Source: K189A clade bacterium
Lineage (GTDB): Bacteria > Pseudomonadota > Gammaproteobacteria > Pseudomonadales > Azotimanducaceae
Direction of reading: 5' to 3'
Assembly: GCA_902528515.1 (NCBI GenBank)
Contig: CABZTD010000006.1
Span: 24,927-88,926, forward strand
Length of the DNA: 64,000 nt
Below the pieces are notes generated by a model, which was not told where the DNA came from, searched no databases, and saw only the letters and a list, made by a program, of their open reading frames with translations. Each line of letters starts with the position of its first letter. Position 1 is the stretch's first letter. A program made the position numbers and the translations under genes. Below, in pieces: positions 1 to 64,000 of the stretch.

Positions 1-2
1 TG

Positions 3-194
3 CAAGTCGCCAGTCTGGATCACGCTATGTGGTTTCATCGGCGCGTAGATCTCAATCAGTGGCTTCTCTACGCGATAGATTCACCCAGCGCGTCCCATGC
101 CCGAGGCTTTGCTCGGGGTAACATATTCTCCCAATCTGGCGAACTGCTGGCGTCAACCGTGCAAGAAGGCTTAATTCGTCTGCGCAACGCCTAG
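3..194 (+). CDS. tesB: Acyl-CoA thioesterase II, C-terminal fragment (truncated by window edge)
   Basis: Frame 3 is open from base 3 to TAG at 192-194: QVASLDHAMWFHRRVDLNQWLLYAIDSPSASHARGFARGNIFSQSGELLASTVQEGLIRLRNA*, typical of a TesB C-terminus. Absent from the ORF track because the start lies outside the window. Confidence 0.85.
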   Translation, partial: QVASLDHAMWFHRRVDLNQWLLYAIDSPSASHARGFARGNIFSQSGELLASTVQEGLIRLRNA

Positions 195-216
195 ACTCCG
201 GCGCTCTCTATTTTGC

Positions 217-1263
217 TTAGAGCGAATCAACCAGGTTTCGCAGAGCTTCGCATTGTGCTGTCCTTTGCGCCGCATCGGTGCCAACAAAATTGACATTCAG
301 AGAAGTTACTCCGGACTCGCGCAGGGCGTAGAGCCGCTCTTTTACGAAACCCTCGGGTCCAATCAGCGAACTCTTCGCCAGATAGTCTTCGGGAATGGCC
401 GCTTCAGCGGCTTTCTTGTCGCCAGCCAAATATAGGTCTTGGATAATTTTTGCCTCAGCTTCGTACCCGCTTTTGGCGAAAATATCGTTATAGAAGTTTT
501 TCGAGCGAGCGCCCATGCCGCCAACATAGAGGGCTGCTCCGGGCCGGCCCCTGTCGCGCAGAGGTTCTGTGCCATCGCCAATGGCAACGGTGCCGCCAGC
601 ATAGACGTCCAATGGCGCACGACTACTGTCTCGCAACTTTGCACCCTTGCGTAGTGAATCACCCCACACTGCGTCCGCAGCCTCCGCCGTATAAAAGGCG
701 GGCAACCAAGCATCGGCAAGTTCGGCCGTGGCAGCCACACTTGTCGGTCCTAAGGAGGCAATGGCAATCGGGATGTCGCTGCGCACGGGGTGATTAATCA
801 GCTTCAAAGGTTTGGCTAAACCGGTACCCCGATCCTGCGGTAAGGGAATTTGATAGTGGTCACCCATGTGCTGAACTTTTTCGCGGCGCCAAACTTGCCG
901 ACAAATCTCAATAACTTCCCGGGTACGGGCCACGGGGGCAACATAGGGGACGCCATGAAAGCCCTCAATGACCTGCGGCCCCGAAGCGCCAAGACCCAGC
1001 ATTGCACGACCATCTGATAGGTAATCGATGCCGGCTGCGGTCATCGCCAGAAGGCTTGGAGTGCGGCTGTATATCGGCAAAATTCCTGATGCGATGGTGA
1101 CGCGCTGGGTTTGCGCTGCTAAATAGCCCATCGCGGACGGGGCATCAAAGGAATAGGCTTCAGGCACCCAGACAACGTCCAGACCGGCTTGCTCTAGGTC
1201 TTTAATCTCTGCGACGGCCTCTTTGAATCCGCCGGCATAATTGATCAGGGTAGAAATCTTCAC
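217..1263 (-). CDS. LLM-class flavin-dependent oxidoreductase (luciferase-like / F420-type)
   Basis: 348 aa; N-terminal MKISTLINYAGGF, 'GLDVVWVPEAYSFDAPSAMGYLAAQTQRVTIASGILPIYSRTP' typical of luciferase-like monooxygenases. Confidence 0.85.
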   Translation of the reverse strand: MKISTLINYAGGFKEAVAEIKDLEQAGLDVVWVPEAYSFDAPSAMGYLAAQTQRVTIASGILPIYSRTPSLLAMTAAGIDYLSDGRAMLGLGASGPQVIEGFHGVPYVAPVARTREVIEICRQVWRREKVQHMGDHYQIPLPQDRGTGLAKPLKLINHPVRSDIPIAIASLGPTSVAATAELADAWLPAFYTAEAADAVWGDSLRKGAKLRDSSRAPLDVYAGGTVAIGDGTEPLRDRGRPGAALYVGGMGARSKNFYNDIFAKSGYEAEAKIIQDLYLAGDKKAAEAAIPEDYLAKSSLIGPEGFVKERLYALRESGVTSLNVNFVGTDAAQRTAQCEALRNLVDSL

Positions 1264-1364
1264 GGAATGCTCTAGCTATTTGGGTTGCCAGATTATGGCG
1301 AATTCGGCATCTTCTGCGATAGATTTTTCACCCCTCCCTTTTTTTGTTGAGGACCCTTTGCGAT

Positions 1365-2774
1365 ATGAAGAAGCGTAGAACGCAGCTTCTATCCTGTGGC
1401 ACTGTGTTGCTGCTCATAGCGTCGATGTCGACGAGAGCGATAGATATAGAGCCCTTTGTGCAGCAGGCAGCAACCAACTTAGTAGGTTATCTCCAAGTGG
1501 ATACCATCAATCCGCCAGGGAACGAGTCTCGGGGAGTCGCTTACTTGGGCAATTTGCTGGACCAGGCTGGTATGCCATACGAGAGCGTCGAGTCTGCCCC
1601 GGGTCGCGGTAATTTGTGGGCGAGGCTACGGGGCACGCCAGATGCCGACGGCAACACCCAGCCAGCTCTTGTGCTTCTCCACCATATCGATGTGGTTCCC
1701 GCCAACGCCGCTTACTGGTCAGTTGATCCTCTTAGCGGTGAAGAAGTAGGTGGGTATATTTACGGCCGAGGAGCTATCGACACGAAGGGCCTTGGCATTG
1801 TTCAACTGCAGGCTTTTTTGGCCTTGGCTGCTAGCGAACAACCCCTGAATCGCGATGTTTGGTACATGGCTACGGCGGATGAGGAGGCCGGAGGCTTTTT
1901 TGGGGCCGGCTGGTTGGTCGAAAACCGCCCAGATCTGTTCGCTGATGTGGGCTATCTGTTAAATGAGGGTGGCTCTGGCCGGCGCTTTGAACAGGGTGTA
2001 GCCGTTATGGTGGAGGTTACACAAAAAGTGCCTCTGTGGTTGCGGTTGACCGCCTCAGGGCGCCCCGGACATGGTTCAGCGCCCCAGGTCACCACCTCGG
2101 TGACTCGTCTGATACGCGGACTTGAGCGCGTCAGACAAACCGAATTTCCTGTGAATGTGGTACCCGCAGTTGCGGCAATGTTTGAGGGGCTTGCACCTTA
2201 TCAAGATACCGCGAATCGTGGCCAATACGCGAGCATTGCTCAAGCCGCTAACGATTCTAATTATCTTCTCAGTCTGCGTTTGCAAAATCCGGGTGCCCAC
2301 GCCCTACTTCGTAACACCTGCTCAATTACGCGCCTGATCGGTAGCAGCAAAATTAACGTCGTGCCTGCAGAGTCGTCTGCAGAACTAGATTGCCGACTCC
2401 TGCCGGATCAAGACCCGGAGCAATTTCTGACCCAGCTCAGACAAATCATTAACGATGAACAAATCGTGATCGAAAAAATAATGGGCTTCACGCCCGCAAA
2501 CAGCCGTACGGATACGCCCCTCTTTCGCGCTTTAGAAAATGTGGCGCGTGAACAACACGGAGCACAGCTGATACCGACGGTTGCCGGTGGCTTTACCGAC
2601 TCGCATTTTTTCCGGGATTTAGGCATCACCAGCTATGGTTATTCACCTTTTGTCTTTGCGCCGTCGGAGTTTACGGGTGTGCATGGAAACAACGAGCGCA
2701 TCAGCGTTGAGAATATGACTGAAGGAGTTGTCACTTTTTATAAGCTGTTGCAGGAATTTACCGTTAGGCAATAG
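1365..2774 (+). CDS. M20-family metallopeptidase/carboxypeptidase, exported
   Basis: Signal peptide after M(1365)KKRRTQLLSCGTVLLLIASMSTRA; M20 motifs LLHHIDVVPA, GRGAIDTKG, ATADEEAGG. ORF track starts at 1344. Confidence 0.85.
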   Translation: MKKRRTQLLSCGTVLLLIASMSTRAIDIEPFVQQAATNLVGYLQVDTINPPGNESRGVAYLGNLLDQAGMPYESVESAPGRGNLWARLRGTPDADGNTQPALVLLHHIDVVPANAAYWSVDPLSGEEVGGYIYGRGAIDTKGLGIVQLQAFLALAASEQPLNRDVWYMATADEEAGGFFGAGWLVENRPDLFADVGYLLNEGGSGRRFEQGVAVMVEVTQKVPLWLRLTASGRPGHGSAPQVTTSVTRLIRGLERVRQTEFPVNVVPAVAAMFEGLAPYQDTANRGQYASIAQAANDSNYLLSLRLQNPGAHALLRNTCSITRLIGSSKINVVPAESSAELDCRLLPDQDPEQFLTQLRQIINDEQIVIEKIMGFTPANSRTDTPLFRALENVAREQHGAQLIPTVAGGFTDSHFFRDLGITSYGYSPFVFAPSEFTGVHGNNERISVENMTEGVVTFYKLLQEFTVRQ

Positions 2775-2812
2775 GCCTAAGATGTTACTTACGATCTTGA
2801 TTGGGGTGAGCA

Positions 2813-4015
2813 GTGGAAATCAAAGAATCACAGTATAACTTTTCTGAGATGCATCAACGCATGCAGTTTTATGTCGACGCAGGCATCTTGCCCTGTTGTG
2901 CTACTGCAGTTTTTAAAGGCACGGATCTGGTAGATCATCAGACCTTTGGATTCATGGACCTCGAGACCCGAGAGCCACTGCGAGACGATGCAATCTATCG
3001 CATGGCGTCGAATACAAAGCTAGTGACTTCGGTTGCGCTGATGATGCTCCAAGAGGTAGGCCTGTTTGATTTAGACGACCCGTTAGCCAAATTCATGCCA
3101 GAATTTGGTGAAATGCAGGTGTTGCAGCCACACGCGACGACCGAGGCTGACGTCCATCGAGCAAAAACTTTGATCAGCATTAGGCACTTGCTTAGTCATA
3201 GCGCCGGTCTTAGCTATGGGTTCGTCGAACCTGATTCTGTTATCGATCAATGCTATTTGAACGATGGTATTAATGGTCTTGGTGAAAAAGATATCGACCT
3301 AGAGGGGTTTTGCGCCCGCATTGCAAAACTTCCTCTGGCTTTCGAACCGGGGACGAGCTGGCGATATTCTTTCGCAACAGATGTTTGTGCTCGTTTGGTC
3401 GAGGTGCTCTCAGGTCAATCTTTTGATGCGTTTTTACGACAGCGTATTTTTGAACCACTGGGCATGGTGGATACAGACTTCTGGGTTCCACAAGAGAAAG
3501 CACATCGCCTGATAACCATGTATTCACCGGAAGATTTATTCGACCCGATGAAGCCTGGCCTAAACAAGGCAGGCGATTGGATTACGGGACCGTATCGTGC
3601 CCGCCCAAAAATGTTGAGTGGCGGCGGTGGACTCGTTTCTACGGTGGCCGATTACTCAGCCTTTTTACGCATGATCGTTAACGACGGTGAATGGTCTGGA
3701 GCGCAACTACTCAAGCCAGAGACTCTGAAATTAATGCGCAGCAATCACTTGGCTGATGGGGTACAGGTCGCCTTCCCCATGTGGGCTATGCCGGGTACTG
3801 TTTTTGGACTGGGCTTCGCCGTTAAAAACAAACTTCAGCCCAATGACCCTCCAGCAGCCCTGGGCGAGTACCATTGGGGCGGCCTGGCAGGCACACATAG
3901 CTGGATGGCGCCTGAAGCAGATCTCACCGGATTCTGTCTAACACAGCGTATGCCAGGGTTTTGGCATCCCTTTAGCTCTGACTTTAGGTCGCTGACGTAC
4001 GCAGCGGCAAGTTGA
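2813..4015 (+). CDS. Serine hydrolase, class C beta-lactamase-like family
   Basis: 'YRMASNTKLVTSVALMML' contains the SxxK motif; overall beta-lactamase-like/esterase EstB-like organisation. Confidence 0.85.
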   Translation: MEIKESQYNFSEMHQRMQFYVDAGILPCCATAVFKGTDLVDHQTFGFMDLETREPLRDDAIYRMASNTKLVTSVALMMLQEVGLFDLDDPLAKFMPEFGEMQVLQPHATTEADVHRAKTLISIRHLLSHSAGLSYGFVEPDSVIDQCYLNDGINGLGEKDIDLEGFCARIAKLPLAFEPGTSWRYSFATDVCARLVEVLSGQSFDAFLRQRIFEPLGMVDTDFWVPQEKAHRLITMYSPEDLFDPMKPGLNKAGDWITGPYRARPKMLSGGGGLVSTVADYSAFLRMIVNDGEWSGAQLLKPETLKLMRSNHLADGVQVAFPMWAMPGTVFGLGFAVKNKLQPNDPPAALGEYHWGGLAGTHSWMAPEADLTGFCLTQRMPGFWHPFSSDFRSLTYAAAS

Positions 4016-4103
4016 CCTAGAGAAAGAGCGCATCCATGACACTGCATAGCGGGTTAGTCGATAATGCCGCTGCTTTTTGCAAACAAAACTTCCGGGAGAA
4101 CTC

Positions 4104-5114
4104 GTGTCCGACGCTACTGAGCGAACAGCTGGAGAGAAATCAAAAACCGGTCTGAGCTGGCTCTTTAAAGTGGGAACCTGGGCGCTGACATTACTGTGCT
4201 TCTACTTGGTTTTTAATCGGACAGAAGCCACCGCCGCCCTGGAAGGCCTGACCGTCGCAGAGTATTTGTTGCGCTTTTTTCAGGATGCGGATTGGACAGC
4301 CTGGTTAATGGTGATGATCCCCTATTCGTTGTTTTTCTTTAGTGTCGACTCTCACGCAAGTTGGCGCGCTATTCGCTGGTTCAATGCGCCTCAGCTGCGC
4401 CTGGTTCAGGTGCTGCCGATTCGCGCAAGCGCCTATATTTTGTCCCTGGTCAACGAACAAGTCGGCAAGGGTGCGATGTCCCTCTATCTCGCCAGACGCC
4501 ACGACGTACCCGGATGGCAGGCACTGTCTACCATGGTAATGCTCGGTCTGATGGAGATTTATCAGCTGTTGTTTTTTTCAGGCATTGGCGTGTTGATTTA
4601 TTACAGCTTGGTTCAGGAGGCATCTTCTCAAATTCGTCTAGATGTAATTTTGCCCACGGTTTTCGCTATCGCATTTTGTTATCTACCCGTTCACATTCTC
4701 TTTTTTAAAGGGGTTTTTGGGGAATTCTCGAAAATCCGTAATGCCCAGATATTTCGCGCGTTTCGTCAGGCACGCCCCATTCATTATTTGTTACTGCTGC
4801 TTTTTAAAGCGCCAAATTTGCTCGGCGCAGTAATGGTTTATACGTTCGCGCTGCAACTATTTAACGTTGATGTAGGATTCGGGCAGATGCTTGCCTTCTT
4901 GCCCGTAATCTTCCTCGCCGCTGCGCTACCGCTGCCGTTTCATGCAGGAGCGCTACTGCTGTGGACCGTGCTTTTCCCTGAGTTTCCAGAGGTGGGCGTG
5001 TTTAGCCTGATCATGCACACTTTCTTTGTGCTGTTTAACGCGGCAATAGGCGTGGTTTTTCTGCCAAAAGCCAATGCGGAGCTTTTTGATCGCGCCAACG
5101 CCAAAGGCAGCTAG
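4104..5114 (+). CDS. Multi-pass inner membrane protein, uncharacterised
   Basis: Many hydrophobic segments; GTG at 4104 preceded by GGGAG is a better start than 4077. Confidence 0.65.
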   Translation: MSDATERTAGEKSKTGLSWLFKVGTWALTLLCFYLVFNRTEATAALEGLTVAEYLLRFFQDADWTAWLMVMIPYSLFFFSVDSHASWRAIRWFNAPQLRLVQVLPIRASAYILSLVNEQVGKGAMSLYLARRHDVPGWQALSTMVMLGLMEIYQLLFFSGIGVLIYYSLVQEASSQIRLDVILPTVFAIAFCYLPVHILFFKGVFGEFSKIRNAQIFRAFRQARPIHYLLLLLFKAPNLLGAVMVYTFALQLFNVDVGFGQMLAFLPVIFLAAALPLPFHAGALLLWTVLFPEFPEVGVFSLIMHTFFVLFNAAIGVVFLPKANAELFDRANAKGS

Positions 5115-5743
5115 TGCGCGTTTAAGCGGTGTACGATGACATGCCGTAAACGGTCGACCATTGAGATGAGCGTACTGGCCAGCAGTAGCCAAGCCACTGC
5201 CCGAAGCGCGTTATGCGAGGCGCCCCCTAGCTCTTGCAGTATGGGCAGCGCTGCGGGGCCGAGCAGGCTGGTGCTTAGAAGCGTTTGGTATCCGATGGCG
5301 GTGCTCACAAGAGCGTAGTACCCAATACCATTGTATTTGCCCAATTTGCTTGTGCGCAGCTGGTGGCCGCGCAGTGAATTTGAATCCAATGTGTACTGAA
5401 GGAAAGCGATACCGATTACGGGCCACAGCCACGGGTTAATTAGGCCAACAGCAGCTAATGCCCAGGCGCCAGTGCTCACAAAAATAGCGTCTGTGGCGTG
5501 ATCAAAGAGGCCTCCAAACGTAGATGCGGTACCTTGGTTCCTCGCGAGCTTGCCATCTAATACATCGGAAGTGATGGCGGCAACCATGGTAAACGTAGCG
5601 AGCCACCAGTGACCGTGGGTAATGCTCCAACCTAGCACTGGCGCCAACATTAGCCTGATTATGGTCACGCTGTTGGCGGTGTTCACAAAAGATCTTCGCG
5701 CAGTCAAAGGAGGTTTTTTTGAACTTTGATTTTTTAAGTGCAT
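5111..5743 (-). CDS. CDP-alcohol phosphatidyltransferase family protein
   Basis: 'SDVLDGKLARNQGTASTFGGLFDHATDAIF' matches the D-G-x2-A-R-x8-G-x3-D-x3-D signature. Confidence 0.85.
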   Translation of the reverse strand: MHLKNQSSKKPPLTARRSFVNTANSVTIIRLMLAPVLGWSITHGHWWLATFTMVAAITSDVLDGKLARNQGTASTFGGLFDHATDAIFVSTGAWALAAVGLINPWLWPVIGIAFLQYTLDSNSLRGHQLRTSKLGKYNGIGYYALVSTAIGYQTLLSTSLLGPAALPILQELGGASHNALRAVAWLLLASTLISMVDRLRHVIVHRLNAH

Positions 5744-5798
5744 GCTGCGAGCAAGCTCCCGACTGGGATATCAGCTGTGCGCACTGACCAAATGCGTC

Positions 5799-6272
5799 TT
5801 AGTCTGGCGCGGCAGTCAATTGATAAAACGCTCCATCTCCCTCAAGTATCTCGGGATCGAGATCATACTTGACGATAAATTTCTGAGCGACTTCACTATT
5901 GGTTTGAGCATCTGTTACTCGTTTTGCATGAGCCCGATACAATGTGCCGTCGACGTCGAGGGTGACTCTGGGGTCTTTTTCTAAATTTTCAGCCCATTGG
6001 TTTGAACGTTTTGATGCCCCTACAAAGAACGATTCCTCGATACCGAGTCCCCAAATCGTAACGGAATAGGGGTCTGTTGGATTCGTTTCAAGCAGTACGT
6101 TCTCCACCTCCTCTGCGTGGCTCCAATCCTTTGGCCAGGGCTCGATTACTCCCTGCAGCTTTCCTCCGGGGATTGGTCCTAATGGAGCGCCGCAGGAGCT
6201 TAGCAGCATAGCGCTGGCAACCCAGAGCGGCACAGGACCAAGCGATAAAGATAAAAGGTTTTGCATCGACAA
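5799..6272 (-). CDS. Putative lipoprotein, possible split-barrel flavin-binding/PNPOx-like domain
   Basis: N-terminal hydrophobic segment ending LLSSC (lipobox-like); 'FFVGASKRSNQWAENLEKDPRVTLDVDGTLYRAHAKRV' resembles split-barrel proteins. Confidence 0.55.
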   Translation of the reverse strand: MSMQNLLSLSLGPVPLWVASAMLLSSCGAPLGPIPGGKLQGVIEPWPKDWSHAEEVENVLLETNPTDPYSVTIWGLGIEESFFVGASKRSNQWAENLEKDPRVTLDVDGTLYRAHAKRVTDAQTNSEVAQKFIVKYDLDPEILEGDGAFYQLTAAPD

Positions 6273-6366
6273 ATTTCCAAAGCAGGCTTCGAAGCGTAAG
6301 CCAATAACAATGTATCATTTCTCGAAGTTAATTGGACGATACGCCTCTAAGGCCCGGTGAGGAAAG

Positions 6367-7386
6367 ATGGCAGAAGACCCCACAACAATATCCGAAGAAT
6401 CAGGCGAGAAGGCCATCGAAGATACAAGCCTTGATCGAGAATCAGTCGCCGAGGATGAAGCTTTGGACGAAGAGGAGCAGTTGCCAGAAAGTTGGTTTAT
6501 CACTGGCGCTAATGGAAATCTTGGTCAGCGCTTGATCCGCAAATTGCTGTCTGAAGGAGCAGATGTAACGGCCGTGGTTCGCAGCACCCGCGCAGAGCGA
6601 GAACTTTCCCGGGCGGTCAACTTTAACAACAAGCTGCGCATCGAAGTGATCGACTACTCTGAAACGATTCTGCTAGGACAAGCGGCCTATGGCGCTCAAT
6701 TTGCCGTACACCTTGTTGGGATTTTGAAGGCGACCAAGCATGCGACTTATGCGGCGGCTCACGAGGCAAGCTGCACCTCTTTATCGCGCGCTCTTCAGGG
6801 CACATCAGTGGAGCATATTACATACTTATCGATCCTGGGCGCGAAGCCTTCGTCCCCCAATCCCTGTCTTGCCTCCAAGGGGCGTGCGGAGCGAATTCTA
6901 TATCGAAGTGCCACGCCAGCCTGCACGCTACGTATACCCATGGTCATTGGTGAGCGTGATTACACCACTAAGATGTTGGCGAAACGGGCGAGCCTCTCAA
7001 CATCTTTCACGTTTCGAGCCAGCAGCCTGGAACAACCCATTTTTGCGGACGATGTGATTGAAGCGATCTGTAGTGCTGCGCGCTTGGGACTCGAGGGCGG
7101 CTTGAATTTGGCTGGCCCTGAAAGCCTAACCCGAGCACAACTTTACAGTCGGGCCGCTCAGGTCTTGGGAACCTCCACCAAGGCCAGATCCTTACCGATG
7201 TTTTTGGGGTACGCCATGGCGTGGATTCTGGAGCTTTTTATGGACGATCCGCCCGTGACTCGTGCCATGCTAGGCGTGCTTGATCACGACGACGATATTC
7301 AGGTCGACAAGGCATTGCGATTGCTGGAAATGGAAAAGCTCACGCCTTTGGACGTTATGTTAGGCAAGGCTTTACCTCGCGCCTGA
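6367..7386 (+). CDS. NAD(P)-binding atypical SDR / NmrA-like protein with acidic N-terminal extension
   Basis: 'WFITGANGNLGQRLIRKLLSEGADVTAVVR' Rossmann motif; about 40-residue acidic leader. Confidence 0.8.
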   Translation: MAEDPTTISEESGEKAIEDTSLDRESVAEDEALDEEEQLPESWFITGANGNLGQRLIRKLLSEGADVTAVVRSTRAERELSRAVNFNNKLRIEVIDYSETILLGQAAYGAQFAVHLVGILKATKHATYAAAHEASCTSLSRALQGTSVEHITYLSILGAKPSSPNPCLASKGRAERILYRSATPACTLRIPMVIGERDYTTKMLAKRASLSTSFTFRASSLEQPIFADDVIEAICSAARLGLEGGLNLAGPESLTRAQLYSRAAQVLGTSTKARSLPMFLGYAMAWILELFMDDPPVTRAMLGVLDHDDDIQVDKALRLLEMEKLTPLDVMLGKALPRA

Positions 7387-7398
7387 TTCCCCCAAAAA

Positions 7399-8508
7399 TT
7401 ATGGTGACAAAGCCTTCGCGAGGAACGGCAAGCTTATATCCATTCGATGATCGATCCCGGAGTGAGTACCCGAAAATTCTTCGTAACGGTGGTCGATGCT
7501 GTGTTTGGTGAGCTGCAAGGAAAGCTGTCTCGAGCCAAAGTGGATGTGGAACTGATCGCGCCAGCCGCAATCAATGTATAGGCCCCGAAGGTTTGTCAGC
7601 CTATGTTTGTTAGCCCGCACCATGTTGATCGGATCATGTTTTAACCATTGCCGCCAGCGCGCCTCTATGCGCGCTCCAGTGTGAAGATCATAAGGAAGGT
7701 AGAAACCGTTGGGCGCCGATGGCTCGGGATCGTAGGTCGCCGCCATCGCCAATAACATAAGCGCCATTATGTCGTTGCTGGACAGCGAGGCTTCTCCGTT
7801 AGGGGGAATCTCGGCAACATATTTTAAAAACCGCCGCACTCTTCCGTCGTCCTCACCGGGTACGAGTTGGCATGCAACCGACTGCTTGCCTTTTTTAAGG
7901 GCTGGTTTTGCATAGCCCTGTAGGTGCGTGAGAACAGCGGGCCACTCGGCGCCGTATACAAAATCGAAGTGGGAATCGCCAGAGTGGTTTGCGATTGCCC
8001 CCCAAACATCTGAATGGCTCATGCCCATTCGCATGGCACCGAACCCGCCAGATGATTTTCCGAAGCAACCACGGTGATCGGCACTAGCCAAGGTCCGAAA
8101 TTCGCTGTCGATTAGCGGGACTATTTCTTGGTTCAGATAATCTGCATATCGACCAATGGCGGATGAATTTATGTATTGATTCCCCCCCAGACGGGTAAAG
8201 CAATCAGGAAACACAACTATTACGGGAGGCATGCGCTTCGTGCCTATTAATCGGTCGAGCTTTTCGGGCAGATTCTCATCGAAATTACGCCAATTGAGAT
8301 GGCTTAAGCCGCTGCTCGTAAAACCAGCGAGATCGTAAAGCGTCACGTAGCGGCGAGAAGCGTTGCGTGCATTGTCGTAAGCGGCGGGCAAGTAGACCGA
8401 GACGTGCCGACGGTTAGGATCGCCAAGTGGGTTATTCTTGAGCACCTCTGATGTGTGTATGAGCGTGACGATGCGGCCGCTAGCGAATGAATTTGAGTTG
8501 TGTGCCAT
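7399..8508 (-). CDS. Alpha/beta hydrolase, putative esterase (esterase D-like)
   Basis: 'CFGKSSGGFGAMRMGMSHSDVWGAIANHSGDSHFDF' nucleophile elbow GKSSGG. Confidence 0.8.
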   Translation of the reverse strand: MAHNSNSFASGRIVTLIHTSEVLKNNPLGDPNRRHVSVYLPAAYDNARNASRRYVTLYDLAGFTSSGLSHLNWRNFDENLPEKLDRLIGTKRMPPVIVVFPDCFTRLGGNQYINSSAIGRYADYLNQEIVPLIDSEFRTLASADHRGCFGKSSGGFGAMRMGMSHSDVWGAIANHSGDSHFDFVYGAEWPAVLTHLQGYAKPALKKGKQSVACQLVPGEDDGRVRRFLKYVAEIPPNGEASLSSNDIMALMLLAMAATYDPEPSAPNGFYLPYDLHTGARIEARWRQWLKHDPINMVRANKHRLTNLRGLYIDCGWRDQFHIHFGSRQLSLQLTKHSIDHRYEEFSGTHSGIDHRMDISLPFLAKALSP

Positions 8509-8600
8509 AGCTTTGTCCAGTTAAGCCAAGTTTTGTTAAGCAATGCCCAGGGTGCAGTGCTCTGCCACGCAGACTATAGTTTGTTAGTGATCGAAGGGCG

Positions 8601-9314
8601 TTGGGAATCGGAATGTTCGGGAAATTTGGAGTAGTCGTGGGTCCAATTGGGCGAAAAAATGGCGGCAAGATGGGCTGTGGTCCCCAACTACTCACAGCAC
8701 TCTTGTTCGTGGTTAACACGTTAATCGCCTCATCAATATGCCAGGCATCTAAGTCGGCAGCTGGAGCTGGCTTGTATCCGGTCTGTACCTCCTGTCATGG
8801 GGCTGCTGGTCAAGGAAATCGTGGCATGAGCGGGCCTAAACTGGCGGGCCAACAAGGCTTTTACCTACTAAAGCAGATGCAGAATTTTCAATCTGGTGCG
8901 CGTGGTACGGCGCCGGGTGACGCCAAGGGTCGTCAGATGGCAGCGATGGCGAAGGGACCTAGGCTGTCATCGTTGGCAGCGCTAGAGAGCTTGGTCGCCT
9001 ATATCGAATCATTGCCGGATAAAGCCGTAGCTCCCACCGTTCAGGGCGATGTACTGCGAGGAAAAAGTCTTTACAGCACCTGTATCAGCTGTCACGGCGA
9101 GGCTGCCCAAGGACTAGAGACGATGGCTGCACCCAGACTGGCTGGACAAAGCGATTGGTACTTGGTGGACCAGCTGCGGAATTTTGCAAACGGCGAGCGC
9201 GGGTATGCACCAGGCGACTATGGTGGCCGGCAAATGAAGGCAATGATGTACGCGCTGTCCACGGAGACCGACTACCGTGACGTCGTCGCCTACATCAATA
9301 CTCTGACGCCGTAA
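8601..9314 (+). CDS. Diheme cytochrome c (c4 type)
   Basis: Two CxxCH motifs (CTSCH, CISCH), each followed by GPKLAGQ/APRLAGQ repeats typical of cytochrome c4. Confidence 0.9.
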   Translation: MGIGMFGKFGVVVGPIGRKNGGKMGCGPQLLTALLFVVNTLIASSICQASKSAAGAGLYPVCTSCHGAAGQGNRGMSGPKLAGQQGFYLLKQMQNFQSGARGTAPGDAKGRQMAAMAKGPRLSSLAALESLVAYIESLPDKAVAPTVQGDVLRGKSLYSTCISCHGEAAQGLETMAAPRLAGQSDWYLVDQLRNFANGERGYAPGDYGGRQMKAMMYALSTETDYRDVVAYINTLTP

Positions 9315-9341
9315 CGTGCTGCCTAGCAATCCACAACGCCG

Positions 9342-10472
9342 ATGAGCAGCGTTCGCCTGCAGGTCAACCTTGATGCGCTCGCAGAAAATTTTCATAAGCT
9401 GCGTCGGCGAGGCGCGCAAAGCATGCCTGCAAATATGTCGGCTGCCGTCGTCAAGGCCAATGGCTACGGTCTCGGCATGCACGTTGTGGCAAGTCGACTT
9501 TACCAGGAGGGCTGCCGGCGCTTCTTCGTGGCTACTGCCGCAGAAGGGGTGCAAGTGCGAACCTTGTTACCCGATGTCCACATCTATGTGCTCGCCGGAG
9601 CGACAAGACAAACCCTTGGCGACCTAAAGGCCTATCAGTTGACTCCGGTTCTAAATACCCGCCAGCAATGTGAACTCTGGTCCCCAACACGCCAACCCGC
9701 CGCCTTACACATCGATACGGGCATGCATCGGCTTGGCATGTCTTGGGATGATGACCTGTCGCAACTGCCAGCTTTGCAGCTTGAGCTTCTCATAACGCAT
9801 TTCGCTCGGGCGGACGAGTGGAGCGACACCCTTCGCTCGCAGCAGACCCAGCGCTTTGAGAGTTGCTTTGCTGCATTGCGCGAACGTCATCCGGATCTTT
9901 TGGCGAGTTTGAATAACAGTGCCGCGGTTTTGACGGATCAACGGAAGAAAGTAGCACTCTTGCAAAGCGAGCATCAAGGCTGCGTTGACCGCCTTGGTGT
10001 GGGGCTTTACGGAGTCAATCCACACACCCAGACCGATACGCCGGCGGCAAAACAGCTGCTTGCTAATGTCGCCACTCTCGAGGCCGAGGTGATGCAGGTG
10101 CGTCGGGTGAGGGCCGGCGCCACGGTAGGGTACGGCAGCACTCATTGCGTTAGCGGCTCCGGTCGTTTGGTAACCATCGGCGCGGGCTATGCCGATGGTG
10201 TGCCCCGCCTGCTGTCCAACCAAGGCCATGTCTTCTTTCAGGGCTACCGACTGCCCATCGTCGGTCGTATCAGCATGGATTCCCTAGTTGTTGAGCTAGC
10301 GGATGAAACCTCGATGACCTGTGAGATTGACGAGGGTGATTGGGTCGAAATCTTTGGCCCCCATTTGTCCGTTGAGGAGGTTGCGAGCCAAGCCCAAACC
10401 ATTGCTTATGAGATTTTCACCGGGCTGGGATCTCGGGTGCAACGACTGTCATACTCTCAGCAAGGCGAGTAA
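9342..10472 (+). CDS. alr: Alanine racemase
   Basis: 'AAVVKANGYGLGMHVVA' PLP lysine motif; 'VGYGSTHCVSGSGRLVTIGAGYADGVPR' C-terminal domain. Confidence 0.93.
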   Translation: MSSVRLQVNLDALAENFHKLRRRGAQSMPANMSAAVVKANGYGLGMHVVASRLYQEGCRRFFVATAAEGVQVRTLLPDVHIYVLAGATRQTLGDLKAYQLTPVLNTRQQCELWSPTRQPAALHIDTGMHRLGMSWDDDLSQLPALQLELLITHFARADEWSDTLRSQQTQRFESCFAALRERHPDLLASLNNSAAVLTDQRKKVALLQSEHQGCVDRLGVGLYGVNPHTQTDTPAAKQLLANVATLEAEVMQVRRVRAGATVGYGSTHCVSGSGRLVTIGAGYADGVPRLLSNQGHVFFQGYRLPIVGRISMDSLVVELADETSMTCEIDEGDWVEIFGPHLSVEEVASQAQTIAYEIFTGLGSRVQRLSYSQQGE

Positions 10473-10487
10473 CGAAGGGGCGGCAAG

Positions 10488-11297
10488 ATGTCAGCAGTCG
10501 ATAGGAACGGTGTGTTAGCCGGCAAGGTAGCGGTCATTACAGGCGCTAGCCGAGGGATTGGCGACGCGCTGGCGCGACGTTATGCCATGGAAGGTGCAAG
10601 GGTCGTAGTCTCGGCCCGAACAGTGGAGGGTGGAGACCATTACCTACCAGGATCGATTAATGAAACCGTCGCCGATATCTTGGCAGCTGGTGGTGAGGCG
10701 ATCGCCGTTAAAGCGGACCTAGCTGTGGCGGAGGATCGACAGCGCCTGGTGGATGCCGCTATAGAAGCCTATGGCGGTGTTGATATTTTGGTTAACAACG
10801 CCGCCATTACCTATTTTATTCCAGTGACCGATTTCCCAGAAAAGCGCTTTCGATTGATGATTGATGTGCAGGTATGGGCTCCGTTTGAGCTGGCGCAGCT
10901 GGTATTGCAGGGCATGCGGGAGCGAGGGTCAGGCTGGATACTCAATGTGTCTTCACATGCTGCCCTGCATCCTGAGAAAACCATGCAAGGCAGAGGCGGT
11001 ACGGTTTACGGCATGTGTAAGGCGGCCCTCGAACGATTTACCACGGGCCTGGCGCAAGAAGTCTACGACGAGGGCATTGGCGTCAATGTGATTTCACCGG
11101 GCTTGGTGGCAACGCCAGGAGTCATGCATCACAAGTTGATTAATGAAAGCAATGAAGATCGAGTAACGCCGGTCGAGCATATGGCAGAGGCGTGTCTACA
11201 CCTGTGTCATGGTGATCCGCAAACTTTGACCGGGCGCATCGACTATGCCGATTCGGTAATGGAAGAGTTTTCGCTCAGTGCCAGATCACTGATTTGA
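10488..11297 (+). CDS. SDR family oxidoreductase
   Basis: GASRGIGDALARRYA, NNAAI, and 'YGMCKAALERFT' (YxxxK). Confidence 0.9.
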   Translation: MSAVDRNGVLAGKVAVITGASRGIGDALARRYAMEGARVVVSARTVEGGDHYLPGSINETVADILAAGGEAIAVKADLAVAEDRQRLVDAAIEAYGGVDILVNNAAITYFIPVTDFPEKRFRLMIDVQVWAPFELAQLVLQGMRERGSGWILNVSSHAALHPEKTMQGRGGTVYGMCKAALERFTTGLAQEVYDEGIGVNVISPGLVATPGVMHHKLINESNEDRVTPVEHMAEACLHLCHGDPQTLTGRIDYADSVMEEFSLSARSLI

Positions 11298-11342
11298 CTA
11301 GCGAAGTCTGATACGGCTTAGACACTCGTCGGGAGAAAATAA

Positions 11343-12755
11343 ATGACTGAGATTTCAAGATTTGCAACCCACAATGAATACCCCGATCAATCAGTAGAGG
11401 GGATGGATCTGCGGCATTTGTTGCATCCCTCTACGAATCTTGCACAACACCAGCAGCATGGCCCCATAGTGTTGGAGAGTGCCGACGGTGTTTACATCAC
11501 CGACAATCAGGGCAAGCAATATCTCGAAGGTATGTCAGGCCTCTGGTGCACGGCGATTGGCTATGGTCAGGAGGAGCTGGCCAAGGTGGCCTATGATCAG
11601 ATGCGAAAGCTAAATTATTCACAGTTATTTGCAGGCCGTACAAATGAGCCTTCTGTGTTGTTGGCTGACAAGCTGAAGAGAATGGCACCCTTCGATGCTG
11701 GCAGGGTGTTTTTTGGACTTTCAGGCAGCGACGCTAACGACACTCAAATTAAGCTGATCTGGTACTACAACAACGCGCTTGGTCGGCCAGAAAAGAAAAA
11801 GATCATTTCTCGCAAACGCGGATACCACGGGGTAACCGTTGCTAGTGGCTCACTCACAGGCCTGCCTCCCTTCCATGCGGCCTTTGATCTGCCCATGCCC
11901 GGGATCCTGCACACCACGTCACCGCACTATTACAGTGAAGGAATGCCTGGAGAATCACAGAGTGACTTTCTGCAGCGACTGGTAGATGACCTTGAGCAGA
12001 TGATCGAAAGCGAAGGACCGGAAACGGTTGCCGCCTTTATTGCAGAACCGATTCTAGGGGCGGGTGGGGTCATCGTACCTCCAGAAAATTACTATCCACG
12101 TATTCAGCATGTACTCGACAAGTACGATATTGCCTTTATCGACGATGAGGTGATCTGCGGCTTCGGACGCACGGGTAAGCCATTTGGCGCAGAGTCCTTG
12201 GACATCCGCCCAACCACCATGAGTATTGCCAAGGCGCTTTCATCTGCCTACTTGCCGATCAGTGCAGTGCTGATACCCGAAAACATGTATGAAGCATTTG
12301 CGGATCGGTCGGGTGAGCTTGGCAACTTTTCCCATGGGTTTACCTATTCAGGGCATCCGGTTTGTGCGGCTGTAGCGTTGCGAAATTTAGAGATCATGGA
12401 AGAGCTATCGCTGTTCGAGCACGCTGAAAAAATGGGCGACATCCTGCAGCAGCGTTTGCAATCATTTGTTGATCACCCGCTTATTGGCGAAGTGCGAGGC
12501 AAAGGGCTGATAGCGGCTCTTGAGCTGGTTCGCTGCCGCGAGCCGCGTACACCGTTTAAGCCGAGCGATGGAGTGGGTGCTTACTGTTCGAATGCCTGTC
12601 ATGAAGCGGGTCTGGTGTTGCGTAATCTCGGCGATGCCGTGGCAATTTGTCCACCGCTTATCATTACCGAAGCGCAAATCGATGAACTGATCAGCAAATT
12701 GACCAAGGCACTTGATCAAACTCTGAGCTGGACCCAGAAACAGGGGCTGCTTTAG
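11343..12755 (+). CDS. Class III PLP-dependent aminotransferase
   Basis: '[47 protein letters not shown]' PLP-lysine signature. Confidence 0.9.
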
Positions 12756-12992
12756 CAGGTCACCTGGAGAGGCCAAACCAAGAGGCCAATCACAAACTCC
12801 ACTTCGCGATCGAAGCAAGCACAGTCTTTCCCGCGGACTCTCCTTGGGTCGTTACTGAGCACTCGTCGTAAAGTGGCGGCGAAATGCATTGACGAGGTGA
12901 TCATCACACCGTCCTTCCTGGTTTCAAATCCGTCGCAGAGCAATATCGGATATCGGTTATCATGGTAGGCAAAGGGCGAGAGGAATTACACA

Positions 12993-14162
12993 ATGCACCT
13001 AATACCCGATTTCGATTTTGGACATGGAGAGACTATTGGTCAGCTGCGAGATAGCGTAGCAAGCTTCTGCGCCAAAGAACTTGCCCCGCGAGCAGCTGAG
13101 ATTGATCGTAATAATGAGTTTCCCCGGGATCTATGGCCGAGGTTGGGTGATCTCGGCGTGCTGGGTATGACCGTGCCCCCCGAATACGGTGGCGTTGACA
13201 TGGGCTATTTGGCCCACACCGTTGTATTAGAGGAAATCAGTCGGGCCTCAGGGTCAGTTGGACTGTCCTACGGCGCGCATTCAAACTTATGCGTAAATCA
13301 GATTGTGCGTTTTGGTACACACGAGCAGCGCCAGAATTACTTACCCAAGTTGGTCTCGGGAGAGTATCTAGGGGCGCTCGCCATGAGTGAGCCAGGCTCA
13401 GGTTCTGATGTGGTGAGTCTCAGTCTTCGCGCAACCGATGACGGCGACGATTACGTGCTTAACGGCAATAAAATGTGGATAACCAATGGCCCAGGAGCCG
13501 ACGTATTGGTTGTGTACGCGACAATCGATCCGACATTGGGCTCCAAAGGCATCACTGCGTTTCTTATCGAGAAAGACATGGTGGGGTTCACCACAGGCGG
13601 CAAGCTAGACAAAATGGGCATGCGTGGATCCGATACAGCAGAGCTGATCTTTGAAGACTGTCGCGTTCCAAAGCGTCAGATTCTTGGCAAAGTGGGCCAG
13701 GGCGTTAGTATTCTCATGAGTGGCCTCGATTATGAGCGAGTGGTATTAGCAGGCGGGGCACTAGGACTCAGTCGTGCGGCTCTCGATGTAGTAATGCCTT
13801 ATCTACACGAGCGCAAACAGTTTGGACAGTCCATTGGTGAGTTTCAGCTTATGCAAGCAAAAATTGCAGATATGTACACCGAGACCAATGCCGCCAGGGC
13901 TTATGTATATTCTGTGGCGGCTGCCTGCGACGCTGATCGTACAACGCGAATCGACGCAGCTGGATGCATACTCTATGCGGCTGAACGAGCCACACAACAT
14001 GCTCTGCAGGCAGTTCAGGCGTTGGGCGGGAACGGTTACATTAATGACTACCCAGCAGCGCGTCTGTTGCGCGACGCTAAGCTGTATGAGATCGGCGCGG
14101 GAACCAGTGAAATTCGGCGTATGCTGATTGGTAGAGAGTTATTCGACGCGACTAGAGCATAG
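12993..14162 (+). CDS. Acyl-CoA dehydrogenase, isovaleryl-CoA dehydrogenase-like
   Basis: '[31 protein letters not shown]', '[43 protein letters not shown]' are typical of IVD. Confidence 0.88.
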
Positions 14163-14260
14163 CGGTACAATGTAGATACTCGTCAATGGAGGTAAACCTC
14201 TATAGACCATCTCCTCGTCAAACGAACATTAATATTGGGAAAAAGAAGGAAGCTGCTTTT

Positions 14261-14839
14261 ATGCTTAGAAAGGCGACTGGTGCATTTACGCTTTTGCTCT
14301 CCTCGGCGATTTATGCGGTCCCACCCGGCACTGAAGATGAAATTGCGGAAAGAATAAAACCTTTTGGAACGCTTGCCAGAGCTGAGAAAAGCTCCGTAGA
14401 GGTAGTGCCTGCAGTGAAGCAACCTTTGGCGCTCGAAAAAGTTGAATTGTCCGAAGGTAGCGAGCACGTAGTGGAGATGCTAAATGCGGGCGAAGATGGG
14501 AGCATGGTCTTTAAGCCCGCAGTCTTGAAGGTATCTATCGGCGATACTATTCATTTTAAGGCAACCGACCTAGCGCACAATTCGGCTTCAATCGATGGCA
14601 TGGTGCCTGAAGGTGCGAAGAGTTGGGCGGGTGCCCTTAGCGCAGATATTAGCGTAACGCTTGATCAGGAGGGCATTTACGTCTACCAGTGCGACCCGCA
14701 TGTGGTTATGGCCATGGTTGGAGTGGTTCAGGTCGGAAAAGCGGTGAATAGAGAAGCCATAGAGGCTTCGGCAGAAGCGATGAAAGCTCAGTTTGCTATG
14801 AATACCGACCGACTAGAAAATTATCTGTCCAGACTTTGA
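14261..14839 (+). CDS. Pseudoazurin-like cupredoxin with N-terminal extension
   Basis: ATG 14261 gives a signal peptide; cupredoxin ligand motifs AHNSASIDGMVPEGA and YQCDPHVVMAMVG (His, Cys, His, Met). Confidence 0.85.
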   Translation: MLRKATGAFTLLLSSAIYAVPPGTEDEIAERIKPFGTLARAEKSSVEVVPAVKQPLALEKVELSEGSEHVVEMLNAGEDGSMVFKPAVLKVSIGDTIHFKATDLAHNSASIDGMVPEGAKSWAGALSADISVTLDQEGIYVYQCDPHVVMAMVGVVQVGKAVNREAIEASAEAMKAQFAMNTDRLENYLSRL

Positions 14840-14982
14840 TAGGAAACACGCGGATGAAAAATTTTCGCTACTGACCTTTAATCTTTTGGACTGCAGGCTT
14901 AGGCAAGTTCAGCATCGCGTTATGCTCTTGCCACTATGGAAGAAGCAGAATCCACCCTTGTAAGAGCCTCGACAAGGCCCTA

Positions 14983-14999
14983 CGCACAAGAATGGTGCG
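14983..14999. promoter_or_regulatory. Candidate NtrC (NRI)-binding palindrome
   Basis: CGCAC-AAGAATG-GTGCG, 17 bp, same layout as TGCAC-N7-GTGCA. Lies about 170 bp upstream of the sigma-54-like element at 15171. Confidence 0.5.
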
Positions 15000-15169
15000 G
15001 CATGGTAACTTGCTCGCGCTGTTATAGAGCGGTGAAAGCAGATTCCCCGGCTGCCGCTTTTCCTTAATGCGCTTTCGTTATTCGGTTGTTATTGAATTTG
15101 GGGAAAAAAGTTAATTAAAACAGTCGTTAAGCCCTCTAATGGTGCGTTGGAGCGGACTTAGCCAAAAGT

Positions 15170-15186
15170 TGGCCCGTATGTTGCTT
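15170..15186 (+). promoter_or_regulatory. Candidate sigma-54 (-24/-12) promoter for the porin gene
   Basis: TTGGCCCGTATGTTGCTTT: GG (15171-15172), N10, GC (15183-15184); close to TGGCACG-N4-TTGCT. Confidence 0.55.
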
Positions 15187-15306
15187 TAACATGCGGGCAC
15201 GAAAGCGTATATTAGGGCTCAAAGGCGTCATTGGCTGTAACACGACTGACGCTAGGAGCAGGTGAACGAGAGTTCTAGCAAATTACTCAATCTGTCAGGA
15301 GAGACG

Positions 15307-15942
15307 ATGAAAACACTCACTAAAGCCATATCCGCTGCAGCAATCGCTGTGGGCTCGTTAGGAGCGACCTCTGTCGCAAGTGCCGATGTTTCTTACAACA
15401 TAGGATACGCGTCCGAGTATTACTACCGAGGTTTTTACCAGAAGAATTCTTCAGCAAGCGCTGGAATAGACTACGAGGAAGGCGGATTTTACGTCGGAGC
15501 TTGGACTGCTGACGTTGGTGAGGGGCTGGAGTACGACATTTACGGCGGATACGGAATGGACATCGGTGATATTTCCGTAGGCGTTGGATTTACGGGGTAT
15601 TATTACACCGACGACTTTGACGATACCTACGAAGAAGTGAATCTCAGCGTGGGATACGGTCCAGTGTCTATCGGCTACTCATTCGGCGAGTGGGACGGCG
15701 ATGGCGGTCAGGATTATGACTTTCTGGATATCTCAATCGACTTGGGCTCAGGTTTTTATGGAACCTACGGTTCGTTTGGTGACGAATTTGATGGCGACTA
15801 CTTCGAGCTCGGGTATGGCACCACTGTTTCGGACATCGACGTGGGTGTTGCTTTGATCTTCCCTAGCGACGAAATCGAACAAGCCGACGGAGAAAACGGC
15901 AACGGCGAAGGGATTGTCTTTTCTCTCGGCAAATCCTTCTAA
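15307..15942 (+). CDS. TorF-like (Gcw_chp) outer-membrane beta-barrel putative porin
   Basis: Signal peptide MKTLTKAISAAAIAVGSLGATSVASA then DVSYNIGYASEYYYRGFYQ; alternating aromatic and acidic beta-strand pattern. Confidence 0.8.
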   Translation: MKTLTKAISAAAIAVGSLGATSVASADVSYNIGYASEYYYRGFYQKNSSASAGIDYEEGGFYVGAWTADVGEGLEYDIYGGYGMDIGDISVGVGFTGYYYTDDFDDTYEEVNLSVGYGPVSIGYSFGEWDGDGGQDYDFLDISIDLGSGFYGTYGSFGDEFDGDYFELGYGTTVSDIDVGVALIFPSDEIEQADGENGNGEGIVFSLGKSF

Positions 15943-15966
15943 CTGGCCGATTAGAACGGATATCAG

Positions 15967-15990
15967 GGGCTCCCTCGGGAGCCCTTTTTT
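15967..15990 (+). terminator. Rho-independent terminator after porin gene
   Basis: GGGCTCCC-TC-GGGAGCCC followed by TTTTTT. Confidence 0.85.
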
Positions 15991-16277
15991 ATGTCATCAC
16001 TAAAAACTCCCCAGCCGCACAGGCTTATTTCCGGGGATCGAAGGCTGTTCATCACAATCCCTGGCCACTTTTTTCCACCCGCTGCCATCCTAACAACAAT
16101 GGCGCCTTGTAATCCTCCCGCCAGAAGTCAGCCGATATGCATCGGGTGTGCCCCTTCTCCTCGCGGGGCCCGTCTGAGCACTGTCGCTTTGTTAGTCAAC
16201 GACTTAAGGGATTATCGGCAATCGGTGGTCTCATGCGTACCTTGGTCGTTATTGCAGATCGCGACGACAGTTTGGCG

Positions 16278-16550
16278 TCAGTTTTCATCCAGAGCTTTCG
16301 CTCCGTTAGCTCCAATTTTCTCCATCTCAGCCAGTCGTTGCTCCAAATAACAAATCTTTGTTTCCAGGGTCGTAACGAGAGCTTCCAGATTTTCAAACTC
16401 GTGCTTTGGTACTAACGAAAGGTTTTTAAGCACCTCCTGAACCTTGGATTCGATATCCTCGCTAATAGAGCGCGCAAGGTCGTTGGGCAAAGTTTCATCG
16501 AGTAAAGTCTTTATAGTCTGGAGTAGCGGGGCGAGCGGATCCATTTGCAT
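16278..16550 (-). CDS. ubiK: Ubiquinone biosynthesis accessory factor UbiK (BMFP domain)
   Basis: From ATG 16550: MQMDPLAPLLQTIKTLLDETLPNDLARSISEDIESKVQEVLKNLSLVPKHEFENLEALV..; divergent from glnK, as is common in gammaproteobacteria. Confidence 0.85.
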   Translation of the reverse strand: MQMDPLAPLLQTIKTLLDETLPNDLARSISEDIESKVQEVLKNLSLVPKHEFENLEALVTTLETKICYLEQRLAEMEKIGANGAKALDEN

Positions 16551-16898
16551 TCTTCTCCTTTTTAGACACTTGTGTTTTGTCGGCATTCTACAGAGCAGCG
16601 ATTCTACAAGGACTGGTTCTCAAGTCCCTATGCAGAGACCGAAATAGCTCCTTAGGCGCCGATGATTTGGTCCAGTGTTTATGTGCGCATTGGTCGGCTG
16701 CGTCTCCCCGAAAGCACCAATTTAAAGCATTGCCGCCCAACGATGCCTTAATTTAGAGCCTAAATACCAAAAAAGGCGAGGTAAGGGTGAGTCTTTAGGC
16801 TGAATTAAGTGCTTCGGAAGTGCGCGCCGCCGCGTTATGGCCGCATTGTGTGTGGTTTTGCCCTGATTTTGTGCTTTGTTAAGACTTCGACAAAAAGT

Positions 16899-16915
16899 AG
16901 GCACGTATATTGCTT
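16899..16915 (+). promoter_or_regulatory. Candidate sigma-54 promoter for glnK-amt
   Basis: AGGCACGTATATTGCTT: GG (16900-16901), N10, GC (16912-16913), near-consensus -24/-12. Confidence 0.7.
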
Positions 16916-17090
16916 CGGTTTAAGCGGGTTCTTTGGGTGGAAAACTCGTGTCTTGGAGAGCAAACGACTTACCCTTGTCGCTATTCAAAACGGCTCGATT
17001 CATGGAGAATTTCGTAGCAACAAGAGTTTGATCTTCCACACCAAACAGGTATCGGTGGACTAAGGTTTTCTAGGTACCCCCAACGTTTAG

Positions 17091-17438
<348 letters not shown>

Positions 17439-17462
17439 CCCCAAACATTTGGAGTAAGGATT

Positions 17463-18674
17463 TTGGAAGATCTAATACAATTAGCGTACGCAGTAGACAC
17501 GTTCTACTTCTTGGTAATGGGGGCCATGGTAATGTTCATGGCTCCAGGCTTTGCTATGCTCGAAGCGGGCATGGTTCGATCAAAGAACACATCGGGCATT
17601 CTGGTCAAGAATGTTGGGCTGTTCTCGATAGCTTGCATTATGTACATTTTAATCGGGTACGATCTGATGTACGCGGGCGGTATGATGTTAAGCCCTGACA
17701 ACAGCGTGGAAGACGTTTTGGCCTCTGGGGGCGACGTCTATTATTCCGGCAAATCTGACTTTTTCTTCCAAGTGGTCTTCGTCGCAACGGCTATGTCAAT
17801 TATTTCCGGCGCCGTTGCTGAAAGGATGAAGGTGTGGTCATTTCTTCTGTTCGCCATCATCATGACGGGCGTTATTTATCCAATTCAAGGAAGTTGGAGT
17901 TGGGGAGGTGGTTTCCTCTCCGACGCCGGCTTCGTTGACTTTGCTGGCTCTGGTATTGTCCACATGTGCGGTGCTGCTGCGGCCTTGGCTGGAGTGATTT
18001 TGCTTGGGCCGAGATCTGGGAAGTATAATGACGATGGCACGATAACTCCTATTCCAGGATGTAACATGCCGCTAGCGACACTGGGAATGTTCATACTGTG
18101 GTTTGGCTGGTTTGGTTTTAATGGTGGTTCAGAGCTAAAGCTAAGCAATGTAGACGAAGCCAATGCAGTAGCTCAGGTTTTTGTTAACACAAACATGGCC
18201 GCCGCCTGCGGAGCCGTTGCGGCCCTAGTTATGTCGCAAATCATGTTTGGCAGGGCAGATATCACTATGGCGCTCAACGGAGCGCTCGCTGGGCTGGTCT
18301 CGATAACGGCTGAGCCGTTGTCTGGGACTCACGCGGAATCTATGCTGATTGGCGCGATTGGTGGCGTAATCGTCGTTCTTTCGCTAGTAGCCTTGGACAA
18401 GATAAAAATCGACGATCCGGTAGGCGCCATTTCCGTCCACGGGACGTGCGGTATTTGGGGCTTGCTCGCTGTGCTCATAACAAGCGATGACGCTACACTT
18501 ACGGGCCAGTTAACCGGCTTGGGAGCAATCTTAGGGTTTACCTTCGTCTCCGCTCTGGTCGTTTGGTTCATCATAAAAATGATATTCGGAATTCGAGTGT
18601 CAGAGGAGGAAGAGCTCGCGGGCCTTGACTCCTCAGAAGTCGGCATTACTGCTTATCCTGAATTCAATAAGTAG
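17463..18674 (+). CDS. amt: Ammonium transporter (copy 1)
   Basis: Amt/Rh family: 'FAGSGIVHMCGAAAALAG', 'LGMFILWFGWFGFNGGS', 'SVHGTCGIWGLLAV'. Apparent TTG start with GGAGTAAGG upstream. Confidence 0.93.
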   Translation: MEDLIQLAYAVDTFYFLVMGAMVMFMAPGFAMLEAGMVRSKNTSGILVKNVGLFSIACIMYILIGYDLMYAGGMMLSPDNSVEDVLASGGDVYYSGKSDFFFQVVFVATAMSIISGAVAERMKVWSFLLFAIIMTGVIYPIQGSWSWGGGFLSDAGFVDFAGSGIVHMCGAAAALAGVILLGPRSGKYNDDGTITPIPGCNMPLATLGMFILWFGWFGFNGGSELKLSNVDEANAVAQVFVNTNMAAACGAVAALVMSQIMFGRADITMALNGALAGLVSITAEPLSGTHAESMLIGAIGGVIVVLSLVALDKIKIDDPVGAISVHGTCGIWGLLAVLITSDDATLTGQLTGLGAILGFTFVSALVVWFIIKMIFGIRVSEEEELAGLDSSEVGITAYPEFNK

Positions 18675-18700
18675 TCGATTAACTCTCTCTAGCGATAAAC

Positions 18701-18723
18701 GTGGCGGCCTAAGGCCGCCACGA
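18701..18723. other. Perfect inverted repeat/hairpin between the two amt genes
   Basis: CGTGGCGGCC-TAA-GGCCGCCACG, 10-bp stem with 3-nt loop; no following T-tract. Confidence 0.85.
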
Positions 18724-18844
18724 TACCCATAACCAGATTGCAAAAAATCCAGCGAAAGTGCGGAGGGGCAGGAAATTGGGTCCTTTCGGCACGTCGGTAA
18801 TGTTCTGCGAACACGACCCCTAATTAGTGAAATGGAGAGATACG

Positions 18845-20059
18845 GTGGAAGATCTTGTTCAATTAAGTTATTCGGTAGATACATTCTACTTTCTAGTTAT
18901 GGGTGTCCTCGTGATGTTCATGGCGCCAGGTTTTGCGATGCTCGAGGCGGGCATGGTGCAAAGCAAAAACACTTCTGAGATTCTGACCAAGAACGTGGCG
19001 CTTTTTGCCATAGCTAGTGTCATGTATCTGCTGGTTGGCTACGCCATCATGTACGGTGGGGGCGGCATGCTTATCGGCTCTGAAAATACCGTTGACGACG
19101 TACTCGCCTCTGGGGGCGATGTCTACTACTCAGCCCGTTCTGACTTCTTTTTCCAGGTGGTCTTCGTAGCGACAGCTATGTCTATCATCTCTGGTGCAGT
19201 TGCAGAAAGAATGAAATTGTGGTCATTCCTGCTGTTTGCAGTCTTCATGACCGGCGCTATCTACCCATTCCAAGGAAGCTGGAGTTGGGGTGGTGGCTGG
19301 TTATCTGATGCGGGATTCATAGATTTTGCTGGATCAGGCATTGTGCATATGTGTGGTGCAGCGGCAGCGCTTGCAGGCGTGCTGCTACTCGGACCACGTA
19401 ACGGTAAGTACGGACCCAACGGCGAGATCAATCCTATTCAGGGTTCGAACATGCCGCTCGCAACGTTAGGCATGTTCATTCTTTGGTTTGGCTGGTTTGG
19501 TTTCAACGGTGGATCCGAGTTGAAGCTGAGTAACGTCGACGAGGCCAACGCTGTCGCGCAGGTGTTTGTTAATACCAACATGGCAGCCGCAGGTGGACTG
19601 ATTTCAGCGCTTCTACTGGCGCGTGTTATGTTCGGCAAGGCGGACCTCACCATGGCGTTGAACGGCGCGCTAGCTGGATTGGTGTCGATTACAGCGGAAC
19701 CGCTGTCCGGTACCAATGTTGAGTCAATGTTGATCGGTGCGGTTGGTGGGGTGATCGTTGTGCTTTCAATCGTGGGCCTTGATAAAATGCGCATAGATGA
19801 TCCAGTGGGTGCAATCTCAGTCCACGGTACATGCGGCATGTGGGGACTGTTGGCAGTCCTCATCACTAACGACGACGCCACTTTGTCTGGCCAGCTGACC
19901 GGACTGGGGGCAATCTTGGGCTATACGTTTATTGCGTCTCTCCTTGTATGGTTCTTAATCAAGATGGTGTTCGGCATCCGGCTTTCAGATGAAGAGCAAG
20001 CGATGGGGGCGGACTCGGCAGAGATTGGTATTACGGCTTATCCAGAGTTTTCTAAGTAG
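18845..20059 (+). CDS. amt: Ammonium transporter (copy 2)
   Basis: Highly similar along its length to the product of 17463-18674. GTG at 18845 with GGAGAG upstream aligns with the copy-1 start; ORF track starts at 18827. Confidence 0.92.
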   Translation: MEDLVQLSYSVDTFYFLVMGVLVMFMAPGFAMLEAGMVQSKNTSEILTKNVALFAIASVMYLLVGYAIMYGGGGMLIGSENTVDDVLASGGDVYYSARSDFFFQVVFVATAMSIISGAVAERMKLWSFLLFAVFMTGAIYPFQGSWSWGGGWLSDAGFIDFAGSGIVHMCGAAAALAGVLLLGPRNGKYGPNGEINPIQGSNMPLATLGMFILWFGWFGFNGGSELKLSNVDEANAVAQVFVNTNMAAAGGLISALLLARVMFGKADLTMALNGALAGLVSITAEPLSGTNVESMLIGAVGGVIVVLSIVGLDKMRIDDPVGAISVHGTCGMWGLLAVLITNDDATLSGQLTGLGAILGYTFIASLLVWFLIKMVFGIRLSDEEQAMGADSAEIGITAYPEFSK

Positions 20060-20098
20060 TATCGATAAACCGCAAGGAGGTGATACGCTCTTGCACTC

Positions 20099-20126
20099 AA
20101 AAAGCCGCCGAGAGGCGGCTTTTTTG
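20099..20126 (+). terminator. Rho-independent terminator after amt copy 2
   Basis: AAAGCCGCC-GAGA-GGCGGCTTTTTT. Confidence 0.88.
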
Positions 20127-20203
20127 TGTCCTGCCAAAACTTTTACTTCAATGATTCCCGCGACGGTTTAAACTTAAGAACCGAGTTCGTTCTTCGGAGC
20201 TTC

Positions 20204-21586
20204 ATGAAATACAAAAGCACCCGCGGTCAAGTATCCGGCTTAGGGTTCAGCGATGCCCTACTCATGGGCCTCGCTTCCGATGGTGGACTACTAGTTCCTG
20301 AGACAATTCCTGACGTGCGCTTAGAACTCGATTATTGGCGTAACCTGAACTTTGTCGAGCTTGCCCAAGAACTGATACCTAAGTTTATAGACGATATTGA
20401 TGCGAAAGTTCTGCGCCATCTGATTGCAGAGTCCTACGCTTCTTTCAGCCATGCGGATGTGGTGACTCTGCATGACCTTAATGGAATATCCGTGCTTGAG
20501 CTCTTTCATGGACCTACATTGGCTTTCAAAGATGTGGCACTGCAGCTTCTGGGCAAGTTGTTTGAATACGTCCTTAGTGAAAGAGGCCAGCGCCTGAATA
20601 TATTGGGCGCGACTAGTGGCGATACTGGCAGCGCGGCCATAGATGGTGTTCGCGGGCAGAAAAATATTGACATTTTTATCATGTATCCGAAGGGTCGGGT
20701 TAGTACCTTGCAAGAGTTGCAAATGACAACCGTTGCTGACGAAAACGTTCATTGCATTGAGCTCGACGGTAGTTTCGATGATTGTCAGAACATCATGAAA
20801 ACGGTCTTTGCTGACGAACACTACAAGGCCAATTACCACCTTGGTGCGGTCAATTCGGTAAATTGGGCACGAATTCTCGCGCAAATTGTTTACTACGGAT
20901 ACGCCAGTTTACGCAGTTCAGCAGAGGTCACCTTCTGCGTACCGACTGGGAATTTTGGCAATGTTTTTGCCGCTTATATGGCGCAGAGCATGGGGTTTCC
21001 CGTCGCCCATCTGCTGGTGGCCACGAACGACAATGATATATTAGCCCGCTTCTTCGCCACAGGTGTTTACGCAAGAGGTGAGGTTCACCAGACTCTATCA
21101 CCAGCCATGGATATACAGGTCGCCAGCAATTTTGAGCGATTTTTGTATTATCACTTCGAGCAAGACAGCGACCGCTTGGTGACTTTTATGCGGGAGTTTA
21201 CGGCCACTGGATCGGCTAGCATTGGCGCGCCTCCGAACTCTCGATTAATGTCTAGCGTGGCAGTGAACAAAGAACAAACCCTGGCGGCGATGCGTGAGGT
21301 AAATCAAGAGTTTGATTACGTGTTAGACCCGCATACTGCGGTGGGTTATTACGCGGCCCGCAATAACCCAAATGTGATCGGTAAGGAAACGGAAATCGTG
21401 GTCGTTGCTACCGCTCATCCCGCCAAGTTTCCCGACGCAGTGCAGGCGGCGACGGGTTCCGAGCCCACTCACCCGACGCTCGAGGCGCTAAAGGGTCTAA
21501 AAATGCATCGCACAGCGCTGCCCTGTGACATCGATGCTGTTAAGAAGTATTTGGTTGGAAAATTGCAGATAGCTCGGGAGGCCTAG
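20204..21586 (+). CDS. thrC: Threonine synthase
   Basis: MKYKSTRGQVSGLGFSDALLMGLASDGGLLVPE; 'HGPTLAFKDVALQLLG' PLP lysine. ATG 20204 preferred over 20126. Confidence 0.93.
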   Translation: MKYKSTRGQVSGLGFSDALLMGLASDGGLLVPETIPDVRLELDYWRNLNFVELAQELIPKFIDDIDAKVLRHLIAESYASFSHADVVTLHDLNGISVLELFHGPTLAFKDVALQLLGKLFEYVLSERGQRLNILGATSGDTGSAAIDGVRGQKNIDIFIMYPKGRVSTLQELQMTTVADENVHCIELDGSFDDCQNIMKTVFADEHYKANYHLGAVNSVNWARILAQIVYYGYASLRSSAEVTFCVPTGNFGNVFAAYMAQSMGFPVAHLLVATNDNDILARFFATGVYARGEVHQTLSPAMDIQVASNFERFLYYHFEQDSDRLVTFMREFTATGSASIGAPPNSRLMSSVAVNKEQTLAAMREVNQEFDYVLDPHTAVGYYAARNNPNVIGKETEIVVVATAHPAKFPDAVQAATGSEPTHPTLEALKGLKMHRTALPCDIDAVKKYLVGKLQIAREA

Positions 21587-22320
21587 CCCAGAGAGGCATG
21601 AGACAAATTTAGTCGGGTGACGATGTCAGGTATTTGTGCCAACTCTCTTGCTTCGGCGGTGGGTTGATGGGGGGTATTGTTGGCTGCTTGCCCCTCATAG
21701 TTAAACCAAATCGAGTGCATGCCAGCCCGATTGGCACCTAAGATATCGTCTGATAGATGGTCACCAATGTGCACGGCTCGTTTTGGCACTACTCCTGCTT
21801 TGCTAAGGACCGTGGTGAACATCTGTTGGTCAGGTTTACTTGCGCCTACGTCGGCGCTGCTTACGGCGCCGGAAAAAAAGCGGCCGATACCCACGCGGTC
21901 AATATCTGCATTGCCATTAGTTAAGGCAAATAGCGCGTAGCGCTGGCTCAAAATTTCCAGGGTCTCGATCGCATTGGGATAGAACACAACATCGTTGCGA
22001 GCAGCAAAAAAAATCTCGAATGCGCGTATTGCGTTCTCTTTAGCGTGTGTCGGAGCCATATTGGCTTCCATCATGCAATGGCGCAACACTTCGGTTCGCA
22101 GAAATGACAGGTCGTGCCGTTTTTTTGCATGGGTGGCAAGTATGTGTTCGCGGATGACGCTCACTCGCTCTGAAGCATAGATTCCAAGTGCGGCGGGGGT
22201 GTGCTCTGCCATCCAGTCGCGCAAAAGCCTCTCCGCACCCATGATGGTTTGGGTCACATCCCATAAGGTATTGTCGAGATCGAAGGTTACCAGGTCGATG
22301 CTGGGACTTTGCTTGTTCAT
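21583..22320 (-). CDS. HAD family hydrolase (YigB-like)
   Basis: From ATG 22320: 'VTFDLDNTLWDV', 'FALTNGNADIDRVGIG', 'HIGDHLSDDILGANRAGMHSIW'. Confidence 0.85.
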   Translation of the reverse strand: MNKQSPSIDLVTFDLDNTLWDVTQTIMGAERLLRDWMAEHTPAALGIYASERVSVIREHILATHAKKRHDLSFLRTEVLRHCMMEANMAPTHAKENAIRAFEIFFAARNDVVFYPNAIETLEILSQRYALFALTNGNADIDRVGIGRFFSGAVSSADVGASKPDQQMFTTVLSKAGVVPKRAVHIGDHLSDDILGANRAGMHSIWFNYEGQAANNTPHQPTAEARELAQIPDIVTRLNLSHASLG

Positions 22321-22324
22321 GTTT

Positions 22325-23257
22325 TTAAGGAGCGTCCGGATTATCTTCAGTAGCGGAGGCTCGATCCGCCTGATTTTTTTGCGCCCTCGGATGCGCGCTG
22401 TCATATACCTGGGCAAGATGCTGAAAGTTGAGATGCGTATAGATCTGGGTGGTCGCAATGTCCCTATGCCCCAGCAGCTCTTGAATGCCACGCAGGTCAC
22501 CAGATGACTCGAGCAAGTGGGTGGCGTAGGTATGGCGAAGCATATGCGGATGCAGGCTGTTGTCGCCTAGCTGAGCCATAGCGATTTTTTTCAGACGATT
22601 TTGTATTGTGCGAGGAGAAATATTCTTGCCATTGCGTCCGGGAAACAGCCACTCATTGCCCCGGGATTCCAATATTTGAGTCCATTGCCTTAGGGCAGAT
22701 ATGCACTGCCGACCGAGGGGCACACGGCGCTCCTTGCGACCCTTGCCGAGCACTTGAACAATGCCCCGAACGGTATCGAGGTCGTTTAATTTTAAATTCG
22801 CAAGCTCACTTAGCCGAAGACCGCTGCCGTAAAAGAGTTCCAGGAGCACCTTATCGCGTAGCGATTGTCGGTCATTGCCTGTTAGGTTCAGGAGCTGGGC
22901 GGCCTGATCTGTATCTAACACTTTAGGCAAACGTCTCTTTGCCCTTGGCCCGACAGCCGCTGCTGCGGGGTTTGCTTTAACTCTGCCTTGTGTCAGCAAA
23001 AAGTTGTAGAAGCTGCGTATTGACGAAAGGTAGCGTGAAATGCTGCTGTTGCCCAGGCCGTGGCGTTTCAAGTGTGCCATAAAGCGCAGGATATCCTGTG
23101 CATTGGCGTCAGCTGGGTTCCGTCCAAAAAACTCGATAAATCTTTCAACGTCGCGACCGTAAGCCTTTAGGGTGCGCTCCGAGTAATTACGCTGCTGCAA
23201 CAAGGTTAATAAGAAACGCTCTTTCCACTGTGGGCCGTTGTCATTTTGCGGACTCAT
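22325..23257 (-). CDS. xerC: Tyrosine recombinase XerC
   Basis: 'GSGLRLSELANLKLNDLD', 'HMLRHTYATHLLESSGDLRGIQELLGHRDIATTQIYTHLNFQHLAQVYDSAHPRA'; next to DUF484 and dapF. ATG 23257 overlaps the DUF484 stop. Confidence 0.93.
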   Translation of the reverse strand: MSPQNDNGPQWKERFLLTLLQQRNYSERTLKAYGRDVERFIEFFGRNPADANAQDILRFMAHLKRHGLGNSSISRYLSSIRSFYNFLLTQGRVKANPAAAAVGPRAKRRLPKVLDTDQAAQLLNLTGNDRQSLRDKVLLELFYGSGLRLSELANLKLNDLDTVRGIVQVLGKGRKERRVPLGRQCISALRQWTQILESRGNEWLFPGRNGKNISPRTIQNRLKKIAMAQLGDNSLHPHMLRHTYATHLLESSGDLRGIQELLGHRDIATTQIYTHLNFQHLAQVYDSAHPRAQKNQADRASATEDNPDAP

Positions 23258-23949
23258 AGAATGGCGAGGCGATTCATCACTTTTGCCACGACATCGGCAA
23301 TATAAGTCACGAACAGCGTGTCCATGTCCCTCGCAAACCGACCCGGATCTCGGCTCCCTATACATAGCGCGCCGCTTCCAGTGATCAATGAGAGATTTAA
23401 AATAGCTGCGCTTCCACTTTCCTCGTGATCTGAAAGGGGAAACATCTCGCTCAACTCTTCGCGCCTAAGCGTTGTACATAGCGCACTGGAGCTATTGTGG
23501 AGGTGTTGTAGCGGCATTCGTTCATTGTGGTGTTGAATATGGTCAAGGGCCAAGGCCAGTTGTGCTTTACACAAGTGAGCGCAAACAAAATCAGCTTCAA
23601 AGTCGACGAGGACATGGGTTGCAAGTACTTCGTTGAGTTCCGGCCAGCTGATCACTTCGAGTAGCGCTAAGTTCAACGAGCGCGTTTTAGCAAAAATTTC
23701 ATCGTTCGAACGAGCCGCCTGTAACAGCTCGTTCATTCGCCTTCGCATTGTCATGTTTCGTTCACGCAAGATATCTATTTGTCGCTCAATTAAGGAGACC
23801 GCCTGTCCAGACTCGTGGGGCAGGCTTAGCTCCGATAGCGCGCTGGGGTGTCGAAGAAAGAAGTCTGGCGACTGTCGCAAAAAGTTCAGCACCGCCTGAT
23901 CACTTAGAGGAGTTTGGTCCTTACCGCCGGTGAACTTTTCAATAGTCAT
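23254..23949 (-). CDS. DUF484 family protein
   Basis: 'VLNFLRQSPDFFLRHPSALSELSLPHESGQAVSLIERQIDILRERN' and position between dapF and xerC. Confidence 0.9.
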   Translation of the reverse strand: MTIEKFTGGKDQTPLSDQAVLNFLRQSPDFFLRHPSALSELSLPHESGQAVSLIERQIDILRERNMTMRRRMNELLQAARSNDEIFAKTRSLNLALLEVISWPELNEVLATHVLVDFEADFVCAHLCKAQLALALDHIQHHNERMPLQHLHNSSSALCTTLRREELSEMFPLSDHEESGSAAILNLSLITGSGALCIGSRDPGRFARDMDTLFVTYIADVVAKVMNRLAIL

Positions 23950-24788
23950 GCTGTTCCACCTGTGCTGGTGAGCTGTCCCTGGTAGACAAATGTTGAATCC
24001 CCGGTCAGCTTGATCGGTCCGCTAGTGTTGGGCCATTCCACGCGCAGCTTTCCGCCTGGTAGCGAGACTTTGACCCGACTGCTAAGACGACCCGAGTGTC
24101 TGCCTGCAACCACGGCTGCGCAGGCGCCACTGCCGCAAGCCAGGGTCTCTTCAGCGCCACGCTCAAAAACTCGCAACCGAATGAAACCCTCGTTGACTAT
24201 GTGGCAAAAGCCGATATTCGCCCGTTCCGGAAAGGCCTCGTGGTGCGAGAGCTCGTAACCAATCTGAGCCACATCTAGATTAATTACGTCGTCGACGAAG
24301 ACGACACCATGTGGGTTGCCCATGGCAACAGGCACGATGCTGTATTCATCCTCCCCGACAGACAGTGAAATAGGTTCCCCCGGGTTCGGATGCACAAACG
24401 GCACCGCCGCGTGATCCAGACTTGGTGCTGGCATCCAGGTCTCCACGCTTCCGTCAGGTTGCTTGTTTGTGCGAATTATGCCGCCCTTTGAATGCCAGCA
24501 GAGCTGATTTTGTCGACTCAACCCAAGACGGTGAACAAATTCCGTGACACAGCGCGTGCCGTTGCCACATTGCTGCGCTTCGCTACCGTCGGCGTTAAAG
24601 ATGACATAGTCAAAGTCACAGTTTGGCGAGCTTGGAGGCTCCACGAGGAGTAGCTGGTCAAAACCAATACCGCGCTGGCGGTCGCCCCAAGCAGCCACTT
24701 GTTCAGGGTCGAGTTCTACCGAAGTCGTCACACCATCTATCACCATAAAGTCATTCCCAAGACTGTGCATTTTGGAGAAGTTGAGCAT
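23946..24788 (-). CDS. dapF: Diaminopimelate epimerase
   Basis: MLNFSKMHSLGNDFMVID; 'QCGNGTRC', 'ERGAEETLACGSGACAA' catalytic cysteines. Confidence 0.95.
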   Translation of the reverse strand: MLNFSKMHSLGNDFMVIDGVTTSVELDPEQVAAWGDRQRGIGFDQLLLVEPPSSPNCDFDYVIFNADGSEAQQCGNGTRCVTEFVHRLGLSRQNQLCWHSKGGIIRTNKQPDGSVETWMPAPSLDHAAVPFVHPNPGEPISLSVGEDEYSIVPVAMGNPHGVVFVDDVINLDVAQIGYELSHHEAFPERANIGFCHIVNEGFIRLRVFERGAEETLACGSGACAAVVAGRHSGRLSSRVKVSLPGGKLRVEWPNTSGPIKLTGDSTFVYQGQLTSTGGTA

Positions 24789-24799
24789 AGCTTCGGCGT

Positions 24800-26104
24800 C
24801 TATAACATTTCCGTAGTCAGCAAATCTTGTAGGCTCTCGCGTCGCCTGACAAGGCGAAAGGCCGCGCCGTCTACGATGACCTCAGCCGCGCGAGGCCGAC
24901 TGTTGTAGTTTGAGGATAGGGTAGAGCCATATGCACCAGCGCTTAACACGCACAAAAGGTCGCCTACACTTAAAGACATTTGTCGATCCTTTGCGAGCCA
25001 ATCACCGGACTCGCAGATCGGACCGACGATATCCCAGGATCGCGTATTGCCATGCGTGTTTTGCTGCTTTACCGGAAGCACGCCATGCCATGCCTGGTAC
25101 AGTGAAGGACGCAGTAAATCGTTCATCGCGGCGTCGACAACGGCAAAGTGCTTAACACTGGACCTTACCCCATTGCTCCTAGCATACTCGTCGCCGACCT
25201 TGAGATACTCTACCCTGGTCAACAGTACACCGGCGTTAGCCGTTAGAAAGCGCCCTGGCTCGATTGACAGCTGTAGCCCCTGGTCTCCCAAGCGCTCCTT
25301 TATTTGACGGCCCCAGGCCGTCACGTCGAAAGCGGGTTCTTCGTCATAGGTCACTCCGAAGCCCCCGCCCAGATCTATATCTGTGAGCACGATGCCCTCA
25401 TTTCTCATGGCGTTCGCTAGCGCAAGCAACTGCTCCAGTGCATCAAAAAGGGGTTGAGGATCACTAATTTGCGAACCGATATGACAAGCGATACCCCGCA
25501 CCTGGATGTGAGGATCGGCGGCGGCTAGTTGGTAAAGTGCGCGAGCATTTTCTTGTGTGATTCCGAACTTGTTTTCTCTCAAGCCAGTCGATATGTACGG
25601 ATGAGTTTGTGCATCGACATCTGGATTAATGCGCAGCGCGATTGGCGCTATTTTTCCTAAAACCTTGGCGCGTTCGCTGATCCTCGATAACTCGCCTGCA
25701 CTCTCGACGTTAAAACACTCAATCTCGGTTTTGAGGGCAAAGTCGATCTCCTCGGTGGATTTGCCAACGCCAGAGAAAACGACAAGGGATGGATCACCGC
25801 CAGCGGCCATTACCCGGCTCAGTTCGCCACCAGACACAATGTCAAAACCTGCGCCCAGGTCAGCAAATTGTTTGAGCACCGCGAGAGTCGAATTTGCTTT
25901 CACCGCATAGTGCAGGCGGTTCGGTAGGCCCTCGAGGGCTTCGACAAGAAGCTGATATTGACTCGCGAACATGGCAGATGAGTAAACGTAAACAGGAGTG
26001 CCAACCGCATCTGCGATGTCGGCCAGTGCTACATCCTCAATGGCAAGCTCGCCATCGACAAAGTGGGCGGCACTGGCCCGCAATAACTCAGGATTAACAG
26101 TCAA
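24800..26104 (-). CDS. lysA: Diaminopimelate decarboxylase
   Basis: 'YAVKANSTLAVL', 'DLGGGFGVTYDEE', 'GPICESGDWLAKDR'. Confidence 0.95.
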   Translation of the reverse strand: MTVNPELLRASAAHFVDGELAIEDVALADIADAVGTPVYVYSSAMFASQYQLLVEALEGLPNRLHYAVKANSTLAVLKQFADLGAGFDIVSGGELSRVMAAGGDPSLVVFSGVGKSTEEIDFALKTEIECFNVESAGELSRISERAKVLGKIAPIALRINPDVDAQTHPYISTGLRENKFGITQENARALYQLAAADPHIQVRGIACHIGSQISDPQPLFDALEQLLALANAMRNEGIVLTDIDLGGGFGVTYDEEPAFDVTAWGRQIKERLGDQGLQLSIEPGRFLTANAGVLLTRVEYLKVGDEYARSNGVRSSVKHFAVVDAAMNDLLRPSLYQAWHGVLPVKQQNTHGNTRSWDIVGPICESGDWLAKDRQMSLSVGDLLCVLSAGAYGSTLSSNYNSRPRAAEVIVDGAAFRLVRRRESLQDLLTTEML

Positions 26105-26153
26105 CGTATTTTCCTTAATGATCGTATGACAGGTGCGCTAGAAACGTTGTAAA

Positions 26154-27563
26154 TTAAATTTGCAGCCTGGCCCGAGCGATGGCAGCTCGCACCTGAGTGG
26201 GCGCTGTGCCGCCCAAATGGTCGCGAGACGAAATAGAGCCTTGAAGTGTAAGCACCTCATAGATGTCCTGCTCAATCACGTTCGTCTTATTACCGTTGAG
26301 TTCAGCAAGGCTCAACTCCTCCAAGGTCTTGCCCCGACTCACTGCCAGTTGTACAGCTTTTCCAACCATGTCATGTGCATCGCGAAACGGCACGTTTTTG
26401 CGCACCAGGTAGTCAGCAAGGTCTGTGGCGGTGGTGAAACCTCGCAGTGTCGCCTGCAGCATGATGCTCTTATTCGCTGCGATGTTAGGGATCAATCCTA
26501 TGAGGGCCGTCAGGCTGTTACCTAGGGTATCCACAGCGTCGAATAGGGGCTCTTTATCCTCTTGGTTGTCTTTGTTGTATGCCAAAGGTTGACTCTTCAT
26601 GAGCGTTAACAGCGCTATGAGATGCCCATTAACGCGCCCGGTCTTGCCGCGAATCAATTCAGGCACATCGGGATTTCTCTTTTGCGGCATGATGCTGGAG
26701 CCTGTACAAAAGCGGTCTGGCAATGTGATGAAATTAAACTGCTGAGACGACCAGAGTACCATTTCCTCACACCATCGAGACATGTGGGTCAAACACAGCG
26801 CGGCGGCAGCGCAAAACTCAATTGCGAAGTCCCTGTCGCTAACGGCATCTAGGGAGTTTTCACAGACTTCATCAAATCCCAGCAGCTTTGCCACCAATAT
26901 CCGATCTGGCAAATACGGTGAACCAGCCAAAGCAGCGGCACCAAGCGGCAGCTGGTTGACGCGCCTACGGCAGTCCAGCAGACGCGCGCGGTCGCGTTTG
27001 AGCATCTCGAACCAGGCCATAAGATGGTGCCCAAAAGTGATTGGCTGGGCAGCCTGCAGGTGCGTGAATCCAGGCATGACGGTGTCCGCGTTAGATTCCG
27101 CGAGATCTGCCAGTGCGTGTAAGAGTTCACTTTGTTGTGCGACTAGCTGGTCTATGGCTGTCCGCAAGTAGAGGCGGATATCTGTTGCAACTTGATCGTT
27201 GCGAGATCGTCCCGTATGGAGCTTCTTGCCGGTATCACCAACAAGCTCTATAAGCCGATGTTCGATGTTCATGTGAACATCTTCTAGATCGACCCGCCAC
27301 TGCATGTCGCCGTTTTCGATTTCTGCGAGGACGGTTTTAAGGCCGAGTAGGATCTGGTCTTTTTCTGTCTGTGATAAAACGCCAATGGTTTCCAGCATGG
27401 TGGCGTGAGCAATGGAGCCGGTGATGTCCTCTTTGTAGAGACGTCGGTCAAAGTCGATAGATGCGGTGAACACCTGTACAAATTCGTCCGTAGCCTCGCT
27501 GAAGCGTCCACGCAAAGACCCGCCTTGGTTAGCTTCGGGGCTTGGGCTGCTGGGGTTTTCCAT
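26154..27563 (-). CDS. argH: Argininosuccinate lyase
   Basis: '[24 protein letters not shown]' signature. Internal ATG 27563 ([15 protein letters not shown]) is the likely start. Confidence 0.93.
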
Positions 27564-27640
27564 TATAGTCGGCCTTGTTGATGGCAGATTGTCGGTCACT
27601 AGAAGTATAACAATGTCCGTCGGGTGCAGGCTGTTCATTT

Positions 27641-27972
27641 AGGCAAGTGAAGGTCTATCACGCGTATTTACAGGGGGTTGAGTTGGTAAACACCAGCGAT
27701 ATTCGCTATCTTAAAGTCTAGGAAAAGTATATTTCGGTGCTTCATGTCAAAGGTGAAGTGATCACCGACGAGACATTGGGCGAATTAAAAGACGAATTTC
27801 CAATCTTTTCTCTAGGGTTCGCCGCAATGCCTTATTGTCAACCAACCATGTCATGGGTTTTGATTAAGATGTTCAAGGCCAATTCGGTTTGCGTACGCAC
27901 CTCGTGGATGAGCTCGTCGACGTGAGTTGTAGACACTTACCAGCGATCCGCAAGGTGATTCGTCGTCTATAA
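27641..27972 (+). pseudogene. Remnant of AlgR-like LytTR-domain response regulator (C-terminal part only)
   Basis: Translation across two frames: HAYLQGVELVNTSDIRYLKV*EKYISVLHVKGEVITDETLGELKDEFP (frame 2, TAG 27719-27721), then RVRRNALLSTNHVMGFD*DVQGQFGLRTHLVDELVDVSCRHLPAIRKVIRRL* (frame 1, TAA 27865-27867, terminal TAA 27970-27972). LytTR-like pattern; position between argH and hemC is the usual algR location. Confidence 0.87.
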
Positions 27973-27979
27973 TCGGACG

Positions 27980-28894
27980 ATGAAAGAAATAACCATTGCG
28001 ACACGCGAGAGCGCACTCGCCCTGTGGCAAGCAAACTTCATTCGCGACCGACTGATTGAGGCACACCCTGGCCTGACCGTACATCTTCTCGGTATGACCA
28101 CTCAAGGGGATCGCTGGCTCAATGCCCCACTGAAAGAAATTGGCGGCAAGGGCTTGTTCATCAAAGAACTTGAAGCTGCAATGATGGAGGGGCATGCGGA
28201 TCTTGCTGTTCATTCCGTCAAAGACCTGCCAGTACAACTACCTAATGGGTTCAGTCTGCCCCTGATTGGGTACAGAGCCGATGTCCGTGATGTCTTGCTC
28301 GGTCACCCCCATGGATTGGCCGCCTTACCGCAAAATGCAAAGGTCGGATCCTCCAGTCCACGTCGTCAGGCGCAGCTTCTTGCAATGCGCCCTGATCTAC
28401 GCATAGAAAGTATTCGGGGCAATGTCCAAACACGACTGAGCAAGCTCGACAGCGGTGAATTCGACGCCATTGTTCTGGCTCAAGCAGGCCTGTCGAGACT
28501 TGCAATTGAACGTTACGACGCTTGCCCCTTTTCGATTGCAGAGTGTTTGCCAGCACCAGGCCAGGGTGCGCTGGGAATAGAAATCATCACAGACAGTCCG
28601 GTTCGCGCATTGCTGGACAAGCTCTCAGATTCGAGAGTGTCGCGCTGCGTCGAGGCTGAGCGCGGTATTAGCGCAGTTCTTGGCGCCGACTGTGCGCTTC
28701 CAGTAGCGGCCCATGGCCTGTTAGATGCAAACGGCGACATCCATTTGCGCGCATTGGTCGCTGAAGTCGATGGCTCTCGCATAATTCGTGCGGAGGCGAA
28801 AGGTGTCGAGCCCGCCCAAGTGGCTCAGGAAGTGGTCGAGCAACTACTCGCTCAGGGTGCCAATGTTATTTTGGCGAATGCTCGACACTTGTGA
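27980..28894 (+). CDS. hemC: Hydroxymethylbilane synthase
   Basis: MKEITIATRESALALWQANFIRDRL; 'VGSSSPRRQAQLLAMRPDLRIESIRGNVQTRL'. Confidence 0.95.
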   Translation: MKEITIATRESALALWQANFIRDRLIEAHPGLTVHLLGMTTQGDRWLNAPLKEIGGKGLFIKELEAAMMEGHADLAVHSVKDLPVQLPNGFSLPLIGYRADVRDVLLGHPHGLAALPQNAKVGSSSPRRQAQLLAMRPDLRIESIRGNVQTRLSKLDSGEFDAIVLAQAGLSRLAIERYDACPFSIAECLPAPGQGALGIEIITDSPVRALLDKLSDSRVSRCVEAERGISAVLGADCALPVAAHGLLDANGDIHLRALVAEVDGSRIIRAEAKGVEPAQVAQEVVEQLLAQGANVILANARHL

Positions 28895-28903
28895 GCAGGT
28901 AAA

Positions 28904-29611
28904 ATGACGCACTGGGTAACCTATAGCGAGCCGAGTGCTAACCGACTGACGGCGCTTCTTCGGCAGCTTGGCCAATCTGCGATCTGCGAGAGTGTGACGA
29001 AAATCGAGCCAATGAGGCCCAAGGATCCGTTTCCCGAAGAGAAGCCTGAGCTGATCATTGTCCTTTCTCAGCACGCCGCAGCGGCCTATTTGGATCATTA
29101 CTTCAAACCCTCCCACGAAGGTATTAGTGCTCTTGCAATCGGCAAGACCACAGCTGCCAAGCTCATCGAGCATGGCGCACTGGAGGTTTCTACTCCTCGC
29201 GTGGCTAATTCGGAAGGTCTTCTAGCAATGCCGCAAGTTCAGGCGCTATATCCTTCGCAACGGGTCTGGCTGCTAACCGGTGAAGGCGGGCGTGATTTGG
29301 TGGCCAATACGCTGGCAGACCGCTGCGATTTGCAGCGCCTCAGCCTATACCGCCGGGAAAAAAGGCGCGTGAACCTGCCAGCTGGGTTTAAACCGAAGGC
29401 CATCTGGGTTGGCTCCGTCCATGGACTGCAACAAGTTGACGAGGCGATAGAGCCGTTGAAAATCTGCCGTCAAAGGACAATGCTTGTGGCTGCTTCAGAA
29501 CGCGTTGCTGACTATGCCTGCGAACGCGATTGGACCAAGGTTTTGATATGCGAAGCCTCAGATGCCGAGGCCGTCAAAGATGCTTGCGCGAGGATAGATC
29601 ATGACCAATAA
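28904..29611 (+). CDS. hemD: Uroporphyrinogen-III synthase
   Basis: Directly after hemC; 'VWLLTGEGGRDLVANTLADRCDLQRLSLYRRE' typical of HemD. Confidence 0.88.
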   Translation: MTHWVTYSEPSANRLTALLRQLGQSAICESVTKIEPMRPKDPFPEEKPELIIVLSQHAAAAYLDHYFKPSHEGISALAIGKTTAAKLIEHGALEVSTPRVANSEGLLAMPQVQALYPSQRVWLLTGEGGRDLVANTLADRCDLQRLSLYRREKRRVNLPAGFKPKAIWVGSVHGLQQVDEAIEPLKICRQRTMLVAASERVADYACERDWTKVLICEASDAEAVKDACARIDHDQ

Positions 29612-30680
29612 GCCCTTTTCTGATAAGGCGAGCGAGACCGATGAGTCAAGCAAAGTAATTGGGCCTCGTGGAAACTGGACGGCACGAATCTCACTATTTG
29701 TTGCGACAATCGCGTTGGGTGCAGCGATTTTCTTGGGCTATCAGCTGATCTACCTTCAGCCGATCGAGCGCCAAGCGGAGCAGACGCAGGCGGCCCTATC
29801 TAGCTTCGAACAGCAGATTTTGCAGGAGCTGGATACCGCCATCACCATGACCGAACGTTCGGTAATGGAGCTTAGCGAAGAGCTAAAGACACAAAATTTG
29901 AGTGTTCAAGAAAACCTGCGTGACGCTGTGATGGAAAGCTTGGCTATGGCTGAGACGAACAGACCGACGACACCTAGGCAGTGGCGCTTATCCGAGGCGG
30001 CCTTTCTGCTGCGCATGGCCAATTATTGGCTCCAGTTCGAAGGTGAGGTGCAGGTTGCTCTTAAGACCCTACAGCGTGCAGATAAAGTGTTGCAAGCCGT
30101 GCAAAACTCTCTCACGCAGGATGAATACGATTTGCTGCCGGTGCGCTCGGCGCTCGCACAGGAAATCCTGACATTGCAGCAAATGAAGCCCCTGGATATA
30201 CAGGGTATCTTTCTGCGCTTGCAGGCCTTGGCAGAGAGCGTGCCCGCGGTTGGAAAGGCGCTGCAGCTCGATACGACGCCAAGGCGCCCTGAAACTTCAG
30301 CGCCCCCCAAACCGTTTGCAGCTATCGTACAGGAACTGGAAAAATTTGTTCGCATTACGGATCTGTCCGATCTCGCCGGCGAATCGAGTGCTATCGCGGC
30401 AAGCACCCTTGGCCCTGGCGATGTTTTAACCTCGCGACGGAAAGTAATTGCAGCGCTTGAGCGAGCCCAAATCGCTGCATTACGGCGCCAGGGTGATGCC
30501 TATCGAGCAAGTATAACCGATGCGGTCAAGGCCGCCAGGCGTTTGGCATCGCCATCAGATCCTCAGTTGCAGCAGTATTTGGAGCTTTTATCGGCGATGC
30601 GTGACGAGCCGCTGACTGCATCTGTGCCGAAAATCTCCGGATCGCTCGGCGAGCTGACGCGGTTGATGGAATCTTACTGA
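29601..30680 (+). CDS. hemX: HemX family protein (uroporphyrinogen-III C-methyltransferase-like membrane protein)
   Basis: N-terminal TM anchor, coiled coil, 'WRLSEAAFLLRMANYWLQFEGEVQVALKTLQRAD'; hemC-D-X-Y order. Confidence 0.88.
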   Translation: MTNKPFSDKASETDESSKVIGPRGNWTARISLFVATIALGAAIFLGYQLIYLQPIERQAEQTQAALSSFEQQILQELDTAITMTERSVMELSEELKTQNLSVQENLRDAVMESLAMAETNRPTTPRQWRLSEAAFLLRMANYWLQFEGEVQVALKTLQRADKVLQAVQNSLTQDEYDLLPVRSALAQEILTLQQMKPLDIQGIFLRLQALAESVPAVGKALQLDTTPRRPETSAPPKPFAAIVQELEKFVRITDLSDLAGESSAIAASTLGPGDVLTSRRKVIAALERAQIAALRRQGDAYRASITDAVKAARRLASPSDPQLQQYLELLSAMRDEPLTASVPKISGSLGELTRLMESY

Positions 30681-31879
30681 TGAAGTGGATTTGGGTTCTC
30701 AGCACCATCATCCTGGGCGCTTTGGTGGGGGCCACTTTGCTCCATGACCCCGGTTATGTGCTGATACGTGTCGGCGACTTGGTATTTGAAAGCAGTATCG
30801 CCGCCGGCGTCATAATCATGACGATCCTAGCGTCCGCGGTGTCGTTTTTTTACGCTGGTATCCGCCAAGTGCTGTTGAGCGCAGGTCTCTTGACAAAATG
30901 GCGATCGGATCGCCAACACAGTAGGGCTAGCCATAGCTGGCAACGAGGTGTGATGGCCTTTGCCAGAGGAGATTGGCGGGGGGCTGCAATGGCACTCGAA
31001 AGCGCCCCCATTCCTAGTGATCGACTACTTGAATCCTTATTGCTGCGGGCGTGGCATTTTGTGCGGATAGGCGATCGCAGCGCAATGCTACAGCTGCTGG
31101 AGAGCACTAAGGCGAACCACCCAGAGTACAGTGCGGCACTCGAATTAGGCGCCGCTCGATGGCAGATACAGGATGGCGTTTTTGAAGGTGCAAATGATCG
31201 TCTGGCCGAACTGCCTGGCTCGATAGAACAGGCTGGGCTTTTGCTCTGGAGCCACATTCAAAATGCAGACTGGTCAGCGGTAAGTGCCCATTGGCCCATG
31301 GCAGAAAAGCAAGGTGTTTTAAAGGCTGAAACCTTTCGAGGGCAAATGGCTCTGCTGAGAGCTGGCAAGGCCATGGCAGACTCAATAGATGCAGCACAGC
31401 AGGGCGAGCCTGCTTGGCAAATTGGTCTGAAAGGGTTGCCAAAACAGTGGCAGTCAGATGCCGCCACGGTCCAGCTATTTGCAAGCATGCTGTTAAACAG
31501 TAATCACCCCCAGGCCGCCAGAGGACTTTTGCAGCAGGTACTGAGTAAGCAATGGCAGCCAGCGCTTGTGAGAGCCTATGGTGAGATCAGCGCTGGTGCT
31601 CGTCTCGAAACGGCAATTGAGCAGCTCCACAGCTGGTTGAAAAAGAAACCGCAAGACCCTGAGTTGCTGCTCGCGCTAGGAAGGTTGCTGCGCGTGAGTG
31701 GTCAGCATACTCAATCACAAAAGTGCCTAGTAACAGCTGCAAAAACGATTTCCAGTGGGAGCGACGCAACGGCGGAATCCGTCGAAGCCAATGAGCTGAG
31801 GGGTCTAGTGACGCTGGAACTGGGGAGGCTTAACCTTGCTAGTGCACGTTCGGCTGCGACTAGCGGCGCATCGAGTTAA
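30680..31879 (+). CDS. hemY: HemY family heme-biosynthesis-associated TPR protein
   Basis: Two N-terminal TM segments with '[26 protein letters not shown]' then helical repeats; follows hemX. Confidence 0.87.
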
Positions 31880-33122
31880 AAAATTCGTCGTTAGTTTTGG
31901 TGTCTTTAAGTTTATCGAGGATAAATTCGATCGCCGCGATGTCATCCATATCGTGAAGTAACTTACGGAGAATCCATACGCGCTGAATTTCTTCCTCGGA
32001 CATCAGCAGCTCTTCTCGGCGCGTTGCTGATCGACGAATGTTGATGGCTGGATACACCCGCTTCTCAGCGATCTTTCGTTCCAAATGAAGCTCTTGATTG
32101 CCAGTGCCCTTAAACTCCTCGTAAATGACCTCGTCCATTTTAGAGCCCGTATCGACGAGGGCAGTTGCAACAATCGTTAGGCTGCCACCCTCCTCAACGT
32201 TTCTGGCTGCGCCGAAGAAGCGCTTCGGTCGCTCCAATGCGTGGGCGTCGACACCACCGGTCAGTACCTTGCCAGATGAGGGCACAATCGTGTTGTAGGC
32301 TCGTGCTAAACGGGTAATGGAATCCAACAAAATCACCACGTCTTTTTTGTGTTCAACCAGGCGCTTTGCTTTTTCAATTACCATCTCGGCTACCTGTACA
32401 TGGCGTGAGGGTGGTTCGTCAAAGGTGGAAGCTACGACTTCGCCGCGAACAGAGCGCTGCATCTCGGTAACTTCTTCCGGACGCTCATCAATTAAAAGAA
32501 CAATTAATACGACTTCATCATTATTAGAGGTAATAGACTGAGCGATATTCTGTAGTACCAGTGTTTTACCGGCTTTTGGGGGTGATACGACGAGGGCGCG
32601 CTGACCTTTGCCGATGGGTGCCACCAGATCTACGATACGTGCGGTCAAGTCTTCTGTGCTGCCGTTTCCTCGTTCTAACTGAAGCCGCTCATCAGGGAAT
32701 AGGGGCGTAAGATTTTCAAACAGTACCTTGTGGGTTTTGTTATTTACTTCACTGAAGTTGATCTCATCGACTTTAAGCAGAGCAAAGTAACGCTCGCCGT
32801 CTTTTGGCGGTCTGATTTTTCCAGCGATGCTGTCGCCGGTGCGTAAGTTGAAGCGCCTAACCTGACTCGGAGATACATAGATATCATCGGGTCCCGCAAG
32901 GTAAGAGCTGTCTGGAGAGCGCAAAAATCCAAAGCCGTCCTGAAGAATCTCAAGGGTGCCATCGCCGTAAATGTCCTCGCCGTTTTTGGCCAGTTTGCGA
33001 ACAATTGCCGCGATTACTTCTTGTTTTCGCGATCGCCCGACATTTTCTAGGCCCATCTCTCGTGCGGTATCGATTAGTTCGGTGATCGGTTTGATTTTTA
33101 GTTCAGTTAGGTGCATTGCCAT
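31860..33122 (-). CDS. rho: Transcription termination factor Rho
   Basis: [35 protein letters not shown]; '[16 protein letters not shown]' P-loop; '[13 protein letters not shown]'. Confidence 0.96.
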
Positions 33123-33353
33123 AGGGGATGAGAACCGGTGTTTAGGTATTTGTGCGCCAATAGTTGTAGGCGATGTGATTTGAAAAAGAATAGAGCGTAG
33201 CTCGGTCCGGGCGTGGATCCCGGCTCCTCTCCAGAGCCAACCAGATTTAGTGTAGTAGTTTCGCGCCTTGGGTCAAGACACAATAGGCAATAAAATTACT
33301 CGCGACAGGATCAAAAAGAGCATAGAGCAGAGGGTCTATACTCTAGACTTATT

Positions 33354-33680
33354 CTAAATATTGCTGTCGAGGAATGCCTGCAGCTGGGATTTGCTTAATG
33401 CGCCAACCTTGGTGGCCTCCACTTCGCCGTTTTTGAACAGCATAAGGGTTGGGATGCCGCGAATGCCATATTTGGGTGGCGTTCCCTGATTTGCATCGAT
33501 ATCCAACTTGCAGATTTTAAGGCGATCAGAGTATTCGTCCGCAATTTCGTCGAGAATAGGAGCGATCATTTTGCAAGGGCCACACCATTCCGCCCAATAA
33601 TCGACTAATACCGGCTTATCGGCGCTCAGCACGTCGGCTTCGAAGCCGTCATCGCTTGTGTACACGATGTTTTCGCTCAT
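33354..33680 (-). CDS. trxA: Thioredoxin 1
   Basis: [22 protein letters not shown] 33680 ([18 protein letters not shown]). The ORF track start at 33809 would overlap hemB. Confidence 0.95.
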
Positions 33681-33778
33681 GAAAGTTCTCCAGATTTGAT
33701 CTTTTGACTTAAAAAATTGTAGCACCGTTATTTGCTGGCTGTCCTGCAATTGTGAACCGCCTAGAGATTGACCGATGC

Positions 33779-36701
<2,923 letters not shown>

Positions 36702-36765
36702 GGGCTAAAACGCCACGATTTCGAAATAAAGATAGATCACCCCGACAGAGCAAGATGCATGCCGT

Positions 36766-37545
36766 CTAGGTGCGCTCCGTGGCGGCATCGCCAATGCCTT
36801 TTTCTGTGCGACTTTTTGAGTGTGATGCTGCCAAGGGAATGCCGGGCAGGCGCTCTGATTTGGCCTGACGCGATTTTTCATCGATCCAGCAGATAAGCGT
36901 GCGCCAGGCTTTATATTCTTTGCGAGCGGCTCGATTGCTCTTCAACTCAACGATTCCCTTCCCCCTGTCACCTGCTTCGGCGTAAATGGGAGACTCGCGA
37001 AACTCTGAGACTGCCGGTACGTCTAGACATCTCAAAAAGTGCTGCAGGTGTTGCTGACCTGCGAGGTTGGTACTGATGCGATTTCCTACCACCGCGATGG
37101 GTTTCGGTGCATTCCGCCAGACCCGGTGTGTCATCAGTTGGGTGACAAAATTTTTCCCAGCTTGAATGTCCCAAGTCGAGGATAGCATTGGCACGACGAT
37201 GACATCACACAGCTTTAGTAACGCTTCAAACTCGGTTCGTAGCATCGGTTGAGTAGAAATGCCGGGTCCAGAGTCGAAAATACACGTGTCGTAGCGAGCC
37301 ATGATACCTGGGTCGATTTTTGCGGGATCTGGGCGGTGATAAAGCTCTATACTCGGAAGGTCTAAATCGCGTGCGCCGGCCCATTGCCGCGCGCTGGCCT
37401 GCCGATCGCAGTCAAAAAGCGCAACGCTTTTGCCGCCATTTGCATAGGCTACGGCAAGGTTTGTTGCTACCGTCGTTTTGCCGCAGCCGCCCTTACTGTT
37501 TACCACCAAAATGTTGGCGACTGAATGTGTCATAGCACTTCCCAA
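36766..37545 (-). CDS. ParA-family ATPase
   Basis: 'ILVVNSKGGCGKTTVATNLAVAYANGGKSVALFDCDRQASARQW' deviant Walker A; no ParB-like partner seen nearby. Confidence 0.85.
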   Translation of the reverse strand: MGSAMTHSVANILVVNSKGGCGKTTVATNLAVAYANGGKSVALFDCDRQASARQWAGARDLDLPSIELYHRPDPAKIDPGIMARYDTCIFDSGPGISTQPMLRTEFEALLKLCDVIVVPMLSSTWDIQAGKNFVTQLMTHRVWRNAPKPIAVVGNRISTNLAGQQHLQHFLRCLDVPAVSEFRESPIYAEAGDRGKGIVELKSNRAARKEYKAWRTLICWIDEKSRQAKSERLPGIPLAASHSKSRTEKGIGDAATERT

Positions 37546-37676
37546 ACCACTGCCAAGCTAAAGATCTCAGCATCACTCAAAAAGGGCCAAGGAATATAGC
37601 AGCGTCGACCCCAGCGAGACCAGCTGTAGTTTTAACACGCACTCGCTAACGCACACTTGCGGTACGGGTGATCTGC

Positions 37677-38164
37677 CTAGCGAAGCCCCAGACGTAACTG
37701 CATGACACTGCCAGCAAAAATAATGATGAAACCCAACAAGGCCCATCCGGCGATGCTCATCAATGGGATCACGTCGTAAACAGCGGCACAATCGCCTGTC
37801 CCTGATGTCATTGCGGTTAAGAGCTCTGCCAAGGGGAAGGCGTCGATCATGTAGGCCAGGTCGGGCCCGCAGCTCGGTACCTGATCTGGTGGCAGACTTT
37901 GTAACCATAGCTGGCGAATCGCAAAACCGCCGCCGATCATTGCGCATAGTGCGCTGAGTAGTGGGTAGATACCCCATCTTGGATTGTGCGTTAGGCCAAT
38001 TATTGTCACGATCCCAGCGAGGGCAAACCAGACGCGCTGCATCATACATAGCGGACAAGGTGCCAACCCTAAAGCAAACTCCACCACCAAGCCGATATAT
38101 AAAAAGCTACCCGCGCCTAGGCAGACGAGAGCTCCCCACTGTTCCGGTTTTTGCATGTTTAGCA
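37677..38164 (-). CDS. dsbB: Disulfide bond formation protein B
   Basis: Four TM segments, 'LGLAPCPLCMMQRVWFALAG' and periplasmic cysteines (VPSCGPDLAYMIDAFPLAE). Likely start ATG 38164, directly abutting the downstream oxidoreductase gene. Confidence 0.9.
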
Positions 38165-39151
38165 TCAGACATTCACCACAATCTTGCCAACAGCGCGCCT
38201 TTGCGACAGACAATTCAACGCATCTACATAGTCGTCTAACCCATACTCCCCACCGACCAGGGCTTTTAGATTGCCGCTATTGAACATGTCAATAATTTCG
38301 ACGAAGTTTTGTTGGTTCTCTGCAGGAAAGCGACCAGAGAACGCACCGTAAAAGACGCCAACGACCTGGCAGCTTTTTAGCAAAATCAAATTGGTCGGAA
38401 CCTTGGGAATGTCGCCGCCAACAAAACCCACAATGAGCACCCGCCCGCCCCAGTTAATGCAGCGCATACATTGATCAAACATCGGACCGCCGACCGGATC
38501 GTATATGACGTCCACACCCTTACCCTCTGTCAGGGTTTTCACTTTTTCCTTCAGCTCACCATCGCTGTAATCAATCAGGTCATCTGCACCTGCTTGCTGG
38601 GCAATCCGCAACTTTTCTGGGCTTGAAGCCGCGGCAATAACGCGCGCCCCCATGGCTTTGCCGAGCTCTACCGCTGCCAGCCCTACCCCGCCGGCCGCCC
38701 CTAGCACTAACAATGTCTCCCCCGCTTGGAGATTGGCGCGTTGTTTGAGGGCGTAGTACGAGGTGCCATAGGTGGTACTAATACCCGAAGCCTGGGCAAA
38801 CCCCATACTTTGAGGCTTGGCGCGCAAAGATTTGGCAGATACACAAATATGCTCTGCCATGGCGCCGTGACCGCAGGCTCCGAACACTTCATCGCCCAAC
38901 TGCCAGTTTTCTACGTCATCGGCAACCTCGCTGACGACCCCAGCAAACTCTCCACCGGGTGTAAATGGAAAGGGCGGCAATGATTGATACTTGCCCTCGA
39001 TCATAAGCACATCAGGAAAATTCAGCGCACATGCACGGATCTTGACAATGACATGCCCCGGTAGAAGCTGAGGTGCCTCTATGTCGGCCAAGGTTAAGTT
39101 TTCGGCGGGACCGAAGGATTCACAAAGTACGGCTTTCACGTTGTTTCTCAC
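38165..39151 (-). CDS. NADPH:quinone oxidoreductase family (zinc-type MDR)
   Basis: 'LVLGAAGGVGLAAVELGKAMGARVIAAASSPEKL', GES-type quinone reductase pattern. Confidence 0.88.
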   Translation of the reverse strand: MRNNVKAVLCESFGPAENLTLADIEAPQLLPGHVIVKIRACALNFPDVLMIEGKYQSLPPFPFTPGGEFAGVVSEVADDVENWQLGDEVFGACGHGAMAEHICVSAKSLRAKPQSMGFAQASGISTTYGTSYYALKQRANLQAGETLLVLGAAGGVGLAAVELGKAMGARVIAAASSPEKLRIAQQAGADDLIDYSDGELKEKVKTLTEGKGVDVIYDPVGGPMFDQCMRCINWGGRVLIVGFVGGDIPKVPTNLILLKSCQVVGVFYGAFSGRFPAENQQNFVEIIDMFNSGNLKALVGGEYGLDDYVDALNCLSQRRAVGKIVVNV

Positions 39152-39813
39152 TGGCTATTGGATTGAGTGCCATCGATTGCACTTGAGATAAGCGATGCCC
39201 AATCGAGAAGGGCATGTCGCATCTCGCCAAAGTATATGTCGAAAGCCGCCTCACCTGAATCGCGTAAGTCGTAGACAGCCGTGATTGCCTGGTCTTGCAG
39301 CGATAATTTGTTGAGACGGCGCATAACAGAGCGAATGGCACGCTCAATATGATGCCAATCGTGATAGCTGGCTAATAAGTCGGTGTCGCGCATATATCCC
39401 AGGAAACGCGCCATCTGTGCAGATTGTTCGGCACTTAAATACTGTGCGTTGACGTCGCAGGCTTGGTAACACTGCTGACTCAGAGTGCTCCGCGAGTGCG
39501 AATAATATTCATCCCAATGCTGTGACAGGTAGTAGTCGCCAAGTATGTCGAGAAAAATAGGGGCGTAACGACGCAGCCTCTTTGGAAAGACGGCGCAGCT
39601 CTCACGCACGGCTTGGTGTTGACCCGCGAACGCATCAATTCTTCGATGCAGACGAATGCCCGTTTGCAGGGCCACCGGTAAGCTTCGGTCGATCGGACCT
39701 TTGCCAAAGTCAGCAAAAATGGCGCCGGCAAGGAGCCCGTAGCGCATATCTTGGCCATGAGTCCAGCGTTGACTGGCCTCAAATGCCAGGGCGCAGTGCG
39801 CTAGAAAATTCAC
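39148..39813 (-). CDS. acpH: ACP phosphodiesterase
   Basis: MNFLAHCALAFEAS; 'LLAGAIFADFGKGPIDRSLPVALQTGIRLHRRIDAFAGQH'. Confidence 0.85.
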   Translation of the reverse strand: MNFLAHCALAFEASQRWTHGQDMRYGLLAGAIFADFGKGPIDRSLPVALQTGIRLHRRIDAFAGQHQAVRESCAVFPKRLRRYAPIFLDILGDYYLSQHWDEYYSHSRSTLSQQCYQACDVNAQYLSAEQSAQMARFLGYMRDTDLLASYHDWHHIERAIRSVMRRLNKLSLQDQAITAVYDLRDSGEAAFDIYFGEMRHALLDWASLISSAIDGTQSNSQ

Positions 39814-39845
39814 CTTCTCACTGAGCCCTATGCTGAAACCACGCC

Positions 39846-41426
39846 CTAGGGGAGCGCAAGATAGTCTTCCAGAAATTCCTCGAATGTCTGGATGTCAGCG
39901 GCCTCTACTTCTGCTTGGCGACGCAAGGAGTCTGCGGACTCTTTTTGTAGTGCTGCGATTGCTGCCTGCGTCACAGGGATGGCCTGCAAATGCCGCTGAA
40001 TCTCCTGTGCTTGGTGCATGGTAAACTCGAAGAAAGAGCCATGTATGGCCATTGCAGCGATCACCTTTGCAGATGGTGTCATGGCTGGACGGCTGACTTT
40101 ATCCTTTTGCGTTTGCAGGCTAGTGCCGTAAGTGTCTGTCGGACCTTCAGACACAGAATCGGAGTCTCTCGCGCCACTACGTGTTGCTCGATCTAAGGCT
40201 CCGACGATGGGCTCGCATGCCTCAAGCAGTTGCATAGCCCAATCAGCCAGGACGACAAGACCGGTATCGGTCTCAAGTTGAAGCCCGGGTTCACGACCGC
40301 GCTCGACCACGCGCGTCTGATTTCGGCTTAAGCTGGCCCGAGACTCGGCCGAGTCTGGAGGTGAGGGAGCCAGCAAACAGAGCAACAAAAACGTGTCAAG
40401 AAACCGGATCTGTTCGGCATTTATGCCCAAGGGTTCGAAAGGATTGAGATCGACACATCGTACTTCTACGTATTCCACCCCCCGCTCGTTGAGCGCCGCC
40501 AGTGGTCGCTCGCCGCTGCGCGTGGTGCGTTTGGGACGAATAGTGCCGTAGAACTCGTTTTCAATTTGCAGCACAGCATCGTTCAGCTGCGGATGCTGCT
40601 GGCCTTCTTCATGGCGAATAGCAGCGTAGTCTGGATAGCTTTCGGTCAGGCCAATTCGCATGGAGCGCGAATAATCGGCCACGGAGTTATAAGACACGTC
40701 TAGGGCGCTTTGCGCCTTGCTTTGGTAACCCAGACGCCCCATACGCAGACTTGTGGCATGCGGTAAGTAAAGGCTGCCATCGTTAAAGGACTCTAAACCG
40801 TGATCCGAGCCATGAACAAAGGATCGGCATACTGCGGGAGCCGCGCCAAACAGGTATAGCAGCAGCCAGCTCCACCGGCGAAAGTTGCGTATCATCCCAA
40901 AGTACGCCTCGGTTTGGCTGTGTTGATCAGATCTTCCGAGAGCGTCCCATAGCCGATTAGGCACAGAAAAATTGTAGTGAATGCCCGAAATGGTCTGCAT
41001 CAGGCGGCCGTAACGGTTGCCCAGACCTCGTCGGTAAACGGTTTTCGCCTGGGCAATGTTTGATGAGCCGTATTGTCCCAAAGGGATTTTGGCCTGATCG
41101 GCGGCGAGAATGCACGGCATGCTGCTGGGCCAAAGAAGTTCATTGCCGAGATTCTGTTGCACGAACGCGTGAATATCCGATAGCTCTCCCAGCACGCCCT
41201 CTGGGTTCGGATGGGTGCCGGTGATTAGTTCCAGCTGGGCTTCAGAAAAATCTGTGGTGATAGCCCGATGCGTCAGAGCAGAACCGAGAGCCCTGGGATG
41301 CGGTAGCTGAGATAACGACCCATCGGGGTTGACTCGAAGGCTTTCTTTCTCGATGCCTCTTATAAGGCTATCCAGTCCCGAATTCGGCTGCCCTAAAACA
41401 CGTATTTTGGCGTCGTCCAACTGCAT
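39846..41426 (-). CDS. gshA: Glutamate-cysteine ligase
   Basis: 'RGIEKESLRVNPDGSLSQLPHPRALGSALTHRAITTDFSEAQLELITGTH' and 'YVEVRCVDLNPFEPLGI'. Confidence 0.93.
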   Translation of the reverse strand: MQLDDAKIRVLGQPNSGLDSLIRGIEKESLRVNPDGSLSQLPHPRALGSALTHRAITTDFSEAQLELITGTHPNPEGVLGELSDIHAFVQQNLGNELLWPSSMPCILAADQAKIPLGQYGSSNIAQAKTVYRRGLGNRYGRLMQTISGIHYNFSVPNRLWDALGRSDQHSQTEAYFGMIRNFRRWSWLLLYLFGAAPAVCRSFVHGSDHGLESFNDGSLYLPHATSLRMGRLGYQSKAQSALDVSYNSVADYSRSMRIGLTESYPDYAAIRHEEGQQHPQLNDAVLQIENEFYGTIRPKRTTRSGERPLAALNERGVEYVEVRCVDLNPFEPLGINAEQIRFLDTFLLLCLLAPSPPDSAESRASLSRNQTRVVERGREPGLQLETDTGLVVLADWAMQLLEACEPIVGALDRATRSGARDSDSVSEGPTDTYGTSLQTQKDKVSRPAMTPSAKVIAAMAIHGSFFEFTMHQAQEIQRHLQAIPVTQAAIAALQKESADSLRRQAEVEAADIQTFEEFLEDYLALP

Positions 41427-41515
41427 GGCTAGATCGTGCTTCCCCGAAAACGTAAAACACCACCAAAACCGGACACACTGCGCGCCCCGGTCAGGGCATT
41501 ATGCAAAGATACAGG

Positions 41516-43060
41516 TTAGGCGCTTGGTCCCGCTGCAACAATGCTTGGCTCTACGTCAAAGCGCTGGAAATTTTCTTGGAACTTACCTACTAAGCTTGAT
41601 GCTGCTTTATCGTACGCTTCTTTGTCCGACCACGTATCTCGAGGGTTCAACAAATTTGAATCGACGCCAGGAACAGCTATCGGAATATTAAGATTCAAGC
41701 CAGTGACATGAGAGGTAGTTGCGTCTGCTAGAGCCCCGCTTTGTATCGCGGCAATGATTGCCCGGGTAGTGGGTATACTGAAACGCTCGCCTACACCGTA
41801 TCCACCCCCCGTCCAACCGGTATTGACCAAATAAACGCGAGAGCCAAACTCTTCAATACGCTTGATCAAAAGGTCGGCATAGACACCCGCTGGGCGAGGA
41901 AAGAATGGCGCACCAAAGCAGGTTGAAAACGTGGCTTTATACGCTTCGGTAGAACCAATTTCGGTGGAGCCTACCGCTGCGGTGTAGCCAGACAAAAAGT
42001 GATATGCCGCTGCTTCTTTTGACAGGATGGAAACGGGTGGCAGTACACCGCTCACGTCACAGGTCAGGAAAATGATGTTGTTCGGCTCGCCGCCTCGATT
42101 CTCCGGAACTTTGGCGTCGATATTGCTGCGTGGATAACAGGCACGCGTATTTTCCGTTAGCGAGCTGTCCGCGTAGTCCGGGTTGCGCGCCTCATCGATG
42201 ACAACATTTTCGACAATGGCACCGAAGCGAATCGCGTCATAGATGACAGGTTCGTTTTTACGCGTGAGATCAATGCACTTGGCGTAGCACCCACCCTCGA
42301 AGTTGAAGACTGTGCCCCTACCCCAACCGTGCTCATCATCACCGATCAGCAGGCGGTCAGGATCGGCAGACAGCGTGGTCTTGCCAGTGCCTGATAGCCC
42401 AAAGAACAAAGTAACGTCCTCCTTGGGGCCAGCGTTGGCAGAGCAGTGCATCGGTAGAACATCTTTTTCTGGCAATAGAAAATTCAGAACCGAGAACATA
42501 GACTTCTTCATCTCGCCGGCGTATCTCATACCAGCGATCAGCACTTTGCACTGGGCAAAGTTAATCATCACTGCACCGTCGCTATTGGTACCATCGCGAT
42601 CAGGGTCGCATTGAAACGTTGGCGCATTGACAATACTCCACACCTCTTTTTTGTAAGGATTGTAGTGATCTGGTGTGATAAAAAGCGATCGACCAAATAG
42701 TCCGTGCCAGGCGTATTCGGTAGTCACTTCGATTGGCAGGTAATGTTCAGGGTCCGCTCCTACATGCAGATGGGACAAAAATGTTTCACGCTCAGCGACA
42801 TGGACTTGCACGCGATCCCAAAGATGATCGAAGACATCTGCGGAAATCGGTTGGTTAATATCCCCCCAGTCGATTGACTCTGATGTGGAAGGTTCGTCCA
42901 CGATAAAACGATCCTTCGGAGAACGACCGGTTCGCGCACCGGTTTCTACGACGATGGCGCCATTGCTGGCAAATTTACCCTCACCGCGCGTCACTGCCTG
43001 CTCAGCAAGATCTGCGGTAGGCAGGTCGATCAAAGTATTTGTAGTCATATTATTTTGCAA
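41516..43060 (-). CDS. pckA: Phosphoenolpyruvate carboxykinase (ATP)
   Basis: '[28 protein letters not shown]' P-loop; '[17 protein letters not shown]'. Confidence 0.95.
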
Positions 43061-43172
43061 AATGGGTACCGATAAGCGGCGCGAGATTATGCCAGAGTTT
43101 GCCGTGTCGAGAATGCACGAAATCTGGGCATATGTTGCTTGCCTCTGTGTAAAACGACTCTGGGCCCCTAAA

Positions 43173-44102
43173 TCAATGCAGCAGACCGCCCTCGGACGCC
43201 TCCTTTAGAGTGTCAATACGATCAACAACTCGGTCAACATCGGCCTGCTGGTAACCGTAGCGCATACCGCAAAACTCACAGTCTACGGTTATCTCGCCGC
43301 GCTCAATCAGCAGGGCGGTCAAATCTTCCTTGCCGAGCATCATCAAAGTGTTATCTGTCCGCTCTCGATCGCATGTGCACTTATACTGCAGCCTTTTGCC
43401 TGGATGCAATGTGCAAGAGTAGTCATGGAAAAGACGGCGCAGCAGTGCGGGTGCATCCAGGGTCGCCAGCTCCTCATCGGTTACCGTTGCAGCCAATGCG
43501 GTAAGTGTTTCCCAAGCATCTTGGGCGGCATCGCTTTGGGTGTCCGCAACACCAGGGTGATTGGGCAGCCGCTGCAGTAATAGTCCCGTAACCCCGACAT
43601 CAGATTCATACTCGGCACCGCCCGCGAAATAGAGACGGGTATTGAGTTGTTCGGAACGCTTAAAGTAGTCTTCCAGACAGCCGGCCAGATTAGCTTGGTC
43701 AAGTGTGACCAATCCTTGATACCGCTGCATCCCGGTGTCTTCATCGGGCAGTAGCGTAATGGCAAGCTGTCCTGCACCGAGCCAGGCCCCAATGTCCTGA
43801 TAACTTGGCGGAAAACTGGCGTCATCGCTCAAATGCATAATGCCGCGCAGGTTAGTGTGGTCTCGACACTCTGCAAGTGATCGCCGCAGCGCGCCATTGC
43901 CCTGGGATTGCAGAGCGACCGCACCGGAGAATTTGAGATTGTCAGCGATCATCGCAACGCTTGCCAACATCTGTCCCAGCAAGTGACTGACCTGGGGTGG
44001 ATATGCTCGGAATTGACGTGCAGCTTGCAGTGAGGACTGCAGGCGGACCCACTGCCCGCGAATCGGTAGATCGGCAAAACTAAAGCGAAAGAGAACGTCC
44101 AT
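43173..44102 (-). CDS. hslO: Hsp33 redox chaperone
   Basis: C-terminal zinc cysteines [18 protein letters not shown]. Confidence 0.93.
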
Positions 44103-44122
44103 AAAGGTTTCCAGGAGGTTGG

Positions 44123-44530
44123 CTAAGTGTCCGGGGCCTGTTGCCAGCTTTGATCTAGACCTCGAAGCTGGGCAAGTGCGCGGCGATCTTTTTTATCGGG
44201 TCGAGAGCTGGGCACCGTCAGGCCGGCACGCTCCATACGCCGTATGCTTTTTCGCTGCTCGCGAAGCTCTATGCTCTCGGAAGTTTCTGCATACAGCGCC
44301 TGCGCTTTGGTCGCAGGACCCCGTTGCTGAGAAAGTTCCTGCACGACAACGGTTTGCACTAGATCGCCGCGCCGAATTTCCAGGGTCTGGCCAGGACGCA
44401 ATTCTTTTGACGGTTTCACACGTTTGCCATCCACATGCACCTTGCCGCCCTCTACTGCAGATTTAGCCAAGGAGCGGGTTTTGAAAAATCGAGCCGCCCA
44501 CAGCCATCGATCTATTCGCACGGCGGTCAT
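44123..44530 (-). CDS. hslR: Hsp15 ribosome-associated heat-shock protein (S4 domain)
   Basis: 'VRIDRWLWAARFFKTRSLAKSAVEGGKVHVDGKRVKPSKELRPGQTLEI'; beside hslO. Confidence 0.9.
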   Translation of the reverse strand: MTAVRIDRWLWAARFFKTRSLAKSAVEGGKVHVDGKRVKPSKELRPGQTLEIRRGDLVQTVVVQELSQQRGPATKAQALYAETSESIELREQRKSIRRMERAGLTVPSSRPDKKDRRALAQLRGLDQSWQQAPDT

Positions 44531-45210
44531 CCCAGCTCCGCAATTAAGTGGTCATAGTGTTTGAAGTTGGTCCAATCTTGCATGTCGCGAGGTGGGCGCT
44601 TCTGATCTGGTTGCGCAACAGCAAGGGTATGAGCAATACCGAAGACCTCCGCGGCCCTAAGCACCCTTGGCGTATCGTCAACAAACAGCGTGGTTTTGGG
44701 GTTAATGTAAAATTGTTCGGTCAGCCATATCCAAAAGGCGTTATCTTCCTTTGGTGAGCCAAAATCGTGGCTGGATATCACTTTGTTAACACGCGCTGCT
44801 AACTGTAGCGCTCTATCCTTGATCGTGAAGGATTGCCGGTCCGCGTTAGTGACGATAAAAACGCGTTTGCCGTGCTTTGACAGCACCTTCAGAAATGCTT
44901 CGGCACTGGGCAAAAAGCGGATCAGATCTGCAGCCTGCTCGTGTAGGGCTAAGACGTCGACCTTTGTCGCTTTGTGCCAATAATCCAACCGATAAAAGTC
45001 CATGGTGCCTTTGAGTTTCGTCATGTGGTCATTTAGCTGCTGGCGCGCCTCTTCAAGAGTCAGACTGTGATAGTCCGCAAAGGCTGACGGTAAGAGGTGC
45101 GAAAAAATTTGATTGTCGTAGTTGAGGTCTAAAAGCGTGCCGTCCATATCTAGGAGCACGGTATCGATAGTGTCCCAGGGCACCAAGGTGTGATGTCGAT
45201 TGACGTTCAT
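44527..45210 (-). CDS. yrfG: HAD-family GMP/IMP nucleotidase (YrfG-like)
   Basis: From ATG 45210: 'IDTVLLDMDGTLLDLNYDN', 'LFVDDTPRVLRAAEVFGI'; next to hslR. Confidence 0.87.
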   Translation of the reverse strand: MNVNRHHTLVPWDTIDTVLLDMDGTLLDLNYDNQIFSHLLPSAFADYHSLTLEEARQQLNDHMTKLKGTMDFYRLDYWHKATKVDVLALHEQAADLIRFLPSAEAFLKVLSKHGKRVFIVTNADRQSFTIKDRALQLAARVNKVISSHDFGSPKEDNAFWIWLTEQFYINPKTTLFVDDTPRVLRAAEVFGIAHTLAVAQPDQKRPPRDMQDWTNFKHYDHLIAELG

Positions 45211-45356
45211 GGAAGAGAGGTGCCCTCTGCGAAGTTTGCTATAAGTTGAAGATGACCGATGCGCGCGGCTTGCCCTAGCAGTGGAATGAAATGCCACGGT
45301 TGTTGATCAAAGCCGCCTATAATAACCGCGATATACTGATTTAAGTGTGAATTCTC

Positions 45357-45905
45357 ATGCCGTTACCTATCATTCGTAAGGCTCAAACTGTTGCCCAGAG
45401 TCGGTTTTTCAAGATAGAAGAGCTGCACTTAACATTCAGCAATGGTGTCGAGCGTGTCTACGAGCGGTTGCCTGCGGTCGGGGAGCAGGGAGTGATCGTG
45501 GTGGCGGTAAACGCTAACGACGAGCTTCTGCTCATTCGAGAATATGCCGCGGGTTTTCATGAGTTCCAACTCACCTTGCCTAAGGGTGCTGCAGAGCCAG
45601 GGGAGAGTCTTGAAGCAGCAGCGAATCGAGAACTCGCTGAGGAGGTTGGTTTTGGCGCGAACGAAACTCGCTTTGTGAAGCGCCTTAGCATTGCGCCAGG
45701 ACATATGGGTTTTACCATTAACGTGGTGATGGCCAATAATCTCTACATTCATAAACTTCCTGGCGATGAGCCCGAGCCGCCAGAACTAGTGCTTTGGCCA
45801 CTCGGAAAAATCGACGAGTTACTCGAACACGAGGAATTCTTCGAAGCCCGCGCGATCGCAGCATTGACACTATGCTTGCCACATTTGCTGTGCAGCAGTG
45901 TTTGA
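45357..45905 (+). CDS. nudE: ADP compounds hydrolase NudE (Nudix)
   Basis: Nudix box 'GAAEPGESLEAAANRELAEEVGF'; next to cysQ and yrfG. Confidence 0.88.
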   Translation: MPLPIIRKAQTVAQSRFFKIEELHLTFSNGVERVYERLPAVGEQGVIVVAVNANDELLLIREYAAGFHEFQLTLPKGAAEPGESLEAAANRELAEEVGFGANETRFVKRLSIAPGHMGFTINVVMANNLYIHKLPGDEPEPPELVLWPLGKIDELLEHEEFFEARAIAALTLCLPHLLCSSV

Positions 45906-45944
45906 GAACTATGCAAACGACTTTGACAACGACGAGGATTAATT

Positions 45945-46793
45945 ATGGACCATGCTATCCCGCAAGATTGGGTGGAGAGCGTAACCCAGATCGTCGAGGA
46001 GGCTGGCGCCGCCATCCTCAAGGTGTACGAGACTGACTTCGAAATTGAAACAAAGAGAGATGAGTCGCCGCTGACCCAGGCGGACCTGGCATCACATCAT
46101 GCCATCGTTGCGGGCCTGCAATCCCTGACACCCAATATTCCAATTATCTCCGAAGAGTCGGCACCGCCCCCCTTTTCCGAGCGGTCGCAGTGGCCCCGTT
46201 ATTGGCTTGTGGATCCCTTAGATGGCACCAAGGAATTCGTCAACCGCAACGGAGAATTCACAGTGAATGTCGCGTTGATCGCCGCTAACGAAGCCGTCTT
46301 TGGTGTTGTGGGCGTGCCGGTACAGCAAAAAATTTACGTCGGTGACTTAAACCAGAGTGATCCGAGACGGCGCGCTTATGTCGACGTCAATGGCTACAGA
46401 CAGGTGTTGTCTGGAACGGGCTATGACGATGCAGAATCTGTCGTTCGGGTGGTTGCAAGCCGCAACCACGGTGGTGAGCGATTGGAGGGATACCTTACCG
46501 AGCTGGCATCCCAATTTACCGAATGTCAGCGCCGTTTTGTCGGGAGTTCCCTCAAGCTATGTGTGTTAGCTGAAGGTGGTGCTGACGTCTATCCCCGTCT
46601 TGGTCCGACAAGCGAATGGGATATCGGGGCAGCCCAAGCAGTGCTGACGGCGGCGGGTGGGGGTGTTTATACCCCAGATGGTCAAGTGCTGGCCTACAAC
46701 ACCAAGGAGAGTCTGCTTAACCCAGAATTTCTCGCGGTTGGCGATGCGTCCTATCCCTGGAGTGAGCGGCTGCCTGCATTTCCCGCACTTTAG
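45945..46793 (+). CDS. cysQ: 3'(2'),5'-bisphosphate nucleotidase
   Basis: 'WLVDPLDGTKEFVNRNGEFTVNVALI' and 'TSEWDIGAAQAVLTAAGG'. Confidence 0.92.
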   Translation: MDHAIPQDWVESVTQIVEEAGAAILKVYETDFEIETKRDESPLTQADLASHHAIVAGLQSLTPNIPIISEESAPPPFSERSQWPRYWLVDPLDGTKEFVNRNGEFTVNVALIAANEAVFGVVGVPVQQKIYVGDLNQSDPRRRAYVDVNGYRQVLSGTGYDDAESVVRVVASRNHGGERLEGYLTELASQFTECQRRFVGSSLKLCVLAEGGADVYPRLGPTSEWDIGAAQAVLTAAGGGVYTPDGQVLAYNTKESLLNPEFLAVGDASYPWSERLPAFPAL

Positions 46794-47276
46794 AACGACA
46801 AGCACCTAGACGTTTGGCTAAGACTTTTGCCTAGGACTTCGGTCAAGGACAGGTTGACGAGGTCGGCGGGCGAAGAGTGGTCTCAACCAGCTGAGCTGAC
46901 GCTACATCAATGCAATTGCCCTGCCGAGGAAAATTACTGTATGTATGTACAGCTACAGCTGGTGAGGACTGTCAGGATACAGAACTTTTTTCGGATGAAA
47001 AGCCGCACTTGCGGCAAAAATTGTTTCAATTTGTGAAAGTCCATAAATCTCAACATCTTAGCGTTTCGCAAAACTAGCAATTAAATTGGTAGGCCTCTGT
47101 AGAGACCATGTCGCGGGCAGCAAAAAGGATTGTTAATGGTCGTCGGCAGTTGGACAACAGCAGGTTGTATCGATGTGGCCAGCCTGTTGGATGCTGAGTC
47201 CGGCGGTTTTGTGTGTCACTATTGTTAACACAAAGGCAACCTGCAGCTACACGTATTCGCCGAGATAGGGGGCACA

Positions 47277-48437
47277 ATGACGGCACAACAAGTGCTTTGT
47301 GAACAACAACAAGCGCTGGAGCGCATCGCAGCGGTAAAAGAGCGTGTGGCGGCACATTCGAGCTGGTCTGAGCAAGCCTGTCGCCTCCATGAAGACAGCT
47401 TTGCGGCCATCGTAGAAGCACGCATACCCCGCTTGTTCTTACCCGAGGGACTCGGTGGTGACGAGGTTAGCCCGATGACCTGTGCGGCAGTCTGTGAAGC
47501 AGTAGCCGACGCCGATACCGCCGCTGCATGGCACATCATGGTGTTCAATGCTGCCAAACTCATGGCTGCCAAGTGGCCCGCGGAGCTGGTCGAAACGCTT
47601 TGGGCTGACAACCCAGATCGACTGATCGCTGCCAGCGGCCATACGCCGCTGCGTGGTGTACACGTCTCTGGAGGCGTAGAAATCTCTGGTACGCAAAGAT
47701 TTGTGAGCGGCTGTAATTTTGCTGAGTGGATCATGTCGCCAGTGATGATCGACAATGAAATGCACAACGCCGTAATCGCCATCGACCAATGCCAGGTGAG
47801 AGACAACTGGAATACGCTAGGTATGCGAGGCTCAGGCAGTAATGATGTACTGATCGACCATGTCACGGTGCCCTCATTGCAGGTTGTACCGCCAGCACAA
47901 CCTGAGACGCCATTGAACGCCTACTACGTGGGCGCCCTATATCGGTGTCCATCACGCATTGTTTTTGCTACCTACGTTCCAGTAGCGCTGAGTCTTGCGA
48001 AACAGGCCATTGAAGAAGTTGCATCGCTGGTGAAAACCAAGACACCGGGTGGTGGCGCAAGTAAGCTGACGGAAAAACATATGGCGCAAGGCCACTTTGG
48101 TCGGGCATTGGCGCTGTATCGTTCGGCGAGGCTGATGTTTTATAACGCTCTGGAAATGACCTGGCAGCGCGCGCTCGATGGATTACAGGCAACCCCCGAA
48201 CATCGCGCAGACCTTTATCTGGCAGGAACGCATGCAGTACAAACCTCAGCGGAGGTGGTGCGGCTCATGGGAAGTGTTGCCGGCACCACGATGACCGAGG
48301 GAGGCCACCCCTTAGATCGTATCAATCGCGACATGGAAACGCTTCGTCATCACGGCTTTGTTAACGAATCGCGCTATGCAAGCGTGGCTCAAGTGCTGTG
48401 GGGTGCTGAACTCGACTACCCGGCAATGCTGCGATAG
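47277..48437 (+). CDS. Acyl-CoA dehydrogenase-fold flavoprotein (possibly group D monooxygenase-like)
   Basis: 'RIPRLFLPEGLGGDEVSPMTCAAVCEAVADADTAAAWHIMVFNAAKLMAAKWP', 'NWNTLGMRGSGSNDVLIDHVTVP'. Confidence 0.8.
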   Translation: MTAQQVLCEQQQALERIAAVKERVAAHSSWSEQACRLHEDSFAAIVEARIPRLFLPEGLGGDEVSPMTCAAVCEAVADADTAAAWHIMVFNAAKLMAAKWPAELVETLWADNPDRLIAASGHTPLRGVHVSGGVEISGTQRFVSGCNFAEWIMSPVMIDNEMHNAVIAIDQCQVRDNWNTLGMRGSGSNDVLIDHVTVPSLQVVPPAQPETPLNAYYVGALYRCPSRIVFATYVPVALSLAKQAIEEVASLVKTKTPGGGASKLTEKHMAQGHFGRALALYRSARLMFYNALEMTWQRALDGLQATPEHRADLYLAGTHAVQTSAEVVRLMGSVAGTTMTEGGHPLDRINRDMETLRHHGFVNESRYASVAQVLWGAELDYPAMLR

Positions 48438-48466
48438 CCCGCGTTTGGCAATCGCAGGTAACTGAT

Positions 48467-49063
48467 ATGAACGACCAAACTTATACCAAGCGCATCATGA
48501 ACTGCCCGGATCAACATCTGCAGGCTTGGGCAGACCGAATCAGAGAGAGTTTCACCGATCATCCAACAACAACTCTATGGGGTATTTGGCAGGGCGTGTT
48601 TGGATTGGCGGCCCATCAGCTTATTATCGTCAGCGCCCATCCTGAGCTTGAGGATAATTGGCAGCGGCCGAGAGATTGTGAGGTTGAACGTCAGTGGATT
48701 GTTAAAGCCACCGTACGTCCGCTGTCGTCGATGCCGCTTACGCGCCCAGGTGTCTATGTATTCCGAGATTTCTGGCTACCCTATGAGCACTTAGATGAGG
48801 CTGTGTCTCTATCCAGCGCGGCATGGCAAACCTTTGAGGGAGCCAAGGCCTTCAGCGCCGAGCCTATGGGTCTGTTTGCTCCCGCACAAACCATGTCCTC
48901 GTCGCAAGAGTGCAGGCTGCATCTGCTGACGTGGTATCCAGACTTTACGTCTTGGGAAACTTCTCGCCAGTCCGACCCTCGAGCGATGCGGCGCTTTATC
49001 GCACGCCGCGAGTTGACACGCTCAACCCAAGCGGTAGCAACAAGGCTATTGTTGCCGGCTTAG
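48467..49063 (+). CDS. Hypothetical protein; possible dimeric alpha-beta-barrel (NIPSNAP/ABM-like)
   Basis: 198 aa intact ORF 30 bp after the flavoprotein gene. Motifs such as GVYVFRDFWLPYEHLDEAVSLSSAAWQTFEG loosely suggest a ferredoxin-like barrel. Confidence 0.55.
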   Translation: MNDQTYTKRIMNCPDQHLQAWADRIRESFTDHPTTTLWGIWQGVFGLAAHQLIIVSAHPELEDNWQRPRDCEVERQWIVKATVRPLSSMPLTRPGVYVFRDFWLPYEHLDEAVSLSSAAWQTFEGAKAFSAEPMGLFAPAQTMSSSQECRLHLLTWYPDFTSWETSRQSDPRAMRRFIARRELTRSTQAVATRLLLPA

Positions 49064-49079
49064 TTTGTGAGTCTTTATT

Positions 49080-50036
49080 TCAGTTCAGCTGGGCTAGCCA
49101 TTTATCATCGGACCCTTCGTTAATATCAGCGAACAAGGGCGTTGAAATATATCGCTCAGCGGTATCCGCTAACATGGTCACGATGACGCTCCCGTGCTGC
49201 GCTTGCTCAGCAATTTTTAGCGATGCACTCAGGGTGCCACCAGCCGAGATCCCCACGAAGATGCCCTCTTCTCGACCCAGGCGCAAAGCGCAGGCCATGG
49301 ATTCATCCTCGTTCACGGGGATCACGTGGTCGGCGATGTCTCGATCCAGAACTTCCGGAATGAAATCTGGTGTCCAGCCCTGTATTTTATGCGGTGACCA
49401 TTCGCCTCCTGACAGCAGGGCCGCCTGCTCGGGTTCAGCAGCGACGACTTGAATGTTCGGCCTGGCTGCCTTGAGAGTGCGCCCTGCGCCCGACAAGGTG
49501 CCGCCTGTACCCCACCCCGTCACCCAATAGTCCAAACGCTCACCGGCAAAGTCCCGCAAGATTTCTGGTCCCGTCGTACTGGCATGAAAATCTGGATTGG
49601 CGGTGTTTTGAAACTGGCGCGCCAAAAACCAACCGTGTTTTTCTGCTAGCGCTTGTGCCCTGGCAACCATGCCGCTGCCGCGTTCTGCTGCAGGGGTCAA
49701 AATGACCTTGGCACCGAGTGCGCGCATGACTTTGCGACGCTCGATAGAAAAGGTCTCGACCATTGTGGCAACAAAGGGGTGCCCCATTACAGCGCACACC
49801 ATGGCCAGCGCGATTCCCGTATTGCCACTGGTGGCTTCGATCACCGTTTGCCCTGGCTTCAGCGCGCCGCTGTCCCGCGCTTCCTTAATGATCGCGTAAG
49901 CCAGTCGGTCTTTTACAGACGCCATGGGGTTGAAGGACTCAACTTTCACATACATATCGACATGCTCAGGCGCTATCCGATTGAGCTTGACGATGGGCGT
50001 GTTGCCGATGGTTTGCAGTATGTTGTCATATTTCAT
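49080..50036 (-). CDS. cysK: Cysteine synthase A
   Basis: 'NPMASVKDRLAYAIIKEARDSGALKPGQTVIEATSGNTGIALAMV' PLP lysine and TSGNTG. Likely start ATG 50036. Confidence 0.9.
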   Translation of the reverse strand: MKYDNILQTIGNTPIVKLNRIAPEHVDMYVKVESFNPMASVKDRLAYAIIKEARDSGALKPGQTVIEATSGNTGIALAMVCAVMGHPFVATMVETFSIERRKVMRALGAKVILTPAAERGSGMVARAQALAEKHGWFLARQFQNTANPDFHASTTGPEILRDFAGERLDYWVTGWGTGGTLSGAGRTLKAARPNIQVVAAEPEQAALLSGGEWSPHKIQGWTPDFIPEVLDRDIADHVIPVNEDESMACALRLGREEGIFVGISAGGTLSASLKIAEQAQHGSVIVTMLADTAERYISTPLFADINEGSDDKWLAQLN

Positions 50037-50069
50037 AGTGATCTCCACAAAGCACTTGGGTGTGCGGGT

Positions 50070-50528
50070 TCAGCTAGTTTCGCCGGCGTGATCATGGCCG
50101 ACATGCAAGTTACGAATATGGGCCACCATCACCAAAACAACACCTAGGGTTGTTAAAACGATTTCAAGTTCCTCTCCCAGCAGGTGAAGTACAGCCAGCA
50201 GCATTAATATTAAACCCAGGACACCAGTAGAAACCGTCAGCAGATTAGGCTCTCGTAGATAGCCCCGATAGAGCGCGACGCAGCTGATCGGCACTGCCAG
50301 TCCGAAGAGTAGCCAATGGGTTTGCGTTTCTGTCGCGTCGAGCCAACTAGATACGGAGGGTGCCAGCAGAAAAGCCAAGGGCACTGACAAACAGTGAAGC
50401 AGGCACAGGCCCGATAGCCAAATAGCGGCTTTATCAAGGCGAGTTTGGTCAGTGCTTGAGTCCAAGGTAAGTGCCCGGATGAAAGGGGCGTCAACGCTAG
50501 CTTCTACAATGTCTGCATGCAACTGCAC
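50070..50528 (-). CDS. MerC-domain membrane protein
   Basis: 'DKAAIWLSGLCLLHCLSVPLAFLLAPSVSSWLDATETQTHWLLFGLAVPIS' typical of MerC-domain proteins. Confidence 0.8.
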   Translation of the reverse strand: MQLHADIVEASVDAPFIRALTLDSSTDQTRLDKAAIWLSGLCLLHCLSVPLAFLLAPSVSSWLDATETQTHWLLFGLAVPISCVALYRGYLREPNLLTVSTGVLGLILMLLAVLHLLGEELEIVLTTLGVVLVMVAHIRNLHVGHDHAGETS

Positions 50529-50548
50529 AAAATACTATGGGTTAGAGT

Positions 50549-51205
50549 ATGGCCATGAGAACGGAAAATCCCGAATCAAAAAATCCATCAGATCGTCAGC
50601 GGTGGGATCTGCGTTACCGTGAGGGTGCTTACGCGCAGCGTTATTGGCCTAGTGCTTACCTGCAGCAGCTTCATCAAGATGGCGTAATTCCAGAAGATGG
50701 GCGTGCACTGGATATGGCCTGCGGGCCCGGTCGTAACAGTTTGTTCTTGGCATCCCATGGTCTTGCGGTGGATGCAGTTGATGTGTCGCCCGTCGCCATT
50801 GCTCAGGGGGCAAATACCGCCATAGCCGAGCACCTGCGCGTAAATTGGCAGTGTAGTGATATGCTCAAGCTAGGTTGCTCCCTGCCTTTAAACACCTACG
50901 CCCTCGCGGTCATGATCCGTTTCGTTGCACCAACATTGCTACCACGATTGCTACACGCCTTGGCACCGCGCGGCATTCTAGTGCTCGAAGAACACCTGCA
51001 GTGGGATGGCGCGGAACGAGTCAGTGGTCCAGGCAGTGATCGTTTTCGTGTGGCTTCCGGCGATTTATCGAGGCAGCTTCATGAGTCCCAAGTTAGCTTT
51101 GATGTTCTGCATCAGTATGAGGGCTTGATATCTGAGCCTGCCGACAACGGCACCGAGATTAACGCGGCAGTTGCGCGAATGTGCATTCGGCGCAGTTCAA
51201 CGTAA
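50549..51205 (+). CDS. Class I SAM-dependent methyltransferase (TehB-like)
   Basis: 'RWDLRYREGAY..ALDMACGPGRNSLFLASHGLAVDAVDVSPVAI'. Confidence 0.85.
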   Translation: MAMRTENPESKNPSDRQRWDLRYREGAYAQRYWPSAYLQQLHQDGVIPEDGRALDMACGPGRNSLFLASHGLAVDAVDVSPVAIAQGANTAIAEHLRVNWQCSDMLKLGCSLPLNTYALAVMIRFVAPTLLPRLLHALAPRGILVLEEHLQWDGAERVSGPGSDRFRVASGDLSRQLHESQVSFDVLHQYEGLISEPADNGTEINAAVARMCIRRSST

Positions 51206-51261
51206 CATCATAGGTCCGAATAAACCGATGGATTTGTCGGGGAGCGTGCGGAGAAACAGTC

Positions 51262-52239
51262 ATGCAAAACATTCCAGTAGTCGATTTACAGGCCTTTAGA
51301 GAAGGCGGGCTAGCCGCCATTGATCAACTGGCCCTGGTGGAGGCATGCGAGGATCACGGCTTTTTTCTGCTGGTAAACCACGGTTGCGACACCCAGGTGC
51401 AAAACGTATTCTCGGCAGCAGCAGACTTTTTTGCCATGCCCCGGGAACAGAAAGTCGCAGTGTATCGAGATGCGGAAAATCCACTGGGCTACTATGACCG
51501 GGAACTCACCAAGCAGCGTCGCGATCAGAAAGAAGTGTTCGACTTTAAGGCCGGTGGTCACATTTCGCGTAACCCGCTGCGACATACGCGCTGGCCTGAT
51601 CGGCCAAATCATTTTCGACCTGCGTTAACGGAATTTTTTAGGGCCTTTACCGAGCTCTCGGAAACCACCATGTGCATGGTCCTTGGTGGCTTGGGCTTAC
51701 CCTTTGAAGCGGTTGAAAATACCATGGCGCGAGGATTCGGGCCTGCCCACACCAGTGCTGCGCGATTGAACTTCTATCCTGCGCAAGATCCCGTGCCCGC
51801 CGCTGAACGCGAGTCGGTCACGCCGCTGGGCGATATGGCCCTGCATCATCACACCGATCCCGGCGCAATTACGCTGCTGTTGCAGGACGATTGCGGCGGC
51901 CTGCAGGCACAATCGCGAGCCCATGGCTGGATCGATGTGCCGCCATTGGATGGAGCCGTCGTGGTAAACATCGGTGACGTCCTGCAGGTTTGGACCAATG
52001 ATCGCTGCATCGCGGGCGTGCACAGGGTGGTGCCGATTACCAATCTTGGAGGGCGTTTTAGTATCCCGTTCTTTTTTCAGCCCAGAGTCGATGCGGTCAT
52101 TGAACCATGGTTAGCCGCAGAGGATAAGCCGCGTTACCGGGCCTTCTCATGGCAGGAGTATATTCGGGGTCGAGTGACCGACAACTACTCGGACATTGGC
52201 GAAGAAGACATTCAAATCGACAGATATAGGGTAGCCTAG
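51262..52239 (+). CDS. 2-oxoglutarate/Fe(II)-dependent oxygenase, isopenicillin N synthase-like
   Basis: 'HHHTDPGAITLLLQDDCGGLQAQ', 'IAGVHRVVPITNLGGRFSIPFFFQP' (HxD..H, RxS). Confidence 0.88.
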   Translation: MQNIPVVDLQAFREGGLAAIDQLALVEACEDHGFFLLVNHGCDTQVQNVFSAAADFFAMPREQKVAVYRDAENPLGYYDRELTKQRRDQKEVFDFKAGGHISRNPLRHTRWPDRPNHFRPALTEFFRAFTELSETTMCMVLGGLGLPFEAVENTMARGFGPAHTSAARLNFYPAQDPVPAAERESVTPLGDMALHHHTDPGAITLLLQDDCGGLQAQSRAHGWIDVPPLDGAVVVNIGDVLQVWTNDRCIAGVHRVVPITNLGGRFSIPFFFQPRVDAVIEPWLAAEDKPRYRAFSWQEYIRGRVTDNYSDIGEEDIQIDRYRVA

Positions 52240-52267
52240 TTTCGGGCCTCGCCCCTGTCTTATCCCT

Positions 52268-52933
52268 GTGACATACACCCACCTACTCTTTGACCATGAT
52301 GGCGTGTTGGTCAATTCCGAGCCTCTGTATTTGCGCGCGATTCAGGAGCAGCTGGCGAGCCTCGGGATAGAACTAAAGGAAGCCGATTACATTCAAAATA
52401 TGGCCATTGGCGCTGACCCTTGGGCGATGGCGCGGGCTGCTGGCTGTGATGAAAACGCGATTGATCGATTGCGCAGCGCGCGCGATGCGCGGTACCAGGA
52501 GTTGCTAAGCACTCGCCCCATTCGAATCCCCGGCGTGGATGACGTTATCTGCGACCTTGCGAAGCACTTCCAGCTGGCCATCGTGACCACATCACGGGAC
52601 CAAGATTTTGATCTTATTCACGGACTTGGCGGTTTTCCCAGAACCACCGCGACGCCGGACGTGGTTCGGTATATGAAGTTTATTCTCAAGCGATCCCATT
52701 ACCAAAACAGTAAACCCGACCCTGAACTATACCTGCTGGCTCTGTCTCGCTTTGGCATAGAACCGAGCAAGGCCCTGGTCATCGAGGACTCTGAGCGCGG
52801 CCTGCGCTCAGCGGTGGCGGCAGGCATCCACTGTGCTGCGGTGTACCACCCGTTTACAGCTGACCAAGATTTTACTAAAGCGCGGTATCGATTCCGGGAT
52901 TTAGGTGAGCTGAAACATTTTCTGCTTGGATGA
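52268..52933 (+). CDS. HAD family phosphatase (beta-phosphoglucomutase-like)
   Basis: 'LLFDHDGVLVNSEPLYLRA', 'NSKPDPELYLLAL', 'VIEDSERGLRSAVAAGI'. Confidence 0.87.
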   Translation: MTYTHLLFDHDGVLVNSEPLYLRAIQEQLASLGIELKEADYIQNMAIGADPWAMARAAGCDENAIDRLRSARDARYQELLSTRPIRIPGVDDVICDLAKHFQLAIVTTSRDQDFDLIHGLGGFPRTTATPDVVRYMKFILKRSHYQNSKPDPELYLLALSRFGIEPSKALVIEDSERGLRSAVAAGIHCAAVYHPFTADQDFTKARYRFRDLGELKHFLLG

Positions 52934-52955
52934 ATCCGCCGGCTGATCGCCGAAG

Positions 52956-53651
52956 TTAGTAGAAGTCGTTCAGCGATGGCACAGGCGCGAAATACACCAG
53001 CGCTGTGACGACCAAGGCCACCAAAATCAGAATAAACACGGCTGCTACTGCTCTGTGTTCGGTAATCCCCTGGCCATCAGCGTCGACATCAAGATGTTTT
53101 TTGCCATGGAACATTGCCTCAATCAGTCGCTCTTTAAGCCCCCAAGTATGCCAGCTAACCGCAGCCAGATGCAGCACCAGGGTAATTTGTATCAGGTTAA
53201 AGAAGCGGTGGTGCCAGCCTGCTAGGGCGTCTGCAGTACGACTACTTACCGCGCTGTTATATGGGCCGGCATGAAATATGTCGTCACTAATGAACAGACC
53301 CGAGGTGGCCTGTAGGCCGATCAAACTAACGATCAGAACGCTGGCCCAGCCCCCCAGGGGGTTGTGACCGGTGGAAGATGGGTTGGAGCCAATATTTTTG
53401 AGATAGCGAAACAGACCCATGGGCGAAACAACAAAGGAGACATAGCGTGAGTGCAATGTGCCAAATACACCCCAAATTAAGCGGAACAGCACGAGGGCCA
53501 GGGCGGCATAGCCGAAATAAAAGTGGGTCTGCGTCCACTCGAATCCCGCCTTGGCGGTAATCCAGCTCCCGGCCAGACAAATGACCAACGCCCAGTGCCA
53601 CAGTCGAAGGGGCAGATCCCAAATCAATACGGCGCGCTGGTCAGTCGTCAC
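52956..53651 (-). CDS. Cytochrome b561-domain protein
   Basis: 'VLIWDLPLRLWHWALVICLAGSWITAK', 'LVLHLAAVSWHTWGLKERLIEAMFHGKK'. Confidence 0.87.
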   Translation of the reverse strand: MTTDQRAVLIWDLPLRLWHWALVICLAGSWITAKAGFEWTQTHFYFGYAALALVLFRLIWGVFGTLHSRYVSFVVSPMGLFRYLKNIGSNPSSTGHNPLGGWASVLIVSLIGLQATSGLFISDDIFHAGPYNSAVSSRTADALAGWHHRFFNLIQITLVLHLAAVSWHTWGLKERLIEAMFHGKKHLDVDADGQGITEHRAVAAVFILILVALVVTALVYFAPVPSLNDFY

Positions 53652-53672
53652 AATGGTTGACCAAGGGTCTGC

Positions 53673-54122
53673 CTAGTTTTTTTGTCTATAGCTGTCGTGA
53701 CAGCTTTTGCAGGATGAACCTAAGGCGCCGAAGGCTTTCATAGTAGCTCCGCGGCCTTCAGCCGTGGCCGCTACCAAGGCTTCTGCACGCTCTGCGGTGG
53801 TCGCCGCTTTGGCGCTGAAGTCGTCGTAGTCTGCCCAAATATCAGCCTTTGCTTCCGTTGGAAGACCGCTGGCGCTGGTATCCATGGCAAACATATCTGG
53901 AATCATTGGGGCCAGCTGAGCGACCTTGCCTGCGTTTTTCTCAATTAGCGCCGCATCGTAAGGAATTTGACCCTTGGCTATGCCCACAATTGGACCAAAA
54001 TACTGGGCGACGACCTTCAGCAGGCCTTGGCGCGCATCAATCGTTGCTTGCGCGCGCTCATCGGCCCAAGTGGTTCCCGCAAGGCTCAGTAGTAAAGAAA
54101 ATATCACAGCGTTACGAAACAT
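53673..54122 (-). CDS. Cytochrome c'
   Basis: Signal peptide from ATG 54122; C-terminal CKSCHDSYRQKN heme site. Confidence 0.88.
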   Translation of the reverse strand: MFRNAVIFSLLLSLAGTTWADERAQATIDARQGLLKVVAQYFGPIVGIAKGQIPYDAALIEKNAGKVAQLAPMIPDMFAMDTSASGLPTEAKADIWADYDDFSAKAATTAERAEALVAATAEGRGATMKAFGALGSSCKSCHDSYRQKN

Positions 54123-54292
54123 GGCGTTGCCTCTTTTAGTGGATAACATACAACTAGAAGATACCCTGCTCTGGTGGCCCGCGCGATACTTGCCGACGAA
54201 CTTTAAAGGGCGCTTGGGTCTTGATCCGCCATTGAGCATGCCTGAGAGTTGTAGAGCTAGATAGAGACAAAATCATTGAGGAGTGAGGGTAG

Positions 54293-54724
54293 ATGTCTGA
54301 TGCCATAACGATCCACGGTAGCTGCCACTGTGGCGACATTACTTTTCAGGCCGAGGCGAACCCCGCTCGGGTCGTCATTTGCCACTGTACGGACTGTCAG
54401 AAAATGTCCGGCGGGCCCTATCGCAGTATTGTTCAAGTTAAAGAGGATGCGTTTAGCCTGCTCAGCGGTGAGCCTAAGCCTTACTTCAAAGTGGGCGACA
54501 GCGGCAACCGTCGTGAACTGAGTTTCTGCGCTAATTGCGGCTCGCATTTATATGCGACTTCAGTGGTTGAGGACGTACCCGAGGGACAACGTATGTTGGG
54601 TATTCGTACCGGACTGCTGGATGAAATCGCCCGGCTCGCGCCAAGATCCCAGGTGTGGTGCCAGTCTCGGGTGCCTTGGGCAGACGATATCTCCAGCTTA
54701 CCCGGCACTGCGCGGCAGTCCTAA
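54293..54724 (+). CDS. GFA family (glutathione-dependent formaldehyde-activating enzyme-like) protein
   Basis: 'GSCHCGDITFQAEANPARVVICHCTDCQKMSGGPYR', 'FCANCGSHLY'. Confidence 0.9.
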   Translation: MSDAITIHGSCHCGDITFQAEANPARVVICHCTDCQKMSGGPYRSIVQVKEDAFSLLSGEPKPYFKVGDSGNRRELSFCANCGSHLYATSVVEDVPEGQRMLGIRTGLLDEIARLAPRSQVWCQSRVPWADDISSLPGTARQS

Positions 54725-54748
54725 TTTACAGGTGCGCAGCCCATTCAG

Positions 54749-55381
54749 ATGACAATATTGTATAGCTTCAGACGCTGTCCCTACGCCATGCGGGCGCGCA
54801 TGGCATTACTGATCAAAGGCACACCGCTCGAGCTGCGCGAAGTGTTGCTGCGCGATAAGCCGCCGAGCATGTTGGCGTTATCGCCAAAAGGTACGGTGCC
54901 AGTGCTACAGACTGCAGCCGGTGACGTTATCGAAGAGAGCCTGGAGATCATGTGTTGGGCGATACCCGTCGAGAGTCTTTGGTTTTCTCTGGCTGATCGA
55001 GAACGACAGCTAGAGCAGGCTCGATCCTTTGAGGGCACATTTAAACCCCATCTCGATGCCTACAAATACCATCGTCCCGATGCTGACCGCTCGCGTGAAG
55101 CATATCGTGAATTAGCGGCTGGGCTTCTAGATGAGTTTGAAGCGAACCTGCACAATCATGACTACCTGCTGGGATTTCAGCCGCAATTTTTAGACCTTGC
55201 TGTCATGCCCTTTGTGCGTCAGTTTGCAGCGGTGGACCGGCGGTGGTTTGACACGCAGCATCGACAATACTTGCGACGCTGGTTAGATCGGTGGCTAGCT
55301 GACCCGTTATTTACAGGAATGATGACAAAATTCCCGCAATGGCAAGAGGGTTCTTCGGGGGAAGTCTGGCCGAGCAGATAG
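54749..55381 (+). CDS. Glutathione S-transferase family protein
   Basis: 'ILYSFRRCPYAMRARMALLIKGTPLELREVLLRDKPPSMLALSPKGTVPVLQ'. Confidence 0.88.
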   Translation: MTILYSFRRCPYAMRARMALLIKGTPLELREVLLRDKPPSMLALSPKGTVPVLQTAAGDVIEESLEIMCWAIPVESLWFSLADRERQLEQARSFEGTFKPHLDAYKYHRPDADRSREAYRELAAGLLDEFEANLHNHDYLLGFQPQFLDLAVMPFVRQFAAVDRRWFDTQHRQYLRRWLDRWLADPLFTGMMTKFPQWQEGSSGEVWPSR

Positions 55382-55420
55382 TGCACGTCAGCTTGAATAT
55401 TTGATGGGGGAGAAGAAAGA

Positions 55421-56299
55421 ATGCAGAAATGGATCACAGGATTATTGGGTTCAATTGGGGCGGTACTGCTTGCGACGGCGGTTGCCTGGGCGGGCTCCGA
55501 TCAGGGCATCCTATACAATGACTTGTCAGTGTTTGTCTGGTGCGGAGTTTTTGCCTTCGCCGTGCAGTGGCTGATTTTTATTCATGCTTGGTTTGCTCAA
55601 ACCGAGCATTTTTTCGATCTCACTGGATCGCTGACCTATATCGTCTTGGTTCTAGCTGCTTGCTATCTCAGCGAAGCTTTCGACATTCGATCCTTGGTGA
55701 TCGTTGGCTTGGTTCTGATTTGGGCGCTCCGGCTGGGGCCATTTCTCTTTTTCCGCATTCAAAAGGCGGGAGAGGACCGTCGTTTTCGCAGCATCAAGGT
55801 GTCGTTTCCAACATTCTTCATGACTTGGACGCTTCAGGGTGCTTGGGTGTTCGTTACCGTCAGTGCGGGTCTTGGAGCCATAACCTCCAGCAACAAAGTC
55901 CCGCCTGAGCTGGCCTTTTATCTGGGCCTCGCGATGTGGATTGCAGGTTTCGTCATCGAAGTCATCGCCGATCGGCAAAAGACTGCATTTCGTGCGGACC
56001 CAGCGAACGCTGAGGCGTTTATTACGTCTGGGCTGTGGGCTTGGTCCCGGCACCCAAATTATTTTGGCGAGATCTTGCTCTGGGCTGGCATCGCGGTCAT
56101 CGCGGTGCCTACATTACAGGGCAATCAGATTTTCTTGTTGTTATCGCTGATTTGGGTTGTCGTTTTGCTAACGGCTATAAGTGGTGTTCGAATGCTTGAA
56201 GGCCGCGGCAAAAAACTCTGGGGCCATGACCCAGAGTATATTGATTACATGAAGCGCACACCCATGCTGATGCTGTGGCCACCGCGCAAACGCCGCTAA
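55421..56299 (+). CDS. DUF1295 family membrane protein (steroid 5-alpha reductase/isoprenylcysteine methyltransferase-like)
   Basis: 'GLWAWSRHPNYFGEILLWAGI', 'GVRMLEGRGKKLWGHDPEYIDYMKRTPMLMLWPP'. Confidence 0.88.
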   Translation: MQKWITGLLGSIGAVLLATAVAWAGSDQGILYNDLSVFVWCGVFAFAVQWLIFIHAWFAQTEHFFDLTGSLTYIVLVLAACYLSEAFDIRSLVIVGLVLIWALRLGPFLFFRIQKAGEDRRFRSIKVSFPTFFMTWTLQGAWVFVTVSAGLGAITSSNKVPPELAFYLGLAMWIAGFVIEVIADRQKTAFRADPANAEAFITSGLWAWSRHPNYFGEILLWAGIAVIAVPTLQGNQIFLLLSLIWVVVLLTAISGVRMLEGRGKKLWGHDPEYIDYMKRTPMLMLWPPRKRR

Positions 56300-56326
56300 T
56301 TTGCGCGATGTTAGGCCCCGCTTGCG

Positions 56327-57073
56327 CTAAAGGTTTTGACCACCGTCGATGGAGATGGTTTGGCCGGTGATCCAATAAGCGCGAGCAGACAGCAAAAATG
56401 CAATCACCTCGCCAACCTCCTCAGGTTCGCCCATCCGCCCAAACGGAATACTGGCTAAAGCGCCATCGTACATGGCTGGGGCATGTTGCTTCGCTTGATC
56501 CCAGACACCACCAGGAAACTCGATAGAGCCGGGGGCGACACAGTTCACTCGAATATGGTCAGGCGCCATATTCTTTGCATGTGTCTGAGTCATTTGAATC
56601 ACGGCAGCTTTTACCGCTCCGTAGGCCGCGGAACCCGCGGAAGCGCCAATGCCTGAGATAGACGACACATTCACAATGGCTCCCTTGTTGGCTTTCAGCG
56701 CATCGGTTGCTGCCCAAGTACAGCGCACCACACCCATAACATCGATGTCTATACCCCGGGACCAGCTCTCCTCGTCATCGGAATTGCCGAATCCGCTGGG
56801 GTTATTTACTAAACCATCAATACCCCCCAGGACATCCGAGGCCGCCGCGACATAGGCCCTAATCTGTTCCGCGTTGGCAATATCGCAAATTGCCCCATGA
56901 ACTTGTGAGCCGTGTTTTTGTAGATTCGTGATCGCCGCATCGAGACTTTGCTGGGTGCGACCGCAGATGGATACGTTGGCACCCTCTGCTGCGCAGGCGG
57001 CTGCCGCGGCGAGTCCAATACCGCGAGTGCCGCCGGTCACGATAATGTTCTTGTTCTGTAGGCCTAGATCCAT
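56327..57073 (-). CDS. SDR family oxidoreductase
   Basis: 'TGGTRGIGLAAAAACAAEGANVSICGRT', 'YGAVKAAVIQMTQTHAKNMA', C-terminal 'TGQTISIDGGQNL'. Confidence 0.9.
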   Translation of the reverse strand: MDLGLQNKNIIVTGGTRGIGLAAAAACAAEGANVSICGRTQQSLDAAITNLQKHGSQVHGAICDIANAEQIRAYVAAASDVLGGIDGLVNNPSGFGNSDDEESWSRGIDIDVMGVVRCTWAATDALKANKGAIVNVSSISGIGASAGSAAYGAVKAAVIQMTQTHAKNMAPDHIRVNCVAPGSIEFPGGVWDQAKQHAPAMYDGALASIPFGRMGEPEEVGEVIAFLLSARAYWITGQTISIDGGQNL

Positions 57074-57094
57074 GGGGTTTCCTTTTTCAGTAGC

Positions 57095-57853
57095 TTAAGC
57101 ATCGGGCTTGATTGCCAGGGTTGCCATCGAGGTGGGCATATAATCATTTAAAGGGGTAGCTTGGGTATCCCAGTGATCTTCGTAGAATCCTGCCAGCAGC
57201 AGCCCCGCATCCAGCTGTCCCGTGATCTGAGTTTGTGGGCTATGCGAAAACTCCAGAGCCCGGCCCTCGGCCTGTCGCTTCTTGATCTCGGCGTCACCTA
57301 GGTGTTCTGTATCGGCAAAAGGCAGTGAGAATCGCACGTGCATAGGGCCGCCTCGATCTAAATCGTCATGGTCGAACAAATAAAAGTCTGGATTCATGAA
57401 ACCGCTGAGCAAGCGTCCGCTGGGTCGCAGTATTCGCGCACAGTGATGCCACACCGGCAGAATGTGTTCTCAGAAGACGTTGGATACCGGGTGGAATATG
57501 AGGTAAAAGCTCTCGTCATCAAACCGCGATAGAGCCATATCGCCCTGCTCATAAGCGATGTCTAAACCGTCACGCAGCGCCACATACTCATCCTTGGCAA
57601 GCTGTGCCGAAGAATTGTCAAAACTGGTCACCAGCGCCCCTGCCGCAGCGAATAGCGAAACCTGCTGCCCGCCCCCGGACGCAAGTCCCAGTAATTCCTT
57701 ACCCCTTATATCGCCAAACCATTCCTTAGGCACTGGCTTGGTGGGGCTAAGAATCACCTGCCAGTTTCCGGCCCCCGCCCAGGCAATTTCATCGCGAGAC
57801 ACCGGCTTAACCCAGGGGTTTTCGGGCCGGTTTGACTGGATATACCACGCCAC
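57095..57853 (-). pseudogene. Class I SAM-dependent methyltransferase interrupted by in-frame TGA
   Basis: ORFs 57095-57454 and 57470-57853 are in the same frame. Joined: ..DESFYLIFHPVSNVF*EHILPVWHHCARILRPSGRLLSGFMNPDFYLFD.., TGA at 57470-57472. Confidence 0.8.
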
Positions 57854-59096
57854 TTGATTGTGCTAAACAAAGCCCATGCGTTTTAACCTGCGTGATTTGG
57901 CAGCCGACGAACTTGCTGAAAGAAAATGATGCAGCGATGGTCAGTATGGCAGCTACGCAGAACGCACTACCTGGCAGATAGACCGGAGCGCTGTCTGATG
58001 TGAAGTAGGTGAACGTTTGAGTAAGCAGCAAGGGGCCAACGATCATGGCGATACTGTTCATACTTGCCATTATGCCCTGAAGCTTACCTTGGCTGTCATC
58101 GCTTACCTGATTGGACAAGATGCTGTTGATCGAAGGGTCAGAAAGCCCTCCCAGAGAGGAAAGGCCACACCAAAAATACAGCGCTTCGGAATTGCCTGCC
58201 GTTGCGACGCCGATAAAGGCGACACTGGTCGCGCTCACGCCAAAGTAAGCACAGCGCGCGGGTCCAAATTTAGGGATCACCACCCGCAGTAATCCGCCCT
58301 GAACAATAGCCGACATCGCACTGATAAATGCCATGGAAAGACCGATGTCTATTGGCGTCCATGCAAACTTTTCAATAGTGAAGAAATTCCAGTTTGACGG
58401 CCAAATGTGATGACCGATGTTGTTGAGAAAAACCGCAAAAACAAGCCCGATCAGCTGCGGGTATTTGCGTAGCTGAGTTAGCGCCCCCCAAAGGGCTGGA
58501 TCCGCTCATCTTGAATGGGTGACGATTTTCTGACGCAAGGGTTTCGCGGAAAAAAATCAAGCCGTAAAGGGTCTTTATTTAGGCAAGACCCGCTGCGATA
58601 AAGAAGGGGGCGCGTAAATCCCAAGCACCGATAATGCCCCTCCAAGGCGGGTCCTTCAATGAACCCCAAACCAAAGGCCACTTCGAGTAAACCAAAATTT
58701 TGTGCCTTATCTTCCGGCGTACTGACATCGGCAATCAGTGCATTGGCTTTCGCGTATGTGGCGCTGGTAATACCCGTAAGCAGTCGGCGCAAGAACAACA
58801 TCCACAGTGCTGTGGCGAAACCCGACAGTAGGTAAGCGCCTCCGTGGACAAAGAGAAAGCACCAACAAGGGTTCGCGCTCGTAGGCTTCGCTTAAATTAC
58901 AGAGCATTGGCGCGAACATGAAGTTGGTTACCGCATAGATAAAAATCAGATAACTGCTGAGCGCAGAGGCATCGGAAAGAGAAACATTGCCAATCAGCAC
59001 GAGGAATTCTGGTAGCACAGGCACGATGACGTCAAAATCTACGGTGTCCAAGAGCACAGTGATGGTGATGAAGGATAGGGCATGTCGTTTTTGCAT
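57807..59096 (-). pseudogene. MFS transporter (TetA-like) with several frame disruptions
   Basis: Collinear fragments in different frames: MQKRHALSFITITVLLDTVDFDVIVPVLPE..NLSEAYEREPLLVLSL / VHGGAYLLSGFATALWMLFLRRLLTGITSATYAKANALIADVSTPEDKAQNFGLLEVAFGLGFIEGPAL / IIGAWDLRAPFFIAAGLA* / ALTQLRKYPQLIGLVFAVFLNNIGHHIWPSNWNFFTIEKFAWTPIDIGLSMAFIS... Confidence 0.87.
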
Positions 59097-59099
59097 GAG

Positions 59100-59873
59100 C
59101 TAGTACTCAGCAGGGTTTAGAACTTTGGCATGATCCTCTACCGAAGCCGGAGCCATCAGTCGCTGCTGTTGAGGTGATGCATCGGGATAGTGCTGCAGAT
59201 TGTAGGGTACTTTTGCCCAGCTGGAATGCGGCGGACTGTATTTGTAGAGAAGGGCTCTGCGTTCTTGTGAACCTCGCCACGTCGCCGTGCCATGGATTAG
59301 GGCCTCTGTGAAGAGGAGAACGTCGCCAGCGCGCAGCTCAGGTTGAATCACATAGTCTGGCCGATATTCCTGTGTGAGCACCTCTCTGGGCACTGCGTCG
59401 ATGAAGTTGGTTTTGTGGCTGCCGGGAATGCAAACGAAGCCACCATCGCCAGGTCCCGCGTCATTTAACACCCAAGTTGCTACCATCAGACCATTGCGAA
59501 TGACGCCATCGTGATAGTGATACCAGTGATCACTCTCATAGCGCATTGGGCCGCCATGAATGTCCTGCCCATCGGCCCCAGAGCGCATGAAAATGCAGTA
59601 ATCATGATCGGCGCGAAGGCGAGGCCCAATGAGTTCAACGAGATATGGCAGAACACAAGGGTGGTCGATCAAATTCAAAAACTCGCCGCCCCAGCGGCTT
59701 ATAGCCTCTGTACGCCGGAAGGCGCCATCCCCAGGCTGCCTCGGCCAAGCGGCATCGCTTAGCTCGGAAAGAAGAGTGCACTCGGTTCGCGTCAGTACGC
59801 CCGGAAGCACGATAAACCCCTGCAAATCGAATCGAAATTTCTCTTCTTCTGTGAACATCAACGTCCTCTGCAC
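59100..59873 (-). CDS. Phytanoyl-CoA dioxygenase (PhyH)-family protein
   Basis: 'HWYHYHDGVIRNGLMVATWVLNDAGPGDGGFVCIPGSHKTNF', 'ELRAGDVLLFTEALIHGTATWRGSQERRALLYKY'. Confidence 0.85.
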   Translation of the reverse strand: MQRTLMFTEEEKFRFDLQGFIVLPGVLTRTECTLLSELSDAAWPRQPGDGAFRRTEAISRWGGEFLNLIDHPCVLPYLVELIGPRLRADHDYCIFMRSGADGQDIHGGPMRYESDHWYHYHDGVIRNGLMVATWVLNDAGPGDGGFVCIPGSHKTNFIDAVPREVLTQEYRPDYVIQPELRAGDVLLFTEALIHGTATWRGSQERRALLYKYSPPHSSWAKVPYNLQHYPDASPQQQRLMAPASVEDHAKVLNPAEY

Positions 59874-59935
59874 AATTGCTGATTTGGCCGCTAGCGCGTT
59901 ATGTTAGCCGAGCAGTCTTGAAGGAGTCTCGGGTA

Positions 59936-60904
59936 GTGGAATATTTGTTAGATCGCGATTGGAACCAGCCGGTGCGTTATCCGGACCCGGCGGTCGAAGT
60001 GCTGGATTCCAGGTTTCGACAATTTGTGTTGGGCAGCGCTACGCTTGAGCGCCTTTGGACTGGTGGGCGTTGGACTGAGGGCCCTGTTTGGTTTGGTGAC
60101 CAGCAGCGTCTACTTTTTAGTGACATTCCTAATGACCGTATCATGGCCTGGTCGGCGATCGACGGTTCGACAAACGTGTTTCGTCATGGCGCGAACTACG
60201 CCAACGGCAATACTCGTGACCGGCAAGGGAGGCTGGTTACCTGTGAGCATGGGCGCAGAGTAACGCGCACTGAAATTGATGGTTCGATCACAGTGCTACT
60301 CGACATTTTTGAAGGCAAGAGGTTGAACGCACCCAATGATGTGGTGGTTCACCCTGACGGCAGCATATGGTTTACCGACCCTGGCTATGGCAGCCTTGGC
60401 CATTATGAAGGACACAAGGGCGATCTGGAGCTGCCTACTCGCGTCTATCGCATCGACGGTAATACCGGCGACGCGACCGTTGTCGACGACATGCTGGAAA
60501 AACCTAATGGCTTAGCGTTTTCGCCAGACTTCAAAATTTTATACGTCAGCGATACGGGGTTTACTCACAAACCCGGTCACCCCAGACAGATTCATGCCTT
60601 TGACGTGACGGATCAACACAGGTTAACGAATCATCGTGTGTTTTGTGATCTTGGGGCTGCCGTGCCCGATGGTTTTCGGGTAGACGTCAATGGCAACATT
60701 TGGAGTAGTGCGGGATGGGCAGGTGCCGCCGAAGATGGGGTGCACGTATTTGCGCCAGACGGTGACAAGATCGGCGCGATTCACACGCCTGAGGTTATAT
60801 CAAATCTTTGCTTTGGCGGAGAGAAGCGCAACCGGCTGTTGATGACCGGCTCACAATCGATCTACAGCCTATACACCGAAGCGCAGGGTATGCCTTACGC
60901 CTAG
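59936..60904 (+). CDS. SMP-30/gluconolactonase-like protein
   Basis: 'WTEGPVWFGDQQRLLFSDIPNDRIMAW', 'LNAPNDVVVHPDGSIWFTDPGYG', 'KPNGLAFSPDFKILYVSDTG'. Likely GTG start 59936; ORF track starts at 59876. Confidence 0.88.
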   Translation: MEYLLDRDWNQPVRYPDPAVEVLDSRFRQFVLGSATLERLWTGGRWTEGPVWFGDQQRLLFSDIPNDRIMAWSAIDGSTNVFRHGANYANGNTRDRQGRLVTCEHGRRVTRTEIDGSITVLLDIFEGKRLNAPNDVVVHPDGSIWFTDPGYGSLGHYEGHKGDLELPTRVYRIDGNTGDATVVDDMLEKPNGLAFSPDFKILYVSDTGFTHKPGHPRQIHAFDVTDQHRLTNHRVFCDLGAAVPDGFRVDVNGNIWSSAGWAGAAEDGVHVFAPDGDKIGAIHTPEVISNLCFGGEKRNRLLMTGSQSIYSLYTEAQGMPYA

Positions 60905-60949
60905 CCGCAGATCTTAAAACTCAAACTCAAGAAACACACTGAGTAGGGG

Positions 60950-62160
60950 CTATTGGCGCAGGTAGTGCTCTAACCCTCTTACTGACTGCTCGCCTGCCTC
61001 TAATCGTGCGATGGTTTGCAGGTGTACTTCGTCTGGCACGTCATAGATGCGAAAGGCACGTGCCTTTCAAAACGCCCTCGCCGCCGGTGTATCACCGGTA
61101 AAGCCGCGAGCACCAAACAGCTGTATGCATCTGTCAGCAATTTCTTGGTAGAGCTTTGCAACAGCAACCTTGATCATCGAAATCTGTTTGCGTGCCACCT
61201 AATTGCCAACAGTAACCAGCAAAAGGGCTACGCGCTGCACAAGCAGCCGGCACTGGTCGAGCTCTATGTGCGACAAACTAATCGCCGCTTGGGTGAAACT
61301 TTACTCATCAACACGCTTGCCGAAGGTACTGCGACTTTGAGAGCTCGTGACCATCAGACTGATCAACACCTCACATTCCCCGATGGCGCGCGAACAGTGA
61401 TGTAGCCATGCTGGCCCAAGCCACGCCTGGCCGATGGCAAACCCCTCACCTTCTTCCCTCAGCAAGTTACTGGCAGGCACGCGCACATTAGTAAAAACGG
61501 GCTCTGGGTGCAGGTTGGGCTCGGACATGTGATCGAAAACCGGCAGATTGACTACGACGTCAATGCCGGGTGTATATCTTGGTATGAGCACGAGAGACTG
61601 GTGCTGGGATTTTAGTGCCGTCGGGTCTGTGACGCCCACGAGGATTAGCAGTACGCACTTTGCTTGGGAGCGTTCGTGGCAAAACATCTGCGGCCGTTAA
61701 TGACGAACTCGTCGCCGTCGCGCTCAATCCGTGTTTCCAAATTGGTGGGATCCGAAGACGCTGCATAGGGTTCCCTGATGATAAAGGCAGATCCAATTTC
61801 GCCCTATAGAGGGGGTTCGCCACTGCCACTTTTGCTCCTCCCTCCCAAAAAGCTGCAATAACTCCATGTTCGGTACGTCGGGTGTTTTACAGGTAAACAC
61901 ATGTGAGGCCCATTCCAGCCGGCCTAAAATTTCGGCTACCACAGTGAACTCCAAGTTTGTTAGCCCTAGCCTAGCTTCTTCGCCTCAGCGCGAAACACCC
62001 TTAGGATATCTGGCACAGCTTGAGCTGCCTTTGCCTGCCGCTTCCAGAGCCTGTTGCTGGGGAGTACGCGTCGTTGGATAAAAGGCTCGACTTGAGCGGC
62101 AGTATCAATTGCGTACTGCGGCGGTTCAATCAAAAATATTCCCCCGTGTGTCGTGCAGTA
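60950..62160 (-). pseudogene. Acyl-CoA dehydrogenase, multiply frameshifted
   Basis: Reverse-strand pieces: AIDTAAQVEPFIQRRVLPSNRLWKRQ..; EFTVVAEILGRLEWASHVFTCKTPDVPNMELLQLFG..; FTNVRVPASNLLREEGEGFAIGQAWLGPAWLHHC; MIKVAVAKLYQEIADRCIQLFGARGFTGDTPAARAF*KARAFRIYDVPDEVHLQTIARLEAGEQSVRGLEHYLRQ* (in-frame TGA; final stop at 60950-60952). The 5' boundary is approximate. Confidence 0.85.
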
Positions 62161-62274
62161 TGCTCAGCTAGTCGCGGGGTTTGAAGAAGTTTAGTGCTCT
62201 CGGCTCAAACACTGGCAGACGTAAAGGTTTCTGTCACAATTGTTAGCCCCAAGCGAATACCCAAGCGGCCTGAC

Positions 62275-64000
62275 GTGACAAATATTCTGAGAATCAAATT
62301 CGCTCAGCCGACTGTTCGCGCCGTTTTTTTTTATTGTTTAGCGATCTCCGCGATTATCCCCGGACTTGGGTGGCCTGACCCTTCGCAAACGACGCAACCG
62401 AACATCGTTTTGCTCTTGGCGGATGATTTAGGATTTTCGGATTTGAGTTCTTACGGTAGCGAAATCGACACTCCCAATATTGACCGCCTCGCGGCGTTGG
62501 GTATGCGCTTTTCCAACTTCCACGTAGCGGCCTCCTGTGCGCCCACTCGCGCTATGCTGATGACAGGCCTTGATAGTCATAAGGTAGGTGTGGCGAATAT
62601 TCCTGAAGCCATACCCGAAGACCAGGCCCATGCACCGGCCTATCAGGGCGTGCTTCGAACAAATATTCCTACCATTGCCGAGATGCTGCAGGATGCGGGG
62701 TACAGAACGCTGATGAGCGGCAAGTGGCATCTGGGCTTCAGCGACGGAGAAAAACCCAGTCAGCGAGGATTCGATCGAACATTGATGTTGGCCGACACCG
62801 GGGCCGACAACTGGCGTCAGCGCTCCTATCTACCGATTTACGCCGAAGCCAATTGGTTTGAGGACGGTGAGCCGACGACATTGCCAGAGGACTTCTATTC
62901 GTCCGAATACCTCGTCAACAAAGCCATTGAGTACATTGGCGACGAAAAAGAATCACAACAACCATTCTTTGCCTATGTCGCCTTCCAAGCCGTTCACATT
63001 CCCGTGCAGGCGCCAGCGGCATTTCGCGATAAGTATTTGCAAACATACACTGGCGGGTGGCATGACTTGCGCACAGCGCGCAGCGAGGGTTTGGCGCGCA
63101 CTGGCATTTTGCCAGCCGTGCTCCAGGGCCTTCCCATGCCTACCACCGTCTCCTGGCAATCGTTGACCGCGGAACAACAGGCCTTCGAGGCTCGAGGCAT
63201 GGCGGTTTACGCGGGCATGGTGGATGCCATGGATCACCACATCGGTCGCCTGATAAATCACATAGATAAGATTGGCGAGCTGGACAACACCGTGTTTATT
63301 TTTCTGTCGGACAACGGTGCAGAGGGTTCGATCGTTACACGGCACCAAGCGTCGGATTCCAACGCTCCGGTAGCACCCTTTCAATTGTGGATGCGCCTCG
63401 CCAACTACAACTCGGACGCGCAAACCTTGGGCGAGCGAGATAGCTATCACGACATCGGCCCTGCGTGGGCAAGCGCCGCGGTAGGTCCATTGTCTTGGTA
63501 CAAGTTTTTCGCTGGTGAAGGTGGTCTGCGGGTGCCATTAGTGATTAGCGGGGCACACGCGGGTGTGAGCGTAGTATCCCAAGACGTTGGTAGCGTAAGC
63601 CCAGCACTAAGCTGGGCAACAGATATCGTGCCCACGATTCTGGGTCTAGCTGGTGTGGCGGCACCTGATGCGCTTGAGGGTAAGAGCCTGCTGCCATTGC
63701 TTAGGAGTAACGCTCAGACCGTGCGAGGCGACGAGGATGGCTTTGGTTATGAGCTGGGTGGTAACAAGGCATGGTTCCAAGGCGACCATAAGCTGGTGTT
63801 TAACCGCTTTGCCAATGTGGGAAAGTGGCAGCTGTTCAATCTAGAAAACGACCCTACCGAGAGCCAAGATTTGAGCGCGAGTGAGCCAGAGCGTTTCGCT
63901 TCGATGCTAGCCTCCTACGATGCGTGGGCGGCGGATCGTGGGGTGCTTCCTGTAGCCAAGGACTATAATCAGGGCCAAACCGTGTTAAGCAAGGGTCTGC
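62275..64000 (+). CDS. Sulfatase (arylsulfatase-like), 3' end beyond window
   Basis: Frame 1 from GTG 62275 to window end: ..QPNIVLLLADDLGFSDLSSYGSEIDTPNIDRLAALGMRFSNFHVAASCAPTRAMLMTGLDSH.. CAPTR fits the formylglycine-type C-x-P-x-R motif. Missing from the ORF track because no stop lies in the window. Confidence 0.9.
   Translation, partial: MTNILRIKFAQPTVRAVFFYCLAISAIIPGLGWPDPSQTTQPNIVLLLADDLGFSDLSSYGSEIDTPNIDRLAALGMRFSNFHVAASCAPTRAMLMTGLDSHKVGVANIPEAIPEDQAHAPAYQGVLRTNIPTIAEMLQDAGYRTLMSGKWHLGFSDGEKPSQRGFDRTLMLADTGADNWRQRSYLPIYAEANWFEDGEPTTLPEDFYSSEYLVNKAIEYIGDEKESQQPFFAYVAFQAVHIPVQAPAAFRDKYLQTYTGGWHDLRTARSEGLARTGILPAVLQGLPMPTTVSWQSLTAEQQAFEARGMAVYAGMVDAMDHHIGRLINHIDKIGELDNTVFIFLSDNGAEGSIVTRHQASDSNAPVAPFQLWMRLANYNSDAQTLGERDSYHDIGPAWASAAVGPLSWYKFFAGEGGLRVPLVISGAHAGVSVVSQDVGSVSPALSWATDIVPTILGLAGVAAPDALEGKSLLPLLRSNAQTVRGDEDGFGYELGGNKAWFQGDHKLVFNRFANVGKWQLFNLENDPTESQDLSASEPERFASMLASYDAWAADRGVLPVAKDYNQGQTVLSKGL

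Follow-up and report, generated by a model that had tools for sequence, protein, structure and literature searches.

In Herbaspirillum seropedicae, the nlmA-glnK-amtB operon was found by experiment to be NtrC-dependent and to be up-regulated 21-fold under nitrogen limitation, and NlmA was detected in membrane extracts under the same limitation (PMC3023670). The NtrC box has been published as TGCACCAnnnTGGTGCA, with the core GCAnnA/TnnTGC (PMC8743547), and the enterobacterial glnA and glnK Ntr promoters combine a palindromic enhancer of this type with a GG-N10-GC promoter. The NtrC regulon of Burkholderia cenocepacia includes several porins. The TorF family of putative porins (TIGR02001; PF09694, Gcw_chp) was placed by TCDB with the 12-stranded porins in family 1.B.4 (PMC4827864), and the 12-stranded monomeric porins of the KdgM/NanC type pass acidic sugars.

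A stretch of DNA of 64,000 nucleotides, hereafter the window, was analysed around a gene encoding a TorF-family putative porin (positions 15307-15942, plus strand). As in the H. seropedicae operon, a gene for a membrane-associated protein is linked here to glnK and ammonium transporter genes, and as at the enterobacterial glnA and glnK promoters, a TGCACCAnnnTGGTGCA-like palindrome and a GG-N10-GC site are found upstream; unlike at those promoters, the target is a putative outer-membrane porin. The reading put forward here is that an NtrC-activated, sigma-54-dependent promoter drives a monocistronic TorF porin, which would contribute the outer-membrane component of an ammonium-acquisition regulon, and a probability of roughly 0.87 was assigned to it.

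Predicted promoter elements upstream of the porin gene

The predicted NtrC-type palindromic enhancer is CGCACAAGAATGGTGCG at positions 14983-14999 (sites of this type are given without strand throughout), where the initial annotation had correctly located a 17-bp palindrome. This is the sole occurrence of CGCAC-N7-GTGCG in the window, against 0.07 expected, and the pattern was present in 6 of 100 shuffles. Alignment of CGCACAAGAATGGTGCG with the published NtrC box gave 3 mismatches in 14 positions, with the core GCAnnA/TnnTGC retained. Genome-wide NtrC-like and sigma-54 sites were counted by pattern searches of the draft genome (2.13 Mb), in which just seven sites lie within one mismatch of GCACCANNNTGGTGC, the one at 14983-14999 among them. 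Its start precedes that of the -24/-12 site by 186 bp, a distance compatible with looping but longer than the approximately 65-145 bp of most relatives, which counts somewhat against the proposed reading. A helical phasing of these distances with a period near 10.5 bp was also considered, appeared suggestive by eye and was dropped, being unconvincing over unique distances. A possible second, weak NtrC half-site, AGCCCTCTAATGGTGCG at 15130-15146, has four mismatches and is on its own no better than chance.

The predicted sigma-54 promoter, TTGGCCCGTATGTTGCT at 15169-15185 on the plus strand, encompasses GG at 15171-15172 and GC at 15183-15184 and fits GG-N10-GC within TTGGCACG-N4-TTGCW with one mismatch, bearing out the GG-N10-GC site that had been proposed downstream of the palindrome. 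Only two sites in the window match TTGGCACGNNNNTTGCW with at most one mismatch, namely this one and that at 16898-16914 upstream of glnK. The -24 box, TTGGCCC, is a variant common to most orthologs of the lineage and differs from that of the enterobacterial glnA and glnK promoters. Transcription of the porin gene is predicted to start near 15196. Both elements lie in intergenic DNA, as annotated, the length of which is 467 bp and not the 420 bp given before, measured from the stop of a pseudoazurin-like gene at 14839 to the porin ATG at 15307.

The pseudoazurin-like copper protein encoded directly upstream of the porin (14186-14839) matches TIGR02375 at 125.8 bits and has an extended N-terminal part; in close relatives, only short, weaker matches were found at this position.

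Conservation among orthologous loci

Orthologs were searched for in 151 genomes of the same bacterial family and 30 porin loci were analysed. Once these loci had been oriented, a -24/-12 site was seen at a distance of 60-160 bp from the start codon in nearly all of them, together with an NtrC-like palindrome farther upstream. Within 350 bp, a sigma-54 site with up to two mismatches was present in 23 of 30 ortholog upstream regions versus 9 of 900 dinucleotide shuffles (1.0%), and an NtrC-like palindrome with up to three mismatches in 27 of 30 versus 35 of 900 shuffles (3.9%), corresponding to enrichments of about 77-fold and 23-fold, respectively. When the regions upstream of 223 long open reading frames in the same loci were scanned, porins included, the sigma-54 matches with up to two mismatches belonged mostly to the porins. 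After removal of similar sequences, the mean information was 1.05 bits in the sigma-54 motif columns versus 0.16 outside and 0.99 bits in the NtrC motif columns versus 0.12 outside; anchoring on the best match raises the values inside the motifs, so that significance is properly judged by the shuffle test. The upstream DNA is otherwise little conserved. Two loci form exceptions: L007 has a sigma-54 site with four mismatches only, with assembly Ns farther upstream, and no sigma-54 site was found upstream of the porin in L023.

Beside the motifs, A/T positions that precede the -24/-12 site by 2, 7 and 9 bp (15160-15167 in the window) reach 0.70-0.79 bits among the orthologs, above the other columns flanking the -24 box.

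Counts of single sites are by themselves modest evidence, and the conservation across relatives is far beyond chance. This bears directly on the explanation that both motifs are fortuitous and that a conventional sigma-70 promoter drives the porin, for instance the match TTAACA-N16-TATATT at 15186-15213, which overlaps the predicted start region. Either motif alone would be weak evidence in 64 kb, and a sigma-70-like sequence does lie nearby; however, such sequences are no commoner in the region than in shuffles (one found, 2.2 expected), and the enrichment of the two motifs over the 30 loci is confined to the motif columns. We consider this explanation hardly credible.

Both sites are also kept in six genera for which no glnK was found beside the porin in the stretches read (g2, g18, g22, g24, g25 and g34), which indicates that the porin itself is the regulatory target. 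The genes neighbouring the porin in these genera were read by eye and no evident nitrogen theme was found among them. The initial annotation had placed the porin under NtrC/sigma-54 control, tied it functionally to glnK-amt-amt and suggested conservation upstream of orthologous porins as a check, with the lack of both elements in relatives counting against it. That check was carried out and came out in its favour, as both elements are conserved upstream of orthologous porins in at least seven genera, and in Burkholderiales both also precede, independently, the TorF-glnK-amtB operons.

Gene order and predicted transcription units

The porin gene is followed by a predicted intrinsic terminator at 15965-15986 (plus strand), consisting of a 9-bp stem and a T run, and by a UbiK/BMFP-like gene on the minus strand at 16278-16586 (PF04380, 36.4 bits, just under the cut-off of 37.2; NF047835, weak). 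Beyond this gene, the plus strand encodes the P-II protein GlnK (17100-17438; PF00543, NF007946) and two ammonium transporters of the marine subtype (17463-18674, TIGR03644 636 bits; 18827-20059, TIGR03644 638 bits). A sigma-54 promoter of glnK-amt-amt, TAGGCACGTATATTGCT, is predicted at 16898-16914 on the plus strand, 202 bp before glnK, and is kept in four congeners that share this gene order. A weak NtrC-like site, AGCACCAATTTAAAGCA at 16713-16729, lies 185 bp from this -24/-12 site, and four congeners have corresponding sites at about -390 to -406. The transporters after glnK (17463-20059) are in tandem in the window and present as a single copy in several congeners.

Linkage of the porin to glnK/amt was observed in the window and in every examined locus of the same genus that extends as far as glnK. 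Four close relatives share with the window the UbiK-like gene on the opposite strand between the two, the terminator after the porin and a glnK with its own sigma-54 site. Judging from the terminator, the opposite-strand gene and the second sigma-54 site, porin and glnK-amt are probably not co-transcribed in the window. This sets the locus apart from nlmA-glnK-amtB, as the window porin, having a promoter and a terminator of its own, would be transcribed separately. In the three genomes where the porin lies directly before glnK (L020, L023 and L026), the porin lacks a recognizable terminator and neither a sigma-54 site (up to two mismatches) nor an NtrC-like site (up to three mismatches) was found before glnK, as expected for one operon. 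The arrangement in the window looks like a split form of the nlmA-glnK-amtB type of operon, with two parallel units.

TorF loci across Pseudomonadota

TIGR02001 proteins were identified in 133 of 249 sampled Pseudomonadota genomes. At 30 TorF loci read across Pseudomonadota, glnK was directly downstream in nine; seven of these nine have a sigma-54 site (up to two mismatches) or an NtrC-like site (up to three), as opposed to only a few among the 21 that lack glnK, and the sigma-54 site taken alone at the same threshold was found in 6 of 9 and 2 of 21, respectively. In named Burkholderiales genomes, glnK lies directly downstream at 72 of 77 TorF loci. Among the Burkholderiales glnK-adjacent loci with enough upstream DNA (n=73), all 73 have a sigma-54 site with up to three mismatches and 67 an NtrC-like site with up to three mismatches, and neither site is present at four of the five Burkholderiales TorF loci without glnK. 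Most TorF members without glnK linkage thus lack the NtrC and sigma-54 sites, unlike the window porin.

In Pseudoduganella (L211) and Duganella (L217), Oxalobacteraceae relatives of H. seropedicae, a TorF-family gene occupies the position of nlmA and both sites are present, and on the analogy of these two loci it is very probable that H. seropedicae NlmA, too, belongs to the TorF porins. Given the match to H. seropedicae and the TorF genes of Oxalobacteraceae, the window system belongs to an already known kind, and it extends the nlmA-glnK-amtB type of operon and does not constitute a new system. The window porin itself is only about 30% identical to Burkholderiales TorF proteins.

Regulators and proposed mechanism

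The rpoN gene was identified on contig C42 (PF04552, 223.8 bits). Neither ntrC nor glnA was found in the draft genome, which is 75% complete. Since glnA is missing as well, the genome is incomplete to this degree and NtrC was found above the curated cut-off in 12 of 12 congeners searched, the absence of ntrC likely reflects incompleteness of the assembly. The lack of both genes probably corresponds to one missing region.

The failure to find NtrC in the draft would also suit a -24/-12 promoter that is real and used by a different sigma-54 activator, with the porin answering some other signal; other such activators and many sigma-54-like sites do exist in the genome, several of the sites on contig C4 alongside activator genes. 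However, the conserved enhancer agrees with the NtrC box as published, down to the core in the window copy, the same pair of sites fronts the glnK operons of Burkholderiales, and the congeners searched all have NtrC. Control by a different activator is therefore regarded as improbable.

The sites, their conservation and the transcription-unit structure are drawn from sequence comparison, and from these we infer that NtrC acts as the activator, where transcription starts and that the gene responds to nitrogen. Under nitrogen limitation, phosphorylated NtrC would bind the palindrome at 14983-14999 and loop to sigma-54 RNA polymerase at 15169-15185, so that porin transcription would start near 15196 and end at the terminator at 15965-15986, while the separate sigma-54 promoter at 16898 would activate glnK-amt-amt in parallel. 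The porin would then probably raise the permeability of the outer membrane to small nitrogen compounds, the identity of the solute being speculative.

Further NtrC-like sites were noted elsewhere in the draft. On contig C21 (L231), one at 19101-19115 lies between divergent sigma-54-like sites (C21:19003, minus; C21:19211, plus) and fronts GalU-like and HAD-phosphatase-like genes, as read by eye, possibly a further divergent pair controlled by NtrC. Two other NtrC-like sites, one perfect and one with a single mismatch (L227, C12:51919, and L232, C34:14401), adjoin genes that resemble PuuE/allantoinase and an NCS2 purine permease, again as read by eye, suggesting that purine scavenging may share the regulon.

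The porin and its possible solutes

The porin comprises 211 residues, with a signal peptide and a predicted 12-stranded barrel, and its N-terminal two thirds match TIGR02001 at 63.1 bits, above the curated cut-off of 47.15, as befits a member of the TorF family. A Pfam search with the window porin gave no match at E≤0.001, no relative emerged when the PDB was searched by sequence, and tblastn of plasmid records gave no match. The AlphaFold2 model, calculated with 37 aligned sequences, contains 12 long strands with a mean pLDDT of 69 and a pTM of 0.67, consistent at moderate confidence only with an outer-membrane beta-barrel. The best Foldseek match of the model was the oligogalacturonate porin 8xua, and NanC and KdgM porins were in the top ten, with TM values of about 0.5-0.6 for the KdgM/NanC type. 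The PDB search detected no sequence similarity to these porins, which pass acidic sugars, whereas the protein of the window lineage is very acidic, with a net charge of the mature porin of about -34 and an ortholog median of -30.5. Such strong acidity is atypical of Burkholderiales TorF proteins, and none of the other window proteins checked approaches it.

From co-regulation and linkage, it is reasonable to suppose that the porin serves as an outer-membrane uptake route for nitrogenous solutes. Its acidic character, which is a trait of the lineage and not one common to the Burkholderiales members, may favour cations such as ammonium or amines. A nitrogen-regulated porin could instead be a general or envelope-remodelling one that is under NtrC for other reasons, for example carbon uptake when nitrogen is limiting, a view compatible with the regulatory part of the NtrC/sigma-54 explanation. 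It draws on the channels for acidic oligosaccharides among the best structural neighbours (8xua, NanC and KdgM) and on the TorF paralogs without glnK linkage, which mostly have no sites, so that the family has other roles. However, linkage to glnK-amt recurs in distant lineages, and the net charge in the family of the window porin is contrary to the needs of an anion channel. We regard a general or envelope-remodelling function as possible, though somewhat doubtful. A dedicated role, in which TorF/NlmA porins linked to or co-regulated with glnK-amt are an outer-membrane entry for ammonium or small amines across Pseudomonadota, strongly cation-selective in the marine lineage, is proposed very tentatively and is in this broad form rather unlikely.

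Biological implications

If such a dedicated route for ammonium or amines exists, the Amt-GlnK module would have a matching channel in the outer membrane. Nitrogen starvation provides a specific, testable physiological context for a family of putative porins that is listed in Pfam as being of unknown function, and the pair of NtrC and sigma-54 sites marks which TorF paralogs belong to this context. Should the channel pass ammonium or amines, ammonium capture in nutrient-poor water would be regulated at the permeability of the outer membrane as well as at Amt and GlnK.
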